From: Candidatus Poribacteria bacterium
Lineage (GTDB): Bacteria; Poribacteria; WGA-4E; PCPOR2b
DNA length: 64,000 bases
Assembly: GCA_022822005.1 (NCBI GenBank)
Contig: JAJECO010000096.1
Span: forward strand, 1 to 64,000
Direction of reading: 5' to 3'
The stretch's first letter is position 1. Each line of letters starts with the position of its first letter. The translations under genes and the position numbers were made by a program. A model generated the notes under the pieces. It was not told where the DNA came from. It searched no databases and saw only the letters and a list, made by a program, of their open reading frames with translations. Positions 1-64,000 of this stretch are shown here, piece after piece.

Positions 1-107
1 TAAGTTGCTAGTTGCCAAACCCGCTCGGCTTGGATAGACATATCCAAGCCATTTGGGACGAGGGTTTGCAGTGGATTTGTCAATCCACTGCGAGCGGGGA
101 GGGATTC
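1..107. repeat. Two-hairpin (cloverleaf-like) interspersed repeat, copy 1
   Basis: Two perfect 10-bp hairpins sit inside a 6-bp outer stem. Hairpin 1 is GGCTTGGATA (27-36), loop GACA (37-40), TATCCAAGCC (41-50). Hairpin 2 is GCAGTGGATT (68-77), loop TGTC (78-81), AATCCACTGC (82-91). The outer stem is CCGCTC (21-26) with GAGCGG (92-97). The two loops are reverse complements of each other. A closely related copy lies at 26298-26410, so this is a dispersed repeat rather than a local accident. It lies just upstream of the gene starting at 177. No transposase is present and the element may continue left of the window. Confidence 0.85.
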
Positions 108-176
108 TCCCCCCGGTTTGCAACGGTCCCTATAACTAGCAGCTTGCGTAAAAATAACAAACGGAGGAATTCGTAC

Positions 177-1082
177 ATGACAAAATTTGATCCGATGAAA
201 GGTGTTTTTGGTCTGCTTCCCACGCCCTACACAGAGGACTTAGAAATCCACACCACAGATCTACAAGCTGCCGCGAACTTCTGCTGTGAGTCAGGGCAGC
301 ACGGAATTGTGTGGCCCGTCATGGTGGGGGAGTTCTACTTCCTCGGCGAGGAGGAACGAATCCGCAATTTGGACGCAGTTCTCGAAACAGTCAACGGCAG
401 GCTACCACTAGTTTTTGGATGCTCTGGCATATCCGTACCGCAGACGCTGCTCTACGCAAGGGCCGCGCAGCAGGCAGCGGTGGATTCGATAATCGCTATG
501 GCACCCGCACGAACCAACGCGGCGACAGCAATAGATATGTTCAAACGGCTTGGTGAGGTCTTTGATGGACCGATTATGGTGCAGAACGCCGATAGTTACG
601 CACCGCTGACCGGAGAACAGATTGTCCAACTCGTAGAAGATGTTCCACAAATCGAATATGTCAAAGAGGAAAGACAACCCGGACCCCAGCACATTGGCGA
701 AGTCAAGCAGTTAGCTGGAGATCGGATCAAAACCATCTTCGGAGGCGCTGCCGGTAAGGTGCTACCGGCAGAGATGATACGCGGTGCCGACGGTTGTATG
801 CCCGCTTGCGAGTTTGGCGATTTGCTGGCAAAGATTATGGAACTCTGGTGGGCAGGCGATGAAATCGGTGCACGGGAACTACATACCCGCCTGTTGCCCC
901 TAATTAATCTGGAAAACCATCAGTTTGTCCGATATATCCTCAAACGCCGAGGCGTTCTAACCTCCACGGTAGAGCGGGCACCTGGACCCCATGAACTGGA
1001 TGCTGAGGATAAGCGGGAAATCTCCATCCTGTTGAAAGCAATCGAAAACGACGTCGAATCTTACCCATTCGGCCCAGAATAA
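177..1082 (+). CDS. Dihydrodipicolinate synthase / N-acetylneuraminate lyase family aldolase
   Basis: A 301-residue class I aldolase of the DapA/NanA superfamily, the usual length for this (beta/alpha)8 family. The expected Schiff-base lysine is K163 in YVKEE, and the N-terminal LLPTPYTED fits the family's substrate-carboxylate region. The Tyr that precedes Asn in true DapA is Gln here (VQNADSY), and GTTGE is replaced by PVMVGE. This is therefore probably not lysine-pathway DapA but a 2-keto-acid or sugar-acid aldolase or dehydratase. The ATG at 177 is chosen because GGAGG at 163-167 precedes it by 9 bases. The frame is open back to position 12, but that stretch is repeat DNA. The substrate cannot be told from sequence. 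Confidence 0.85.
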   Translation: MTKFDPMKGVFGLLPTPYTEDLEIHTTDLQAAANFCCESGQHGIVWPVMVGEFYFLGEEERIRNLDAVLETVNGRLPLVFGCSGISVPQTLLYARAAQQAAVDSIIAMAPARTNAATAIDMFKRLGEVFDGPIMVQNADSYAPLTGEQIVQLVEDVPQIEYVKEERQPGPQHIGEVKQLAGDRIKTIFGGAAGKVLPAEMIRGADGCMPACEFGDLLAKIMELWWAGDEIGARELHTRLLPLINLENHQFVRYILKRRGVLTSTVERAPGPHELDAEDKREISILLKAIENDVESYPFGPE

Positions 1083-1129
1083 TAAATGCGCAGATGAACT
1101 GTTTCACCTTTCGGGCAAATGTCCTTAGA

Positions 1130-1300
1130 ATGCACATCATCACACCCGACCATATTGTCTGCAGCTTCAGACGTAGTCATCGTCCTGTGCAGAAGGTTGG
1201 ACTGGGAGACAAAATCCGCTTCGAGACTTACGATGCACCCACCGACCCAATTCCGAGTGGAAATGATCTCCTCATACCCCACCTCATCCGCATTTTTTCA
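1130..1300 (+). pseudogene. Acetamidase/formamidase N-terminal remnant
   Basis: The frame from the ATG at 1130 reads MHIITPDHIVCSF, then GLGDKIRFETYDA and SGNDLL. This resembles the N-terminus of FmdA/AmdA acetamidases, which typically have an xxPGDxVxFET[YR]DA segment. The similarity fades after about 55 codons. The frame then runs as unrelated sequence to 1402, and the roughly 250 remaining residues of an acetamidase are absent. I read it as a decayed 5' fragment. Identification rests on one short motif region, so confidence is moderate. No convincing ribosome binding site precedes 1130. Apart from this remnant I see nothing in 1083-1409. Confidence 0.45.
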
Positions 1301-1409
1301 AACTTAAGGAACTTCAGGTTGTGGACTTCATCTCACAAAAAAACTGCGTGGGAGAGTGCAATCAGACTGATGGAAAACTGCATGCTAACAAGAGCTTCTT
1401 GAGGGAAAA

Positions 1410-3902
1410 ATGGCAAACACAAAGATTTTAATTGTTGCGAACACTATCCCTTTTGATCGAGAGATTGAGAAACGATTACAAACTCTTGGATACACTGTTT
1501 GCGCCTCGCTTCCATGCGGGACACAAGCGATTGAAAAGATACCGGAAATGTTGCCCGATTTAGTCATGGTCAATATAGGACTTGAAGGTGCTATGGCCGC
1601 TGTCGAAGATGCCGAGGAGATATATTCCCATTTCAATATTCCGGTGATATGTCTGATTGACTCGATAGAGAAAGATGTGTTGGAAAGAATAAAGAGGGCC
1701 AGAGTATTTGGACATGTCTTCAAACCATTCGACACGACTCAATTATCCTTGGGCATCGAACAGCAGCTACACTGGCACGCGGTAAATCACGAAAACTCAA
1801 AAAATGAAAAGCGACTATCCACAATCCTCAACAGTGTCAGTGACGCTGTAATTGCCACGGACGACAAGGGATTGGTAACATTTATGAATCCGGTTGCCGA
1901 AACCTTAACAGATTGGGAAATGGACAGAGCGTCCGGAAAGCGTGTAACCGATATTCTTGATATTTATGTTGGCAGCGCAGAAAATCATAAAAAAGACACG
2001 TTTCTGATGGAGATACTCGAAAAAGGATATGTTCCTACCCAAGAATTGTCTTCTGCTTCCGGGATAGACTCTAATACTTACCTCATTGCAAAATCTGGTC
2101 GAGAGATCCCCATCGACTATAACATCACTCCTATCAAAGACGAGAGAGAACCTCCCACCGGCATCGTTATAACTTTCCGCGATATCACCAAGTATAAAAT
2201 GCGAGCGGAACAATCAGACCAGATCATCAGTGAGTTACGCCAGCAAACCCACCTAATGAAAACCGTTTTTGATAGTATGTCTGAGGGGATCGTTGTCCTC
2301 AGCTTAACAGGTACCGTATTGTTCATCAATCCAAGTATACAACAAATTTTTGGTGGGGTACCCCTAGAGCCATTACCCAGCAAATGGTCTGAAGCGTTCG
2401 GTGTTTTTTATCCTGACAAAGAAACACGCGTTCCAATCGATCAGATTCTGTCCACACAGATCTCCCGGGGTGAGGAAATAAGAGATCAAGAACTTTTTGT
2501 ACGCAATGGGGAACAGACACAGGGAATCCACGTCATGGGTAGCGGCCTTCCCTTATTTGATGAGAATCAGGAGGTTGTAGCTTGCGTATGCGTTATTCGC
2601 GACATCACAAAGGACAAAATAGCAGCGATACGGTTAGAACAAACGATGCAGAAGCTGCAAAATCAGGTTCAATTGACGGATACCATTTTTAATAGTATGG
2701 GTGATGGGGTGATCGCTGCCGATGCAACAGGCACCTTTACAATTTTTAACCCCAGCGCCGAAAGAATTCTTGGAATCGGTCCAATTAATACAATCCCTGA
2801 CAAGTGGAGTGAGAACTATGGTCTTTTTTTCCCCGATAGAGTCACCCCCTTTCCACCTGATGAACTTCCACTCGCACGTGCCCTTAAAGGCGAGGCTTCA
2901 GACGAGGTAGAGATGTTTGTACGCAACCCGCAGGTGCCAAACGGCGTTTTTATCAGCGTCAGTGGAAGACCGCTACAGGACGAAGAAGATGCTGAGATGG
3001 GAGGCGTGGTCGTTTTCCGCGATGTGACACATCGAGTCATCGCCGAAGAAGCGTTGAGGCAAGCATTCGCACAGGGGCGGTTGGAGATTGTCGAGACCAT
3101 CCTCCACAATATCGGCAATGCAATTAACAGCGTAACGGTAGGACTTAACGTCCTCCAAGAGAATTTAGTGGGGAATCGACTCATACACCGCTTCGCCGCA
3201 CTTGCCGATATGGTTAAAGCGCATCAAGCGGATTGGGTTGATTTCATCAAAAATGACCCAAAAGGACAGCAGGTGCTCCCATTTCTGATTGCGCTCGCTG
3301 CAGATTTTACCAATCAGAATAAAAAAGTAGTTGAGACACTTGAGCGCGTCAATGAAAGAGCAACGCATATCATTGACATCATCCGTACGCAAGGATCCTC
3401 TAACCAACCCAGTATGACGCGGAAAACTATCGACCTACAGCAGTCAATCTTGAGTGCGGTGAAATTACAGCAAGATTCGGTCGACAGACGAGGCATCCAA
3501 GTCGATGTCGATTGCGAAAACGCGCCCCAAGAACTTCAGATTCAGGAGAGTCAATTTCATCAGATGTTGGTGAATCTGTTGAGAAATTCGATCGAAGCCA
3601 TTGATGAACTGATTCAATCGGGCGGTCTCAATGAAACGCCGCGCATCGAAGTCAAAGCCTATACCCATGAGGATTTCCTCTATCTTGATGTTACCGATAA
3701 TGGCATCGGTATTGCACAGAAAAACTCTCGGTTGATCTTCAATGCCGGTTATACGACGAAGGACTCGGGGACCGGGCTCGGTCTCCATTCGAGTGCTAAT
3801 TTTGTGATTGGATCTGGCGGGAAGATTTACCCCTTGAGCGAGGGGATTGGCAAAGGTACAACCATGCGAATTATGCTACGGTGCTCCTCAGTTATACCGT
3901 AG
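1410..3902 (+). CDS. PAS-domain sensor histidine kinase with degenerate N-terminal receiver domain
   Basis: An 830-residue, apparently cytoplasmic kinase. Residues 1-120 form a receiver-like domain of the type that precedes PAS kinases. Its acidic pair is lost (V9-A10-N11) and the phospho-acceptor Asp is Asn55 (LVMVNIGL), while the switch-region KPFD is kept. Three PAS domains follow (about 135-250, 285-400, 425-545), each ending in an FRD or IRD motif. The dimerisation helix carries His566 in LHNIGN. The ATPase domain (about 690-825) shows the N box (LVNLLRNSIEAI), DNGIGI and GTGLGLHSS, so it should be active. No membrane segment or cognate response regulator is adjacent. GAGGGA precedes the ATG at 1410. 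Confidence 0.93.
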   Translation: MANTKILIVANTIPFDREIEKRLQTLGYTVCASLPCGTQAIEKIPEMLPDLVMVNIGLEGAMAAVEDAEEIYSHFNIPVICLIDSIEKDVLERIKRARVFGHVFKPFDTTQLSLGIEQQLHWHAVNHENSKNEKRLSTILNSVSDAVIATDDKGLVTFMNPVAETLTDWEMDRASGKRVTDILDIYVGSAENHKKDTFLMEILEKGYVPTQELSSASGIDSNTYLIAKSGREIPIDYNITPIKDEREPPTGIVITFRDITKYKMRAEQSDQIISELRQQTHLMKTVFDSMSEGIVVLSLTGTVLFINPSIQQIFGGVPLEPLPSKWSEAFGVFYPDKETRVPIDQILSTQISRGEEIRDQELFVRNGEQTQGIHVMGSGLPLFDENQEVVACVCVIRDITKDKIAAIRLEQTMQKLQNQVQLTDTIFNSMGDGVIAADATGTFTIFNPSAERILGIGPINTIPDKWSENYGLFFPDRVTPFPPDELPLARALKGEASDEVEMFVRNPQVPNGVFISVSGRPLQDEEDAEMGGVVVFRDVTHRVIAEEALRQAFAQGRLEIVETILHNIGNAINSVTVGLNVLQENLVGNRLIHRFAALADMVKAHQADWVDFIKNDPKGQQVLPFLIALAADFTNQNKKVVETLERVNERATHIIDIIRTQGSSNQPSMTRKTIDLQQSILSAVKLQQDSVDRRGIQVDVDCENAPQELQIQESQFHQMLVNLLRNSIEAIDELIQSGGLNETPRIEVKAYTHEDFLYLDVTDNGIGIAQKNSRLIFNAGYTTKDSGTGLGLHSSANFVIGSGGKIYPLSEGIGKGTTMRIMLRCSSVIP

Positions 3903-4027
3903 GGGCTTTATTTTGACATACTCCCCGTCCAGTACGCTTTTACCTTGCTCATAGAACCCGAGCTTCGGGATTGAGGTTTTCTTTTTAAAGGGGTCGCATT
4001 TTGTAATAAAAAAACAGCATTTCGGCA

Positions 4028-4116
4028 TCTGCCTACAGACAAGGCAGAAGCGGAAGGGCGCAGCCGTAGGGACTGGGCGTCCCAACCCTGTGGGCGAGTT
4101 GGCCTCGCCCCCTACG
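4028..4116. repeat. Structured intergenic repeats: simple hairpin plus two-hairpin element
   Basis: This lies in the 330-bp gap 3903-4232. A hairpin TCTGCCT/AGGCAGA occupies 4028-4034 and 4042-4048. A two-hairpin unit follows: outer stem CGTAGGG (4065-4071) with CCCTACG (4110-4116). It encloses GGGA/TCCC (4069-4072, 4080-4083) and GGGCGAG/CTCGCCC (4092-4098, 4104-4110), with bases at the junctions shared between stems. The architecture matches the elements at 1-107 and 26298-26410, but the sequence differs. No gene is supported in the gap. It lies between the converging kinase gene and Ldh_2 gene, where it could end transcription or be a mobile repeat. Confidence 0.65.
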
Positions 4117-4232
4117 ATTCTGCAATCCGAATCACTTTCCTACCACGGTCCGAGTCATCTTTCCCACGATAAGTCCAGATCGATTGTTCACTCTATCCTG
4201 AAATTCTCATTCTACGGACCCGCTCCGGTATT

Positions 4233-5282
4233 TTAATCTATATCCACACCCAACGATTCTGCGAGCGCTTCCAACCGTTCCCAGAGTGCCTCAGCGATGG
4301 GGATGCCGTCACGTCCGCGGGTCTCCTCTGCCCGTGCCTCAAGGTCGCCGGGGAGGATCACCTCATCGAAACCGGGTGCCGGCGGCACGGATCTGATCTG
4401 ATCCCCCAGATCTTTGATCCGCGCCGAGTAGTCTGTCAACGACTGAAACAGATCTGCCTTCATGACCATCATGGTAACACCGGAGTGCCGAAAGATGACA
4501 CCGCCCCGCGTCTCTTCGTTAGAAAAGGCATCCGCCCCAGACAGGATCCGTCCGAAGAATTCTACTGCCAACATCAAGGCATACCCTTTGTGTCCACCGA
4601 ATGGGAGTAACGAACCACCCTCCAGATAATCCATCGGATTCGTGGAAGGATTTCCATCTTTGTCAACGATGCTGCCGGGTGGCAGCTGTGCATTTCTGTC
4701 TCTCGCCGTGAGGACTTTACTACCCGCAACAACCGTCGTAGCATAATCGATGATTATCGGCGGACCATCGTCCACGGGGAAGCCCATACCGATCGGGTTC
4801 GTGCTCAGCACCGGCTGCCGCCCGCCGAAGGGAACAGCGACCGGCTGTTCTGCTCCAAACCCTCCAGCCCAGATTATCGATAGCATCCCGTTCGCAGCTG
4901 CGATTTCGGCGTATTCGCCCAGACGACCGATATGGTTTATCTGAACAGCACTTACGACCGCTACGTTGTGGCTTTTAGCCTTCTCTATAGCAACCTCCAT
5001 CGCATACTTCGCTGTCACATGCCCAAAAGTCCAGTTCCCCGCTATAAGTGCGCTTGTGGCGTCCTCTTGCCGGATTTGGGGCCAAGCGGTGGGGACAATT
5101 TCACCGTCTTGAATCTTTTCGACGTAGCTCGGCAGATGTAGGATGCCGTGCGTATCAACGCCACGCAAAGTCGATAAAACCAACGCCTCCGCGACACGGC
5201 TCGCGTTCCGCTCATCGGCTCCCGCGGCTAGTAGTGCCTCGCGGATAAGCTTATCAAGCTCAGCAGTTGTCTTTATAACCAT
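4233..5282 (-). CDS. Ldh_2 (YlbC/YiaK-type) NAD(P)-dependent dehydrogenase
   Basis: A 349-residue member of the malate/L-lactate dehydrogenase 2 family. This is a non-Rossmann NAD(P)H fold that reduces 2-oxo acids, ureidoglycolate, diketogulonate or cyclic imino acids. Family hallmarks are RGVDTHG with catalytic His45, NHIGRLGEYA in the middle, STNPIGMGFP near the cofactor site, and PFGGHKGYAL. Length is normal. The start is the ATG at 5282, preceded by GGAGGA (read on the minus strand, 5291-5296). An in-frame extension to 5327 lacks a ribosome site. It diverges from the Gfo/Idh/MocA gene at 5610, so the two may serve one catabolic route. The substrate is not predictable. Confidence 0.92.
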   Translation of the reverse strand: MVIKTTAELDKLIREALLAAGADERNASRVAEALVLSTLRGVDTHGILHLPSYVEKIQDGEIVPTAWPQIRQEDATSALIAGNWTFGHVTAKYAMEVAIEKAKSHNVAVVSAVQINHIGRLGEYAEIAAANGMLSIIWAGGFGAEQPVAVPFGGRQPVLSTNPIGMGFPVDDGPPIIIDYATTVVAGSKVLTARDRNAQLPPGSIVDKDGNPSTNPMDYLEGGSLLPFGGHKGYALMLAVEFFGRILSGADAFSNEETRGGVIFRHSGVTMMVMKADLFQSLTDYSARIKDLGDQIRSVPPAPGFDEVILPGDLEARAEETRGRDGIPIAEALWERLEALAESLGVDID

Positions 5283-5425
5283 TATTAAGGTCCTCCTCAG
5301 AATAGTGCCAATCACTAACAAAATCAAGTTTAGGTTATCGCCCTAGATTTAGATCCGTGGTTAAAGCAAATCTTCGTAGTATTCGTGCAGGTTGTCCATG
5401 TGCACTTCTATGGATTCATGTCCTA

Positions 5426-5454
5426 ACTATAGCATGTATCCGCGCCGCAATCAA
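5426..5454 (-). promoter_or_regulatory. Predicted sigma70 promoter for the Ldh_2 gene
   Basis: Read on the minus strand: -35 TTGATT (5449-5454), 17-bp spacer, extended -10 TGC-TATAGT (TATAGT at 5426-5431). The leader to the start at 5282 would be about 135 bases. The gap 5283-5609 otherwise holds only the opposing promoter at 5502-5531. Confidence 0.5.
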
Positions 5455-5501
5455 TTAGATTTAGGATTGTCTTTCCATGGGCGGAACGTGCACCAAATTG
5501 C

Positions 5502-5531
5502 TTGACTTGGTAGTTCATGCCGTGCTAGGAT
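5502..5531 (+). promoter_or_regulatory. Predicted sigma70 promoter for the Gfo/Idh/MocA-SGNH-amidase cluster
   Basis: TTGACT (5502-5507), 18-bp spacer, TAGGAT (5526-5531) with an extended TGC just before it. The leader to the TTG start at 5610 would be about 70 bases. The -10 is imperfect. Confidence 0.5.
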
Positions 5532-5609
5532 ACGCAGAGCACTAATTTTGATTAGCTTGCATGTCATTCAAGTTCAGCAAATCATCAGAATAACAAGGGG
5601 GATTCCATT

Positions 5610-6704
5610 TTGGCTAAAAAATTTAGAGTTGGTATCATTGCAAGTGGCCGTATTGCGCGTGCACACGGTCAAGGTTGGACCGAATGTAATCGCACTGAAA
5701 TCGTTGCGATTGCCGATTCGCATCCCGAAGCATTGGCAAGTTATGCAGAGGATTTCAACGTTAAAAGCCAGTACCTCGATTACCGGGAGATGATGGACAA
5801 GGAGGATCTCGACATCGTCAGCGTCTGTTCATGGAATCCGCAACACGCTGAGATGACGATCGCGGCAGCGGTTCACAAGCCGCAAGTGATACTCTGCGAG
5901 AAACCGATGGCTTGCTCGCTGGGAGAAGCCGAAGCGATGATGATTGCCTGTGAACGCAATGATGTCAAATTTGCAATTGGCCATCAGCGTCGTTTCTATT
6001 CTTCGTGGCAGGAAGCGAGACGACTCCTTAAGGACGGTGCTATCGGCGAACCGCGTCGACTCTGGTCTTCTGTGAGGGCAGGGATGCTGAACACAGGAAC
6101 CCACTGTGTCGATTTCCAACTTTTCGTCCTCGGTGATCCACAGGCGGAGTGGGTCATGGGTTCCGTGGAACGTAAAACTGACCACTATCTCTTTGGGCAT
6201 CGGGTCGAAGACCGCTGCTGCGGGCTGATCGGATATCCCAACGATGTGGAAGGTGTCATTGAGAACGAGGTTCCCATCAGTGGTGGTCTCTATCAAGTCG
6301 GTGCTACAATATATGGCAGCGATGGCATGATGGATGTCAACGATAATAGCTTGAAATATATGACCCCGAAAAAGGCGGGTTGGCAGGTGTTTGAGCCGAC
6401 CGAAAAAAATCGGACCGGTTACGGCAGCGCCTTCACAAGTCAGGCGTATGCGGTCTGTGACTGGATCGACGGCAAGATTGATGACTATCCGGGACAGGCA
6501 AAGTATGGGAAGGCTGCATTGGAGCTTATGATGGCGGTCTACGAATCAGCCCGTATGCACGAGCGAGTGAGACTGCCGTTAGAGACGCGTGCTAACCCAC
6601 TGGATGTGGCGGTGGAAACCGGTGTTATTCCGGTTGAACGTCCCGGTCAATGGGATGAACGCTCTTTCTTGGTACGCGGCGAATCGATGACCTGGATCAA
6701 GTAA
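5610..6704 (+). CDS. Gfo/Idh/MocA family oxidoreductase
   Basis: A 364-residue NAD(P)-dependent sugar or cyclitol dehydrogenase. The N-terminal Rossmann fold opens with VGIIASGRIARAHG. The family EKP motif is present in LCEKPMA, followed by NDVKFAIGHQRRFYSSW, where the family places substrate- and catalysis-linked residues. The C-terminal half is the alpha/beta substrate domain. The start is TTG at 5610, with AAGGGGGA about 8 bases upstream; no ATG fits the conserved N-terminus. It is co-directional with the SGNH hydrolase (71-bp gap) and the nitrilase-family gene, suggesting one catabolic cluster. The substrate is unknown. Confidence 0.92.
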   Translation: MAKKFRVGIIASGRIARAHGQGWTECNRTEIVAIADSHPEALASYAEDFNVKSQYLDYREMMDKEDLDIVSVCSWNPQHAEMTIAAAVHKPQVILCEKPMACSLGEAEAMMIACERNDVKFAIGHQRRFYSSWQEARRLLKDGAIGEPRRLWSSVRAGMLNTGTHCVDFQLFVLGDPQAEWVMGSVERKTDHYLFGHRVEDRCCGLIGYPNDVEGVIENEVPISGGLYQVGATIYGSDGMMDVNDNSLKYMTPKKAGWQVFEPTEKNRTGYGSAFTSQAYAVCDWIDGKIDDYPGQAKYGKAALELMMAVYESARMHERVRLPLETRANPLDVAVETGVIPVERPGQWDERSFLVRGESMTWIK

Positions 6705-6775
6705 CAGTAAGGTGCCGTATGAGCGATCTGGAGGTGCAAATCGTCACCCTCTCGCCCGTAAGGAGAACCCTTTAA

Positions 6776-7357
6776 ATGCAAAAACTCATCCTCATCGGTG
6801 ATTCAATCCGTATGGGCTATCAAGCCGATGTTATTCGTGAGCTAACCAACCTTGCTGACGTTTGGGCACCGACGCAGAACGGCGGGAATAGCGCGAATAT
6901 TCTTCAACATCTCGACGAATGGATTATCTCTCGGTCACCCGATGTCGTTCATATCAACTGTGGGCTGCACGACTTGAAAAAGGATTTCGACACCGGCGAG
7001 CCAGCCATTCCGCTTAATCAATACGAATCAAATCTCCGCGCGCTGCTCGGACGCATTTTGGCGGAGACCGATTGTACTGTCATTTGGGCGACAACTACGC
7101 CTGTGAACGAAATCTGGCATCATGAGCGGAAAGGGTTCGACCGGCTGGAGGCTGATGTCGCAGCGTATAACGGCGTCGCTCTCAAGATCGCAGCCGACTT
7201 GGATATTCCGATTAACGACCTGTTTGGCGTCATCACGGATGCAGGACGGGACAGCTATCTGACACCGGATGGCGTCCATTTTACCCACGAAGGCAGTGCG
7301 TTGCTCGGCAAGGCGGTTGCCGAATTTGTCAAACCGCACCTCACAACCCCAGATTAA
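6776..7357 (+). CDS. SGNH/GDSL-type hydrolase
   Basis: A 193-residue esterase- or deacetylase-like protein with no signal peptide. Block I is ILIGDSIRMGY with nucleophile Ser10. The oxyanion block II glycine is in GGNSAN. Block III is INCGLHD, where the usual GxND asparagine is replaced by His. Block V is DGVHF with Asp165 and His168. The missing block III Asn is unusual and could weaken the oxyanion hole. AAGGAGAA precedes the ATG. It lies between the Gfo/Idh/MocA gene and the amidase, a setting that suggests removal of acyl groups from sugars or small amides, though this is inference. Confidence 0.85.
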   Translation: MQKLILIGDSIRMGYQADVIRELTNLADVWAPTQNGGNSANILQHLDEWIISRSPDVVHINCGLHDLKKDFDTGEPAIPLNQYESNLRALLGRILAETDCTVIWATTTPVNEIWHHERKGFDRLEADVAAYNGVALKIAADLDIPINDLFGVITDAGRDSYLTPDGVHFTHEGSALLGKAVAEFVKPHLTTPD

Positions 7358-7378
7358 ACACCACAATAAGGAAATAGT

Positions 7379-8257
7379 ATGGACAACGATACAATCCAAG
7401 TCGCATCAATCGCAATGCACAGCGTCATGGGCGATCCGTCGGCAAACCTAGCACGCGTGGCGGAATGGGCGCACAAAGCATACGCACAAGGAGCGGACTT
7501 CGGAATTTTCCCGGAGGAGTGTATTACTGGGTCAATGAATAAGTCTGACCTAACGTTCGAGGAAGCGCGGAAAATTGCCGCAGCCGCAGCAGAGGAATCA
7601 GTACCATTTCTGGAATCCCTCTGTCGTAAATTACAAATGACACTTGTGGTTGGTACGATTGAGCCATTCGGTGAGCAACTCCGTAACAGCGCACTTATCG
7701 TTGGTCCCGAAGGATATCTGGCAACCTTCTCAAAACTTCATCTGCCGAATCCGAATGAGCGGGAGTGGTTTGTGCCCGGCGACACGTTTCCAGTAGTGGC
7801 TTCACAGGGGTGGACGTTTGGTGTGGGGATCTGCTACGACCTGCGTTTCCCCGAACTTTTTCGGAGCGCAGCGCAGAACGGGGCGGAACTCTTCTTCATC
7901 CCCGTCGGCGGCAGTGGGGCAAACGAGAAAATTTCCAACAATGGAGATCAGCAGGAGCAAGCCGAGTTTCACAAGGAGTTAGCGATGCAGCTGCTACCGG
8001 GGCGGGCAGTTGATAATGCCCTTCATATCTTTTATGCGAACCAATCGGGGCACAGCGGCAACGCTTGGTTTCCCGGCCTATGCTTGGCGATAGATCCAAG
8101 TGGAGAACTGATCGATGAATATCTCCCAGATGAAGGGATGATTGTCACGCAAGTAAAAAGGGAGACAACCGATAGGGCAAGGGCTTCTGCCAGCTGCACC
8201 GTTGATGAGGCAAGACCCGAGGTCTATGAAGCAGCCCAACTGGTGAAAGGGGAGTAA
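7379..8257 (+). CDS. Carbon-nitrogen hydrolase (nitrilase superfamily amidase)
   Basis: A 292-residue nitrilase-fold enzyme that hydrolyses C-N bonds. The catalytic triad is visible: Glu46 in FPEECITG, Lys119 in FSKLHLP and Cys152 in GICYDLRFPE. The CYDLRFPE context is typical of the amidase, omega-amidase and carbamoylputrescine branches rather than true nitrilases. Length is normal. AGGAAA lies before the ATG, 21 bases after the SGNH hydrolase stop, so it is probably co-transcribed. It converges on the MFS gene. The exact amide is unknown. Confidence 0.92.
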   Translation: MDNDTIQVASIAMHSVMGDPSANLARVAEWAHKAYAQGADFGIFPEECITGSMNKSDLTFEEARKIAAAAAEESVPFLESLCRKLQMTLVVGTIEPFGEQLRNSALIVGPEGYLATFSKLHLPNPNEREWFVPGDTFPVVASQGWTFGVGICYDLRFPELFRSAAQNGAELFFIPVGGSGANEKISNNGDQQEQAEFHKELAMQLLPGRAVDNALHIFYANQSGHSGNAWFPGLCLAIDPSGELIDEYLPDEGMIVTQVKRETTDRARASASCTVDEARPEVYEAAQLVKGE

Positions 8258-8283
8258 CTTTCTCGTCAATCCAATCAATGTAG

Positions 8284-9630
8284 CTAAAACGCCCCGGAGC
8301 GTTTGGCTTCCTTCGCTTTCTCCTCATCCACAAAGGCGAGCAAAATCAGCCCTACAATAAAGAAGACCATCAGTGAAACGATGGCTAATCGTGATGTTCC
8401 GGTAATTTGGCGTATGATGGCAAACACCAAGGGACCCCAAATCGCTGAGAATTTACTAAAGACGGAATAAAATCCGTAAAACTCAGCGGAGGCCTCTTCG
8501 GGAATCATCGCCCCGTAAAAGGAACGACTGAGTGCCTGTGAACCACTGAGCACGATCCCCACAACAATCCCCAAGATAAAAAATTCCGTAACGGTATGTA
8601 GAAAATAGGCATAGGTGACAACCCCACTCCAGAGGAGTAACGTTAACATCAAAGCCCGTTTCGCACCGATTTTACCGGCGATTCTACCGAATAGTAAGGC
8701 ACCGCCGGCAGCGATAATCTGAATCATCAGTAACGTGACCATCAAGACGGTTGCAGAAAATTTCAATTCTTCTTTCCCGTAAATCGTTGCCATCTTGATT
8801 ACCGTCTGAATCCCGTCGTTATAGATCATGAAAGCAATTAAGAACAGCAGCAGATGTTTGAAACGTCGAACCCTTCTAATCGTTGCGAGGGTTCGCGTTA
8901 TGCCAATGACGGCATAAGCGATTATCTTCGGTTGCGATTGGTACTTTTCAGGCATCGCCTCTATCGCCCCCGCCTCTTTCAGTTTTTTGAGCGTAAAGAG
9001 CGTAAACCCCGCCCACCATAAACCTGCCATTCCCAATCCAATGCGGGCCGCGAGCCCTTGACCAATCCCAATGATTCCACCGCCGGCAACCAGTCCCAAC
9101 GTAATGGCAAATTGCAACCCACCGCCGATGTAGCCGTAGGAAAACCCTTTACTGGATACCCAGTCCATTTTATCTTCGGAGGCAATCTGAGGCAGAAACG
9201 CGTCATAGAAGACATTCGCTCCCACATACCCAATCTGTGCGATTAGAAATAGGGTGGCGGTCTTCCATATATCCCCGGGCTGACAGAAGTAGAGTAACGT
9301 TGCACAGATGCTGCCCATATAGGCAAATGTGATCAGGAACTTTTTCTTAGATGAGGAGAAGTCTGATATAGTACCGAGAATAGGCGCAAACAGAAAGACA
9401 AACAGCGCCGCGGCGCTGGCCAGATACGCCCAGAGAGCAGCCGCGCTGACAACGGTGTTACCGATTTGGACACCGCCTTCGCCTACAATACCGTCGGCGA
9501 AATAGATCGGTAAAACGCCTGCCACTACTGTAGTTACATAAGCAGAGTTTGCCCAATCATACATGCACCAACCGAAAATCTGGGGACCACCTATAGTGTT
9601 GTCTGGATTTTTCTGCTCCATCTGTGTCAT
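8284..9630 (-). CDS. UMF1 / Atg22-like MFS transporter
   Basis: A 448-residue membrane protein with about 12 predicted transmembrane helices. The N-terminal signature GWCMYDWANSAYVTTVV is characteristic of the UMF1/Atg22-like branch of the major facilitator superfamily, which includes amino-acid effluxers of fungal vacuoles and uncharacterised bacterial permeases. The central cytoplasmic loop (about 205-240) is basic, as in MFS proteins. The start at 9630 has AAAGGAA upstream on the minus strand. The gene begins 13 bases after the stop of the upstream membrane protein gene, so the two are likely one operon. Substrate unknown. Confidence 0.88.
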   Translation of the reverse strand: MTQMEQKNPDNTIGGPQIFGWCMYDWANSAYVTTVVAGVLPIYFADGIVGEGGVQIGNTVVSAAALWAYLASAAALFVFLFAPILGTISDFSSSKKKFLITFAYMGSICATLLYFCQPGDIWKTATLFLIAQIGYVGANVFYDAFLPQIASEDKMDWVSSKGFSYGYIGGGLQFAITLGLVAGGGIIGIGQGLAARIGLGMAGLWWAGFTLFTLKKLKEAGAIEAMPEKYQSQPKIIAYAVIGITRTLATIRRVRRFKHLLLFLIAFMIYNDGIQTVIKMATIYGKEELKFSATVLMVTLLMIQIIAAGGALLFGRIAGKIGAKRALMLTLLLWSGVVTYAYFLHTVTEFFILGIVVGIVLSGSQALSRSFYGAMIPEEASAEFYGFYSVFSKFSAIWGPLVFAIIRQITGTSRLAIVSLMVFFIVGLILLAFVDEEKAKEAKRSGAF

Positions 9631-9643
9631 CCGTTAGTTCCTT

Positions 9644-10369
9644 TTACACATGATTGTTTTTTGGAGAAAGGGATCTCAACCAATCGCCAATTAAGAAAGG
9701 GGAGTAGACGGCAAAGAAAAGGACAAGTGCTATGCCATCTAAAATTGGTATATACCAGGGCCAAGGCGCGAAGAAGAAGGGAGATTTCGTATCCGGTGGT
9801 TCACAGATGAACATGTAGTTAGATTTCAGCAGCAGATTGACGCCTGCAATAACTACCATATAGAAATTGGCAAGCAGGAATGAACGGAATAAGCCCTTGA
9901 GGGTAGGACGCATTCTCAGTCCCCACGTCGCAAACAGCACACTGACGACAATACCACCATGTACAATAAAATATTGAAAAAAACGGTAGTGCGGAAAATC
10001 GACCCAAAGTTGAGGCGTGATAATGGCATTTAATGTGCCGACGATCCCCCAGAAATAACCGATTTCATAAAGAATCTGGTTCCGACACAACAGCGCAAAC
10101 ACCACGACAAAGAGTGCGACCCCGCAGATGTGGAGGGGCAGGCAACTCCGCACAAAGACACTGAACGATTGCACTGTTGCCGCCCGGTAAATCCAACCCC
10201 CAATTTCATTGATGATTAGTATTCCAGCCAAAAGGTAGCAAACTACATTTGTCAGAACAGATGAATCTGCATTCCGCACCAATACAGATAGCGCAATGGG
10301 CAGCGTGAGTGTTAGGGCTAGTACGACGACATGAGGAACGCCGAGAAATTGAAATTCAGAGGTTGGCAC
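9644..10369 (-). CDS. YwaF-like integral membrane protein (TIGR02206 type)
   Basis: A 241-residue protein with about six to seven transmembrane segments. LPLHICGVALF, YFWGIVGTLNAIITPQL and DFPHYRFFQYFIVHGG match the conserved core of the uncharacterised YwaF/TIGR02206 family, including the FPH and HG motifs. It starts with GTG at 10369, and AGGTGAG lies a few bases upstream. The leader carries a 20-bp palindrome (10386-10405). It is upstream of the MFS gene and downstream of purD on the same strand. Function in the family is unknown. Confidence 0.8.
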   Translation of the reverse strand: MPTSEFQFLGVPHVVVLALTLTLPIALSVLVRNADSSVLTNVVCYLLAGILIINEIGGWIYRAATVQSFSVFVRSCLPLHICGVALFVVVFALLCRNQILYEIGYFWGIVGTLNAIITPQLWVDFPHYRFFQYFIVHGGIVVSVLFATWGLRMRPTLKGLFRSFLLANFYMVVIAGVNLLLKSNYMFICEPPDTKSPFFFAPWPWYIPILDGIALVLFFAVYSPFLIGDWLRSLSPKNNHV

Positions 10370-10385
10370 AGCTGCTCACCTATAA

Positions 10386-10405
10386 GGAACGTAGATCTGC
10401 GTTCC
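10386..10405. repeat. AGATCT-centred palindrome, copy 1
   Basis: GGAACGTAGATCTGCGTTCC is a near-perfect palindrome. It sits about 17 bases upstream of the GTG start of the minus-strand gene at 10369, just before its AGGTGA ribosome site. A similar palindrome (27821-27840) sits just before the AGGTGA site of the gene at 27864. Confidence 0.6.
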
Positions 10406-10412
10406 CTACTAT

Positions 10413-11693
10413 CTACGAAGTCCGGTCTAATGCCCGGTATCCGATGTCACTCCGAAAGTGGGCTTGATCAAAGTGGATCTCCGCCACCCCGCGATACGCG
10501 CCTTCAATCGCAGATCTGATGTCAGGAGCGAGCGCGGTCACACCGAGTACCCTGCCACCTCCCGTGGCGATGTCTCCGTTTTGCATCTGGGTCCCTGCAT
10601 GAAAGACCGTCACACCTTCCACTGCGTCGGCTCGATCTAGACCGGTAATCACTTTGCCGGTTTCGTAAGGGTCAGGATACCCGCCTGATGCCATTACCAC
10701 ACACGTCGCCGCCTCAGGTTTCCATTTGCATTCCACCGTATCCAAAGTTCCACCAATGCAAGCATCCAGCATCGGCACAAGATCGCTCTCCATGCGGGTC
10801 AGCAACACCTGTGCTTCGGGGTCGCCAAGCCGGCAGTTGAACTCGATCACTTTGGGACCCGCCTCAGTAATCATCAATCCAACGTACAAAATGCCCTTGA
10901 AGGTGCGCCCCTCGGACGCCATCCCGCTGATAGCTGGACGCACGATTGTATTCATCACCTGTTCGTTGATTTCAGGCGTCATGACCGGTGCTGGCGAATA
11001 CGCACCCATCCCCCCGGTGTTTTTGCCTTTGTCGCCATCCAATGACATTTTGTGATCTTGCGAACTCACAAAAGGCAGACAGGATACACCATCTGTTAAG
11101 ACAGTGAAACTAGCTTCCTCGCCGAATAACGCTTCCTCGATCACTACCTTATCTCCTGCACTTCCGAAGTTCCGATCGACCATAACTTCCTGAACCGCTT
11201 TAACGGCGGTATCAAGCGTTAGCCCCGGAATAACGCCTTTCCCCGCAGCCAACCCATCCGCTTTGACAAAGACCGGCGCGTTAATTTCTTCAAGGTAAGC
11301 GATTGCTGCGTCCGCGTCCTCGAATGTGCGATATGCGGCGGTGGGGATGCCATTTTCTGCCATCAACCGCTTTGCGAAATCTTTGCTCGCTTCGAGAATT
11401 GCGGCTTTCTGATCCGGTCCAAACGCTCGGAGCCCTCGCGCCTGAAAGACATCAACGATACCCCTTGCCAACGGATCTTCGGGACCAACGACGGTCAGAT
11501 CTATCTTTTCTGTTTCTGCAAAGTCCGCGATTGCCGAGAAGTTGTCCTCTAAGGGAATTGGCCGGCATTCGGCGATTTGGGCGATGCCCGGATTCCCCGG
11601 CACACAGTACACCTTTTCAACAAGCGGACTTTGTACAATCTTCCAGACAAATGTGTGCTCTCTAGCACCGCTCCCAACAACTAAAATTCTCAT
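10413..11693 (-). CDS. purD: Phosphoribosylamine--glycine ligase
   Basis: A 426-residue GAR synthetase that joins glycine to 5-phosphoribosylamine with ATP in purine synthesis. The N-terminus MRILVVGSGAREH and the segment VVGPEDPLARGIVD are diagnostic. The ATP-grasp core follows, with VKADGLAAGKGV, GEEASF and EFNCRLGDPEAQ for nucleotide and Mg binding. Length is standard. AAGGAGA precedes the ATG at 11693. It stands apart from other pur genes here. The toxin-antitoxin pair lies directly upstream on the same strand, so read-through from that module into purD is possible. Confidence 0.98.
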   Translation of the reverse strand: MRILVVGSGAREHTFVWKIVQSPLVEKVYCVPGNPGIAQIAECRPIPLEDNFSAIADFAETEKIDLTVVGPEDPLARGIVDVFQARGLRAFGPDQKAAILEASKDFAKRLMAENGIPTAAYRTFEDADAAIAYLEEINAPVFVKADGLAAGKGVIPGLTLDTAVKAVQEVMVDRNFGSAGDKVVIEEALFGEEASFTVLTDGVSCLPFVSSQDHKMSLDGDKGKNTGGMGAYSPAPVMTPEINEQVMNTIVRPAISGMASEGRTFKGILYVGLMITEAGPKVIEFNCRLGDPEAQVLLTRMESDLVPMLDACIGGTLDTVECKWKPEAATCVVMASGGYPDPYETGKVITGLDRADAVEGVTVFHAGTQMQNGDIATGGGRVLGVTALAPDIRSAIEGAYRGVAEIHFDQAHFRSDIGYRALDRTS

Positions 11694-11741
11694 TGAGTTC
11701 TCCTTGATCTGGGGTGAAAGGCTTCAGTAATTGTCTGAATC

Positions 11742-11774
11742 GCGGATTAAGCGGATTAAAGGATTATACGGATT
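11742..11774. repeat. Short GGATTA tandem repeat
   Basis: Four imperfect units: GCGGATTA (11742-11749), GCGGATTA (11751-11758), AGGATTA (11760-11766) and CGGATT (11769-11774). They fill the spacer between the antitoxin stop and purD. Such degenerate GGATTA runs can vary in copy number by slippage. Confidence 0.7.
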
Positions 11775-11783
11775 CAAATGCAG

Positions 11784-12092
11784 TTAGTTTTCTCGTGCTT
11801 CAATCGAAAATTTCAATCCCAATCCATGCAGTATTTTGCTCATGGTGTTTAGTTGTGGATTCCCATTTTCCGAAAGGGCTTTATAAAGTCCTTCATGGGT
11901 TAGGTTGACGCGCTCGGCCAATTTAGACATGCCGCCTTGCGCCTCTGCGACATCTCTCACCGCAAGTAAAAATGCTTCTATATCCTCGTTTTTCTCGTAA
12001 TCCTCAAGTGCAACAGAAAGATATATCTTTGCGTCTTCTGGATCGCGTAGTTGTTCAATATGATAATCCTTGAAGTTTCTATAGTTACTCAT
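11784..12092 (-). CDS. HTH antitoxin, putative addiction module (COG3636-like)
   Basis: A 102-residue protein of the type annotated as probable addiction module antidote. The N-terminal half is acidic (DPEDAKIYLSVALEDYE). The C-terminal half is a helix-turn-helix of the Cro/HigA type (MSKLAERVNLTHEGLYKAL, then GNPQLNTMSKILHGLGL). The family represses its own operon and binds the cognate RelE-like toxin. Its start overlaps the toxin gene stop by 8 bases, implying translational coupling. The toxin-first order matches higBA systems. Confidence 0.87.
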   Translation of the reverse strand: MSNYRNFKDYHIEQLRDPEDAKIYLSVALEDYEKNEDIEAFLLAVRDVAEAQGGMSKLAERVNLTHEGLYKALSENGNPQLNTMSKILHGLGLKFSIEAREN

Positions 12093-12417
12093 TCTCTATC
12101 TCCCTTGAATTATGTTCTCTCCAATCCCCTTTTGCTCGTTCTATGTCTCGACTTTGCGAAGATTTATCCCCTCCTCGCAATAGCAAAATAGCATCATCTC
12201 CGATTTTGCCAAAGTAGATTCGGTAGCCTGCCCCAAACTGCAACCGAAATTCAAATATACCCCCGCCCACTGATCGATAATCACCTAAATTTTCGGTTTC
12301 CTCAATTCGCCTCAAGCGATTTCGGATTCTAGCAACCGTCACTTTATCCCTAATAGCAGAAAGCCATTCAATAAAAGGTTCATTCCCATTCTGGTTTCGA
12401 TATATTTCTATGTCCAT
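12085..12417 (-). CDS. RelE/HigB-like toxin (phage Gp49-like, COG3657 type)
   Basis: A 110-residue protein, probably a ribosome-dependent mRNA interferase of the RelE superfamily. Family features are the N-terminal strand MDIEIYRNQNGNEPFIEWL, the basic helix RIRNRLRRIEETENLGDYRSVGGG, and FEFRLQFGAGYRIYFGKI followed by ILLLRGGDKSSQSRDI. That last part is the typical toxin core with Arg, Tyr and Lys residues. The ATG at 12417 is preferred. An upstream TTG at 12444 in frame lacks a ribosome site and adds an unlikely leader. The gene lies downstream of pdxJ on the same strand and overlaps the antitoxin gene. Confidence 0.88.
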   Translation of the reverse strand: MDIEIYRNQNGNEPFIEWLSAIRDKVTVARIRNRLRRIEETENLGDYRSVGGGIFEFRLQFGAGYRIYFGKIGDDAILLLRGGDKSSQSRDIERAKGDWREHNSREIENE

Positions 12418-12556
12418 AGTCCAATCGTAAACGACAACTGACAAATTGTAAATGGAAGATCACTATCCACGCTTACACAAGATAGATTACTGCTAAACTT
12501 GAAACCGTGCCATTGCCTGAATCACTGATTAGATTGTATCATTTGATAAAAAATGG

Positions 12557-13282
12557 TCACGCCACTTCCTGACCCAACGCAGACCGGTAGTCCTTGACGG
12601 ATTGTTCAAGGCCGACATAGAGGGCATGCGCCATTAAGTGATGGCCAATCGAAACCTCAAGCAGACCGGGGAGAGTTCTCATGCGCGGTAGATTTTCTAA
12701 ATTGAGATCATGCCCTGCATTAATGCCAAGTCCCATGCTGACCGCCGTCTCCGCAGCTTTGACAAGTAAGCCAAACTCGTGCGCAATCTCCTGCTCCGTT
12801 TTCGCCCACGCATAAGGCGCGGTATAGAATTCAACCCGATCCGCCCCCACCGCCTTCGCCAATTCGACTTGATGAAGATCTGTGCCGCTGAATAGACTGA
12901 CACGGATGCCAGCATCCTTGAGCCGTTGAATGACCGGTTTGAGTCCTTCACCTTCCGCCGTTAGATCCCAACCGTGGTCGCTCGTCACCTCGCCCGGTGT
13001 GACGGGAACGAGTGTGCACTGATCGGGGCGTACCTCTATCACCATATCCAATAGGTCGGGTCGGGGATCGCCCTCAACGTTATATTCGACTGTAACCATC
13101 TCGGCAATTTCGTAGACATCGTGAGGCTTGATGTGTCGTTGATCTTCCCGCGGGTGCACCGTAATCCCCTGTGCGCCGGTATTGATGCAGGTCTGTACCG
13201 CTTGAATGACATTCGGAACATCTTCGCCTCTGGAATTTCTTAGCGTTGCAACCTTATTGACGTTCACACTCAGGTTAATCAT
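12557..13282 (-). CDS. pdxJ: Pyridoxine 5'-phosphate synthase
   Basis: A 241-residue TIM-barrel enzyme of the DXP-dependent vitamin B6 route. It condenses 1-deoxyxylulose 5-phosphate with 3-amino-2-oxopropyl phosphate. The N-terminus (LSVNVNKVATLRN) and the catalytic block HPREDQRHI with His43, Arg45 and His50 are clear. A second signature is GLGINAGHDLNLENL, and EVSIGHHLMAHAL near the C-terminus holds the phosphate-binding region. Length is normal. AAGGATAAGG lies upstream of the ATG. No other B6 gene is nearby. The B6 link to the neighbouring glutamate synthase is not functional as far as the sequence shows. Confidence 0.97.
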   Translation of the reverse strand: MINLSVNVNKVATLRNSRGEDVPNVIQAVQTCINTGAQGITVHPREDQRHIKPHDVYEIAEMVTVEYNVEGDPRPDLLDMVIEVRPDQCTLVPVTPGEVTSDHGWDLTAEGEGLKPVIQRLKDAGIRVSLFSGTDLHQVELAKAVGADRVEFYTAPYAWAKTEQEIAHEFGLLVKAAETAVSMGLGINAGHDLNLENLPRMRTLPGLLEVSIGHHLMAHALYVGLEQSVKDYRSALGQEVA

Positions 13283-13381
13283 TACCTTATCCTTCCATCA
13301 TCATGTTTTAAGGGTTTCATTATGCAAATTTGAGGTGGGATTGTCAACCATAATTGTTTGGGCAGGGGTAAGGAAATTTAC

Positions 13382-13410
13382 TTGACATGGACACGTATGT
13401 GATGTATTAT
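13382..13410 (+). promoter_or_regulatory. Strong predicted sigma70 promoter for gltB, with long leader
   Basis: A consensus -35 TTGACA (13382-13387), a 17-bp spacer and -10 TATTAT (13405-13410). The start of gltB is at 13732, so the leader would be about 315 bases. I find no recognisable riboswitch or terminator in the leader. The rest of the 13283-13731 gap shows no gene. It is the best-matching promoter in the window together with 34311-34339. Confidence 0.75.
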
Positions 13411-13731
13411 AACAAGTCTATTTGCCATAATCTTTCACCGAATGTCGTGTCCTCGAAGTAAGCGTAACAGATTCCCACTAAATGATTTTCCTTCCTGAAC
13501 CTTCATCTCATCGAAATGTTTCAGCAAGTAATCATTAGGTCTCGCACGATTGGGAGGACATTCTCCTGTGTCTGCCGCCCCATTCTGAGGGAGTGTTTGT
13601 CATTGATTCAGGGAATATAATCAGGACACTATCAGGGTAGAAGAAAGTCAGAGATAAAGTAAATAAAAACCGCAGCAAGAGTAACAAAGAGATACGGATT
13701 CTCGGAACGAAGTAGAACAGGAAAGGCCAAC

Positions 13732-16700
13732 ATGAAAGGAAAGATACGTATTCCGAAAAAGCAAGGACTCTATAACCCCGCCAACGAACATGATGCTTGT
13801 GGTATCGGTTTTATCGTCAACATCAAGGGTGAAAAATCGAATACGCTCGTACGTCAGGCGCTAGATGCGCTAGTTTGTCTTGACCATCGGGGTGCCCGCG
13901 GCGCCGAAGAAAATACCGGGGACGGCGCGGGTATCTTGATGCAGGTCCCGCATAACTTCCTTCAACATGCCTGCGAAGATGTAGGAATTGATCTCCCCGA
14001 TTCAAAACAGTACGGCGTTGGTATGGTATTTTTCACCGATACCGAGGACGGTGAACTCCTTCAACGTTGTAAGCAAAAACTTGAGGAAATTGTTGTTGAA
14101 GAAGGGCAAACGGTTTTGGGCTGGCGAGAAGTTCCTACCGATAATTCCTATCTGGGACCAATTTCCCGCTCTTCCGAGCCTGCGGTATGGCAGATTTTTG
14201 TCGGTAAAAATCCCAGTATCGAAGATGATCTCGCCTTTGAGCGTAAGTTGTATGTAATTCGGAAGCGTGCCTCCAATATCATCCGATACGGTGGGATGGA
14301 TGAAGATTTCTATATTCCCAGCCTATCTAACCGGACTATCGTCTATAAGGGGATGCTCACACCGATGCAGGTCCCCGAATTCTATCCCGAACTCAAGGAT
14401 TCTCGGATGGACGCGTCGATCGTCCTACTGCATTCTCGATTTTCGACGAACACCTTCCCAAGCTGGGCACGGTCTCACCCGTACCGATACATGATCCATA
14501 ACGGCGAAATCAATACCGTGCGCGGGAACCAGAACTGGATGAAAACCCGTCAGGCGATGTTAGCATCCGAGTTGTTCGGTGATGACCTACCGAAACTTTT
14601 CCCCATCCTTGACGAGGACGGAAGTGATACCGCTATCTTCGATAACTGTCTGGAGTTTCTCGCGCTCTCTGGTAGATCATTACCTCACTCCGTGATGATG
14701 ATGATTCCAGAGCCGTGGGAAAACCATGAGAGCATGAGTCCTGAGAGACGTGCATTTTATGAATACCACAGCTGTTTAATGGAGCCGTGGGATGGTCCCG
14801 CCTCCATCGCCTTTACCGACGGTACGGTTGTCGGTGCTTCCCTAGACCGAAACGGTTTCCGTCCCTCCCGTTACTATATCACAACAGATGACATGCTCGT
14901 GTTGGCTTCGGAAACCGGAGTGCTAGATATACCTGCTGAACGAGTCGCCTATAAGGGGCGCCTCCAACCGGGTAGGATCCTTCTGATTGATACGGAGGCA
15001 GGGCGCATCATCAGCGATGATGAAGCTAAGGATGAAATTGCCGCTGAACATCCGTATGGTCAATGGCTAAACGAACACCTCACTTCGCTGAAAGATCTAC
15101 CGACGGTTGAGCCGAAAGAAACTGAGAAGGAACACGACAAAATACTACAACGCCAACAGGCGTTTGGATATACATTTGAGGATCAGCGTATCTTCCTTGG
15201 ACCCATGTCGAAAATCGGTCGTGATCCCGTCGGCTCAATGGGGAATGATGCCTCTTTGGCAGTACTCTCTAATCGACCGCAGCTACTTTATAACTACTTC
15301 AAACAGCTATTCGCGCAAGTTACCAATCCCCCACTGGATCCGCTCAAGGAAGAGATTATCACTTCGTCTGAAACAACGATAGGTCCTGAACGCAATCTGC
15401 TCGTGCCAGAGCCAGAGAACTGTCGTCAGATTCACCTTGATACGCCAGTTATTTCAGATGAGGAGTTAGAGCAGTTGCGCCGGGTTGATCTGCCCGGGCT
15501 CAAATCTACTACCCTGCCAATCTTGTTCAACGTCGCCGATGGAGAGCACGGACTTGAAACGGCAATGGAGGAACTCTTTCAAGCTGCCGATCGCGCGATT
15601 GAAGATGATTATACAATTATCATCTTGTCTGACCGCGGCGTTAATGAAAAATCTGCACCTATCCCCGCGCTGCTGGCTGTTGCGGGTCTCCACCATCATC
15701 TAATCCGGTGTGGCACACGCACGAAAGTCGGCATTGCGCTTGAATCGGGTGAGCCCCGCGAGGTGCATCACTTCTGCCTACTGACTGGTTACGGCGTCCA
15801 AGCAGTTAATCCTTACATGGCGTTTGAAAGTCTTGCGGATATGATCGCCGAGGGGCAACTGACGGATATTGAATATCAAGACGCAGTCAAGGGATTTATC
15901 AAATCAGCGACCAAAGGCGTGGTTAAAGTCATGGCAAAAATGGGAATTTCAACCATTAAGTCATACCGAGGCGCGCAAATCTTTGAGGCTATCGGCATCA
16001 AACAAGAGGTCGTTGACCGTTACTTCACTTGGACAGAAACTCGCGTGGAAGGCATTGGACTTGATGTTATCGCTCACGAAGCTCTGATGCGCCATCGTGC
16101 AGCCTTCCCAGAAATTCCTGTTGATAACCGTACCCTCGATGTCGGCGGGCATTTCCAATGGCGACAAGATGGTGAATATCACCTGTTCAATCCAGCCACG
16201 GTTCATAAGTTGCAGTTGGCTGCCCGAACCAATAATTACGGGGTCTATAAAGACTACGCAAAGCTGATTAATGACTATTCTCGGAACATGGCGACGCTGC
16301 GCGGACTCCTAGACATGAAGTTCCCCAACGAACCGATCCCGATTGACGAAGTAGAACCGGTTGAGGCAATCTGTAAACGTTTCAAGAGCGGTGCCATGTC
16401 TTACGGCTCCATTAGCAAGGAAGCACACGAAGCGTTAGCGATTGCAATGAACCGTATCGGTGGAAAGAGCAATACCGGTGAGGGCGGCGAGGATCCCGCG
16501 CGGTATTTCCTCGAACCCAACGGCGACTCCAAGAATAGTGCTATTAAGCAGGTCGCCTCCGGCAGATTCGGCGTCACCAGTAACTACTTAGTGAATGCGC
16601 AGGAACTTCAGATCAAAATGGCTCAAGGTGCCAAGCCCGGCGAAGGCGGTGAGCTCCCCGGCAGAAAAGTCTACCCGTGGATCGCTACGGTGCGTCACTC

Positions 16701-18327
16701 GACACCGGGAGTTGAACTGATTTCACCACCACCGCACCACGACATCTATTCCATTGAAGATCTCGCTCAACTCATCCACGACCTGAAAAACTCCAACCAC
16801 TACGCACGGATTAACGTTAAGTTGGTATCCGAAGTTGGTGTCGGTACTATCGCCGCTGGTGTGGCAAAAGGACACGCAGATGTCGTGTTAATCAGCGGAC
16901 TGGATGGCGGCACCGGTGCTTCACCACAGACCAGCATCAAACACGCTGGTTTGCCTTGGGAACTTGGAGTGGCAGAGACCCATCAGACCCTTGTGCTGAA
17001 CAATTTGCGTTCTCGTATTATCGTAGAAACGGACGGCCAACTTAAAACCGGTCGAGATGTTATTGTCGCCGCGCTGCTGGGTGCCGAAGAGTTCGGTTTT
17101 GCGACCACAGCACTGGTAACACTCGGCTGTATTATGATGCGCGTCTGCCATTTGGATACCTGTCCAGTGGGTGTAGCAACGCAAAATCCAGAGCTGCGCA
17201 AGAAATTTATGGGTGATCCCTCCCACGTCGTGAATTTCATGCATTTCATCGCACAGGATATGCGTGAAATTATGGCGCAGTTGGGAGTTCGCACGGTTAA
17301 CGAGCTAATCGGTCGTACCGACCTACTTGAGCCGCAAAAGGCGGTTGAACACTGGAAAGCAAAGGGGATCGATCTGTCGCCGATACTCTATCAACCTCAA
17401 GTGGGACCGGAAATTGGTCGCTACTGTCAAATTGACCAAGACCACGGTTTGGACAAAGCTCTGGACAACGAAGTCCTGTTAGACTTTTGTGAACCTGCCT
17501 TACAGGACGGGACAAAAGTTACAGGCTCTTTTCCGATCAAGAATACCAATCGGGTTGTTGGTACAATCATGGGCAGCGAATTGACCCGTCGCAATGGACC
17601 CGAAGGACTGCCTGAAGATACCATCGATATTCATTTTGAAGGGTCAGCGGGGCAATCCTTTGGGGCGTTTACGCCGCCTGGCGTCACGTTCCGTCTTGAA
17701 GGTGATGCGAATGACTATTTCGGCAAAGGACTCTGCGGCAGCAAATTAATTGTTTATCCTCCCAAAGAATCCATATTCAAATCTGAAGAGAACATCATTA
17801 TCGGTAACGTCGCTTTTTATGGAGCAACCAATGGTGAAGCCTATATCCGTGGAATGGCGGGTGAACGGTTCTGTGTCCGGAACAGCGGGGTCCGTGCGGT
17901 CGTCGAGGCCGTAGGTGACCATGGCTGTGAATACATGACAGGCGGCAGAGTCGTTGTTCTCGGTAAAACGGGACGAAACTTTGCTGGTGGGATGTCCGGT
18001 GGAATCGCCTATGTACTTGACCGCGATGACGATTTCTCTATCCGCTGTAATCAAGAACAATGCGACCTTGAACGCTTGGAGGATCCGGTGGAGATCATGG
18101 AGGTCAAGGGGATGATCCAGAAACATGCAGAGTATACTGGCAGCGAACTTGCCTTGCAAATTTTGGAGGACTGGGAAAACACGCTCCCCCAATTCGTCAA
18201 GGTTATGCCGCAAGATTACAAAAGAATTCTTGATGCACTTGAAGAAGCACAATCAGAAGGGTTTGAGGGAGATGACGCTTGGCTAGAAGCGTTTCGGCGC
18301 GGTGTTGCCGCTGAGGCAGCAGCTTAA
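13732..18327 (+). CDS. gltB: Glutamate synthase large (alpha) subunit
   Basis: A 1531-residue glutamine amidotransferase/synthase that makes glutamate from glutamine and 2-oxoglutarate. The class II amidotransferase domain starts at Cys23 (HDACGIGF), which must become the N-terminal nucleophile after removal of 22 residues. A central domain follows (about 470-760), then the FMN/2-oxoglutarate TIM barrel (about 820-1240). The 3Fe-4S cysteines are Cys1133, Cys1139 and Cys1144. The C-terminal GXGXG helix domain (about 1270-1470) completes the full-length protein. Its last 65 bases are repeated at 19020-19084, beyond the brnTA module, showing that the gltB-gltD junction has been rearranged. Confidence 0.98.
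18262..18326 (+). repeat. Direct repeat, copy A: 3' end of gltB
   Basis: These 65 bases encode the gltB C-terminus ([11 protein letters not shown] to the poly-Ala tail). They match 19020-19084 at 64 of 65 positions; the single difference is C versus A in the codon before SGV/RGV. Similarity continues weakly about 20 bases further upstream. Copies A and B bracket the brnTA genes. Confidence 0.92.
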
Positions 18328-18328
18328 A

Positions 18329-18628
18329 ATGAGATCTTCCGACCAGTTTGAATGGGACGAAAAGAAGAACCAAGAGAATTTCAGGAATCATAAGATTCGC
18401 TTCGAGGAAGCCAAAGCCATTTTTGATCACTCTGTGTGGACTCGCATTGATGATCGAAACAATTATGGTGAGTTGAGGGAAATCTCGGTTGGTGATATTG
18501 GCAATTTCGTCCTAGTCACGGTTGTTCACACAGACCGAAATGGTCGAACACGCATCATATCTGCCCGAAAAGCAACACGGAGAGAAAGGACTGCATATTA
18601 TGACCATCTCGCAAGAACGGCTACGTGA
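18329..18628 (+). CDS. brnT: BrnT family ribonuclease toxin
   Basis: A 99-residue type II toxin with a RelE-like fold that cleaves RNA. The family pattern is clear: FEWDEKKNQENFRNHKIRFEEA at the N-terminus, then AIFDHS, and a C-terminal RIISARKATRRERTAYYD with the conserved Arg/Tyr region. It begins one base after the gltB stop with no independent spacer, so it may be transcribed from the glt promoter. An in-frame codon at 18302 lies within gltB and is not needed. It overlaps brnA by 29 bases. Confidence 0.93.
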   Translation: MRSSDQFEWDEKKNQENFRNHKIRFEEAKAIFDHSVWTRIDDRNNYGELREISVGDIGNFVLVTVVHTDRNGRTRIISARKATRRERTAYYDHLARTAT

Positions 18629-18923
18629 AATTGCATCAATTCTTGACGAGGAGATTAATACGAAAGACATCCCTGAGCTAGACGCTGACTTCTGGGAAAA
18701 TGCAACATTGTCTTTCAAAGGAAAGCCAATTAACGAATTGACGCCTCAAGAAAAAAAAGAGTTCATAGAATATCGCAACCGTATCATGGCACAATCACTT
18801 GGGCTTAATCAGGAAACCATCCTTGTGGACGAAGATATTACAGCGTGGTTCAAAACACAAGGAATTGATTATCACGCTCGCATCAATGCGGTACTAAGAG
18901 ATTATGTCGAGGCACATCGCTAA
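18600..18923 (+). CDS. brnA: BrnA family antitoxin
   Basis: A 107-residue antitoxin. The C-terminal ribbon-helix-helix region reads DEDITAWFKTQGIDYHARIN and then AVLRDYVEAH, which is the BrnA DNA-binding signature used to repress the operon. The middle part (IPELDADFWENA) is the typical BrnT-binding stretch. The start at 18600 has AGAGAAAGGA about 10 bases upstream. The frame is open further up, but only across brnT coding sequence. The module separates gltB from gltD. Confidence 0.93.
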   Translation: MTISQERLREIASILDEEINTKDIPELDADFWENATLSFKGKPINELTPQEKKEFIEYRNRIMAQSLGLNQETILVDEDITAWFKTQGIDYHARINAVLRDYVEAHR

Positions 18924-19019
18924 CGTCCGATACCTTCGTTTTAATACATACTCGGTTGCTCATCAAAAACAAAGCAGCAAAAGGATCCTCAACATATTCA
19001 AGAAACGCCAGCAGAAGGA

Positions 19020-19084
19020 TTTGAGGGAGATGACGCTTGGCTAGAAGCGTTTCGGAGCGGTGTTGCCGCTGAGGCAGCAGCTTA
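19020..19084 (+). pseudogene. Direct repeat, copy B: residual gltB 3' end upstream of gltD
   Basis: A 65-base near-identical copy of the gltB 3' end, including the stop, in front of the gltD ribosome site. Upstream of position 19020 the match decays quickly (about 16 of 21 bases, then random). This copy probably marks the ancestral gltB-gltD junction, and copy A was supplied with the inserted module or by duplication. The spacer 18924-19019 has no gene. Confidence 0.85.
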
Positions 19085-19109
19085 GAAAGCGACAATTGAA
19101 GGAGATAGT

Positions 19110-20606
19110 ATGGCAAAACCAACCGGATTTATGGAGTATGACAGAGAACTTCCGCCCGATCGTTCACCGTTAGAGCGTATCAAAGACTGGAACGAATTTC
19201 ACGAACACTTTACTGTAGAAAAACTTCAGACGCAAGGGGCACGTTGCATGGATTGTGGCATCCCGTTCTGTCATACAGGGATGCGATTACCGGAAACTAG
19301 TCCCGCTGCGTCGGGATGTCCAATCAACAATCTGATACCTGAGTGGAACGACCTCATCTATCGTGGCCTATGGAAAGAGGCGTTAGAGCGGCTGCATAAA
19401 ACCAATAACTTCCCTGAGTTTACCGGTCGGGTATGTCCGGCGCCTTGCGAGGGTGCCTGCGTTCTGGGCATGATTGAGCCACCCGTCACAATCAAAAATA
19501 TTGAGGTTTCTATCATCGATAAAGGCTGGGAGGAAGGTTGGGTCGTTCCTGAACCGCCTGCTAAGCGTACCGGTAAAAGTGTTGCGGTCGTGGGATCTGG
19601 TCCCGCGGGTCTCTCGTGCGCTGCACAGCTTAACAGGGCAGGGCATTTGGTCACGGTCTACGAGCGTGCGGATCGTGTTGGTGGGTTATTGATGTACGGC
19701 ATCCCAAACATGAAATTGGATAAAAAAAGAGTCGTTCAACGCCGCATCGATCTGATGGAAGCAGAAGGGGTTACCTTCACCACCAACACCGAAATCGGTA
19801 AAGACATCTCGGCGCAAGAATTAGTTGATACGTTCGATGCAGTCGTCCTCTGTGGCGGTGCCACCAAGCCGCGGGATCTTCCTGTCGAAGGCAGAGATCT
19901 CAAAGGCATCCATTTTGCTGTGCCGTTCCTTCATGCGAATACTAAAAGTCTCCTCGATTCTAATCACGAGGATGGAAACTATATCTCCGCCAAAGACAAA
20001 CACGTCATCGTCATCGGTGGTGGCGATACGGGCACTGACTGTGTGGGAACATCCATGCGCCACGGGTGCAAAAGCCTCACGCAGTTTGAAATCCTTGAAC
20101 GTCCACCTGATGAACGCGCCCCCAATAATCCGTGGCCCGAGTATCCACGGGTTTACCAACTCGATTATGGGCAGGAAGAAGCCGCCGCCAAATTTGGTGC
20201 TGATCCGCGCATCTATCTCATCAACACCATGAAGTTCGTCGGCGACGAAAAGGGGCATGTAAAAGAACTTCATACCGCCGAAGTTGAATGGGTTCCAGGG
20301 GACGGCGGACGCCCTTTTCCCAAACCGATCGAAGGCACCGAGAAAGTTTGGCCTGCTGATTTAGTGCTGCTGGCTATGGGTTTCCTCGGTCCCGAAGACA
20401 CTATTTTGGAAGAGCTGAACGTCGAGCGCGATGAACGTTCCAACGTCAAAGCGGAGGAGGAGGAATACGCGACCAGTATCCCCGGTGTATTTGCCGCTGG
20501 CGATATGCGACGTGGCCAGAGTCTGGTCGTCTGGGCGTTCAAAGAGGGACGCGGTGCTGCCCGCGAAGCCGATAGATACCTGATGGGAACAACAGATTTG
20601 CCGTAA
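19110..20606 (+). CDS. gltD: Glutamate synthase small (beta) subunit
   Basis: A 498-residue FAD- and Fe-S-containing subunit that takes electrons from NAD(P)H and passes them to GltB. The N-terminal cysteine clusters are [20 protein letters not shown] and [11 protein letters not shown], which bind two 4Fe-4S centres. The FAD site is [14 protein letters not shown], the NAD(P) site is [15 protein letters not shown], and the C-terminal FAD signature is [24 protein letters not shown] precedes the ATG. It is 783 bp from gltB because of the brnTA insertion, and is followed by a strong terminator. Confidence 0.98.
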
Positions 20607-20634
20607 GAGAGAAAAGGCAGCTCGTAAAATCAAT

Positions 20635-20672
20635 AAAAGCCGGTAGTCCTACCTTGACTGTCGGCTTTTTTT
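20635..20672. terminator. Bidirectional rho-independent terminator after gltD
   Basis: Stem AAAAGCCGGTAG (20635-20646) with CTGTCGGCTTTT (20658-20669), 12 bp including two G-U pairs, an 11-base loop and a T run to 20672. An A run on the other side lets it serve the converging gene at 20747-21592. Confidence 0.88.
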
Positions 20673-20746
20673 ATTGGAGATATAGCGGTATACACAATGC
20701 CAGCCATCTTGGAAGAATTAAGCCTTGGCTGAAATACCTACGAAAA

Positions 20747-21592
20747 TTAGTCTGTTTCCGCCTGGCGTAAATAATCTGAAATTTGTCGATATGCAGTGTT
20801 AAGTCGCTGCATTAGATCAAGACTGCCACCCTTATCCGGATGATAGCTTAACGCAAGCTGACGATAGCGTTCCCTCAACACATTCAGATCAGTCGGATAG
20901 GTTAAGCCAAAGAACTGGAAACTGTCTTGTAGTGCATCAGGCATACTTAATGGCTGATGTCTCCTTCCACCCTGATCTCTCCGATCACCCCTTTGTTGAC
21001 AAACCCCTTCCAGATACTTATCTAACCGAACCTTAGACATTAGCCGAATCTCATCCACCTCAAAGAACAGTTCTCCAACACATCTGGTATGAATCTGCGT
21101 TGGCGTCCAAGCCGTTGTCTGGGCGAGTATATCTTTAACATCTTCAATCTGTTCACGTCTACCCTGAGAAATCGTCTGCTCGTAGTAATCTCGAACGAGG
21201 CTTTGGTAAAGCTCCCATTTGGGAGACTGTAGACCGATTGATGCCCAATTTCGTAACCGATAGCCGATGAAGGCGTCGAGTACTTCACGGGCAGCGTACG
21301 CAGCAATCTCGACCTGAATCAGTTCCTGATTGACCATATCAAACCCTTGAAAGACAGAGAAATCTAACCTGCGTCGGTAGAAATCGCTTAACATCTCCAA
21401 ATCACAATCAGCAAGCAACAACATAGGAGGTTTGATGAAATCATTCTCCCATGTGCAGAGTTGCTTCCGAAATTGTTGGACAGTCCGAAAAGAAATTTGG
21501 GATGTCGCATCGTTTGCACAGCTATCAAAAATAGTTCGCAACCGATCCGAGATGAAAGCCAATTCGTCAGCAAATAAATATCGCTTAACCAT
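20747..21592 (-). CDS. J-domain protein with unrecognised N-terminal region
   Basis: A 281-residue protein. The last 65-70 residues form a J domain with the HPD motif in LSYHPDKGGS and the helices LNVLRERYRQLA and LMQRLNTAYRQI, so it should stimulate a DnaK/Hsp70 ATPase. The first 210 residues are not recognised. They look helical and soluble, with no zinc-finger repeats and no G/F-rich linker, so this is a class III (type C) co-chaperone with a specialised client region. No dnaK is nearby. TAGGTG lies upstream of the ATG. It converges on gltD. Confidence 0.8.
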   Translation of the reverse strand: MVKRYLFADELAFISDRLRTIFDSCANDATSQISFRTVQQFRKQLCTWENDFIKPPMLLLADCDLEMLSDFYRRRLDFSVFQGFDMVNQELIQVEIAAYAAREVLDAFIGYRLRNWASIGLQSPKWELYQSLVRDYYEQTISQGRREQIEDVKDILAQTTAWTPTQIHTRCVGELFFEVDEIRLMSKVRLDKYLEGVCQQRGDRRDQGGRRHQPLSMPDALQDSFQFFGLTYPTDLNVLRERYRQLALSYHPDKGGSLDLMQRLNTAYRQISDYLRQAETD

Positions 21593-21780
21593 TCACGCAC
21601 CTACCCGATAGAGAGGTAACTAAAGTATACCGTCTTTCGCCCCTTTTTTCCAGTACCCGTGATGGAGGTTTAAGTTGCTGATCCGTCCTTAGTACAACAG
21701 TGTAGCATCAGCGACAGCATTCTCCCTTTCTTTGTGATAAATCATCTCCCAATCTACTAATACTGTTTCCTTGTTTTATC

Positions 21781-21810
21781 TTGACTTTATAGGGATGCCT
21801 TTGCTACAAT
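21781..21810 (+). promoter_or_regulatory. Predicted sigma70 promoter upstream of the TCA-cycle cluster
   Basis: TTGACT (21781-21786), 18-bp spacer, TACAAT (21805-21810). The leader to 22181 would be about 365 bases. The gap 21593-22180 holds no supported gene and no clear terminator. Confidence 0.6.
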
Positions 21811-22180
21811 AGCATAAGTTGAACGAACGATCAGTTCTCCTTGCCACTTGAGATAATTAGGTATGCTGCAAATACGCCCCTTGGCTTTGTCCAATTAAGC
21901 GGTTTGAGAATTATAAATTGTTGATGCCTTCCTCATTTTTTGGCCAAGTCCCTTTCTCCCTACGAGTCGTAATTGCGATGATCTGTAGTCAGGTATAGTA
22001 TTTGCCAGTAAAGCATCAAGGAAATCTTTCCTTCACAACAGAAATGAATACCCCACAAGCACACAAAAACAGAATCCCAACGCTGTATATTATCCAAGTA
22101 GGCAACTCGAGCGAAGAGTCATTCCTGCCACAGCACCTCACACTCCCACTTCTGATAAGCCCTCAACGAAGGAGATCTTA

Positions 22181-23743
22181 ATGGCACAGAAGATAGCAGC
22201 CATGCGACAGATGTTTTCAGAACTCCCTGAAACTTCAATTTACAGCCCGGTGACGGATGCATTGCAAAGCGCGGGGCAATTGGATGAACAGGACATCGCA
22301 AATGTTCTCAAAGCGTTTAGCACCATGCCTCAATCAACGAATGTCTTCGCAAATCCAGTTTTACATCGCGCAAAAGTTGATTGCGATGGTACAGATATAA
22401 CTCTGAATATTCGTAGTTTTGCCCTCCGTGGTGTGCTTCAAGAGAGTGAAATTGTCACAGGCGGACTTACGCCTGCGTATGTAATCTTTGTTGGTCTGTT
22501 CGGTAGAAAGCCCGAAAAGGTTCAGGACGGTTTCGACGAAGAGGAAGTGTTTAGGGCATTGATTAATCGCAAATTTTATCGGGTCAGCAGGGGCATCAGG
22601 GAAGATACTTCGGGGCGCAGGGCACTAATCAAGCAGGTTGCTAATTTTGTTCAAACATTCCCAGAGTCAGGACCGGAACTTGCAATTCAACATTTTTCGA
22701 CACTGAGAAAAGCAAACCGGGCGAAAAACGGCATTCCAGAGCGTGGATTGAACGACGAAAGGCGTGAGGGCCGCCTTCTACTTCAAATGATTGGCACACA
22801 CATGGAAAACGTAGCTGTGGGTGCGATGTCCGCTTATATGCGTGGCTTATTGGACAGAAACCCCAATTTAACTTCCGAACAACTCGTTCATCAAACAGAT
22901 GCCCTTATCACCGACGAAGAAAGCGCAGGAAAAACGGCGTTTCAGACCTGTTACAGCCTTCTGCTGGGCCACCGTGCCAATGACGTTGAGAATAAAGCCT
23001 TGGAACGCATGGGAATCATACAAACCCATCACGGATCGGCCGGATCCAACATGGTTGCCCGATATATGGCAACGCTACACACCCCTTCTGTTTCCGACTT
23101 CTTGACCGCCGCCCACATGAATCTTGACGGCGATCGGCATTTTGGCGCGATTCACGATATAACCCACTTTATCAATGCACTTGAGCAACTCTCTCCAGAC
23201 AAGCAGGAAGCAGCTATCCGAAACGAGATGCTCGAAGGTGGAATACCAACGTTTGGTCACCCGGAAATCGCTGCTGCCGGTAGGGTTGACGAAATTCAGC
23301 AAGATCCGAGACCCGCAATTTACATTGAACCCGTTTTGCAGGCAATAGATAGCGGGGATCTCACGCTCAACGATAAGCAGAAGCAGCGGCTCGGCATGAT
23401 TCAACGCATCTATCAGATTGCGTTTGTCGAAGGCGTGATTAAGCCGGGGCGAGAAAACGATCCGCCACTTCGGTTAACGCCAAACACAGATTTTGGTGGC
23501 TGGGCAGCTCAAGAAGCGTTGGGCATCCATGAATTGGATCGAACGCTGCTTACCTATATCTTCAGAGGGTTCGGCTGGATGATGGACGCGCGGGAACAGT
23601 TACAAGATCGTCATATTATTCGCCCGGTCATCCCTCCCGATCCCCAGATTATCCCCACAGATAGCAGTGATTCAACAATACCGGATATAGTCGTCTCAAC
23701 CCATAATCGATTGGTTCAGGGGGATGCCTTTTCTGCACATTAA
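22181..23743 (+). CDS. Divergent citrate synthase family protein
   Basis: A 520-residue protein, longer than the usual 370-440. The second half carries the citrate synthase pattern. HHGSAGSNMVARYM (His283/284) corresponds to the HExNAST helix. GDRHFGAIHD (His320) corresponds to GPLHGGAN. GIPTFGHPEI followed by DPRP (Asp375) corresponds to GFGHRVYxxxDPR. FRGFGWMMDAREQL fits the C-terminal helix. Sequence between these motifs is distant from standard GltA. The next two genes are isocitrate and malate dehydrogenase, which supports acetyl-CoA + oxaloacetate condensation. A methylcitrate or citryl-CoA role is an alternative. GAAGGAGATC precedes the ATG. Confidence 0.75.
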   Translation: MAQKIAAMRQMFSELPETSIYSPVTDALQSAGQLDEQDIANVLKAFSTMPQSTNVFANPVLHRAKVDCDGTDITLNIRSFALRGVLQESEIVTGGLTPAYVIFVGLFGRKPEKVQDGFDEEEVFRALINRKFYRVSRGIREDTSGRRALIKQVANFVQTFPESGPELAIQHFSTLRKANRAKNGIPERGLNDERREGRLLLQMIGTHMENVAVGAMSAYMRGLLDRNPNLTSEQLVHQTDALITDEESAGKTAFQTCYSLLLGHRANDVENKALERMGIIQTHHGSAGSNMVARYMATLHTPSVSDFLTAAHMNLDGDRHFGAIHDITHFINALEQLSPDKQEAAIRNEMLEGGIPTFGHPEIAAAGRVDEIQQDPRPAIYIEPVLQAIDSGDLTLNDKQKQRLGMIQRIYQIAFVEGVIKPGRENDPPLRLTPNTDFGGWAAQEALGIHELDRTLLTYIFRGFGWMMDAREQLQDRHIIRPVIPPDPQIIPTDSSDSTIPDIVVSTHNRLVQGDAFSAH

Positions 23744-23882
23744 GCGATAGCACATAGGAACTTGCACACAATTTCCCAAAACCTGAACCCAAGAGTTCAT
23801 TAGTAGTCAGGCTCATCTAATCTTCGTAATGGAATCCTTCCCATGCGATCTGAGCCGCTGTTATTTTAGAAAGGAGCCCAGA

Positions 23883-25091
23883 GTGGTCAATTCAGAAGCA
23901 ATTGAGACCGCAAAAGAACATTTCGGAAACGTCTTGCAGCAACAACTTGAGAGGGTCGAAAGACTTAAACAAGAGCCAGATTGGACGGATTATAGCTCTA
24001 TTTCGCCTATCATTGTTGGAATGCTCGGCGGCGACGGCATCGGTCCAACAATCAGTGCTGAAACCCAGCGTGTACTTGAATATCTCCTACGCGACACAGT
24101 CGACAGTGGAAAAGTTGAGTTTCGGGTAATAGAAGGCCTCACTATTGAAAATCGTGCCGCAAAGATGCAGTCGATACCGGACGATGTGCTTGAAGATATT
24201 AAGGAATGCCACGTAACACTAAAGGGACCGACTCACACGCCCGAACAAGGGGATGGGTGGCCCAATATAGAGAGTGCGAACGTCTCTATGCGTAAGGCGC
24301 TCGACCTATTCGCCAATGTCCGTCCAGTGCGCGTTCCTGCCGAAAATATTGACTGGACCTTCTTCCGTGAAAACACTGAAGATATGTACGCGCTTGGAAG
24401 CCAAGGGATCAATGTCACCGATGATCTGGGCATAGATTTTCGCGTTATCACCAGCCAAGGATCTGAGCGGATTATCGAGGCAGCCTTTGCCCACGCAAAA
24501 CGTACCGGCAGAACTAAAGTAACAGTCGTCACAAAAGCAAATATCGTCAAAACGACTGACGGTAAGTTTCTCGACTTTGGTCGCCAGATCGCGCAACGGT
24601 ATCCGGATATAGAGTGGGATAGCTGGTATATCGACATCATGACCGCAGCACTGATAAATCCAGCGCGTCAACAGGATTTTCAGGTACTTGTGCTACCCAA
24701 CCTCTACGGCGATATTTTAACGGACGAGGCAGCCCAAATTCAGGGCGGTGTTGGAACCGCAGGCAGTGCAAACATCGGCAAACAGTCTGCCATGTTCGAG
24801 GCGATCCACGGGAGTGCCCCACGAATGGTTCAAGAGGGAAGGGCACAGTACGCCGATCCAAGCTCTCTTATCCGCGCAGGTGCTATGATGCTTGAACATA
24901 TCGGATTCGATGAACTCGGTCAAAAACTGCATAAAGCCCTCGATATCTGCGGACAGTACGAGCGCAAGGTCGTTATGACGGGACGTGACACAGGTGCGAC
25001 CAGTGAGGCATTCGGAGACTACATCATGGAGACCGTTGAGGATGCCAATGTTGAGGCGCGGTGGGAAGAATATGTGAACGCTGAAGCATGA
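23883..25091 (+). CDS. icd: Isocitrate dehydrogenase (isocitrate/isopropylmalate DH family)
   Basis: A 402-residue beta-decarboxylating dehydrogenase. IVGMLGGDGIGP starts the core. SANVSMRKALDLFANVRPVR and FFRENTEDMYA match isocitrate dehydrogenases (SxNxxxR substrate site) better than LeuB. KANIVKTTDG, NLYGDILTDEA and IHGSAPRM complete the active site. The last motif, at the cofactor-specificity site, carries Arg-Met rather than Lys-Tyr or Asp-Ile, so NAD or NADP use is unclear. The start is the GTG at 23883 behind AAGGAG (23871-23876). An ATG at 23829 has no good ribosome site and adds 18 unlikely residues. It lies between citrate synthase and mdh. Confidence 0.9.
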   Translation: MVNSEAIETAKEHFGNVLQQQLERVERLKQEPDWTDYSSISPIIVGMLGGDGIGPTISAETQRVLEYLLRDTVDSGKVEFRVIEGLTIENRAAKMQSIPDDVLEDIKECHVTLKGPTHTPEQGDGWPNIESANVSMRKALDLFANVRPVRVPAENIDWTFFRENTEDMYALGSQGINVTDDLGIDFRVITSQGSERIIEAAFAHAKRTGRTKVTVVTKANIVKTTDGKFLDFGRQIAQRYPDIEWDSWYIDIMTAALINPARQQDFQVLVLPNLYGDILTDEAAQIQGGVGTAGSANIGKQSAMFEAIHGSAPRMVQEGRAQYADPSSLIRAGAMMLEHIGFDELGQKLHKALDICGQYERKVVMTGRDTGATSEAFGDYIMETVEDANVEARWEEYVNAEA

Positions 25092-25159
25092 TTGGAATGA
25101 TGCGTAAGGAATTCTCTACACAACACATTGTTTTATCTGTACTACCATAGGAAAAACGA

Positions 25160-26086
25160 ATGGCTCGAAAAAAAATTAGTGTAATTGGTGCTGGAAACGT
25201 CGGCGCAACCGCCGCGCTGTTCATCGCACAAAAGCAGCTTGGCGATGTCGTGATGGTTGATATCATTGATGGCGTCCCACAGGGAAAAAGTTTGGATATG
25301 GCACAGGCATCACCCGTTGAAATGTTCGATGCAAGTGTCACAGGTTCAACAGGTTACGAAGAGACAGCGGGATCCGACGTGGTGATTATCACTTCTGGAT
25401 CGCCTCGTAAGCCCGGAATGACCCGTGAAGACCTATTGCAAACAAACGCGAACATCGTTGGCAGCGTCACCGAAAATGTTGTGAAACACTCGCCAGATTG
25501 CATTATCGTGATGTTGACCAATCCGCTGGACATCATGACCTATCACGCGTGGAAGGTTTCTGGATTCCCGTCCAACCGGGTAGTTGGACAGGCAGGTGTG
25601 CTCGATTCAGCACGTTTCCGTTACTTCATATCCCTTGAACTGGGGGTGTCCGTTGAGGACATCAGCGCCCTCGTGATGGGCGGGCACGGAGATACGATGG
25701 TGCCCCTACCCCGTTATACGACTGTCGGCGGAATCCCAATTACACAACTGATTTCTGCGGAACGCATTGAAGAACTGGCACAGCGTACAAGGGATGGCGG
25801 CGCGGAAGTGGTTGACCTGTTGAAGACAAGCGGTTACTACGCAGCGGGTGCCTCGCTTGCCCAGATGGCGGAGGCAATTATCCGTGACAAAAAACGGCTC
25901 ATTCCCTGTGCAGCACACCTAACTGGACAGTTCGGTATCAACGACCTCTATATCGGTGTTCCGATTAAGCTGGGAGCGGACGGCGTAGAGGGGATTATCG
26001 AAGTCGAATTGACCGACGATGAAATCCAAGCGCTGCAAACATCGGCTCAGACCTATCGGGAAGGAATTGAGTTGCTGGGTTACTAA
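25160..26086 (+). CDS. mdh: Malate dehydrogenase (LDH-like type)
   Basis: A 308-residue NAD-dependent dehydrogenase that interconverts malate and oxaloacetate. The Rossmann motif is VIGAGNVGATAA with Asp34 ending strand 2 (NAD preference). Arg83 in SPRKPGM selects malate over lactate. Asp149 and Arg152 (LDSAR) and catalytic His176 (GGHGDTM) are present. It is the third gene of the citrate synthase-icd-mdh row. AGGAAAA precedes the ATG. The 68-bp gap from icd shows no terminator. Confidence 0.97.
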   Translation: MARKKISVIGAGNVGATAALFIAQKQLGDVVMVDIIDGVPQGKSLDMAQASPVEMFDASVTGSTGYEETAGSDVVIITSGSPRKPGMTREDLLQTNANIVGSVTENVVKHSPDCIIVMLTNPLDIMTYHAWKVSGFPSNRVVGQAGVLDSARFRYFISLELGVSVEDISALVMGGHGDTMVPLPRYTTVGGIPITQLISAERIEELAQRTRDGGAEVVDLLKTSGYYAAGASLAQMAEAIIRDKKRLIPCAAHLTGQFGINDLYIGVPIKLGADGVEGIIEVELTDDEIQALQTSAQTYREGIELLGY

Positions 26087-26162
26087 TAAACCAAGTTGCT
26101 ACTTATTGGAAATTGGGTTATTTTGCATGTTTTTAGTGTTTTGAGTGGCGTGCTATTTATCA

Positions 26163-26286
26163 GTCTCGCTTGGCTTGGATAGACATATCCAAGTTGCTTT
26201 GAATCCCGCCTGCCTAGTCTCGGCACGGACTCCCGCCTGTCTCGATGTATCGGGGATTCATCGGAGATTTATCGGGGCGGTGATTT
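26163..26286. repeat. Partial repeat copy 2 with internal direct repeats
   Basis: CTTGGATA-GACA-TATCCAAG (26174-26193) repeats hairpin 1 of the element at 1-107, but the second hairpin is replaced by other sequence. That sequence contains a repeated CCCGCCTG and a short tandem of ATCGGRGATTY units (about 26248-26275). It ends in GCGGTGATTTT, the same tail that follows copy 3. The 379-bp gap 26087-26465 is made of these repeats and holds no gene. Confidence 0.7.
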
Positions 26287-26297
26287 TCTTATTTTAA

Positions 26298-26410
26298 CCT
26301 AAGTTGCGAGTTATCGAACCCGCTCGGCTTGGATAGACATATCCAAGCCACATTTGTATACGTGCAGTGGATTTGGCAATCCACTGCGAGCGGTGATTTT
26401 TTTATTTTAG
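26298..26410. repeat. Two-hairpin (cloverleaf-like) interspersed repeat, copy 3
   Basis: Outer stem CCGCTC (26320-26325) with GAGCGG (26388-26393). Hairpin 1 is GGCTTGGATA/TATCCAAGCC with loop GACA (26326-26349). Hairpin 2 is GCAGTGGATT/AATCCACTGC with loop TGGC (26364-26387). All stems match copy 1, while the 14-base linker and the second loop differ. It lies between mdh and larC. Confidence 0.85.
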
Positions 26411-26465
26411 CCGTCATTTACTCAAGCTGATGCCAATCCAGTTTGCTAACTCAAAGGAAAATAAA

Positions 26466-27317
26466 TTGAAGATCGCATATTTCGATTGTTTCTCAGGTAT
26501 TAGTGGAGATATGGTACTCGGTGCCTTGGTCAATGTAGGTGTCGATCCAGACGCACTGAGCACAGAGTTGGCAAAGTTGAAACTTGACGAATTTACTCTC
26601 CGTTTCGAGAGAACCACGAAACACAGCATCAGCGGCACACGGGCAGTCGTGGAAACAGATGATCCGACTGGAGATTCACACGACCACAACGATTCCTCGG
26701 AGGCGCATCACCATCACACCCACGATCATGGTCATGACCACGATCACGAGCATCATGACCACTCGCACACGCATGGACCGAGTCGCCATCTCTCTGATAT
26801 TTTCGCCATACTGGACAATAGTGATCTTGAGGAAGTAATTATTGATCGCGCAAAGCGAATCTTCGATCGACTGGCAGCGGCGGAAGCGAAAGTCCACAAC
26901 ACCTCCAAAGATCAGGTACACCTACACGAAGTCAGCGGTATTGATGCGATTGTGGACATCGTTGGAGCCGTCGCTGGACTGCACCTCCTAGAAGTTGATG
27001 AGATTCACGCCTCTCCGTTATCACTCGGCGGCGGCTTCGTCCGATGTGCTCATGGATTCATGCCTGTTCCTGCACCGGGAACAATGGAGTTGCTGTGCGG
27101 AGTGCCCGTCCGACAGACCGAAATCCGAAAAGAACTGGTGACCCCCACCGGCGCAGCCATTATCACAACGCTTGCAGACGGATTCGGCACGATGCCGGAG
27201 ATGACGATTGACCAAATCGGCTACGGCGCCGGCACCCGTAACCTTGAGGAGCAACCCAACCTCCTACGACTCTGCGTCGGTAAAAAAAAACTATCGAGGG
27301 TGATCAGGTCTGCGTAA
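26466..27317 (+). CDS. larC: LarC N-terminal part (nickel-pincer cofactor nickel chelatase, LarC1)
   Basis: LarC inserts nickel into the pyridinium bis-thiocarboxylate cofactor of lactate racemase-type enzymes. The N-terminus KIAYFDCFSGISGDMVLGA is diagnostic, as are QVHLHEVSGIDAIVDIVGA and the TPTGAA-type block (VTPTGAAIITTLA). A His/Asp-rich segment at about residues 75-105 probably holds metal. The start is TTG at 26466 behind AAAGGA; upstream codons from 26430 are not conserved. After AAA-AAA-AAA (27282-27290) this frame ends within 9 codons. The rest of LarC continues in the -1 frame, giving about 421 residues if the frames join. Confidence 0.93.
   Translation: MKIAYFDCFSGISGDMVLGALVNVGVDPDALSTELAKLKLDEFTLRFERTTKHSISGTRAVVETDDPTGDSHDHNDSSEAHHHHTHDHGHDHDHEHHDHSHTHGPSRHLSDIFAILDNSDLEEVIIDRAKRIFDRLAAAEAKVHNTSKDQVHLHEVSGIDAIVDIVGAVAGLHLLEVDEIHASPLSLGGGFVRCAHGFMPVPAPGTMELLCGVPVRQTEIRKELVTPTGAAIITTLADGFGTMPEMTIDQIGYGAGTRNLEEQPNLLRLCVGKKKLSRVIRSA
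27281..27290 (+). other. T-A9 slippery run at the larC1/larC2 frame junction
   Basis: Nine A residues (27282-27290), in frame as three AAA codons. A -1 slip gives the reading ACT ATC GAG GGT GAT, which continues LarC. The zero frame stops at 27315-27317. TATC-GAGG (27292-27299) could pair with CCTC and GATA around 27330-27341, but the spacer is short. A single missing A in the assembly would look the same. Confidence 0.7.
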
Positions 27318-27733
27318 TTGAAACCAACCTCGACGATATGTCGCCAGAGATCGCAGGTTACCTGATGGAGCAACTCTTTGATCGAGGTGCCCTCGACGTT
27401 TTTATGACGCCGATTTTCATGAAGAAAGGTCGTCCAGCGACAAAACTGAGTGTCCTCTGCACACCTCCCCTCCGCAATACTCTAAGTAAAATGCTTCTCG
27501 TAGAAACCACGACGTTTGGCGTCAGATCCTACACCGTTGAACGATTAAAACTCACCCGTGATTTTGTCGATATCCAAACGCGGTGGGGCACTGTTCGTGC
27601 GAAGTGCGGGTATTTGGAGGATCAGCGAATTAAAACAGTCCCCGAATACGAAGATTGCAAGCAGCTCGCGGAGCAACACGGTGTGCCACTCAGGGAGATT
27701 TACGAAGAAGCGATCCGACAGATGGGCGAATGA
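27290..27733 (+). CDS. larC: LarC C-terminal part (LarC2), reached by frameshift
   Basis: About 147 residues in the -1 frame relative to LarC1. ETNLDDMSPEIAGYLMEQL and LDVFMTPIFMKKGRPATKL are the LarC2 signatures; KVRxE-type C-terminal elements appear as ERLKLTR. The first in-frame ATG is at 27338, without a ribosome binding site, and starting there would lose the NLDDM motif. Continuous translation from LarC1 is therefore more likely than a separate gene. No larA, larB or larE lies in this window. Confidence 0.88.
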   Translation, partial: TIEGDQVCVIETNLDDMSPEIAGYLMEQLFDRGALDVFMTPIFMKKGRPATKLSVLCTPPLRNTLSKMLLVETTTFGVRSYTVERLKLTRDFVDIQTRWGTVRAKCGYLEDQRIKTVPEYEDCKQLAEQHGVPLREIYEEAIRQMGE

Positions 27734-27801
27734 GCGAATTTCTGACCTAAGAGTGTCCGGGACTACCTATTGAAACTCACCTTTCTATTCACTTCGTTCT
27801 A

Positions 27802-27810
27802 TGGTATACT
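27802..27810 (+). promoter_or_regulatory. Extended -10 promoter
   Basis: TGG-TATACT (27802-27810) fits an extended -10 (TGnTATAAT). No good -35 lies at 17 bp. A palindrome starts 10 bases downstream, near the expected start of transcription. Confidence 0.5.
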
Positions 27811-27820
27811 AAATTGATAA

Positions 27821-27840
27821 GGAATGGAGATCTCCGTCCC
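27821..27840. repeat. AGATCT-centred palindrome, copy 2, in a short leader
   Basis: GGAATGGAGATCTCCGTCCC is palindromic apart from two positions and shares its layout with 10386-10405. It lies at about +5 to +24 of the predicted transcript and about 10 bases before TATGAGGTGA, the ribosome site of the next gene. It could be an operator or a 5' RNA hairpin. Confidence 0.55.
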
Positions 27841-27863
27841 GCAACTATTTATGAGGTGATTTT

Positions 27864-28184
27864 ATGTCAGTTAACCGGTTTGAAGAAGAACAAAACGCTT
27901 TTAGTCAATACCTCCAACAAGATGAGGCATGGCTAAAACAAAGAGACGAGCATAGAAGAATGATAGGCAGTTTTATAGATACTTCTGCTGAAATGCTGAA
28001 AGCTCTGGATAGGGTAATCGAACTGATAGAACAGGAACACCAAGCTACTGGATTAACAGACCAAGTTAACATTCGATTAGGTCAGATGGCGGAAGATATA
28101 AAACCTGTTGGGCGAACCTTGAATCTAATAACTGAAACAGTGGCAGGATTTGCGGAAAGAGTTGAACAAATGCGGGGCTTATAA
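27864..28184 (+). CDS. Small coiled-coil protein of unknown function
   Basis: A 106-residue hydrophilic protein with heptad-like spacing over most of its length (MLKALDRVIELIEQEH, then LNLITETVAGFAERVEQM). No catalytic motif, signal peptide or membrane helix is visible. AGGTGA precedes the ATG at a good distance, and an extended -10 lies about 55 bases upstream, so expression is credible. It sits just before the PIN-domain pair, and a role in that accessory island is possible but unsupported. Confidence 0.65.
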   Translation: MSVNRFEEEQNAFSQYLQQDEAWLKQRDEHRRMIGSFIDTSAEMLKALDRVIELIEQEHQATGLTDQVNIRLGQMAEDIKPVGRTLNLITETVAGFAERVEQMRGL

Positions 28185-28282
28185 CTAAAAAATGGGAGTT
28201 AGAGCTGCTTGTCAAGCATGATGGATACCCCTAACAATTGTCTGAATAAGAATTTTCAGAATTAAGGGTAGAAGTTCAACGA

Positions 28283-28759
28283 ATGCAAACGACACTGAAA
28301 CGTTGGAAAATCTATCTTGATAACTGCTGTTTGAGTCGCCCTTTTGATGATCAGACGCAGGAGCGGATTCGCCTTGAAACTGAAGCTATCGTGTGGATTA
28401 TGGACCACTTTTACGAAGGGCAATGGTGGTGGGTTTCCAGCGAAGTTGTCATGTTTGAAGCTCTCCCAATGGGCTCTCGCCTGTTAAATTACGCTCATCA
28501 GTTCGTTTCTGTTAGTGCAGTGGAAACATCAAGAGGCAAATATCTCGAATCATTGGGTTTTGAGCCGTTCGATGCCTTGCATCTTGCCTGTGCTGAAAGT
28601 GGTAATGTGGATCTACTTTTAACGACGGATGACCGGATGCTCAAAAAGGCGAAAAACATTAGTCCACAACTTCGCCTCCGTGTCGAAAACCCACTCACAT
28701 GGTTGCAGGAGGTAACTGAAAATGAACACACGAGACCTGACAGAAGAGCAGATTCATGA
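28283..28759 (+). CDS. PIN-domain protein (VapC-like, putative ribonuclease toxin)
   Basis: A 158-residue PIN-fold protein. The metal-binding acidic residues can be placed at Asp13 (YLDNCCLSRPF), Glu54 (SSEVVMFEA), Asp97 (FDALHLA) and Asp116/117 (LTTDDRML). The pattern YLDxCCLxRPFDDQTQxRI is typical of a family paired with a small partner. The C-terminal NPLTWLQEV is also characteristic. The downstream gene starts 38 bases before its stop, indicating coupling. It probably cleaves RNA as the toxin of a pair. Confidence 0.83.
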   Translation: MQTTLKRWKIYLDNCCLSRPFDDQTQERIRLETEAIVWIMDHFYEGQWWWVSSEVVMFEALPMGSRLLNYAHQFVSVSAVETSRGKYLESLGFEPFDALHLACAESGNVDLLLTTDDRMLKKAKNISPQLRLRVENPLTWLQEVTENEHTRPDRRADS

Positions 28760-29018
28760 TCTCGGTATTGAAGCACTTTTGATTAAACTTGGACCCGCTG
28801 GAACGATCCGTTTTCTCCATCAGTATGACACGGGTAAGGGCAATTACTCCGTTGATCGGCATCAACGACTTACCATCCCAGATGTCGAGACGCTCGCAAA
28901 CCAGATTCAACAAGCACGCGAGTTGGAGAGTCCGGCGAGACTCTACTTTGAACCCGTTCAGAATGTCCATCGTGCAGCCCAAGAGCTTCAAAGGTTGCAA
29001 GATGCGTGTCTCCATTGA
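28722..29018 (+). CDS. Putative antitoxin partner of the PIN protein
   Basis: A 98-residue, mostly helical protein (LTEEQIHDLGIEALLIKLG, then RFLHQYDTGKGNYSVDRH). It has no classical DNA-binding motif that I recognise. The strong ribosome site GGAGGT lies about 11 bases upstream within the PIN gene. The 38-base overlap is the main evidence that the two act together. The antitoxin role is inferred from position only. Confidence 0.6.
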   Translation: MNTRDLTEEQIHDLGIEALLIKLGPAGTIRFLHQYDTGKGNYSVDRHQRLTIPDVETLANQIQQARELESPARLYFEPVQNVHRAAQELQRLQDACLH

Positions 29019-29070
29019 AAAAGGCGATTATAAGAAAGCCATCGCAGACTTTGACAAATCAAGGGGATAA
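29002..29070 (+). pseudogene. Tetratricopeptide-like remnant
   Basis: The frame from 29002 reads MRVSIEKGDYKKAIADFDKSRG and stops. GDYKKAIADFDK is the consensus first helix of a TPR unit, with no further repeats. It overlaps the end of the putative antitoxin gene in another frame. It may be a leftover of a TPR gene or a chance match. Confidence 0.35.
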
Positions 29071-29121
29071 AACGAACCATGATATTCACGATGCGTGCCG
29101 CTATTCCGCGGTCCATCATCA

Positions 29122-29170
29122 AGGGACGCGCAATGAATTGCGCTGTACGGGCGGGGTTCTCCCGATCCCT
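29122..29170. repeat. Two-hairpin structured element before the nuclease gene
   Basis: Outer stem AGGGA (29122-29126) with TCCCT (29166-29170). Hairpin 1 is GCGCAAT-GA-ATTGCGC (29128-29143). Hairpin 2 is CGGG-GTTCT-CCCG (29152-29164). It has the same layout as the elements at 1-107 and 4065-4116 but a different sequence. It ends 20 bases before the start at 29191. Confidence 0.6.
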
Positions 29171-29190
29171 ATGAAAGGAGAAAAGGAACG

Positions 29191-30939
29191 ATGCGCTGCG
29201 TAAGGGTTGAATGGGAAGGACCTTTCTCTATTGAGGAAGCGTTAAGACTGAATGGTCGGGGCTTATACCAGATTTACGGTCATCACATCATCTTTGGAGC
29301 AAATTCCCTGCTCTACGTTGGAAAGGCGGAAGGTGTGAACTTCGATCAACGATTTAACAGTCGGAAGGAAAAGTGGTTGTTGGAGGAAGAAGGAGTATCA
29401 ATAAGAATCGGTCGAATTATGAACGAAGATTATGCTTATGATCCGCCAAATTGGCCAGATTGGCGGAAAGTTCTTGGGGCTGCTGAGGCACTCACAATCT
29501 ACTGGCACTCACCGCCATATAATGGATCTAACATTAGCGAATACAATGGCCAGCTATTCCGAGTTGTGAACCTAGGGGAACGGGGTTGCTTGGTTGCGGA
29601 GTACAGAAGTGATGAGCAAAAGGAGTGCAGAAGTGATAAGCGGAAGTGGTTCTCTAATTTGTCTGCAAAAGCTATCAATCCTAATGTAGAAACATGTTAT
29701 CCACTTCCTAAATTAGATGAACGCGATTTGCAGCTTGTAGGAGAATGGTGTGAACCTTCACGGTATAATCTCAATCGAACCTCATTAATAGAAGATCGCA
29801 GCAAGAAGGAATGGGAATTAGATCGATTACTTTCCGCAAGGTCTGCAGAAAAAGTAGCTGCAAATTTTTATTCGCTTTATGGAAAGATAGTAGAAGATAT
29901 CTCGATTACACAAATCGACGAAAATAGTAAACCCGAGTGGGAGAAGTACGACCTAAATGTTGATGGACTTTCTATTGATGTCAAAAATTCTCGTCGATCT
30001 CAGAACAGTCCGGACAGGTATACCAAACACTGTGTTCCAAAATTCAAGCGCAGTAGAGAAAACCAAGATGTAAAAATCGCCGGCGTTTTTTCCCCTTACC
30101 TATCGGCATATGAGTTACTAGGTGAACCTGAACCATATCATAAATATCGCGAAATTCAATTTCTTGGAGAGATAACCCGAAAAAAGTTACAGGAATTGAA
30201 AAACGAATTTAATGATTTGATTGATTTTGCAGAGCCAAATCCTGCAAGCAAATATTTTCTCCCTCCATGGGTGTTTGACTATCCCGAATATGTTTACACA
30301 GAACGAGATAAAGCACTAAAGGAACTAAAAGACTTTACCAACCTTGATTCGTTAAAGGAAGGTACATTTGGGTTCAATCTGATTCCGGTAGCCATTGCGG
30401 CTGGTATAGACTTAACGGGAATTTTAGACAACAAGGCTTTAGACGGCTGGGAGCGAAGTTTCCTTGATCGGCTCCGTAACCGAATAGAAAAATACGGGCT
30501 CTCACTGCCTTTTTTATTTCTTACCATATTAGAGCATTTTCTCTATATGACTGCTTACTCCAAAACAGTTTCTGATTTTGAGCCAAGCAAATATAGAAGA
30601 TTCCTTTTCTTATCTGATAAGCCTTTAGGTATTTACGATCCTCTGAAAACCATAGATGCACTTATCAATGCGTTAAGCACTTTATGGACTGCTGAAAATG
30701 GATTGATTCGCACATTCCATGTGTTCAGATTACAGAGTTTTAACATTTTACAGGGTAAATCTAATCTAAACGATAGCTCATGGACAACACTAATTGCCCA
30801 TTGTGGAGGGCGGTTAGAAGGCGGATCTGCCTGTGGTAAGAATCCCTTAGTTTTAGGTGAAACAAAGCACTGTGAAAGCGGCAGATTGATATGCCCAAAC
30901 TGCGGCTTTTGTTGTGATCCACCCCACAAAAATCTATAA
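29191..30939 (+). CDS. Putative dual nuclease: GIY-YIG + PD-(D/E)XK-like + zinc ribbon
   Basis: A 582-residue protein I cannot assign to a named family. Residues 20-115 look like a GIY-YIG nuclease: GLYQIYG (24-30), LLYVGKA (40-46), Arg54, Glu99 in AAEALTIYW and Asn111 in PPYNG. Around 225-275 lies a restriction-type core: YDLNVDGLSIDVKNS, with Asp254, Asp263 and Lys265 as a possible PD-(D/E)XK site. The middle is helical. The C-terminus has Cys538, 548, 561, 568, 571 and 574/575 as a zinc-ribbon-like cluster. It is noticeably more AT-rich than its neighbours, follows a PIN pair, and has AAAGGAGAAAAGGA before the ATG. A defence or mobile-element nuclease is likely. Confidence 0.65.
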   Translation: MRCVRVEWEGPFSIEEALRLNGRGLYQIYGHHIIFGANSLLYVGKAEGVNFDQRFNSRKEKWLLEEEGVSIRIGRIMNEDYAYDPPNWPDWRKVLGAAEALTIYWHSPPYNGSNISEYNGQLFRVVNLGERGCLVAEYRSDEQKECRSDKRKWFSNLSAKAINPNVETCYPLPKLDERDLQLVGEWCEPSRYNLNRTSLIEDRSKKEWELDRLLSARSAEKVAANFYSLYGKIVEDISITQIDENSKPEWEKYDLNVDGLSIDVKNSRRSQNSPDRYTKHCVPKFKRSRENQDVKIAGVFSPYLSAYELLGEPEPYHKYREIQFLGEITRKKLQELKNEFNDLIDFAEPNPASKYFLPPWVFDYPEYVYTERDKALKELKDFTNLDSLKEGTFGFNLIPVAIAAGIDLTGILDNKALDGWERSFLDRLRNRIEKYGLSLPFLFLTILEHFLYMTAYSKTVSDFEPSKYRRFLFLSDKPLGIYDPLKTIDALINALSTLWTAENGLIRTFHVFRLQSFNILQGKSNLNDSSWTTLIAHCGGRLEGGSACGKNPLVLGETKHCESGRLICPNCGFCCDPPHKNL

Positions 30940-30994
30940 CAATTAACTATCAGGAGGGACAGGACGAAAGGGGTTAAATATGAACCAACACACC

Positions 30995-31231
30995 CTAATT
31001 ATCAGAACCACCAAAACTCTCAAAAACCCCCGCCACCGATGAATACTGCGCGAACTTGACGATGACGCCCAACAAAATGAGCGGCACTGCAATGAGCGCA
31101 ATGAGTATGAGAACCCCCCATATCCATGTCTTCTTACCCCGGTCCGTTTTGGCAATCTCTGCCAACCGCGAAATGAGCACACCCGCCCCAATCATCACTA
31201 CCACAACAAAACCTAAGACCAACGGGATCAT
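30995..31231 (-). CDS. Small membrane protein of unknown function
   Basis: A 78-residue protein with two hydrophobic helices (about 2-20 and 37-60) joined by a short basic loop (EIAKTDRGKKTW). No family is recognised. GAGGGAG precedes the ATG at 31231. It follows the ThDP enzyme gene... on the same strand after a 37-bp gap, so it may be its co-transcribed neighbour. Confidence 0.65.
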   Translation of the reverse strand: MIPLVLGFVVVVMIGAGVLISRLAEIAKTDRGKKTWIWGVLILIALIAVPLILLGVIVKFAQYSSVAGVFESFGGSDN

Positions 31232-31268
31232 GGCTCTCCCTCTCTAAACAAAGCAACAACCTTACTCA

Positions 31269-32897
31269 TTATTCTTCCACTCGATGCGGTTTGAGAATCA
31301 AATCATCGTATTCCGCCGGATCCACAAACGCTTCGACAATGACAGGTGCGTTCATCCCAAATGCCTTGATCAGTGCGGATCGATACGTCTCTTCATCCGT
31401 TGCGACAAGGACGGGAACACCAAAATAGGTGTGGGCGGGACTATAAGTGTCATCAAAAAGCCGTGTGCCGTATTGAGGAAAACCTTTCCGCTCCTGCTTA
31501 ATCTTGATCAACTGGAGATTCTGATCTGTCAACACCACAAAAACGACGGGAGTCCCTAAATTGATAGCGGTTGCCATCTCTCCTGCCATCATCAAGAACC
31601 CACCATCGCCGGTCACGCAGGCGACCTGCCGATCTGGACAGCACAACTTGGCAGCAATCGCCGCCGGAATCCCAAATCCCATTGACGATCCCCCGTTTGT
31701 CATGATCTGATTGCCCCAACGATATGTCTTCCACAGCTGCCCGATGAGGTGGGTGTGCGCCCCAACATCGCACGTCATAATTCCATCGTCAGGAAGCACC
31801 TCCCGCAAGATGTTCAAGGCATGGTGCGGCGAGAAATTTGGGGTGTCAGGTGAGAGATTCGCAAACAATCTTTTTTTCCGATCTTCGAGTTCCTCAAGGC
31901 ACCAATCGTAACCAAACTGTGGAAAGCACAGCATCGCTTCAAGCGTTTGGCGGATATCACCGATAACCTCATAGACCTCATAACTGGAATCAATATCGGC
32001 AGGGACAGTATCAATATGAACGATTGGGGCGTCTGGCAACCACTCCTCATAATTAAATTCCACAACATCGTAACCAATCGCAATGACCAAATCAGCGTCG
32101 CCATGTGTCTGCGCCACCTGATCCGAGAGCGCGTGGAATAGGACACCTGCGTAGTAAGGACTTTCTTCAGAGATCATTCCCTTCGCCATCGGTGTGAGGA
32201 TAACGGGGATGCCCTGCTTCTCCACGAATTGATTCACAACTGTTTCAACGTCCGCACGCGTCGCACTCAAACCCAATGCAATAATTGGTTTTCTGGCGGA
32301 TCTCATCAACTGCTCTACCCGCTGTATTGATTCAGTGGTAGACGCAGCAACTTGGCGTTGATGACCGGTTGTATCGCTGACAACACTCTCACAATCCGGG
32401 ACAGGCATCTCTCCAAGTTCCGACGGGATGCCAAGATGAACAGGTCCCGGAACCTCTTGACAGGCAATATCAACGGCTTTGACTACCGTTTCGGACAGAT
32501 TGTCCACGGAAAGCTCCGCAGTCCATTTCGAGATCGGTTCAAACAGCGCCTGATGATCTATTTTCATCTGAGTCACCCGCGTTCGCATCGCGGTTGGGAC
32601 CTGTGATGTCAAAGCGAGCACCGGAGAACGATCTAACAGCGCGTTTGCGATTCCTGTACTCAGATTCGTCGCACCGGGACCAAAAGTACCGTAACAGACG
32701 CCCGGTTTACCTGTCAGTCGTGCACAAACATCAGCCATGAATCCCGCAGATGCTTCATTGCTAACCAACACAAACTCCACATTGCTCTGACGCATCGCCT
32801 CCATAAACGGTGTCCAAGGACCGCTTGGGATGCCAAAAATGTATCGGATACCGAAATCATCCAACATCTGGATGAATGCTTCCGCGAATGTCTTCAA
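31269..32897 (-). CDS. Thiamine diphosphate enzyme, acetolactate synthase-like
   Basis: A 542-residue three-domain ThDP enzyme. The N-terminal Pyr domain (FGIRYIFGIPSG, catalytic Glu in SNEASAGFMAD, GTFGPGATNLSTG), a central domain, and the PP domain with GDGGFLMMAGE through the Mg-binding Asn in TDQNLQLIKI are all visible. It fits the acetolactate synthase/benzoylformate decarboxylase/oxalyl-CoA decarboxylase superfamily. It lacks an adjacent ilvN and is probably a catabolic 2-oxo-acid enzyme. The start chosen is TTG at 32897 behind AAGGGAAGGAGA, matching the family N-terminus KTFAEAF. An ATG at 32921 is an alternative with a weaker site. It diverges from the SDR gene. Confidence 0.88.
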   Translation of the reverse strand: MKTFAEAFIQMLDDFGIRYIFGIPSGPWTPFMEAMRQSNVEFVLVSNEASAGFMADVCARLTGKPGVCYGTFGPGATNLSTGIANALLDRSPVLALTSQVPTAMRTRVTQMKIDHQALFEPISKWTAELSVDNLSETVVKAVDIACQEVPGPVHLGIPSELGEMPVPDCESVVSDTTGHQRQVAASTTESIQRVEQLMRSARKPIIALGLSATRADVETVVNQFVEKQGIPVILTPMAKGMISEESPYYAGVLFHALSDQVAQTHGDADLVIAIGYDVVEFNYEEWLPDAPIVHIDTVPADIDSSYEVYEVIGDIRQTLEAMLCFPQFGYDWCLEELEDRKKRLFANLSPDTPNFSPHHALNILREVLPDDGIMTCDVGAHTHLIGQLWKTYRWGNQIMTNGGSSMGFGIPAAIAAKLCCPDRQVACVTGDGGFLMMAGEMATAINLGTPVVFVVLTDQNLQLIKIKQERKGFPQYGTRLFDDTYSPAHTYFGVPVLVATDEETYRSALIKAFGMNAPVIVEAFVDPAEYDDLILKPHRVEE

Positions 32898-33002
32898 CGC
32901 TGCCAATCTCCTTCCCTTCATGCTTTTTTCCCATCCTATCACACTGCGCCCGAAACGTCAACGAATTACCACCATTTTTGATTGCACGGCGGCAGTCATG
33001 CG

Positions 33003-33011
33003 TGGTATCAT
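33003..33011 (+). promoter_or_regulatory. Possible extended -10 promoter for the SDR gene
   Basis: TGG-TATCAT (33003-33011) about 30 bases before the ATG at 33047. The -35 candidates are weak (TTGCAC at 32982-32987, 18-bp spacer). Confidence 0.35.
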
Positions 33012-33046
33012 AACGATGGTCGGGTAACGGAAAATGGAGGGGAAAG

Positions 33047-33820
33047 ATGCGCTTTGAGAATCGGGTTGCTTTTGTAACAGGCGGCGGCGGTCCACTTGGG
33101 ATTGGCAGGGCAGCGTGTCTTGCATTTGCACGCGAAGGCGCAGCCATTGTCGTTGCGGGCGGTCGGATGGCGGAGGCGGTTACCACAGAGGTTCAAAACG
33201 AAGGCGGTCAGGCAATTGCCATACCGTTAGACGTAACTGACCCTGAACAGGTACAAGTCGCTGTCGACACCACCGTTGAAACATTTGGACGATTGGATAT
33301 CCTGTTTAACAATGCCGGTATCTTGGGCAGGAGCACGTTATTTGAGGTAACCGCCGAGACTTTTGATCGCGTCATGGCTGTCAACGTAAAAGGGTGTCTA
33401 TTGTGTGCTCAAGCAGCAGCAAAGGTAATGCGCGAACAGGGGATTCGTGGACGCATCATCAATAACTCGTCCATCTACGCGGAAGAATCGCACGAAGGCG
33501 CTCTCAGTTACTGCGTCAGCAAAGCAGCGTTGAATCGACTCACCCGTAGCCTTGCCCTTGAATTGCGTCCCTATGGGATTACCGTCAATGCAATTGCCCC
33601 CGGCGGGGGCGCACCCACAGGCATCAATTCCCCACAGAATCTGCCACAGGATGACTCCTTACCAGATCTGCTTCCCGCTCCAGCGGACGCGCCCCCGTTA
33701 GATCGGCGCGCAACAGTATGGGACTACATCGGTGCAGTGTTATTCCTTGCATCGGATGAAGCGGCTTATATAAGTGGCGATATTATGACACTCGATGGCG
33801 GCGCGGTTGCCCGCCGATGA
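33047..33820 (+). CDS. Short-chain dehydrogenase/reductase
   Basis: A 257-residue classical SDR. The cofactor motif is TGGGGPLGIG (11-20). NNAG lies at 88-91, the catalytic Ser is in NNSSIY (141/142), and Tyr155 and Lys159 are in YCVSK. ITVNAIAPG and YISGDIMTLDGG complete the fold. GGAGGGGA lies just before the ATG. The first Rossmann segment has an extra GP (TGGGGPLGIG), seen in some 3-oxoacyl reductase-like enzymes. The substrate is unknown. Its 3' end overlaps the open frame of the next gene, but not the start chosen here. Confidence 0.93.
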   Translation: MRFENRVAFVTGGGGPLGIGRAACLAFAREGAAIVVAGGRMAEAVTTEVQNEGGQAIAIPLDVTDPEQVQVAVDTTVETFGRLDILFNNAGILGRSTLFEVTAETFDRVMAVNVKGCLLCAQAAAKVMREQGIRGRIINNSSIYAEESHEGALSYCVSKAALNRLTRSLALELRPYGITVNAIAPGGGAPTGINSPQNLPQDDSLPDLLPAPADAPPLDRRATVWDYIGAVLFLASDEAAYISGDIMTLDGGAVARR

Positions 33821-33869
33821 ACGTTGGTTAGCCACACAGGAACCGACGCGAAAAAACGAAGAACTATCC

Positions 33870-34277
33870 GTGATTGAATTCATTAAAACTCACTGGCTGT
33901 TGCTTTTACTAATTTTACCTATAATCATCATCGTTACGACGTTTGCGACTCTTGCAAGTATTTCGATGCTGTTTATTTCTTTACCGTCGGACTACTTCAC
34001 TCGGAAGAAACAGGTGAGCCGCATAAAGAACCCCGTTTTACGTCTATTTCTGCGTGTCCTGAAAAATGCGGTCGGCACAGTCTTTTTGATCGCCGGATTC
34101 GTTATGTTATTTACGCCAGGACCAGGCATTCTGAGCGTACTTGTCGGCGTCATCCTTTGCGATTTCCCCGGTAAGCGAAGGGTAGAACGCAAGATTATTG
34201 CGCGCCCATCCGTGCTATCCATGATAAATCGGATTCGAGTGCGATATAAGCGTCCGTTGATTGTGCTGGATGATTAA
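33870..34277 (+). CDS. PGPGW-like membrane protein
   Basis: A 135-residue protein with two or three membrane helices: one at the N-terminus (about 8-32) and a hairpin around VFLIAGFVMLFTPGPGILSVLVGVIL. The PGPG turn followed by DFPGKRRVER is the hallmark of the small PGPGW/TMEM-like family of unknown function; here Trp is replaced by Ile. A GTG start at 33870 is preferred. The frame is open from 33795, but that part overlaps SDR coding sequence. No clear ribosome site precedes 33870, so the start is uncertain. Confidence 0.75.
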   Translation: MIEFIKTHWLLLLLILPIIIIVTTFATLASISMLFISLPSDYFTRKKQVSRIKNPVLRLFLRVLKNAVGTVFLIAGFVMLFTPGPGILSVLVGVILCDFPGKRRVERKIIARPSVLSMINRIRVRYKRPLIVLDD

Positions 34278-34310
34278 CCAAGAATTTACGCTTTTTTGCC
34301 CAAAAAAGAC

Positions 34311-34339
34311 TTGACAGTCTTTTCAAAATGTGAAATAAT
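34311..34339 (+). promoter_or_regulatory. Predicted sigma70 promoter for the nuo operon
   Basis: Consensus TTGACA (34311-34316), 17-bp spacer, AATAAT (34334-34339). A terminator hairpin follows about 40 bases downstream (34379-34406), so initiation here yields either a short RNA of about 60 bases or read-through into nuoA at 34484. Confidence 0.7.
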
Positions 34340-34378
34340 AATCTTTCGGAAAATTAGAACTCGCCGAATAAAGCAAAG

Positions 34379-34406
34379 TGGGCTGAAAGTGAGCCCATTC
34401 TTTTTT
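34379..34406 (+). terminator. Rho-independent terminator / possible attenuator in the nuo leader
   Basis: TGGGCT (34379-34384), 7-base loop, AGCCCA (34392-34397), then TTCTTTTTT. It lies between the promoter at 34311-34339 and nuoA. An upstream hairpin TTCGG/CCGAA (34345-34349, 34364-34368) and a downstream one GTGAAA-CA-TTTCAC (about 34418-34431) frame it. It may end a small RNA, attenuate nuo transcription, or stop the upstream operon. Confidence 0.75.
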
Positions 34407-34483
34407 GGTTTAAGTATGTGAAACATTTCACAACCCATATTCAATAACCCTATTTTCGGCTAAAAACACCACACAGCTCAAAA

Positions 34484-34852
34484 ATGTTGACTGATTACTT
34501 ACCCATACTGTTGTTACTCGTTTTTGCCATCGGTTTTGCGGCAGTGAACCTTGCCCTGACCCACCTGATCGGACCAAAGAAATCAACGCAAGCCAAACTC
34601 TCCGTTTACGAATCTGGCGTTCAACCAGTCGGAGACACCCGTCAAAGGATTTCTATCCGCTTTGGTCTCATTGCGATGCTCTTTATCATTTTTGATATTG
34701 AGGTCGTTTTCCTCTATCCGTGGGCAATCGTTTTTAAGAAATTCACAGAGAATAGCGGCTACTTCATCCTCATCGAAATGCTGGTCTTTATCGGTATTCT
34801 CTTTTTAGGCTATATCTACGCTTGGAAGAAAGGCGGTCTATCGTGGGATTAG
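34484..34852 (+). CDS. nuoA: NADH-quinone oxidoreductase subunit A
   Basis: A 122-residue membrane subunit of complex I with three helices. The loop KLSVYESGVQPVGDTRQR and the segment IRFGLIAMLFIIFDIEVVFLYPWA with its conserved acidic residues are diagnostic. YAWKKGGLSWD is the usual C-terminus. It opens the nuo row. The ribosome site is weak. The next gene, nuoB, overlaps its stop. Confidence 0.97.
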   Translation: MLTDYLPILLLLVFAIGFAAVNLALTHLIGPKKSTQAKLSVYESGVQPVGDTRQRISIRFGLIAMLFIIFDIEVVFLYPWAIVFKKFTENSGYFILIEMLVFIGILFLGYIYAWKKGGLSWD

Positions 34853-35343
34853 AAAGTCAACTTGGAGACAATATATTCACCACCACTATTGATAAGTTTG
34901 TGAATTGGGGCAGAAAAAACTCGCTCTGGCCAATGCCATTCGGCACTGCCTGTTGTGCGATTGAAATGATGGCAACCTTAGCATCAAAGTTTGACCTCTC
35001 ACGCTTTGGCGCAGAAGCGATTCGATTCTCACCACGCCAATCGGACCTGTTAATTGTTTCGGGACGTATCTCGATTAAAATGATGCCGGTCCTAAAGAAA
35101 ATCTATGATCAGATGCCCGACCCGAAATGGGTCATATCAATGGGGGCGTGCGCCTCAACAGGTGGTGTGTTTGACACCTACACTTTAGTACAAGGCGTGG
35201 ATGGATTCATTCCCGTTGACATCTACCTCCCCGGCTGTCCGCCGCGTCCTGAAGACCTCATTGATGCTGTGATCCAGATTCAACGCATCGTGGAACAAGA
35301 GAGCATCTCACCAAGAAGGCAGCCCGGAGCAATCGCCAGTTAG
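34843..35343 (+). CDS. nuoB: NADH-quinone oxidoreductase subunit B
   Basis: A 166-residue peripheral subunit holding cluster N2, the last iron-sulfur centre before quinone. Cysteines lie in GTACCAIEMM, MGACASTGG and LPGCPPRPE. The GTG at 34843 is preferred because AGGCGG lies 6 bases upstream; the longer frame from 34822 begins with TTG. The start lies 10 bases inside the end of nuoA, indicating coupling. Confidence 0.96.
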   Translation: MGLESQLGDNIFTTTIDKFVNWGRKNSLWPMPFGTACCAIEMMATLASKFDLSRFGAEAIRFSPRQSDLLIVSGRISIKMMPVLKKIYDQMPDPKWVISMGACASTGGVFDTYTLVQGVDGFIPVDIYLPGCPPRPEDLIDAVIQIQRIVEQESISPRRQPGAIAS

Positions 35344-35385
35344 TTACGAATCGTACTCAATATTCGACCTAAAGGACGAAACACA

Positions 35386-35937
35386 ATGAGCGAAGAGCAC
35401 GAGGAAACCACCGAAGCCCAGCAACCGCTTGTGATTCAAAAAGTTCAAGAACAATATCCCGATGCAATTCTTGAGATCTCCGATGCACGAGGCGAACTGA
35501 CGATCACAGTGCGTAAAGATGGCATCTATGAGTTGATGGAGTTCTTAAAAAATGATTCAGAACTCACATACAACTTCCTTGCTGATGTCACAGCAGTTGA
35601 TTACTCCTTGATGGAAGATGCCTTGATGAAATACGACTATGCACGGTTCGTGGTGGTTTATCATCTACTTTCGACAGAGAAGAAAGAACGCTTGCGCGTT
35701 AAGGTTCCAGTCCATGAAAAAGAACTTAGTATCCCATCAATGACATCTATCTGGAAGGTAGCAAATTGGCTAGAACGGGAAGCATACGACATGTTCGGGA
35801 TCACCTTTGAGAACCATCCAGACCTGCGACGAATCCTAATGCCCGATGATTATGAAGGGTACCCACTTCGTAAGGATTACCCGCTGCGTGGTCGTGGTGA
35901 ACGCGAGACCTTTAACTTTGAAGAGCAGAATGTATAG
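35386..35937 (+). CDS. nuoC: NADH-quinone oxidoreductase subunit C
   Basis: A 183-residue peripheral subunit (30-kDa homologue). VTAVDY, FVVVYHLLSTEKKERLRVKV, SMTSIWKVANWLEREAYDMFGI and PDLRRILMPDDYEGYPLRKDYPL are the family blocks. It is separate from NuoD rather than fused. AAAGGA precedes the ATG. Confidence 0.97.
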   Translation: MSEEHEETTEAQQPLVIQKVQEQYPDAILEISDARGELTITVRKDGIYELMEFLKNDSELTYNFLADVTAVDYSLMEDALMKYDYARFVVVYHLLSTEKKERLRVKVPVHEKELSIPSMTSIWKVANWLEREAYDMFGITFENHPDLRRILMPDDYEGYPLRKDYPLRGRGERETFNFEEQNV

Positions 35938-35986
35938 TGGACTTTAGGATTACGCTTCACTGGAGAACTTCACTGGAGAAAAAGTG

Positions 35987-37183
35987 ATGCACACAGATTC
36001 AAATCGAGTTCCTGGCGAACCGATGACGTTGAACTTCGGTCCCCAGCATCCCGCGACTCACGGCACACTCAGAATTGTCGTAGAACTTGATGGCGAAACC
36101 GTCCTGAAAGCGACACCTCACCTCGGCTATCTGCATACTGGTTTCGAGAAGCTCGGAGAGCACCAGGACTACAATCAGTTCATCGTTGTGACCGACCGGA
36201 TGAACTATCTTTCGCCGTTGTCTAACAACTTTGGCTACGTGCTCGCTGTGGAAAAGCTACTCGATATCCGAGTCCCGGAGCGTTGTGAATACATCCGCGT
36301 GATTCTTGCCGAACTCTCCCGTATCGCAGATCATATGGTCTGGCTCGGTATGGGGGCATTGGACCTCGGCGCATTCACAGTTATGCTATACGGCTTTGAA
36401 GAACGCGAGAAATTGTATAGTATCTTCGAGAAAGTCACCGGTGCCCGTCTGACTACCAGCTATACCCGTGTTGGAGGGTTGATGAGAGACATCTACGACG
36501 GTTTCGAGGAAGATGTCCGGGCGTTCCTGAACAGTTTTCCAAAAGCACTCAAGGAAGTTCACGCACTGCTGACGCGAAATCGGATTTGGATGGATCGTAC
36601 CAAAGGTGTCGGGGCAGTGTCAGCCGAAGACGCAATTGATTACGGGTTCACAGGGCCATGCCTGCGCGCCTCTGGAGTGGATTGGGATTTGCGAAAAACC
36701 GAGCCATACTCCTCCTATGAGGACTTTGATTTTGACGTTCCAGTGGGTGCCAACGGCGATGCGTATGACCGCTATCTCGTGCGAATGGAAGAGATGATCC
36801 AGAGTGGTCGAATTGTTCAGCAGGCACTAGATAACCTTCCCGACGGACCCATCAATGTAGATGACTATAAGATTAGCCTGCCGACGAAAGAGGATGCCTA
36901 CGGGAATATCGAAGGATTAATCCACCATTTCAAGATTATCATGGATGGACACGGCGTCCAACCCCCTGCGGGTGAGGTCTACAGTGCCACTGAGTCCCCG
37001 AACGGTGAACTTGGATTTTATATTGTCAGCGACGGCAGTGGTAAAGCGTATCGAATCCGTATTCGTCCACCCAGTTTTATACACTTCCAAGCAGTGCCTC
37101 ACATGATTGAAGGTGGTATGGTATCAGACATCGTCGCCGTATTGGGTAGCCTAAATATTATCGCCGGAGAACTGGATCGGTAA
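35987..37183 (+). CDS. nuoD: NADH-quinone oxidoreductase subunit D
   Basis: A 398-residue peripheral subunit (49-kDa homologue) that forms the quinone site with NuoB. LNFGPQHPATHGTLR is the quinone-loop signature. GYLHTGFEKL, RVGGLMRDI and the C-terminal MIEGGMVSDIVAVLGSLNIIAGELDR are conserved. The ATG at 35987 is preferred over GTG at 35984 because of spacing from GGAGA. The next nuo gene is 935 bp away, because an unrelated gene lies between. Confidence 0.97.
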   Translation: MHTDSNRVPGEPMTLNFGPQHPATHGTLRIVVELDGETVLKATPHLGYLHTGFEKLGEHQDYNQFIVVTDRMNYLSPLSNNFGYVLAVEKLLDIRVPERCEYIRVILAELSRIADHMVWLGMGALDLGAFTVMLYGFEEREKLYSIFEKVTGARLTTSYTRVGGLMRDIYDGFEEDVRAFLNSFPKALKEVHALLTRNRIWMDRTKGVGAVSAEDAIDYGFTGPCLRASGVDWDLRKTEPYSSYEDFDFDVPVGANGDAYDRYLVRMEEMIQSGRIVQQALDNLPDGPINVDDYKISLPTKEDAYGNIEGLIHHFKIIMDGHGVQPPAGEVYSATESPNGELGFYIVSDGSGKAYRIRIRPPSFIHFQAVPHMIEGGMVSDIVAVLGSLNIIAGELDR

Positions 37184-37197
37184 TATCAAAAATTTAA

Positions 37198-37258
37198 GTT
37201 GTCGCGGCATGTAGGAATCCCTGTTTGGCTGGTGAAACTACGGGATTCACCCCGCAAC
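37198..37258. repeat. Structured element between nuoD and the inserted gene
   Basis: GTTG...CGG (37198-37201, 37205-37207) can pair with CCGCAAC (37252-37258). Inside lie GAATCCC/GGGATTC (37215-37221, 37242-37248) and GTTT/AAAC (37223-37226, 37235-37238). This is one long interrupted hairpin rather than two. It sits at the left border of the inserted gene. Confidence 0.5.
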
Positions 37259-37321
37259 GAGATGATTCGGTATCTATCGGGAGCCGTTCAATAGAAACCC
37301 ATCGTAGACTGGGGTGAAGGT

Positions 37322-38023
37322 ATGAAACGGTTGACCCTTCTTTTATTATGCTGTCTGTCGCTCATTTTTGGAACTGTTTTTTCTCAAAATCTAATAACAG
37401 GAACCGTCCGTGGTCGCGTCATTGATACCTCAACGACGCATCTTCCGATTAAAGGAGTTCGAGTTATTCTCATCGACGCTGACGGATCCGAAACTGTAAC
37501 AGAAACAGACAACAATGGCGCATTCGAAATGCTTGGTTTGGCTCCCGGGCGTTACCTACTGAGCTGCTATAAAGATGGACACTGGGATGTTGTCGATAAA
37601 GCGATTACAGTTATTGCCGGTGGCAATCACGACATCTCGCTAAGGACAGCCGAACATGCAAAAACGGGAGCAGTTCGTGGCAATGTCGTTGACACCTCAA
37701 CGGCGCAGCTCCCAATCAAAGGAGCCCAAGTTGTTCTTCTCGCAGCCAGCGGACTTAAAACTGAAGGGGAGACAGCCAGCAACGGTGAATTTAAGATAGT
37801 CGGCTTGGCTCCCGGGCGTTACCTGCTGAGTTGTTATAAAAAAGGATATGATGACCGTGTCGACCAACCAGTCACGGTCATAGCCGGTGGCGAGCACTAC
37901 GTACCGATTAAAATGTCCGCGAAAGAGCCCCCTTGGTTGCTACTTATCTCCTTAGGGGCCGCTGCTGTCTTGATTGTTGGTATAGCAATTGTTGTAGGTT
38001 TGCGTGATCGGCCCTCAGACTAA
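37322..38023 (+). CDS. Secreted/membrane protein with two carboxypeptidase-regulatory repeats
   Basis: A 233-residue protein. A signal peptide (1-21, LLLLCCLSLIFGTVFS), then two repeats of about 85 residues (about 27-110 and 115-200), each with GxVxDTST...LPIKG...GLAPGRYLLSCYK and VIAGG. These are CarboxypepD_reg-like beta sandwiches. A C-terminal helix (about 207-228) and short basic tail anchor it with the repeats outside. The repeats are close at DNA level too, suggesting recent duplication. No complex I role is known for such a protein. It separates nuoD from nuoE. Confidence 0.8.
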   Translation: MKRLTLLLLCCLSLIFGTVFSQNLITGTVRGRVIDTSTTHLPIKGVRVILIDADGSETVTETDNNGAFEMLGLAPGRYLLSCYKDGHWDVVDKAITVIAGGNHDISLRTAEHAKTGAVRGNVVDTSTAQLPIKGAQVVLLAASGLKTEGETASNGEFKIVGLAPGRYLLSCYKKGYDDRVDQPVTVIAGGEHYVPIKMSAKEPPWLLLISLGAAAVLIVGIAIVVGLRDRPSD

Positions 38024-38117
38024 CGGAGAATGTGGTGTCCACTCTCCGCAAATAATAGAGGATATAGACACCTTAACTGACGCAACGTAGTTACTTCTTC
38101 TCAGAAGGAATGAGCAG

Positions 38118-38639
38118 ATGTCCAATGAACTTATTCAAATAGAAACGCCATTCCAGTTTTCAGAGGAAAATCAGCAGGAATTTGAGCGGCTGATTCAACG
38201 ATATCCGGTGAAGGAAGCCGCAATGCTTCCCACACTGCATCTAGCACAAAAACAGGCCGGTTACATCAGTCCTGCCGTGATGGAGCATGTTGCTGAACTC
38301 TTGGAATTGCCGGTCATGAAGGTTAAAGATGTGGTAACATTCTACCCAATGTTCTTCGAGGAACCTGTTGGAAAATATGTTATCCGCGTTTGCTACACGC
38401 TCCCGTGTGCATTGAGAGATTGTAAATTAGTGCTGGAACATATCAAACAAAAATTTGATATCGATGTTGCTTCCGAAACAGACTTGGCAAAAGGAACCAC
38501 GCCAGACGAGAAATTTACCTTACTGAAATCAGAGTGTCTTGCATCTTGCGATGTCGCGCCCGTTGTAATGGTTAACGATGATTTGTATAAGAACCTCACT
38601 CCAGAAAAGATGGATGAGATTTTGGATGGTTTAGAGTAG
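38118..38639 (+). CDS. nuoE: NADH-quinone oxidoreductase subunit E
   Basis: A 173-residue NADH-module subunit (24-kDa homologue) with a 2Fe-2S thioredoxin-like fold. VTFYPMF and the cysteines in CYTLPCAL and ECLASCDVAP (CX4C...CX3C) bind cluster N1a. AGAAGGA precedes the ATG. nuoF follows after 23 bases. Confidence 0.97.
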   Translation: MSNELIQIETPFQFSEENQQEFERLIQRYPVKEAAMLPTLHLAQKQAGYISPAVMEHVAELLELPVMKVKDVVTFYPMFFEEPVGKYVIRVCYTLPCALRDCKLVLEHIKQKFDIDVASETDLAKGTTPDEKFTLLKSECLASCDVAPVVMVNDDLYKNLTPEKMDEILDGLE

Positions 38640-38662
38640 AGGCAAAAGGTTGGTAACGACTC

Positions 38663-40141
38663 ATGGTTCAAGAAAGACGCATTCTCTACGAACATCTTGA
38701 TGTACCAGACATCAATACATTTGATGTATTCCGTCAGTACGATGGATATAAACGCTTCGAGAAGGCAATTAAGGAATATCAGCCCGACGATATTTGTGAT
38801 ATGGTGATGAAGTCCGGGCTTAAAGGGCGCGGAGGCGCAGGGTTTTCAACCGGGCTGAAGTGGAGCTTTGTGCCCAGAGACATTGAACCCCGCTACCTGT
38901 GTTGCAACGCCGATGAAAGTGAGCCGGGGACGTTTAGTAACCGCTACGTTCTGGAGAGGAATCCGCATCTATTGATTGAAGGCATTCTAATCTGTTGCTA
39001 TGCCATGGGGATTAGCACCGCGTACGTCTACATCCGCGGAGAATTCACGCTCGGTAAGCGTATGTTAGATGCCGCTATTGAAGAAGCATATCAGCAAGGT
39101 TATCTTGGAAAAGATATCCTGGGGAGTGGCTTTGATCTGGATATTTATTCGCATCCGGGAGCAGGAGCATACATCTGTGGTGAAGAAACAGGACTGATTG
39201 AATCCCTTGAAGGAAAACGTGGCCAACCCCGTGTAAAACCACCATTCCCCGCAGTTGAAGGATTGTTCCATAAACCAACGGTTGTGCAAAATGTAGAAAC
39301 ACTCTGTAACCTGCCTTTCTTGATGGGAAATGGGGTCGAGTGGTATACCGATATTGGGCGCACCTACGGAGATACACGGTTTGATCCACCACAGTCCGAT
39401 CCGAACACAGGGACAAAACTGTACTGTATCAGCGGGGACGTGAACAAGCCGGGCGTCTATGAACTTGATCTCGGTTTGACTGCCGAGGAGTTAATCGAAG
39501 TTGCAGGTGGCGTCAGGGGCGAGCGTGTAAAAGCCGTTATCCCCGGCGGCAGTTCTGCACCAATTTTGACACACTATGAATTGGAATGTCGTCTCGATTT
39601 CACCTCATTAACGCTCTGGAAATCAATGCTCGGCTCTGGTGGCATAATCGTCATGAACGAAACACGGAATATTGTCGATTGTCTCCTCAACATTATGAAG
39701 TTCTACGCGCATGAATCGTGTGGTCAGTGTACACCATGCCGTTGGGGAACACCTTGGGTGCGGGATATTGTCCAACGAATCGCTGATGGCGAGGGACGGC
39801 AAACGACGATGCAGCGACCTAAGTTCGGCGTTGCAGAGGGCGGTAGATGGGGTGACACCGGTGAGATGGAAGAGGTGTACGAAGACCTTGATCTGCTGGA
39901 AAGTGTCGCAAACAATATCGCAAATGTAGACACCATGACGTGGAATACCATCTGTGTATTTGGGATCGCTGTCTCTTGGCCCGCTGTGAGCTACCTGCGG
40001 AAATTTCGCCCTGAGTTTGAAGCCGCAATTCGTGAAGGCAAACTGGTAACATTGTCGGTAGAAGAAGCGACAGTGCCGCCGGAAGAAAATTACGCTTATC
40101 AGCAACGGATAGTCCCAAGCTTGTTTGAAGCACCGACATAG
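38663..40141 (+). CDS. nuoF: NADH-quinone oxidoreductase subunit F
   Basis: A 492-residue NADH- and FMN-binding subunit (51-kDa homologue). GLKGRGGAGFSTGLKW is the NADH/FMN loop, CNADESEPGTF and GAYICGEETGL line the flavin site, and ESCGQCTPCR with the later TICVFG cysteine binds 4Fe-4S N3. Between these cysteines is an extra loop of about 30 residues (about 378-410) not seen in common homologues. The protein is therefore longer than E. coli NuoF (445). Confidence 0.96.
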   Translation: MVQERRILYEHLDVPDINTFDVFRQYDGYKRFEKAIKEYQPDDICDMVMKSGLKGRGGAGFSTGLKWSFVPRDIEPRYLCCNADESEPGTFSNRYVLERNPHLLIEGILICCYAMGISTAYVYIRGEFTLGKRMLDAAIEEAYQQGYLGKDILGSGFDLDIYSHPGAGAYICGEETGLIESLEGKRGQPRVKPPFPAVEGLFHKPTVVQNVETLCNLPFLMGNGVEWYTDIGRTYGDTRFDPPQSDPNTGTKLYCISGDVNKPGVYELDLGLTAEELIEVAGGVRGERVKAVIPGGSSAPILTHYELECRLDFTSLTLWKSMLGSGGIIVMNETRNIVDCLLNIMKFYAHESCGQCTPCRWGTPWVRDIVQRIADGEGRQTTMQRPKFGVAEGGRWGDTGEMEEVYEDLDLLESVANNIANVDTMTWNTICVFGIAVSWPAVSYLRKFRPEFEAAIREGKLVTLSVEEATVPPEENYAYQQRIVPSLFEAPT

Positions 40142-40295
40142 CACGAACCCTTTTTCTTCTCTGCATCGCTTCTATCTTTCAAAACCAAGCAATTTTCAAG
40201 CATTCAAAATCAGATAACGCTGAGAGTTGACTTGATAGAAACACGCAATGTAAGAACGTACTACCACACCTTACGCGCTGCATAATGAGGACATC

Positions 40296-41954
40296 ATGGC
40301 ATTCATTAAACTGAACGACCTTGAGGTTGAAGTTGAAGACGGAACTAATATTATTGAGGCTGCGAGACAGCACGGGATTGAAGTGCCGCACTACTGTTAC
40401 CATCCGGGGTTGACCCGTCCCGCAAACTGCCGTATGTGCCTTGTGGAGCCCCATGTCTTCTTTCCGCCTGCGGGCAAGGTTGTTCCAGACCGTCAACTTG
40501 CCACCGGATGCACAACCACGGTGCGGACCGCACCGCCAGATCGAAAATTGGATGGGAAATATGACTTTATTGTGCGGACCGACTCGCCGCGTGTAAAGAA
40601 AGCACGAGAGGACATCCTTGAGTTCCTGCTCGTTCACCACCCACTTGACTGTCCTGTCTGTGACCAAGCGGGTGAGTGTGACCTCCAAGATTTCAGCTAT
40701 AATCACGGCAGCGGCAAGAGCCGATACCTTGAGGTTAAGAACGTCCCCCCGAAAAAAGACCTCGGTCCTGATGTGCTGCTCTACTCGACTCGATGTATTG
40801 TCTGTACCCGTTGCATCCGTTTCTGCGATGAGGTTGCAGGCACCGGAGAACTTGGACTGATTCATCGAGGGTCGCACGACGAAATCGATATTCCACGCGA
40901 TCATGATGAGAATCCGCTCCGGTTGCTCGATAATAAACTCGCTGGCAATGTTGTGGATATTTGCCCTGTTGGGGCACTGATCAGCAAGGATTTCCTGTTT
41001 AAGTCCCGGCCATGGTTCATGAAACAGGTCAATAGCGTCTGTCCGGGATGCAGTGTAGGCTGCAATATCACTGTTGACTATAAAGAAGATGGACTCTATC
41101 GAATTCAGCCACGGTTCCACGAAGATATCAATCAACATTGGATGTGCGATGACGGACGACTCGGTTACCACTACGTCAACAGCGAAGATCGGCTCCAGAT
41201 TCCGATGAAACGCGTCGATGGCGAACTCGTTCCTACCTCGTGGGCGGACGCGCTAAATCTCGTTGTGGAAAAATTTTCTGAGACCGATCCAGATTCCATC
41301 GCTATCATCGGTTCTGCACAAGCCACCAATGAGGAAAACTATCTACTGGGCAAGTTGGCGCACGAAATCCTGAAGACGGAGTCAATTGGTCTGTTCGGAC
41401 GCGAGCCGGATGAGGAACACAAATTCCCCCAATTCACCATTGATGCTGACAAAAACCCGAACACGCGCGGCGCACGGGATATGCTCAAGCTGGGAGACGA
41501 CGCTTCTTTAACAGAGGAAGTGTTTCGGGATGGGATAGCAAATGCAAAGGCCGTTTACCTCGTGAACGGAGCACCTGAACGTCCGCTCGACGAGACAGCG
41601 AAGCAAGCGCTGGAAGCGGTCGATTTTCTGGTCGTTCAAGACATCTTTGAGTCTGACGTAGCACAATTGGCTGACGTGGTACTCCCCGGAGTCACTTTTG
41701 CGGAAAAGGAGGGCACCTTCACCAACGCCAAGGGCTGGGTGCAACGGATACATAGAGCGGTCGATCCACCCGGAGAGGCACGAACTGATTGGGAAATTAT
41801 CCAGCAATTAGCCAACCGGTTGGGCGGTGAGATGAATTATCACTTCGCCGGTGAAATTGCGCTGGACATTGCGGAAAATGTGCCTGATTATCAAGACGCT
41901 ACGCACCAGAAGATTGGAGATGGTGGCGTCAAACTCAATGGTGGCAACAATTGA
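40296..41954 (+). CDS. nuoG: NADH-quinone oxidoreductase subunit G (short form)
   Basis: A 552-residue subunit (75-kDa homologue). The N-terminal 2Fe-2S ferredoxin domain (PHYCYHPGL, CRMCLVEP), the His-Cys 4Fe-4S motif (HHPLDCPVCDQAGECDLQ), and CIVCTRCIRFCDEVAG with DICPVGAL are intact. A further CPGCSVGCN follows in the molybdopterin-like domain. That domain is compact: total length is shorter than the 680-900 of many NuoG. The C-terminal LPGVTFAEKEGTFTN is preserved. GAGGA precedes the ATG. Confidence 0.95.
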   Translation: MAFIKLNDLEVEVEDGTNIIEAARQHGIEVPHYCYHPGLTRPANCRMCLVEPHVFFPPAGKVVPDRQLATGCTTTVRTAPPDRKLDGKYDFIVRTDSPRVKKAREDILEFLLVHHPLDCPVCDQAGECDLQDFSYNHGSGKSRYLEVKNVPPKKDLGPDVLLYSTRCIVCTRCIRFCDEVAGTGELGLIHRGSHDEIDIPRDHDENPLRLLDNKLAGNVVDICPVGALISKDFLFKSRPWFMKQVNSVCPGCSVGCNITVDYKEDGLYRIQPRFHEDINQHWMCDDGRLGYHYVNSEDRLQIPMKRVDGELVPTSWADALNLVVEKFSETDPDSIAIIGSAQATNEENYLLGKLAHEILKTESIGLFGREPDEEHKFPQFTIDADKNPNTRGARDMLKLGDDASLTEEVFRDGIANAKAVYLVNGAPERPLDETAKQALEAVDFLVVQDIFESDVAQLADVVLPGVTFAEKEGTFTNAKGWVQRIHRAVDPPGEARTDWEIIQQLANRLGGEMNYHFAGEIALDIAENVPDYQDATHQKIGDGGVKLNGGNN

Positions 41955-41976
41955 CGGCCTCCATGATGAAAGTCAA

Positions 41977-42279
41977 ATGAAACTAGATTCAACGCAAATC
42001 TCAGAGATTGGCAATTACTTCAAAGATAAGCCTGTGCTGAAGGCATACCTTTTCGGATCATGTGCTAGGGATGAGGCTGATGATAAGAGTGATATAGATA
42101 TTTTGATTGAATTAGATTATGCGAAACCAATTGGTTTAGAATTTATACAAATGCAGCTAGATTTGCAAGACATGCTAAATAGACAAGTGGATTTGCTTTC
42201 GCAAAAAGCCATCCCAAAACACATTCAACCTTATATTGAACAAGACAGAGTGTTAGTCTATGCGAGGCGATCTGGGTGA
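41977..42279 (+). CDS. mntA: MntA-type nucleotidyltransferase antitoxin
   Basis: A 100-residue minimal nucleotidyltransferase. GSCARDEADDKSDID fits the GSX10DXD signature, with Gly27-Ser28 and Asp39/Asp41. In characterised HEPN/MNT pairs the antitoxin adenylylates the toxin's Tyr. The start at 41977 fits the family N-terminus; the frame is open farther upstream within nuoG. It is 22 bp after the nuoG stop and overlaps hepT by 20 bases. Confidence 0.9.
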   Translation: MKLDSTQISEIGNYFKDKPVLKAYLFGSCARDEADDKSDIDILIELDYAKPIGLEFIQMQLDLQDMLNRQVDLLSQKAIPKHIQPYIEQDRVLVYARRSG

Positions 42280-42631
42280 TCGGGCGAGACTTCAACATAT
42301 ACTAGATGCAATTCTTGAAATTGAATCTTACACCTGTCAGGTTAGCTTTGATGATTTTGTTGCCAACTCAATGATGCGGTTTGCTTCAATAAAACAACTC
42401 GAAATCATTGGTGAAGCTGCTAATTCTCTCACAGATGAATTCAAGCGAAGATTCCCTAACATAGAATGGCGAACGATTATAGGACTGAGAAATATCCTAG
42501 TCCACCACTATTTTGGGATTGATGAAAATGTAGTTTGGGGAATTATTCAGAAAGATATTCCGGTACTGAAAGTGAAAGTTGCAGAAATTTTGGAAAACCT
42601 TGAAAACTACGTCGTCGAAGAATCCAGATAG
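42260..42631 (+). CDS. hepT: HepT-type HEPN ribonuclease toxin
   Basis: A 123-residue HEPN-domain (DUF86) protein. The RX4HXY motif is exact: Arg77, His82 and Tyr84 in RNILVHHY. LQHILDAILEIE and MRFASIKQLEIIGEAAN are family helices. It is probably an RNase neutralised by MntA through Tyr84 modification. It is 8 bp from nuoH, so the pair is embedded in the complex I row. Confidence 0.92.
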   Translation: MRGDLGDRARLQHILDAILEIESYTCQVSFDDFVANSMMRFASIKQLEIIGEAANSLTDEFKRRFPNIEWRTIIGLRNILVHHYFGIDENVVWGIIQKDIPVLKVKVAEILENLENYVVEESR

Positions 42632-42639
42632 GGAGGGAT

Positions 42640-43818
42640 ATGGACCTACCACTTAACGTTTTAATCATTAGCTCACTCATCAAAATTGTCGTCGTCGTTC
42701 ATATACTGCTCATCGGCGTTATGGGGATGATCCTTGCCGAGCGGAAAGTGAGTGGATGGATTCAAGACCGACACGGCCCCAACCGCGTTGGACCTTGGGG
42801 GATTTTGCAGCCAATCGCTGACGGTATCAAATTTCTGCTGAAAGAGGACCTAGTCCCAGACCACGTGGATAAACCGGTCTACCTACTCGCCCCCGCGATT
42901 ATTCTGGTGCCTGCCCTAGTTACCTGCGGGGTTGTCCCCTTCGGTAGCTCAATAACAGTTTCAGGCTACGAAATTCCACTTCAAATCGCCGACATTAATA
43001 TCGGGGTTTTGTATATCTTGGCAATTACCTCCTTGGGGGTCTACGGGGTCGTGCTTGGAGCATGGGCATCCAACAACAAGTATTCTCTACTCGGCGGCTT
43101 ACGTTCCTCCGCACAGATGATTAGCTACGAACTGACACTGGGGCTTTCACTTATCGGCGTTCTTATCCTTTCAAGCTCATTAAGCCTTCGGGAAATCGCA
43201 ATCCAACAAGGAAGCTATCCTTGGACATGGAACTTCCTTATCCATTTTCCCGCCTTTCTTGCTTTCACTACCGCCGCGTTCGCAGAAACGAACCGTCTCC
43301 CCTTTGATCTCGCCGAAGCAGAACAGGAACTCGTCGGTGGATATCACACCGAATATAGCAGCATGAAATTCGCTATGTATTTCATGGCAGAGTATATGCA
43401 CATGATTGTCGGTTCGGCGGTAGCAGTCACCCTTTTCTTCGGCGGTTGGCAGTTCTTTGGGCTGGAAACAGTCGGCGGACCATTCTGGAGTGGTCTAATT
43501 TCAGTCGGAATCTTCTTCGTCAAAACAGCATTTTTCCTCTTTGTCTTTATCTGGGTCAGATGGACACTGCCCCGATTCCGGTACGATCAACTTATGAATC
43601 TCGGTTGGAAATTTCTACTGCCCATCACGCTTGCATCAATCGTTGTGACAGCCACAGTTTGGGCGTTCACACAATCGAAGGTCTTAGTCGGCATATTAAA
43701 TGTTGTCGTTGCCTGTATCGTTGTTGCAATTGTCTCAACCACATTGGTGATGACGCGCGAACCCGAACCTGTTGAGGATAGAGGTATCCTGAGTTTTACC
43801 AAAGAATCTTCATCTTAA
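42640..43818 (+). CDS. nuoH: NADH-quinone oxidoreductase subunit H
   Basis: A 392-residue membrane subunit at the junction of the arms, near the quinone channel. ERKVSGWIQDRHGPNRVGP, AETNRLPFDLAEAEQELVGG and RWTLPRFRYDQLM are diagnostic. It is longer than E. coli NuoH (325), with an extra helix near the C-terminus (about 355-375). GGGAGGGAT lies before the ATG. nuoI, which normally follows, is missing. Confidence 0.97.
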   Translation: MDLPLNVLIISSLIKIVVVVHILLIGVMGMILAERKVSGWIQDRHGPNRVGPWGILQPIADGIKFLLKEDLVPDHVDKPVYLLAPAIILVPALVTCGVVPFGSSITVSGYEIPLQIADINIGVLYILAITSLGVYGVVLGAWASNNKYSLLGGLRSSAQMISYELTLGLSLIGVLILSSSLSLREIAIQQGSYPWTWNFLIHFPAFLAFTTAAFAETNRLPFDLAEAEQELVGGYHTEYSSMKFAMYFMAEYMHMIVGSAVAVTLFFGGWQFFGLETVGGPFWSGLISVGIFFVKTAFFLFVFIWVRWTLPRFRYDQLMNLGWKFLLPITLASIVVTATVWAFTQSKVLVGILNVVVACIVVAIVSTTLVMTREPEPVEDRGILSFTKESSS

Positions 43819-43864
43819 AAACTACCGCAGGCTGTAATAAGTCTTCCGGCTTACAAAGGAACAC

Positions 43865-44566
43865 ATGGCTGAACAGATTCTTTTTATTATTTTTGGAATA
43901 CTCGCTGTTGGTTCTGCGATATGCGTCATCGCATTTAAGAATCCGATCCACAGTGCACTGGCGTTGGTCTTGACCTTCTTTTCATTGGCAGGGCTATTTA
44001 TCTCGCTGGGAGCGTACTTTGTCGCCGCCGTGCAGGTAATTGTCTATGCTGGCGCGATTATGGTGCTATTCCTGTTTGTGATTATGTTGCTCAATTTGGG
44101 GAGGCTTCAAGCAGCACGGCAAATCAACAAGGCAAAGGTGTTCGCCGTCATTGTAGGAATTATATTGGCAGCAGAAGCCATTTACATCGGAATCAGAGTG
44201 TATGACGGCACTGCTGTTTCCCCTTCTCAGGCGGGAAGCGCAGTTGTTGGTGCAGCAATTACTACAGAACAACTGGACCAGATCGCCACGCTTGAATCCA
44301 CCTACCAACTTGACCGTGCAGAGATCAATAGTACCTACGTGCCGAAGATCGCCGAACAAAAAAGTACAGTAGAAACACTCACCGCAAGTGAGGCAAATCA
44401 ACTCATCGAAAAGCTTCAGGGAGAGATGGGCAAACCTGACCGTATTGGGACAGTACTCTTTACCAAGTTCTTGTTGCCTTTTGAGGTAACATCGCTTATA
44501 TTGCTTGCAGCTTTAATCGGTGTTATTGTGCTCGTTAAACGTGAAGATCCAGACACAGCTGCCTAA
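43865..44566 (+). CDS. nuoJ: NADH-quinone oxidoreductase subunit J
   Basis: A 233-residue membrane subunit with five expected helices. NPIHSALALVLTFFSLAGLF and VIVYAGAIMVLFLFVIMLL (including the pi-bulge helix) are conserved. A hydrophilic segment of about 70 residues (about 115-190, LDQIATLESTYQLDRAEIN and on) is inserted before the last helix and looks like a coiled coil. AAAGGA precedes the ATG. Confidence 0.95.
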   Translation: MAEQILFIIFGILAVGSAICVIAFKNPIHSALALVLTFFSLAGLFISLGAYFVAAVQVIVYAGAIMVLFLFVIMLLNLGRLQAARQINKAKVFAVIVGIILAAEAIYIGIRVYDGTAVSPSQAGSAVVGAAITTEQLDQIATLESTYQLDRAEINSTYVPKIAEQKSTVETLTASEANQLIEKLQGEMGKPDRIGTVLFTKFLLPFEVTSLILLAALIGVIVLVKREDPDTAA

Positions 44567-44587
44567 TGGCAAACTGGGGATTGAAAT

Positions 44588-44887
44588 ATGGCTTTGCAAT
44601 ACTATCTCATTTTAAGCGCGCTGCTCTTTACTATCGGGGTAATCGGTGTCCTCATCCGAAGAAATGCAATCATTATCTTTATGTGCATCGAACTAATGCT
44701 TAACGCGGCAAATCTCGCTTTCGTCGCAATCGGTCGAGAGTTGGGGGACGCGTCAGGACAGATCTTCGTGTTCTTCGTTATGACTGTCGCTGCCGCCGAA
44801 GTTGCCATTGGACTTGCTATTATCGTGAGCGTTTTCAGACATCGCGAGACAATTAATATCGATGAAATCAACACGATGAAGGGATAG
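44588..44887 (+). CDS. nuoK: NADH-quinone oxidoreductase subunit K
   Basis: A 99-residue, three-helix Mrp-antiporter-like subunit. [16 protein letters not shown] holds the key Glu of the proton path, and [17 protein letters not shown] the second one. Standard length. It is 21 bp after nuoJ and 11 bp before nuoL. Confidence 0.97.
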
Positions 44888-44898
44888 GCACATCTGAA

Positions 44899-46785
44899 AT
44901 GTCGAAAGACCTAATAACTTTACTTCTGATTTCGCCACTGATTGGATTTCTAATCAACGGGTTGTTCGGGAAGTGGCTGAAAAATGTGAGTGGTTGGATC
45001 GCGTCTCTTGCGGTGCTAATACCATTCATTATCAGCGCATTCTTCGTATTTCCCGCCGTACGCGGCGGTGGAGAACTCAAGGCAATGCTCTACGAATGGA
45101 TCCCGATCGAATCTCTTAATATCGGTTTTCATGTTGATGCACTGACTACGGTGATGCTCCTTGTCATCACAGGGGTTGGCTTCCTCATCCATATCTATTC
45201 AATCGGCTATATGAGCCATGATTCGGGAAGAGCGCGCTACTTTGCCTATCTCAACCTGTTTGTGTTTGCCATGTTAATCCTCGTTTTGGGGAATAATTAT
45301 CTGATGATGTTCATCGGTTGGGAGGGAGTTGGACTCTGTTCGTATCTACTAATCGGTTTCTGGTTCGACAGAAAATCCGCTACCGACGCTGGCAAGAAAG
45401 CTTTCATCGTCAATCGAATCGGTGATTTCGGATTTCTGCTTGGGATGTTCACACTGTTTGCAGCGTTTGGCACACTGAATTTTGACCAAGTTTTTGGGCT
45501 CGCAGAAACTAACACCTATGAGCAGGTTTTCGGGGCAAGCACACTTATCGTTGCAACCCTGCTACTCTTCATCGGCGCCGTGGGCAAATCCGCACAAATT
45601 CCTCTCTACGTCTGGCTCCCCGACGCAATGGAAGGTCCAACCCCTGTTAGTGCGTTGATTCATGCTGCCACGATGGTTACGGCTGGTGTTTATATGGTCG
45701 CGCGCTCATCAATCCTATTCAATCTCGCTCACACAGGTGTTGTCGTCGCATGGATTGGTGTTCTCACTGCCCTGTTTGCCGCAACAATGGCATTAGCCGC
45801 AAATGATATCAAACGCGTCCTAGCATATTCTACTGTAAGTCAACTCGGTTATATGTTCGTGGGTGTGGGAGTTGGTGCTTATGCCTCTGGAATTTTCCAC
45901 CTGATGACACACGCTTTCTTCAAAGGGTTGATGTTCCTCACAGCTGGCAGCGTGATGCACGCTTTGTCAGATGAACTCGATATGCGGAAGATGGGCGGAC
46001 TGAGATCAAAACTGCCGATTACCTATTGGACATTCCTCATCGGTGCCCTTGCAATCGCGGGGTTCCCACTCTTGAGCGGCTTCTGGAGTAAAGATGAAAT
46101 TCTACACAACGCTTGGGATAGTGGACATCAAATAATTTTCGGGATTGGGCTGCTGACAGCGTTCCTAACAGCGTTCTATATGTTCCGCTTGATCTTTGTA
46201 GTCTTTCACGGCGAGTCACGAGTTGATTCAGAGGTTGAATCGCATCTCCACGAATCCCCGCCAGTGATGTGGATTCCACTCGTGTTGTTAGCAATTCCAT
46301 CTCTAATTATCGGCGCAATCGTCGGCTGGGGCGGAGAGCATAGTGCGATTCATAATTTCTTGAAAGGTGTAACAGGATTCGTCGCACATCACGGAAAAGC
46401 AGAGCACAGCAATCCAGTTCCTTTTATGATCATCTCATCAATTGTTGGCATTGCAGGTATTCTGGTGGCTTGGTTCATATATCGCAGCAAAACACCTGTC
46501 AGTGAACCGACAAATCCGCTGCACAAACTCCTCGCTAACAAATATTACGTCGACGAAATCTATAACGCGGTTATTGTCCAGCCGATACGGGGCGTATCCC
46601 ACTACCTATTCTGGAAGATCATGGATGTCGGCATCATTGACGGTCTTGTGAACCTAACCGCATTCATCATCCGCGGAATTGGCGGCTCGATCCGCCGCCT
46701 CCAGACGGGTGTAGTCCAAGCCTACGTTGTGTCAATGGTCATCGGCATCATCATTTTCTTGGGGTATTATCTGTTTATTCGATGA
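44899..46785 (+). CDS. nuoL: NADH-quinone oxidoreductase subunit L
   Basis: A 628-residue antiporter-like subunit with about 16 helices, including the long lateral helix. IGWEGVGLCSYLLIGFW, QIPLYVWLPDAMEGPTPVSALIHAATMV, DIKRVLAYSTVSQLGYM and the final helix are intact. Segment RVDSEVESHLHESPPVM is the usual hydrophilic loop. Length is standard. Confidence 0.97.
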   Translation: MSKDLITLLLISPLIGFLINGLFGKWLKNVSGWIASLAVLIPFIISAFFVFPAVRGGGELKAMLYEWIPIESLNIGFHVDALTTVMLLVITGVGFLIHIYSIGYMSHDSGRARYFAYLNLFVFAMLILVLGNNYLMMFIGWEGVGLCSYLLIGFWFDRKSATDAGKKAFIVNRIGDFGFLLGMFTLFAAFGTLNFDQVFGLAETNTYEQVFGASTLIVATLLLFIGAVGKSAQIPLYVWLPDAMEGPTPVSALIHAATMVTAGVYMVARSSILFNLAHTGVVVAWIGVLTALFAATMALAANDIKRVLAYSTVSQLGYMFVGVGVGAYASGIFHLMTHAFFKGLMFLTAGSVMHALSDELDMRKMGGLRSKLPITYWTFLIGALAIAGFPLLSGFWSKDEILHNAWDSGHQIIFGIGLLTAFLTAFYMFRLIFVVFHGESRVDSEVESHLHESPPVMWIPLVLLAIPSLIIGAIVGWGGEHSAIHNFLKGVTGFVAHHGKAEHSNPVPFMIISSIVGIAGILVAWFIYRSKTPVSEPTNPLHKLLANKYYVDEIYNAVIVQPIRGVSHYLFWKIMDVGIIDGLVNLTAFIIRGIGGSIRRLQTGVVQAYVVSMVIGIIIFLGYYLFIR

Positions 46786-46881
46786 AAGGTATTAGCGACA
46801 CTTATCAACCAACACTAACTTTCATGAATCGCGAAATGTAGTAATCTTTACATTTCACCTATTAGACCCCGGAGGTTATAC

Positions 46882-48420
46882 TTGTTACTTTCCGCAGTTA
46901 TCTTTTTACCATTGCTCGGCGCGATCTTAATAGCGCTTGCGAGGCACATCTTAGGTGAGTCAGGGCTTAAATGGATTGCCCTGATTATTACACTGCTCAC
47001 CTTTGTTGTGTCGCTATCGCTCTACAGCGGGTTTAACGCAGACACGCATGAAATGCAGTTTAAGGAGGAACGGACCTGGATCGAGGGACTTGGCATAAGC
47101 TACCACCTCGGTATTGATGGCATCTCGCTCTGGTTAATTCTGTTGACCACTTTTATGACGCCGATTTGTGTTCTGGCAGCATGGAATTCGATAGAAAAAG
47201 GCACCAGTGGATTCATGATTTCCTTGCTCATGCTTGAAACGGCAATGCTCGGTGTGTTTTGTGCCTTAGACCTCTTCCTCTTTTTTGTGTTTTGGGAGGC
47301 GATGCTCATCCCGATGTATCTACTGATTGGCATCTGGGGTGGACATCGGCGCATCTATGCAACAATCAAGTTTGTGTTATACACAATGGCGGGCAGCGCG
47401 TTGATGCTTGTTGGGATTTTATATCTCTACTTCCAAAACGACAATAGTTTTAACCTCATGACGTTGCACGGCAGAACATTATCACATCAGAATTTGTTAT
47501 TCTTGGCGTTCTTCATCGCCTTCGCCATCAAAGTGCCGCTTTTCCCGTTCCACACATGGCTTCCTGATGCACACGTTGAAGCACCCACGGTTGGCAGTGT
47601 TATCCTCGCAGGGGTATTGCTCAAAATGGGAACATACGGTATCGTGCGCTTCTGCATGCCACTTTTCCCGGAGGGCGTCGCGGCGTATACACCCCTTATC
47701 GTAACCCTGTCTGTGATTGGTATAATTTACGGCGCATTGGTCGCAATGGTGCAGCCAGACCTTAAAAAACTGGTCGCCTATTCGAGTGTGAGTCATTTGG
47801 GGTTTGTTGTGCTTGGACTTTTCGCCCTTAACCACCATGGAGTACAGGGCGGTATCCTCCAAATGATAAATCATGGGTTAAGCACCGGCGCCCTCTTCCT
47901 ACTTGTTGGGATGATTTATGAACGCCGACATACCCGTATGATTGCCGACTTTGGTGGACTGTCAAAACAGATGCCAATCTTCGCCGTATTCTTTATGATT
48001 GCTACGCTTTCATCAATCGGCTTGCCCGGCTTAAACGGATTTGTAGGCGAGTTTATGATTCTGCTCGGCGGCTTCATGTCCGATTCATTCTCTAAAGTGT
48101 ATGCCATTATCGCTGCCACCGGTGTTATTTTGGCAGCGGTATATATGCTCTGGATGTTCCAGCGCGTCATGTTTGGCAAACTCGATAACCCGAAAAATCA
48201 AACCCTGACCGATTTGAGTCTGCGCGAAATCGTTGTACTAGTCCCAATAGTGGTGTTCATCGTTTGGATTGGCGTTTATCCCAAACCATTCCTGAGCCGG
48301 ATGGAAAAATCGGTCGATCAGGTATTACAACAGAGCAGATCCACGGCGGCAGTAAAGGCAGCTGCTCCCGCAATCGTACTGGACACCACAACACGAGAGG
48401 CAAAAAAGATTGACGAATAA
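46882..48420 (+). CDS. nuoM: NADH-quinone oxidoreductase subunit M
   Basis: A 512-residue antiporter-like subunit with about 14 helices. [37 protein letters not shown] and [17 protein letters not shown] are characteristic. It begins with TTG at 46882, behind a perfect GGAGGT (46871-46876). The antiporter gene starts 11 bases before its stop, implying coupling. Confidence 0.97.
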
Positions 48421-50221
48421 ACACCTATTTTTTCTGTTGGCACTCCTCGGTGCCATCGCACTTACCCTTCTCCCGATAACTGGTTTTGCAGCCGCCGCAG
48501 GCGGTGATGGACACGATGATCACAGTGACGGGCACGACGACCACACCAGTCATCACGGTGTTGATGGATCGAAATTACCCCTCTGGAGCATCATTCCGTT
48601 TGTTGGGATGCTGCTCTCTATTGCAATTGTCCCACTGATTAACTTCCATTTCTGGGAACATAACTACGGGAAATTCTCGTTAGCGTGGATTGCCATTTTC
48701 TCTGTCCCCTTCCTTATCGCCTACAAAGCTGATGGGTGGTATGAGATTGTCCATATCGTCCTGCTCGATTATATCCCCTTTATCATCTTATTGACTGCAC
48801 TTTTTACATGTGCAGGTGGAATTTGTCTGAAAGGCTCCTTGCGAGGATCGCCCGTCGTAAATACCGTACTGATCGCCATAGGAACCGCCTTGGCAAGTTG
48901 GATGGGAACAACGGGGGCAGCAATGCTGCTGATTCGGCCGATACTTCGCGCGAACGAATGGCGTAAGCATCGCGTTCATGTTGTCGTCTTCTTTATATTT
49001 CTTGTAGCCAATATCGGTGGCTCGCTGACACCGTTGGGTGATCCGCCGCTATTTCTCGGATTCCTCAAAGGCATTGACTTCTTCTGGACAATGGCATTGC
49101 TCCCTGCAATGTTACCGGTGGCAATCTTACTGCTGATTATATTCTTCATTTTCGACACAGTCCTGTTCAAAAAAGAGGGCGAACCGCCGGACGATGGAGA
49201 AAAAGAACCACTTCGTCTTGAGGGAGTTTGGAATTTTGTGTTAATTGCTGGTATCATCGGAGCGATCCTGTGGTCCAAATCACTCGCTGATGGTCCTTTC
49301 AAAGATCATTCGGTTGCAGAGAAAATGGCACCGCAAATCAAAACCGCCGAAGAGAAGATGGCTACCACAAAGGAAAAACTCGAAACGTACGTCAAGGCAC
49401 GCGAAAATGACACAACAGTAAAATTTGACAAATCCAATCAAGAATACTATGAATTGCGCGGAAACCACCTACATGCTAAGGCTGAAGTCAATCGCTTGCG
49501 CGCCCAAAAGTCACACGATGAAAATCGTGGTATCTCAATCTTCGGCGTAACCGTACCCTACTTTAACTTAGTGCGAGATGGCTTGCTGATCTTGATCGCA
49601 TTCATCAGTCTACTGTACACGCCAATGTATACCGTTTCACCAAGACATGATAGCGAGCACGAACATGATCATCCAGAACACGAGGATCATGCCCACGAAC
49701 ATCACCTACCTGACGCAAGCCTGTTGGAAACAAATGTCCGTGCAGCGAACGGTTTTACATGGGGTCCAATCCTTGAGGTCGCCAAACTCTTTATCGGTAT
49801 CTTCATCTGTATGATTCCAGCCCTGAAGATTTTACAAGCGGGTATTGACGGGAGCCTCAGTACTGTCGTACTCGCCGTTCAGACAACAACCAATGATCCG
49901 GTCAATGCGATGTATTTCTGGTTGACAGGCGTACTCTCAAGTTTCCTAGACAACGCCCCGACTTACGTTGTGTTCTTCAACACAGCGGGCGGAGATCCAA
50001 CCTCGCTCATGGGGCCCATGGCGCAGACGCTCTTGGCAATCAGTTGCGGTGCGGTCTTTATGGGAGCTATGACCTACATCGGTAACGCACCAAACTTTAT
50101 GGTCAAAGCGATTGCTGAAGAAAACGGCATCAGGATGCCAAGTTTCTTCGGATACATGATTTGGTCAGTGGCAATTTTGGTTCCCATATTTGTGATTGTA
50201 ACATTTGTGTTCTTTGTGTAA
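48410..50221 (+). CDS. NhaD-like sodium:proton antiporter (ArsB/NhaD superfamily)
   Basis: A 603-residue transporter of the ion transporter superfamily. The diagnostic segments are [34 protein letters not shown] and [15 protein letters not shown] with the second [15 protein letters not shown]. It has about 12-13 helices, a cleavable or anchor N-terminus, and two His/Asp/Glu-rich loops (about 33-50 and 414-438). A long charged loop with coiled-coil character lies at about 300-370. It starts with TTG at 48410, inside the nuoM end, with GAGAGG upstream. Its place between nuoM and nuoN suggests it trades Na+ and H+ alongside complex I. Confidence 0.9.
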
Positions 50222-50260
50222 GGATGAACTTACCTGTTCATCTAAGATTGGAGGCTTTGA

Positions 50261-51691
50261 ATGACAATTAACTGGCAATTGTTGATGCCCGAATTGATCA
50301 TTATTTTGACCTTTATCCTCGTTGCAATTTTTGATCTGTTCAATTCGATTCAAAAGACGGTTGCCGCTTGGCTCACGATTGTTGGCTGTGCCATCGCCCT
50401 ATATGTTTCGATCGATATGCTGCAAGTTGGCATGGAAGGCACAGAATTTAGCAATATGATCCAAGTCGATAAATATTCTCTCTTTTTCAATGTCATATTC
50501 CTTGTCTCAACAATCTTGGTTGTTCTCATTTCAATGAACTACCTAGGACGTACGGATAGACGACAGGGGGAATATTACCTGTTAATCCTTTTGGCAACAT
50601 TGGGCATGATGTTAATGGCGTCGGGCAATGAGTTAATTGTTGTCTTCCTTGGCTTAGAATTGATGTCGCTATCGCTATACGTCCTAGCCGGTTACTTCCA
50701 GCGGAGCATGGCGTCGAGCGAAGCCGGAATGAAATATCTGCTGCTTGGTGCATTTGCTAGCGGATTCTTTCTATACGGCATCGCGCTAATTTATGGAGGC
50801 GCCGGAACAACGAGTATTCCTAAAATCGCTTCCGCCATAACTGTCAATGCAACGTCACCGCTGCTGTTATCTGGTATGTTCCTACTTGTTGTGGGATTCG
50901 GCTTCAAGGTCGCGCTCGTCCCATTTCACCAGTGGGCACCCGATGTCTACGAAGGCGCTCCCACTTCAATCGCCGCGTTTATCTCAGCCGGTCCGAAAGC
51001 TGCGGGCTTTGCCGCTTTCCTAAGAATCTTTTTGGAAGCACTACAGAATATCCAATCCGAATGGATTGTCGTTGTGACAATCCTCGCCGCACTCACGATG
51101 ACCGTCGGCAACTTGGTTGCCATTGCGCAACGAAATATTAAGCGCATGCTCGCTTATTCCAGCATTGCCCATGCCGGATATGTTCTGGTCGGGTTGGCAG
51201 CAGCGAACAAAGATGGAATCTCCAGTGCAATGTTTTATCTGCTGATCTACTGCATCATGAATATCGGGGCATTCGGGGCGGTGATCCTCGCGAGGACGGA
51301 AGACGGCGAAAGCCTCATGATTTCCGATTATGCCGGACTGGGGTTCAAAAAACCGCTGCTCGCTCTATTCATGACACTCATGTTGCTATCCCTCGCCGGG
51401 TTCCCACCAACAGCGGGGTTTGTCGGTAAGTTCTACATTTTCCGATCCGCTGTCGAATCTGGACAGATCTGGCTCGTGATTATCGGCGCAATCAACACAG
51501 CGATTTCTGCGTTCTACTATCTGCGAGTTGTTGTAGCGATGTACATGAGAGAACCGGAAGAGGAACTCGATTTTCACCCTTATCCAAGCCTACTCATCGT
51601 TGCGTTGACCCTCGCAGCAATAGGTGTCGTCCTGATTGGTATTCTGCCGTCATACTTCCTGAGCCCAGCCCAAATTAGCACGTTCTTATAG
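50261..51691 (+). CDS. nuoN: NADH-quinone oxidoreductase subunit N
   Basis: A 476-residue antiporter-like subunit with about 14 helices. FLGLELMSLSLYVLAGY, VALVPFHQWAPDVYEGAPT and NIKRMLAYSSIAHAGYVLVG are diagnostic. GGAGG precedes the ATG. It closes the nuo row; atpZ follows after 18 bp, so complex I and ATP synthase genes could share a transcript. Confidence 0.97.
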   Translation: MTINWQLLMPELIIILTFILVAIFDLFNSIQKTVAAWLTIVGCAIALYVSIDMLQVGMEGTEFSNMIQVDKYSLFFNVIFLVSTILVVLISMNYLGRTDRRQGEYYLLILLATLGMMLMASGNELIVVFLGLELMSLSLYVLAGYFQRSMASSEAGMKYLLLGAFASGFFLYGIALIYGGAGTTSIPKIASAITVNATSPLLLSGMFLLVVGFGFKVALVPFHQWAPDVYEGAPTSIAAFISAGPKAAGFAAFLRIFLEALQNIQSEWIVVVTILAALTMTVGNLVAIAQRNIKRMLAYSSIAHAGYVLVGLAAANKDGISSAMFYLLIYCIMNIGAFGAVILARTEDGESLMISDYAGLGFKKPLLALFMTLMLLSLAGFPPTAGFVGKFYIFRSAVESGQIWLVIIGAINTAISAFYYLRVVVAMYMREPEEELDFHPYPSLLIVALTLAAIGVVLIGILPSYFLSPAQISTFL

Positions 51692-51709
51692 GGACATGGT
51701 AAATTGACA

Positions 51710-51970
51710 ATGCCAAAGTTGATACGGGGTAGCGACTGGAATAGTATGGATCTGGCTTCAATTGGTATCACCCTTGTGTTGGCAATTGGCCTCGGATCTG
51801 GCTTAGGTTGGTGGATCGGTGGAAAACTGGGCAACCAAACAATCGGCTTAATTATCGGCTTTATCATCGGAACTGCGGCAGGATTTATTGAGATGTTTCG
51901 CGCTGTCTCTCGCTGGAACAAGCGTATGGAACACCAAGAAGCTGTAAAAGAGCCGGAAGAGGATTCGTAA
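51710..51970 (+). CDS. atpZ: AtpZ/AtpQ-like membrane protein of the ATP synthase operon
   Basis: An 86-residue protein with two helices joined by a GGKLGN turn (LGWWIGGKLGN). It fits the small AtpZ/AtpI-type proteins that assist ATP synthase c-ring assembly or Mg2+ uptake, and are common in Na+-type ATP synthase operons. The ATG at 51710 is preferred over TTG at 51704. atpI follows after one base. Confidence 0.8.
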   Translation: MPKLIRGSDWNSMDLASIGITLVLAIGLGSGLGWWIGGKLGNQTIGLIIGFIIGTAAGFIEMFRAVSRWNKRMEHQEAVKEPEEDS

Positions 51971-51971
51971 A

Positions 51972-52391
51972 GTGACTGCCCGCGTTCCTTTTGAAATAGA
52001 TGATCGATTTTTACTGCAAGTCTACCGTCTAACAACCGTCCTTGCGCTCATCACAATACCAATCCTTTGGGCGGTGCGGGGTCTACCAGATAGCTTGAGT
52101 TTTGCTATCGGCAGTCTTCTGAGTTTGAGCGCGATTTTGTCATTAGAGTTTATCATCCGTCGCATGGTTAAGCCCGGCAGTTCGCCAGGGACAAAGCGTT
52201 GGCTGGGATTCATCGCGTTAGGAAAGTACACAATCATCTTTGTTGGATTTTATCTCCTGACGAAAGCAAATTGGTTGAAGGTCGTGCCTCTTGCAGCCGG
52301 AATTGGATTGGTGCAGGTTGTAATTATCCTCAAAGCAATCGTGATGATGATAGGTATTCTATCAAAAAATAATTCAACAGGAACTAAATGA
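51972..52391 (+). CDS. atpI: ATP synthase subunit I
   Basis: A 139-residue protein with four helices, a GTG start at 51972, and the position expected of AtpI, directly before atpB. Sequence is poorly conserved, as for the family. It overlaps atpB by four bases (ATGA). Expected role: c-ring assembly. Confidence 0.8.
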   Translation: MTARVPFEIDDRFLLQVYRLTTVLALITIPILWAVRGLPDSLSFAIGSLLSLSAILSLEFIIRRMVKPGSSPGTKRWLGFIALGKYTIIFVGFYLLTKANWLKVVPLAAGIGLVQVVIILKAIVMMIGILSKNNSTGTK

Positions 52392-53230
52392 AGAAGACAT
52401 TTTACACACTATTTTCTATTTTACTCCTTTCGCTACTCGCTTCTACCGTCGGTTTGGCAGCTGAAGAAGCACATCGTTCGTGGTTAAGCCCAATATCAAA
52501 AATTCTTCCGGATGATATAGTGCCAGAACCACAGCGTTGGCATCAGCCGGATCTCATCCCCAACGCTTACTTCATAGTACTGGTTATTGCGCTGCTTTTC
52601 ATCCTCGCAACACGCAAAATTAATCGACTTCCTCAAGGTAAAGGGCAAACACTGCTCGAGTTGTTCGTGGGCGGATTAATCGATTTCTTCGGCGGAATTT
52701 TGGGAGAACATGGGAAGAAATACGTCCCGTTCGTCGGATCATTCTTCATCTTTATCTTATTCTTAAACTATCTTGGCCTCATACCCGGTTTTCAATCTCC
52801 AACAGCAGATCTGAACACCACACTTGCGCTCGGAATAAGCGCAGTAATCGGGGTTCACATCATCGCGATTAAAGAAAATGGGCTGGTTGGCTACCTGAAG
52901 CACTTCATCGGTGATCCACCGTGGTTGGGACCTTTGATGTTTCCGTTACATATCATTGGTGAAGTCGCACGCGCAGGTTCTTTGGCAATTCGGCTTTTTG
53001 GAAATATCTTCGGTGAGGAATCAGTTATTATTAACCTAACCCTTTTGGGACTCGCAATTCCAGCAATCGCCGGGCTTATCCCATGGATGCCAGTTCAGGT
53101 GCCAATGCTGTTTTTCGGGCTATTTGGTGGGTTTCTGCAAGCACTCGTCTTCTCAATTCTCACATCCATTTATATTGTTACGTTCCTAGAACATGATGAA
53201 GAAGGACATGGCGCGGAGGCACATCATTGA
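52388..53230 (+). CDS. atpB: ATP synthase subunit a
   Basis: A 280-residue stator channel subunit. The essential Arg is Arg202 in SLAIRLFGN. NYLGLIPGF and GEVARAGSLAIRLF are conserved. A signal-peptide-like N-terminus (1-24) precedes a short periplasmic segment, as in other a subunits with an N-terminal leader. It ends in a charged EHDEEGHGAEAHH tail. Confidence 0.96.
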   Translation: MKKTFYTLFSILLLSLLASTVGLAAEEAHRSWLSPISKILPDDIVPEPQRWHQPDLIPNAYFIVLVIALLFILATRKINRLPQGKGQTLLELFVGGLIDFFGGILGEHGKKYVPFVGSFFIFILFLNYLGLIPGFQSPTADLNTTLALGISAVIGVHIIAIKENGLVGYLKHFIGDPPWLGPLMFPLHIIGEVARAGSLAIRLFGNIFGEESVIINLTLLGLAIPAIAGLIPWMPVQVPMLFFGLFGGFLQALVFSILTSIYIVTFLEHDEEGHGAEAHH

Positions 53231-53316
53231 TTGATGGGCGATTATCATCGCTCGTTTAACATTGTTTTTAGTTTTCTAATCCCAGTTTTGGGATCAAAAT
53301 TAAAGGAGGAAGTTTC

Positions 53317-53616
53317 ATGATTTATCTCGCAGTTTTAGCTTTTGGAACGGCACTCGGTCTACCGATTGCTGTGATTTTTGCATCTACCGCACAAGCAAGG
53401 GCAACCAGCACCGCTCTTGAAGGTATTGCGCGGCAACCTGAGGCAGCACCTCGGATTCAGACAGCAATGATCATCGGTTTGGCACTTATCGAATCACTCG
53501 TGATCTACTCGCTGCTAATCTTCTTCCTGCTTATGGGAAAACTCCCAGAGGGACAGATGCTTCAAAGCATGATTGAGGCTGATGCTCAGAAACAGGTACA
53601 GACCAGTCATGAATAA
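53317..53616 (+). CDS. atpE: ATP synthase subunit c with Na+-type ligands
   Basis: A 99-residue, two-helix rotor subunit. The ion-binding Glu59 lies in ALIESLVIY and the loop in ARQPEA. Aligned on the loop, Gln26, Glu59, Ser60 and Tyr64 match Q32, E65, S66 and Y70 of the Na+ c ring of Ilyobacter; the Thr at 67 is Leu here. The Gly-rich helix-1 motif is replaced by small Ala/Ser residues (FASTAQARA), with Pro16 in helix 1. A C-terminal extension of about 20 residues follows helix 2. AAAGGAGGA gives it the best ribosome site of the atp genes. Confidence 0.95.
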   Translation: MIYLAVLAFGTALGLPIAVIFASTAQARATSTALEGIARQPEAAPRIQTAMIIGLALIESLVIYSLLIFFLLMGKLPEGQMLQSMIEADAQKQVQTSHE

Positions 53617-53626
53617 GACGTGAAGC

Positions 53627-53675
53627 GTGAAGCGTAAAACGTGATCTTATTAATGTTTTGCGTTTTACGTTTCAC
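53627..53675. repeat. Long stem-loop between atpE and atpF
   Basis: GTGAAGCGTAAAACG (53627-53641) pairs with CGTTTTACGTTTCAC (53661-53675), 15 bp with one G-U pair, around a 19-base loop. A tandem GTGAAGC precedes it. There is no T run to make it a terminator. It could protect the upstream c-subunit mRNA or reduce read-through to atpF. Its style matches GTGAAACGT-type dispersed repeats. Confidence 0.75.
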
Positions 53676-53729
53676 ACGCATTACTTTTCTTAGACTACAT
53701 ACGATCCTCTAACTTCAAGAAAAAGCATA

Positions 53730-54332
53730 ATGACAAAATCAACGTGGTTCCTTTTACTGATTATTATCAACGTAATATTAATTGGCCCGATAAGTGGATT
53801 TGCCGCAGAAGCAAGTGCTGAGAAACAGGGGATATTAGCACAGATTGGAATTGATTTTCAGACAATTATCCTCCAAGCTTTGGGCTTTCTTGTCGTCCTA
53901 CTTGTGCTCTGGAAATTCGTCTTTGGGCGAATTGGCGGACTGTTAGAAGAACGCCAGCAGGAAATCACATCGCGAATGGAGAAATTGGAGGCGGACCAAA
54001 GCGAACTGGATCGATTGAATACCGAAACCCGTCAACGACTCAACGAAATTGAAGCGGAAGGACAGGCAAAAATCCAAGCCGCTATTGATGAAGGAAATGC
54101 CGAACGGCAGCGTATTCTCGATCAAGCACGCCAAGAGGCAAGTACGGAACTTGAACGGGCACGCGCCGAGATCCAGCGCGAAAAGGACGAAGCTATCCTC
54201 GAACTACGAGGTACTGTTGCAGAGATTGCGATTGATGCTGCAAGCAAAATCATCGATCAAACACTTGATGCGGAAAAACATCAGCACATCATCGATGAGT
54301 CCATCAGCCGCCTTCCTACACAGAATGTCTAA
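53730..54332 (+). CDS. atpF: ATP synthase subunit b
   Basis: A 200-residue peripheral-stalk subunit. It has an N-terminal signal-like segment (1-25), one membrane helix (about 43-63, ILQALGFLVVLLVLWKFVF) and a long charged coiled coil. The leader before the membrane helix is like that of atpB. Length and composition are typical. Confidence 0.95.
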   Translation: MTKSTWFLLLIIINVILIGPISGFAAEASAEKQGILAQIGIDFQTIILQALGFLVVLLVLWKFVFGRIGGLLEERQQEITSRMEKLEADQSELDRLNTETRQRLNEIEAEGQAKIQAAIDEGNAERQRILDQARQEASTELERARAEIQREKDEAILELRGTVAEIAIDAASKIIDQTLDAEKHQHIIDESISRLPTQNV

Positions 54333-54347
54333 TATGAAGAATATACG

Positions 54348-54887
54348 ATGAGAGAAACTCGAATTGCTAAACCCTACGCACAGGCATTGTATAGTGCAGC
54401 GACGGAACAGGATATTTTAGATCGCATTGTTGCAGATGTCGGTCAGGTCCTCCAACTGACAGAAGAATCGGAGGATTTCGATCAGTTTCTGACCAACCCC
54501 ATTCTATCGCCGCAGTTCAAGAGCGAGATGTTCCAGCAACTTCTTTCCGAAACTGTTCATCCGCTCATGCTCAATTTTCTGCTCTTGCTGGCACTGAAAC
54601 AACGGGAGAGAGCCTTAGTCGCAATCTTACAGATGTTTCTGGAGATCGTTGACCTGCAAGCGGGGCGTGTCGTCGCACAGATAACATCAGCAGTCCCGCT
54701 CACTGAAGAACAAAAAACCACACTCTCCCAGCAATTGAGTAACTATTCGGGGGCGGAGGTGCGCCTTGAATTGACCGAAGACGCTGCGATTCAAGGAGGC
54801 GTTATTGTACGCTTAGGAGATACCGTGTTTGATGGAAGTATCACATCGCAGCTGGAACAAATGAGAACATTACTTGCGAGGGGATAA
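54348..54887 (+). CDS. atpH: ATP synthase subunit delta
   Basis: A 179-residue OSCP-type subunit that joins the stalk to F1. ETRIAKPYAQALYSAA at the N-terminus and the C-terminal GGVIVRLGDTVFDGSITSQL are diagnostic. It is 15 bp after atpF. Confidence 0.95.
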   Translation: MRETRIAKPYAQALYSAATEQDILDRIVADVGQVLQLTEESEDFDQFLTNPILSPQFKSEMFQQLLSETVHPLMLNFLLLLALKQRERALVAILQMFLEIVDLQAGRVVAQITSAVPLTEEQKTTLSQQLSNYSGAEVRLELTEDAAIQGGVIVRLGDTVFDGSITSQLEQMRTLLARG

Positions 54888-54902
54888 GGGAGATTATTAT
54901 TC

Positions 54903-56435
54903 ATGGCAAGAGAAGTTAGACCCGACGAAGTATCAAATATTCTAAAACAACAACTACTACAATATAGCCAGCAGGTTGACGTATACGACTCCGGAACTGT
55001 GCTCGAAGTAGGCGACGGTATTGCCCGTGTACACGGGCTTGCCAACGTCATGGCGAGCGAAATGATCGAATTTCCCAACGACGTTTCCGGGATGGCATTT
55101 AACCTCGAAGAGGACAATGTCGGTTGCGTGCTCTTTGGCGAAGATAGGCTAATCCATGAGGGAGATCTCGCCAAGCGAACCAATAGATTGCTCGAAGTAC
55201 CCGTCGGCGAGGCATTGCTTGGACGCGTTGTAAACGCCCTTGGACAACCTATTGATGGTAAAGGGGAAATAAAGACTGACGAGACCCTACCCGTTGAACG
55301 GAAGGGGTTGGGCATTGTGCAACGTCAACCGGTAAGCGAACCGCTTTACACCGGATTGAAGGCGATTGACGCGATGACACCAATCGGACGAGGGCAGCGG
55401 GAGCTAATCATCGGCGACCGTCAAACGGGCAAAACGGCTATCCCTATCGATACCATCATTAACCAGAAAAATACAGATGTATTCTGCATCTACGTGGCGG
55501 TTGGACAGAAGGGATCGACGGTGGCGCAGGTTGTAAATACCTTAGAACAGTACGGCGCAATGGATTACACGGTTGTTGTTTCTGCGCCAGCAAGTGAACC
55601 CTCCCCGCTCCAATATCTCGCACCTTACACAGGGACCTCAATGGGAGAATACTTCCGCGATCGGGGACAACACGCGTTAGTTATCTATGATGATCTTACC
55701 AAACATGCGTGGGCGTATCGTCAGATGTCGCTGCTCTCGCGGCGTCCGCCGGGGCGTGAAGCGTATCCGGGCGATGTCTTTTATCTCCACTCCCGTTTGT
55801 TGGAGCGTGCTGCAAAACTTAGCGACGAGTTAGGTGGCGGTTCATTGACCTCTCTCCCGATTATCGAAATCTTTGAAGGCGACCTCACAACTTATATTCC
55901 AACCAACGTAATTTCCATTACCGACGGGCAAATTTATTTGACCTCGGAGCTCTTCAACCAAGGCGTTCGTCCGGCGATCGATGTCGGCACCTCAGTATCC
56001 CGCGTTGGTGGGGACGCACAGACGCGAGCAATGAAGTCAGACGAAGTCGCAGGTACGCTGAAACTCGACTTGGCCAGTTTCCGAGAGGTTGCCGCGTTCG
56101 CACAATTTGGATCTGATCTGGACGCTTCTACACAAGCCCAACTCCGGCGCGGAGAACAACTCGTTGAATTGCTGAAACAACCTCAATACGAGCCAATGCC
56201 CGTTGAAAAACAGATCGCCTCAATTTTCTGCGGATCGAACGGCTATCTGGATGACCTTGAGACAACTGACGTCGCTCGGTTTGAATCCGAATTCTTAGTA
56301 TACATGGACAGAAACCACGCAGACCTCCTCAAGGCGATTGTTGATACCGGGGAACTTAGCGACGAGCTGACTGAACAACTCCACGCTGCCGTGCAAAGTT
56401 TTAAGGATGGGTTCAATCCAGATACAGAATCGTAA
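54903..56435 (+). CDS. atpA: ATP synthase subunit alpha
   Basis: A 510-residue non-catalytic F1 subunit. The P-loop GDRQTGKT lies at about 171-178. The nucleotide-linked Arg is in [10 protein letters not shown], and [20 protein letters not shown] is conserved. Full length. GGAGAT precedes the ATG. Confidence 0.98.
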
Positions 56436-56452
56436 GATAGAAGGTTGATGCC

Positions 56453-57319
56453 ATGGCAACATTACGTGAAATTAGACGGCGTATCGCAAGTATTGAGAAT
56501 ATCGCGCAGGTAACAGATGCAATGCGAGTGGTTGCTGCAGCGAGGTTGCGCCGGGCGCAGGAAAATATCCTCGCCACCCGCCCCTTCGCGGATAAATTCA
56601 ATACAATTCTGGGGCATCTTATTGCCCAGATCGAAAATCCCTCCCACCCGTTGCTCGAATCGCGCGAACTTAAACGCGTTTGCCTAATCTCCGTCTCCGC
56701 AGACCGTGGGCTATGCGGTAGTTTTAATAGCAACGTAATCCGAACAACAGCACAGCGGGCAGAACATTATCAAGAGCAAGGTGCGGAAGTGAACATCATC
56801 TGTGTCGGTAGACGCACACGAGACCATTTCGCACGACGCGATTATAACATCATCGCTGAGTACGTGAATATTTTTAGGCAACTCGCATTTGAAACTGCTG
56901 TTGAGATCGTGGAAGAATTTGAACATCTGTATAGGGACAAGCAGGTTGACAGGGTCGAAGTCATTTATAATGATTTCAAATCCGCAATTCTACAAGTAGT
57001 TTTGGTCGAACAATTGCTGCCACTCACCCCCGAAGTGCCAACCGGAGATGAACTTTTCCTCGATTATCTATATGAGCCAGAACAAGAAGCAATCTTTCAG
57101 TCTGTACTGGCAAAACACCTGAATATGCAGATGTGGAAAGTTCTGTTAGATTCTAATGCCGCGGAGCAAGCAGCACGGATGGCAGCAATGGAAAACGCAA
57201 CGCGTAACGCCAATGAACTTATTGATGATTTAATTCTTCAACGTAATCGCGCCCGCCAGACCCAGATCACGACGGAGATTTCTGAGATTGTCAGTGGTGC
57301 AGCAGCGCTGGAGGGCTAA
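56453..57319 (+). CDS. atpG: ATP synthase subunit gamma
   Basis: A 288-residue central rotor shaft. The N-terminal coiled coil TLREIRRRIASIENIAQVT, DRGLCGSFN in the middle, and the C-terminal RQTQITTEISEIVSGAAAL are diagnostic. Unlike in standard operons, atpD does not follow: five unrelated genes and a MITE-like element (5.2 kb) intervene. Confidence 0.97.
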   Translation: MATLREIRRRIASIENIAQVTDAMRVVAAARLRRAQENILATRPFADKFNTILGHLIAQIENPSHPLLESRELKRVCLISVSADRGLCGSFNSNVIRTTAQRAEHYQEQGAEVNIICVGRRTRDHFARRDYNIIAEYVNIFRQLAFETAVEIVEEFEHLYRDKQVDRVEVIYNDFKSAILQVVLVEQLLPLTPEVPTGDELFLDYLYEPEQEAIFQSVLAKHLNMQMWKVLLDSNAAEQAARMAAMENATRNANELIDDLILQRNRARQTQITTEISEIVSGAAALEG

Positions 57320-57367
57320 AATCTGTGAGGCGGGTAGTGTCCTCAATACGAGAAACGGAAACAAGCG

Positions 57368-57766
57368 ATGAGCGCACAGAAGCCGATTATCATCGATCAA
57401 GCAGAGCTCAAATGGGAAGGCTGGAAAGACGCAGATCTTGCCGCCAAGAGTGCGATTCGTTGGAAGCTTCTGGTTACTGGAGAAAGGGGACCGAGCAGCG
57501 GGCTCGTTACGGGCGTAGCAGAGTTCCCACCCGGCACACGACTCCCTCTTCACCACCATGAGCCAGAGGAGACGTATTACGTCATCAGTGGCAACGGTCA
57601 CATGGTAATTGACGATCATGAAGCGGAAATCGGACCGGGTTCAGCGATCTACATCCCGTCCAACGCGAAACATGCCGTCCGCTGTACCAGCAGCGAGCCG
57701 TTGGTTTTCGTGTTCTCCTTCGCGTGCGATCGCTTCGATCAAATAGTTTATCATTTCGATGAGTAG
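57368..57766 (+). CDS. Cupin-domain protein
   Basis: A 132-residue single-domain cupin. Motif 1 (PLHHHEPEETYYVISGNG) has the metal-binding His-His/Glu set, and motif 2 (AIYIPSNAKHAVRC) has the third His. Such small cupins include isomerases, dioxygenases and ligand sensors, and the function is open. It begins the row of genes inserted between atpG and atpD. Confidence 0.88.
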   Translation: MSAQKPIIIDQAELKWEGWKDADLAAKSAIRWKLLVTGERGPSSGLVTGVAEFPPGTRLPLHHHEPEETYYVISGNGHMVIDDHEAEIGPGSAIYIPSNAKHAVRCTSSEPLVFVFSFACDRFDQIVYHFDE

Positions 57767-57802
57767 AGGTCGTTCGCAGCGGGTGTAATTGGAGGCGAAA
57801 AC

Positions 57803-58276
57803 ATGCCTTACAACGTCAGCAAACAGATTCAAGAAGCGATGGAACGGGGCGATTTTAAGGACCTACCCGGTAAGGGTAAACCCCAGCAACGCCATGATAA
57901 TCCTTACATCCCGCCAGCAGTTCGCACGGTCAATCAGATGCTCAAGGAAAACGGATTCGCACCCCGCTGGATCGAAGTGGATAAGGAAATTCGGGCCGAA
58001 ACCGAGAACGCAGAAAAATTAATCGAGAATCTTAAAGGACGGCGAAGCCGTTTGGAAGCGCAGTTCCGGGGGCAACCCCTAAAACGTGACGCGATTCGAT
58101 CCGTTTTTGAGCTGGAGCGCACACAGGCATTGGAAGCGTACACTGACCAATTACAACAACTCAATAAAAAAATCCAGCAGTGGAACCTTATGATGCCCCT
58201 GCGTGACAAACAACACCCACTGCATAACCTTGATGCAGCGACCGCTGATTTCCACAAGGAATGTCCTAGTCTTTAG
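57803..58276 (+). CDS. DUF1992 (DnaJ homologue subfamily C member 28-like) protein
   Basis: A 157-residue protein. The N-terminal IQEAMERGDFKDLPGKGKP is the DUF1992 signature, followed by ENGFAPRWIEVDKEI and a long helical region (about 65-135). No J domain is present. Function of the family is unknown. A GGAGG-like site is near the ATG (TTGGAGGCG). Confidence 0.87.
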   Translation: MPYNVSKQIQEAMERGDFKDLPGKGKPQQRHDNPYIPPAVRTVNQMLKENGFAPRWIEVDKEIRAETENAEKLIENLKGRRSRLEAQFRGQPLKRDAIRSVFELERTQALEAYTDQLQQLNKKIQQWNLMMPLRDKQHPLHNLDAATADFHKECPSL

Positions 58277-58369
58277 TTTTACTGTAACGAAACCTAAAAC
58301 CCAAAAAATATGTGGCTCAAAAGCTCACACCTAACCGTTAATCTACTTTACACTAAAGGAGACCAACTG

Positions 58370-59209
58370 ATGCAGTTCAGATTCGGCAGTATGTTTCTAG
58401 CTGCCCTGATAGCGATAGTTGCTTTAGCTGGCTGTGAAGCTGGCAGAGATATGATGACGGACATGATGCCATCTACGGATACCGGGATGACTGATGCAAT
58501 GGACATGGTGTCCTCCACAGATACTGAGATGGCTGATATGATGGACATGATGTCCTCCATGGATACCGATATGGCTGATATGGAAGCGGTTCCAGTGAAG
58601 TTAGTGTGGTTAGTTAACTATCCGGTCGGGGGGAAAGCTGACTATCTTGCATGGATTGCCGCTGTTGCACCGACACTATTAGCACCAGAAGAACTCAATC
58701 GGGTAGCATCTTACGATAACGCCCGCGGTGAAAGTCCGCATCGACTCGTGGAGTTTGAGTTTGATAGCTATGTGGATGCAGCGACATATCTGAGCCGTCC
58801 CGATGTCGCTGCGGTTTTTGAGGCACTTCCAGATCAAAGCAGTGAGGTAAGTACCCATGTATTTGCCCAACGCTCTGCCGATTATTCAAAAGACGAAAAT
58901 CCCAGTCGGACAGTTAAACTGGTTTACTTAGTTGACTACCCGCTTGGTGGAAAAGACGCGTATCTGCAGTGGATTGCCTCCGTTGCACCGTCGCTGCAAG
59001 CACCCGAAGAGGTCAAACGGATAGCATCTTACGACAACCTTCACGGTGCGTCTCCACATAGGTTCGTCGAGTTTGAGTTCGAGAGCGTCGCAGAGGCCCA
59101 TTCGTACCTAGAACGGGAGGAGGTACGGGCTGTTAATACCGAACTCCCGAACCAATCAAGTCGCGTAAGTCAGCTTCTGTTTGAGCAGCGTCCGGATTAC
59201 AACGAATAA
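58370..59209 (+). CDS. Lipoprotein with two copies of an unrecognised domain (paralogue 1)
   Basis: A 279-residue lipoprotein. The lipobox LAGC has Cys22. A Met/Asp/Ser-Thr-rich low-complexity linker (about 25-68, units like MDMxSSTDTxMAD) follows. Two domains of about 95 residues then align with each other (about 70-165 and 177-275): V-K-L-V-x-L-V-x-Y-P-x-G-G-K, then APEE, ASYDN, PHR-VEFEFxS and VxAVxxxLP. The ATG at 58370 is chosen because AAAGGAGA precedes it; upstream frame from 58310 lacks a site. Possibly an alpha-beta barrel fold, but not assigned. Confidence 0.8.
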   Translation: MQFRFGSMFLAALIAIVALAGCEAGRDMMTDMMPSTDTGMTDAMDMVSSTDTEMADMMDMMSSMDTDMADMEAVPVKLVWLVNYPVGGKADYLAWIAAVAPTLLAPEELNRVASYDNARGESPHRLVEFEFDSYVDAATYLSRPDVAAVFEALPDQSSEVSTHVFAQRSADYSKDENPSRTVKLVYLVDYPLGGKDAYLQWIASVAPSLQAPEEVKRIASYDNLHGASPHRFVEFEFESVAEAHSYLEREEVRAVNTELPNQSSRVSQLLFEQRPDYNE

Positions 59210-59317
59210 TCGCTAAGATTGGCACGGCTTCCTGAGCAGACCTATGGGGCCCAAAGAGCCGCATTTCCACTCACATAAAATTCAACTAACCTATTATATC
59301 TTAAAAGAGGTTAACTG

Positions 59318-60073
59318 ATGCAATTCAAATTAGGAAGTATACTTACAGTTGCTCTGATAGCGATAGTTGTTTTAGTCGGTTGTGAAGTTACCAGAGATAT
59401 GGTGATGGACACGATGCCATCTACAGATACTGAGATGGCTGATATGGGAGCGGTTCCGGCGAAGTTAGTGTGGTTAGTCGACTATCCGGTTGGCGGGAAA
59501 GCCGACTATATTGCGTGGATTGCGACTGTTGCACCGACACTACAAGCCCCCGAAGAACTCAAACGGGTAGCATCCTATGATAATTTTTATGGTGAGAACC
59601 CGCATCGGCTCGTGGAGTTTGAGTTTGATAGCTATGTGGATGCGGCGACATATCTGAGCCGTCCCGATGTCGCTGCGGTTTTTGAAGCACTTCCAGATCA
59701 CAGTAGTGAGGTCAGTACCCATGTATTTGTCCGACGCTCTGATTACTCAAAAAACGAGGAGACCACCCGGCAGGTTAAAGCTGTTACCTTAGTTGATTAC
59801 CCGCTCGGTGGAAAAGACGCGTATCTGCAGTGGATTGCGTCTATCGCACCAGCACTGCAAGCGCCCGAGGAGGTCAAACGGATAGCATCTTACGACAACC
59901 TTCACGGTGCATCTCCACAGCGGTTCGTTGAGTTTGGGTTTGATAGTATCGAAGAAACCCATTCGTATCTAGAACGGGAGGAGGTACGGGCTGTTAATGC
60001 TGAGCTTCCGAACCGAGCAAGCCGCGTGAAGCTGCTTACGTTTGAGCTGCGTTCAGATTACGTCAACGAATAA
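59318..60073 (+). CDS. Lipoprotein with two copies of an unrecognised domain (paralogue 2)
   Basis: A 251-residue paralogue of the previous gene. It has lipobox LVGC with Cys22, a shorter low-complexity linker, and the same two-domain arrangement (AYLQWIAS, APEEVKRIASYDN, SYLEREEVRAVNAELPN). The two genes and their short downstream spacers (TAATCGCT-AGATTGGCAC) are alike, so a unit of gene plus spacer was duplicated in tandem. Confidence 0.8.
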   Translation: MQFKLGSILTVALIAIVVLVGCEVTRDMVMDTMPSTDTEMADMGAVPAKLVWLVDYPVGGKADYIAWIATVAPTLQAPEELKRVASYDNFYGENPHRLVEFEFDSYVDAATYLSRPDVAAVFEALPDHSSEVSTHVFVRRSDYSKNEETTRQVKAVTLVDYPLGGKDAYLQWIASIAPALQAPEEVKRIASYDNLHGASPQRFVEFGFDSIEETHSYLEREEVRAVNAELPNRASRVKLLTFELRSDYVNE

Positions 60074-60261
60074 TCGCTGAGATTGGCACTGGCTCCTTGA
60101 GCTGCCCCATAGGGCTCAGGAAACCGCGCTTCCACTCATCTTAAATGCAAAATTCGTATTGTCAAAAACGATAGTTTTGAGGTTTTTGATTCCTCCCCTT
60201 GATGAGCCAAAGAACGGAAGCATAATTTTTTATCTTGGGAAAGAAAGCGAGATAATGCTTT

Positions 60262-62052
60262 ATGCGGTTTCAATCTATTACAGCCAATCCATCTCAGATT
60301 ATGGTCGAGCAGCTTGCAGCATTGGATGTGAAATATCTGTTTTATAACTCAGGTTCGCGCGAGGCACGCTTTTTCGATGCACTGCATGCTCACCCAGATA
60401 TACACGGCATTTTGGCACTCCATGAGGGCACTGTCGCAGCACAGGCAGGAGGCTACACGCAGGCGAATCTCGATCCGGCGGTGATGGTTGTCCATCTCGG
60501 CGCGGGCCTTGCCCAATGCCTAGGACAGCTAATCAACATCTGGTCGAGTGGCTTGCCCGTCGTCGTCATCACCTTTGCGGGCGACACCGGCAGCTACGTC
60601 GATCGGATTGAACTGGATCTCAATCACAACTTCGGACCGACCTCCATCGCCGCGCCTTTCACGAAGCAAAACTGGACAGTGATCGAACCCGAAGGGTTGC
60701 CGCAAGCGATTCACCGTGCGTTACTGGTCGCCAAAACGCCATCGGTGGGTCCCGTCCATCTCGCTGTGTATGATCGGGCACTTGGGTCCGAGCAGATAAC
60801 CACAAACATTATTGAGGGGGGTATCCCAGAGCTCCACGCGGGTTATCCATCAGATAGTGATGTCGAGACGCTTGAATCTGCCTTGCACGACGCGAAGTCT
60901 CCGCTGTTTTATATTGGAGATGGAGTCTGGAAGAGCGGTGCGGAAGCCCAAATTATCGCGGTCGCTGAACACTTTGGCGTTTCCTGTGTCAGCAGCTACG
61001 TCCCCGTCGGCACTTGGGAAAGAAGCATCGCAACGAAACATCAACTCAATTGTGGACGGTTGGATCAGACGGTAGATATGCTTCAACCTGACCTGATCGT
61101 TTGTATTGGTGTACATCATCGGGGCGGCGGCAGGTCGGGCGATTTCGATGTATTTTCTAAAGCGCGGCAGGTTATCGCCATTGGATCCGATATTGAGCAT
61201 ATCAAAAATATCCCGTATCTGTCTATAGCAATTCTGGCGGATGAATGTCGGACCTTTGAGCGTCTTCTCAAATTGGCATCGAGTCATTCAACCCCGAATC
61301 ACTTTGACGAGCGACGCACTTGGGCAATTGAACAAGCCGCCGCGTTTCACGTACAGCGAATACATGAGGTGTGGAGGACTGAGATTCAACCAAATCAGAT
61401 CCGATCATGGCTAGTTGCAGAGACGCTAGACACCGCCTTAGAACGTCGTGGCGGTGGGTTGGTGATGCTCGAACAATATGCGGTCCCTTGGGACACTGTG
61501 GGCGGATATACGCTTTCATCAGACACCGTAGCCGGGACAGACACTGGCAGGAACAGATACATCCGCGCTGCCGGTGGATCTGAGGGCTACGGGGTTGGTG
61601 GAACGGTCGGCTTGAAACTCGCAGCCCCTGAAAAGCCGGTCGTTGGGTTGGTCGGTGATGGTTCGCTGTTGTACGCAGAGTCAGGGCTGTGGACTGCAGC
61701 ACATCATGGCATACCGGTGCTCTACATTATTCCCAACAACCAATCCTATGGCGCGGTTGCTTCCTCCTTTGGAAACGCGGGTGGGGTGATGAAGGAGACC
61801 GGGGAATATGCCGGTGTCGTTCTGGAGGGCATCAACCCTGTGAAACTTGCAGAGGGGGTCGGTGTGGAGGGGATGCATGTCCAAGAGGAATCTCGCCTTG
61901 CTGCGGCAATTGAACATGGGTTGAACATGGTTGAAAGGGAAAGGCGCCCATTTCTCTTGAATATTCACTTGCCGCTAGGGTTACCCGAGGGCGGGCGTGC
62001 TGCGGCGCAATTCCGGCTTGCGGATGTCATGTCGCTAACTCAAGCGGCTTAG
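60262..62052 (+). CDS. Thiamine diphosphate enzyme, benzoylformate decarboxylase-like
   Basis: A 596-residue ThDP enzyme. Catalytic Glu55 lies in LALHEGTVAAQAGGY. The Pyr domain segment is VVHLGAGLAQCLGQLINIW. The ThDP/Mg motif GDGSLLYAESG starts at about Gly465 and ends with PNNQSYGAV. It shares only the superfamily fold with the enzyme at 31269-32897. The ribosome site is weak. The substrate is a 2-oxo acid of unknown kind. Its place between atpG and atpD is unexpected. Confidence 0.87.
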   Translation: MRFQSITANPSQIMVEQLAALDVKYLFYNSGSREARFFDALHAHPDIHGILALHEGTVAAQAGGYTQANLDPAVMVVHLGAGLAQCLGQLINIWSSGLPVVVITFAGDTGSYVDRIELDLNHNFGPTSIAAPFTKQNWTVIEPEGLPQAIHRALLVAKTPSVGPVHLAVYDRALGSEQITTNIIEGGIPELHAGYPSDSDVETLESALHDAKSPLFYIGDGVWKSGAEAQIIAVAEHFGVSCVSSYVPVGTWERSIATKHQLNCGRLDQTVDMLQPDLIVCIGVHHRGGGRSGDFDVFSKARQVIAIGSDIEHIKNIPYLSIAILADECRTFERLLKLASSHSTPNHFDERRTWAIEQAAAFHVQRIHEVWRTEIQPNQIRSWLVAETLDTALERRGGGLVMLEQYAVPWDTVGGYTLSSDTVAGTDTGRNRYIRAAGGSEGYGVGGTVGLKLAAPEKPVVGLVGDGSLLYAESGLWTAAHHGIPVLYIIPNNQSYGAVASSFGNAGGVMKETGEYAGVVLEGINPVKLAEGVGVEGMHVQEESRLAAAIEHGLNMVERERRPFLLNIHLPLGLPEGGRAAAQFRLADVMSLTQAA

Positions 62053-62185
62053 TAGGGGCAGGCTTCTTAGTCCCGACGCTTCATCGAGGGGGTATCCCTA
62101 CCATATCATGAGGATTAATCATGTATGGGGACACCGTAAAATGACCTATAAAGAAACGCGTACCGATGTTATTGGTAATATAAAT

Positions 62186-62469
62186 GAGGGGTGCTCATAA
62201 ATAGCTCAGGTCTTACGTACCATTGTAGTTGCCCGATTCATCGGGCGTATTGAGGAAACCGGCTCATGACCTATAAATTAATTTTTCCCTCTGACACTCC
62301 CCTGACAAATTACAAGCGTAAGTCAGTTCCTAAAAGTGAGGGAGGTTCATGACTCAAGGGGCGTCATCACTGGATTCAGGCGTGGCACATTCGCGCCACG
62401 ATACCGAGGATGGTGTGTGGTAGGTCTTGGTCCAACCTGACACATCGAAAGCGACTTATGAGCACCCCT
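62186..62469. mobile_element. MITE-like element upstream of atpD
   Basis: Terminal inverted repeats of 14 bp: AGGGGTGCTCATAA (62187-62200) and TTATGAGCACCCCT (62456-62469). The sequence AATATAAAT flanks the element on both sides (62177-62185, 62470-62478) as a 9-bp target duplication; TAATATAAAT at 62176 and 62469 makes 10. The interior (about 284 bp in total) has no ORF of transposase size. It contains two hairpins: GCCCGAT-TC-ATCGGGC (about 62231-62246) and CGTGGC-GCCACG (about 62381-62400). It ends 33 bases before atpD. The gap 62053-62502 holds nothing else I recognise. Confidence 0.75.
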
Positions 62470-62499
62470 AATATAAATAACTGAGAGAAAGAGAGATAA

Positions 62500-63912
<1,413 letters not shown>

Positions 63913-63927
63913 CCCAATCACATAACT

Positions 63928-64000
63928 ATGCTCGAAAAAAGATTACATCTCGAAATTCGAACACCCGAACAGTTGATTTACGAGGGCGACGTCACCAGTG
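63928..64000 (+). CDS. atpC: ATP synthase subunit epsilon (5' end only)
   Basis: The frame MLEKRLHLEIRTPEQLIYEG begins 15 bases after the atpD stop and runs to the window edge. The LxIxTPExxxYEGxVxS pattern is the epsilon N-terminal beta sandwich. It is truncated by the window end. Confidence 0.88.
   Translation, partial: MLEKRLHLEIRTPEQLIYEGDVTS

Follow-up and report, generated by a model that had tools for sequence, protein, structure and literature searches.

The gene at positions 29191-30939 of the window (the whole 64,000-nucleotide stretch of DNA that was analysed) codes for a protein in which a GIY-YIG domain is fused to the amino terminus of a putative nuclease core. Residues ~150-582 represent an unnamed nuclease-like family, rare and scattered over several phyla, whose members carry other amino-terminal heads elsewhere. 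That a single core carries four different heads is the least expected finding of the analysis. The evidence leans towards a single-gene defence nuclease directed against phages or other foreign DNA, built from a fixed core and an exchangeable head.

Organization of the gene

The reading frame starts with ATG, has no internal stop and codes for 582 amino acids. Its parts and key codons are the following:

29191-30939, + strand, complete gene, GIY-YIG head followed by a PD-(D/E)XK-like, helical and zinc-ribbon core (ORF call, conserved residues)
29191-29625, + strand, GIY-YIG head, residues 1-145 (homology to ~155-aa proteins that stand alone in the genus)
29266-29268, 29314-29316, 29350-29352, 29485-29487 and 29521-29523, codons of head residues Y26, Y42, R54, E99 and N111, respectively
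29626-29685, + strand, fusion junction or linker (homology to the core family begins at about residue 150)
29803-30180, + strand, PD-(D/E)XK-like segment (invariant residues, 11 homologues)
29848-29850, 29950-29952, 29977-29979 and 29983-29985, codons of core site residues E220, D254, D263 and K265, respectively
30181-30792, + strand, conserved middle region with the motifs LPPWxFxYP and YDPxxTI (homologue alignment)
30793-30936, + strand, carboxyl-terminal Cys-rich ribbon (six invariant cysteines; weak FYVE-like match)

In the genome search, residues 1-145 match stand-alone proteins and the sequence from about residue 150 on matches a different protein set. The GIY-YIG part has a GC content of 46% (GC3 46%) and the core one of 39% (GC3 33%), compared to 49% for the window; the AT-richness ascribed to the gene in an earlier sequence-only reading is thus found in the core. 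The two pieces have separate histories and differ in GC content, and the gene is therefore a mosaic. The 582-aa protein has no match among the models of Pfam, NCBIfam, PADLOC (PADLOC-DB v2) and PHROGs. The same reading knew of no standard family with this order of domains, and neither the databases nor the literature provided a match. Its proposal of two nuclease-like cores and a zinc ribbon in one gene is borne out by residue conservation, as detailed below.

The GIY-YIG head

The head residues G24-L-Y26, L-L-Y42-V-G, R54, E99 and N111 are invariant in an alignment of five related proteins, R54 and E99 being those first picked out from the single sequence. GIY...YIG, R, E and N follow each other in the order found in the GIY-YIG superfamily (UvrC, YhbQ, PF01541), and on these residues the head is accepted as a member. 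It differs from the better known branches in that it comes from a lineage-specific ~155-aa family, of which one member alone reaches PF01541: the stand-alone paralogue L002, 58% identical to the head, scores E 0.0049, below the curated cut-off. The window domain itself gives no match to PF01541. The GIY-YIG profile aligns to E. coli YhbQ in the correct register (hhalign E 0.002, probability 13%). The closest stand-alone ~155-aa relatives, from the same genome and genus, share 58-61% identity with the head, which by homology was copied from such a GIY-YIG gene of the genus. Its fusion to the core was found in one genome only.

Other small genes of nuclease-like or GIY-YIG type are often found close to the stand-alone GIY-YIG genes. 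One of the stand-alone genes, in the genome of the window itself, has close by a fragment with similarity to the restriction endonuclease CfrBI (PF09516, E 3e-5; L055:7821-8306). At L055:9578-10364 and L057:9607-10393 the stand-alone gene follows a conserved ~96-aa winged-helix-like gene (LGPTEISKRLG...), with which it possibly forms a two-gene unit.

The core: a PD-(D/E)XK-like site and a cysteine ribbon

An alignment of 11 core homologues, with identities as low as 26%, has 37 invariant columns. E220, D254, D263, K265 and N266 are invariant in all 11 sequences (E70, D104, D113, K115 and N116 in the numbering of the core alignment, to which 150 is added to obtain protein positions), as are the ribbon residues C538, C548, C561, C568, C571 and C574. 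The pattern E-x20-50-D-x7-12-[DE]-x-K is present in 72% of shuffled cores, so that its presence in a single sequence is no evidence of a site. The site E220...D254...D263-V-K265 is real because all 11 homologues, even at 26% identity, retain its four residues along with the six cysteines. The D...DxK site at 254/263/265 and the Cys-rich zinc ribbon predicted from the window sequence are both upheld by this conservation.

AlphaFold predictions of the whole protein and of the PD-(D/E)XK segment, obtained with two-sequence alignments, have pLDDT values of 30 and 36. Comparison of the core by hhalign with E. coli Mrr, a DUF3883 protein and a DUF2726 protein gave no significant result, the core belongs to no Pfam family, and the PDB, searched by sequence with profiles of the core and of GIY-YIG, returned no real match, the weak FYVE-like match on the ribbon aside. 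With no confident fold and no significant profile match, assignment to PD-(D/E)XK rests on motif conservation. The core can be placed in this superfamily by its residues only, with the helix Glu, the Asp and D-x-K in the expected order. Three aldo/keto-reductase-like proteins (L004, L023 and L024) that gave weak matches were set aside as chance. No description of the core family was found in the literature.

Distribution and horizontal spread of the core

Among 387 genomes from the window's phylum and from other bacteria, six have the core family, and all six belong to the window's order. It is also found in 2 of the 64 genomes from the phylum of a Latescibacteria MAG and on 6 plasmids out of 72,556, plasmids of Sinorhizobium and Microvirga among them. 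No homologue of the core or of the head was found in 50,697 phage records, nor in viral contigs by pattern search. The GC content of the core is below that of every host sequence tested (0.39-0.43 in hosts of 0.49-0.58), and the plasmid copies have values of 0.50-0.63 compared to 0.59-0.68 for the plasmids. Between the window and Latescibacteria cores dS is 0.56, while rpoA dS between members of the window's genus ranges from 0.53 to 0.98 (0.08 for the close pair G000-G003) in a comparison that leaves out G009 and G012. The interphylum divergence of the core lies within or below the within-genus rpoA range, and the core has therefore, as judged from sequence divergence, spread horizontally with a recent move between phyla.

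Exchange of heads

The heads found on the core are GIY-YIG (window), RpoA, TPR and Tudor-like. The label of the last one, the commonest head, derives from a weak Pfam match to the PcrA/UvrD Tudor-like domain (E 0.025). Within a single orthologous locus, G002 has a Tudor/SH3-like head, a coiled coil and the core, and G003 has a TPR head, a similar coiled coil and the core. The TPR head derives from a gene found on its own in four other genomes of the genus, which was copied together with its ribosome-binding leader and joined within a few codons of its stop.

The RpoA head of G003 comprises a 44 nt leader and 317 of 321 codons, and is 94% identical to canonical RpoA, whose gene is intact elsewhere in the same genome. 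The GC content of this head is 48%, the host level, and that of the core behind it 40%. G001 retains a relic of the ribbon only at the orthologous place. The RpoA copy has a dN/dS of ~0.08 over a dS of 0.38, with 24 synonymous and 7 non-synonymous changes on its own branch, though part of this selection may date from before the fusion or transfer, or stem from another species. No description of an RpoA-nuclease fusion was found in the literature.

Three of the four heads thus consist of almost a whole gene, copied and fused immediately ahead of its stop codon, with captured leaders of 44 nt (rpoA), ~25 nt (TPR gene) and ~20 nt (GIY-YIG). The fusion junctions, known from MAG contig assemblies, contain no N. 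On the evidence of these alignments, the amino terminus is repeatedly swapped for copies of ordinary bacterial genes.

The second rpoA and the nuclease-like core form a single ORF of 876 aa in G003 (L048:8635-11265, contig C122), and a transposase-like gene lies directly upstream.

Genomic surroundings

The window gene occupies a slot whose content varies between sister species. The features around it are:

29177-30985, no strand, variable slot holding the gene (comparison with sister species; neighbourhood 29062-30985)
28283-28759, + strand, PIN-domain gene (PF01850, E 1.6e-5; absent at the corresponding place in G003)
28722-29018, + strand, 98-aa ORF overlapping the PIN gene (no family match; kept in G003 without the PIN gene)
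29076-29176, no strand, single-copy intergenic element (83% conserved in G003)

The corresponding slot of G003 (L074), where the flanks are ~93% identical, contains genes for an N6/N4-methylase-HNH protein and for an FRG-TPR protein (PADLOC PDC-S15); that of G002 (L076) is filled by a methylase-HNH gene. The defence setting proposed for the site thus agrees with its use by methylase and FRG genes in sister species. The supposed pair of PIN-domain genes next door is reduced to the one at 28283-28759, since the 98-aa ORF has no family match. The element described as a structured repeat is single copy and conserved in the sister species, which rules out a repeat family at 29076-29176. No methyltransferase was recognised beside the window gene on reading the ORFs at 24-36 kb. 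The methylase-HNH proteins of the sister species are each encoded by one ORF that combines a DNA N6/N4-methylase and an HNH endonuclease domain (L076:8879-10357 and L074:7375-8631).

Plasmid copies of the core are found close to defence genes. On plasmid L029 a GajA-GajB (Gabija) pair follows 135 nt downstream of the core gene. On L028 the core gene is near SspH, the two being separated by a gene for a phosphorothioation-associated methyltransferase. It lies amid DrmA, MzaA-like sigma, Vsr, HNH, C5 (cytosine) methylase and NsnA-like genes (DISARM/Mza-like) on L027, and near DUF3883, DUF559, HmaA/HmaB-like and VapC genes on L025. Plasmid L030 has weak defence-like neighbours only and no defence neighbour was found for the plasmid copy L026 (Variovorax). 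The neighbour analysis suggested at the outset thus returned Gabija, Ssp, DISARM/Mza and restriction genes near plasmid copies, as a raw listing. Most copies from the window's phylum stand by themselves amid ordinary genes, outside large defence islands.

On the Synechocystis plasmid CP101712 the core homologue is split into two ORFs in different frames (L025:7863-9259), which would reflect a decaying copy or a sequencing error. In G009, genes for the large and small terminase subunits, a prophage remnant, are found ~3 kb from a core homologue (L051:4484-6891).

Comparison with known systems

SNIPE is a membrane-bound phage-defence nuclease with DUF4041 and GIY-YIG domains, in which the nuclease is conserved and the amino terminus is diverse, often resembling host membrane proteins (PMC13190303). 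The window family shares with it, in design only, the single gene with a conserved nuclease part and a variable amino terminus that can resemble host proteins. The roles are inverted: GIY-YIG is the conserved carboxyl-terminal part of SNIPE and the variable amino-terminal head of the window protein, whose conserved part has a PD-(D/E)XK-like site and a zinc ribbon. The window protein has no DUF4041 match in Pfam, PADLOC or NCBIfam and is therefore not a SNIPE. CMoRE (PD-T4-3) is a GIY-YIG type IV restriction enzyme defined by its GIYxY-YIG motif (PMC12923530). It has likewise an amino-terminal GIY-YIG domain followed by a different carboxyl-terminal domain in one protein. In the window protein the GIYxY-YIG motif is absent and replaced by an invariant GLYQIYG, so that it is not a CMoRE; in place of the 5hmC reader its carboxyl-terminal part has another putative nuclease and a Cys ribbon.

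The order of the helix E, D and D-x-K and the short strand-turn-strand spacing are like those of PD-(D/E)XK nucleases such as Mrr_cat and NOV_C/DUF3883, but the window core has neither a significant profile match nor a Pfam family. Homing endonucleases lie in an intron, an intein or a phage intergenic site, while the window gene is free-standing in the host. The RpoA head of the G003 relative recalls the plant NLR-ID integrated-decoy receptors, in which a copy of a host protein is fused to an immune effector (PMC11611257), a parallel that is an analogy only. Taken together, the core would represent a new nuclease-like family, in no PADLOC family, that belongs to a known functional setting and has an unusual mode of head capture.

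Proposed function

The fixed carboxyl-terminal two-thirds of the protein (PD-(D/E)XK-like site, helical middle and zinc ribbon) would be the effector that cuts nucleic acid, and the exchangeable amino-terminal head would decide where or when it acts, a design that has been proposed for SNIPE (PMC13190303). With its GIY-YIG head the window protein would gain DNA binding and a further cleavage activity. The head may be a DNA-cutting unit in its own right, and the protein could then cleave in two ways, by a nick plus a second cut or on different substrates. The defence reading is favoured by the invariant E/D/D/K residues and six cysteines, the defence neighbours on plasmids, the shared slot, the AT-rich mobile core, the head swaps and the SNIPE parallel. 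Counting against it are the low pLDDT values, the non-significant hhalign results, the ordinary genes surrounding the copies of its own phylum, the Variovorax copy and the GIY-YIG fusion found in a single genome. Of the original claim, the two cores, the ribbon and the defence-type neighbours are retained, but GIY-YIG is an add-on and not a fixed component of the system.

The strongest rivals are modification-dependent restriction and neutral fusion. The former, unlikely though it appears, would make the protein a type IV-like enzyme in which the ribbon and middle region read modified phage DNA, GIY-YIG and/or PD-(D/E)XK cut it, and other heads are incidental. It fits a single gene for which no adjacent methylase was recognised in the window, the Ssp, methylase and Mza genes found close to homologues, and the precedent of CMoRE, a one-gene GIY-YIG enzyme with a carboxyl-terminal modification sensor (PMC12923530). 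Yet no known modified-base reader domain was found in the protein, the CMoRE GIYxY motif is absent (GLYQIYG) and the RpoA and TPR heads are left unexplained. It is quite unlikely that the heads have no role and that recombination merely supplies the core gene with the leaders, promoters and start codons of genes that are adjacent or duplicated. A ribosome-binding leader is indeed part of the captured piece in all three fusions. Nevertheless almost the whole coding sequence was captured each time with its frame kept, the window gene keeps its GIY-YIG residues intact, and the RpoA copy has been constrained (dN/dS ~0.08 over dS 0.38), even if some of this period may lie before the fusion or transfer.

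A selfish or mobile-element nuclease, of homing type or involved in plasmid maintenance and cutting for its own spread, is very improbable. Horizontal spread, AT-richness, the GIY-YIG head and the G009 copy ~3 kb from terminase genes would be expected of such an element, but the 50,697 phage records and the viral contigs (pattern search) hold no homologue, no intron, intein or transposon ends were seen, and the slot is common to methylase and FRG genes. The mobile-element part of the initial suggestion, an undescribed restriction or mobile-element nuclease, is accordingly the less likely one, given the absence of phage or viral-contig homologues and of an intron or transposon structure.

Within the preferred reading of a defence nuclease with exchangeable heads, the core might be a bacterial counterpart of integrated decoys that captures near-complete copies of host genes (RpoA, TPR, GIY-YIG) as bait or targeting heads, phage attack on the host factor, or transcription, then triggering or guiding cleavage. 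This is a speculative and rather doubtful extension. Two of the four heads are possibly linked to RNA polymerase, namely RpoA and, through its weak PcrA/UvrD match, the Tudor-like one. The RpoA-nuclease fusion makes it testable whether immune sensors are built from copies of host proteins targeted by phages. The family adds to the defence-associated set an unnamed nuclease-like member with invariant residues that can be mutated, and offers a set of naturally occurring head exchanges on a common core.

Other features of the window

At 26430-27733 of the window, larC is found in two overlapping frames split at a GGTAAAAAAAAAC run. The same split occurs in G003 (L074) and probably in G002 (L076). 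It looks like a programmed ribosomal frameshift, as described for larC1/larC2 of Lactobacillus.
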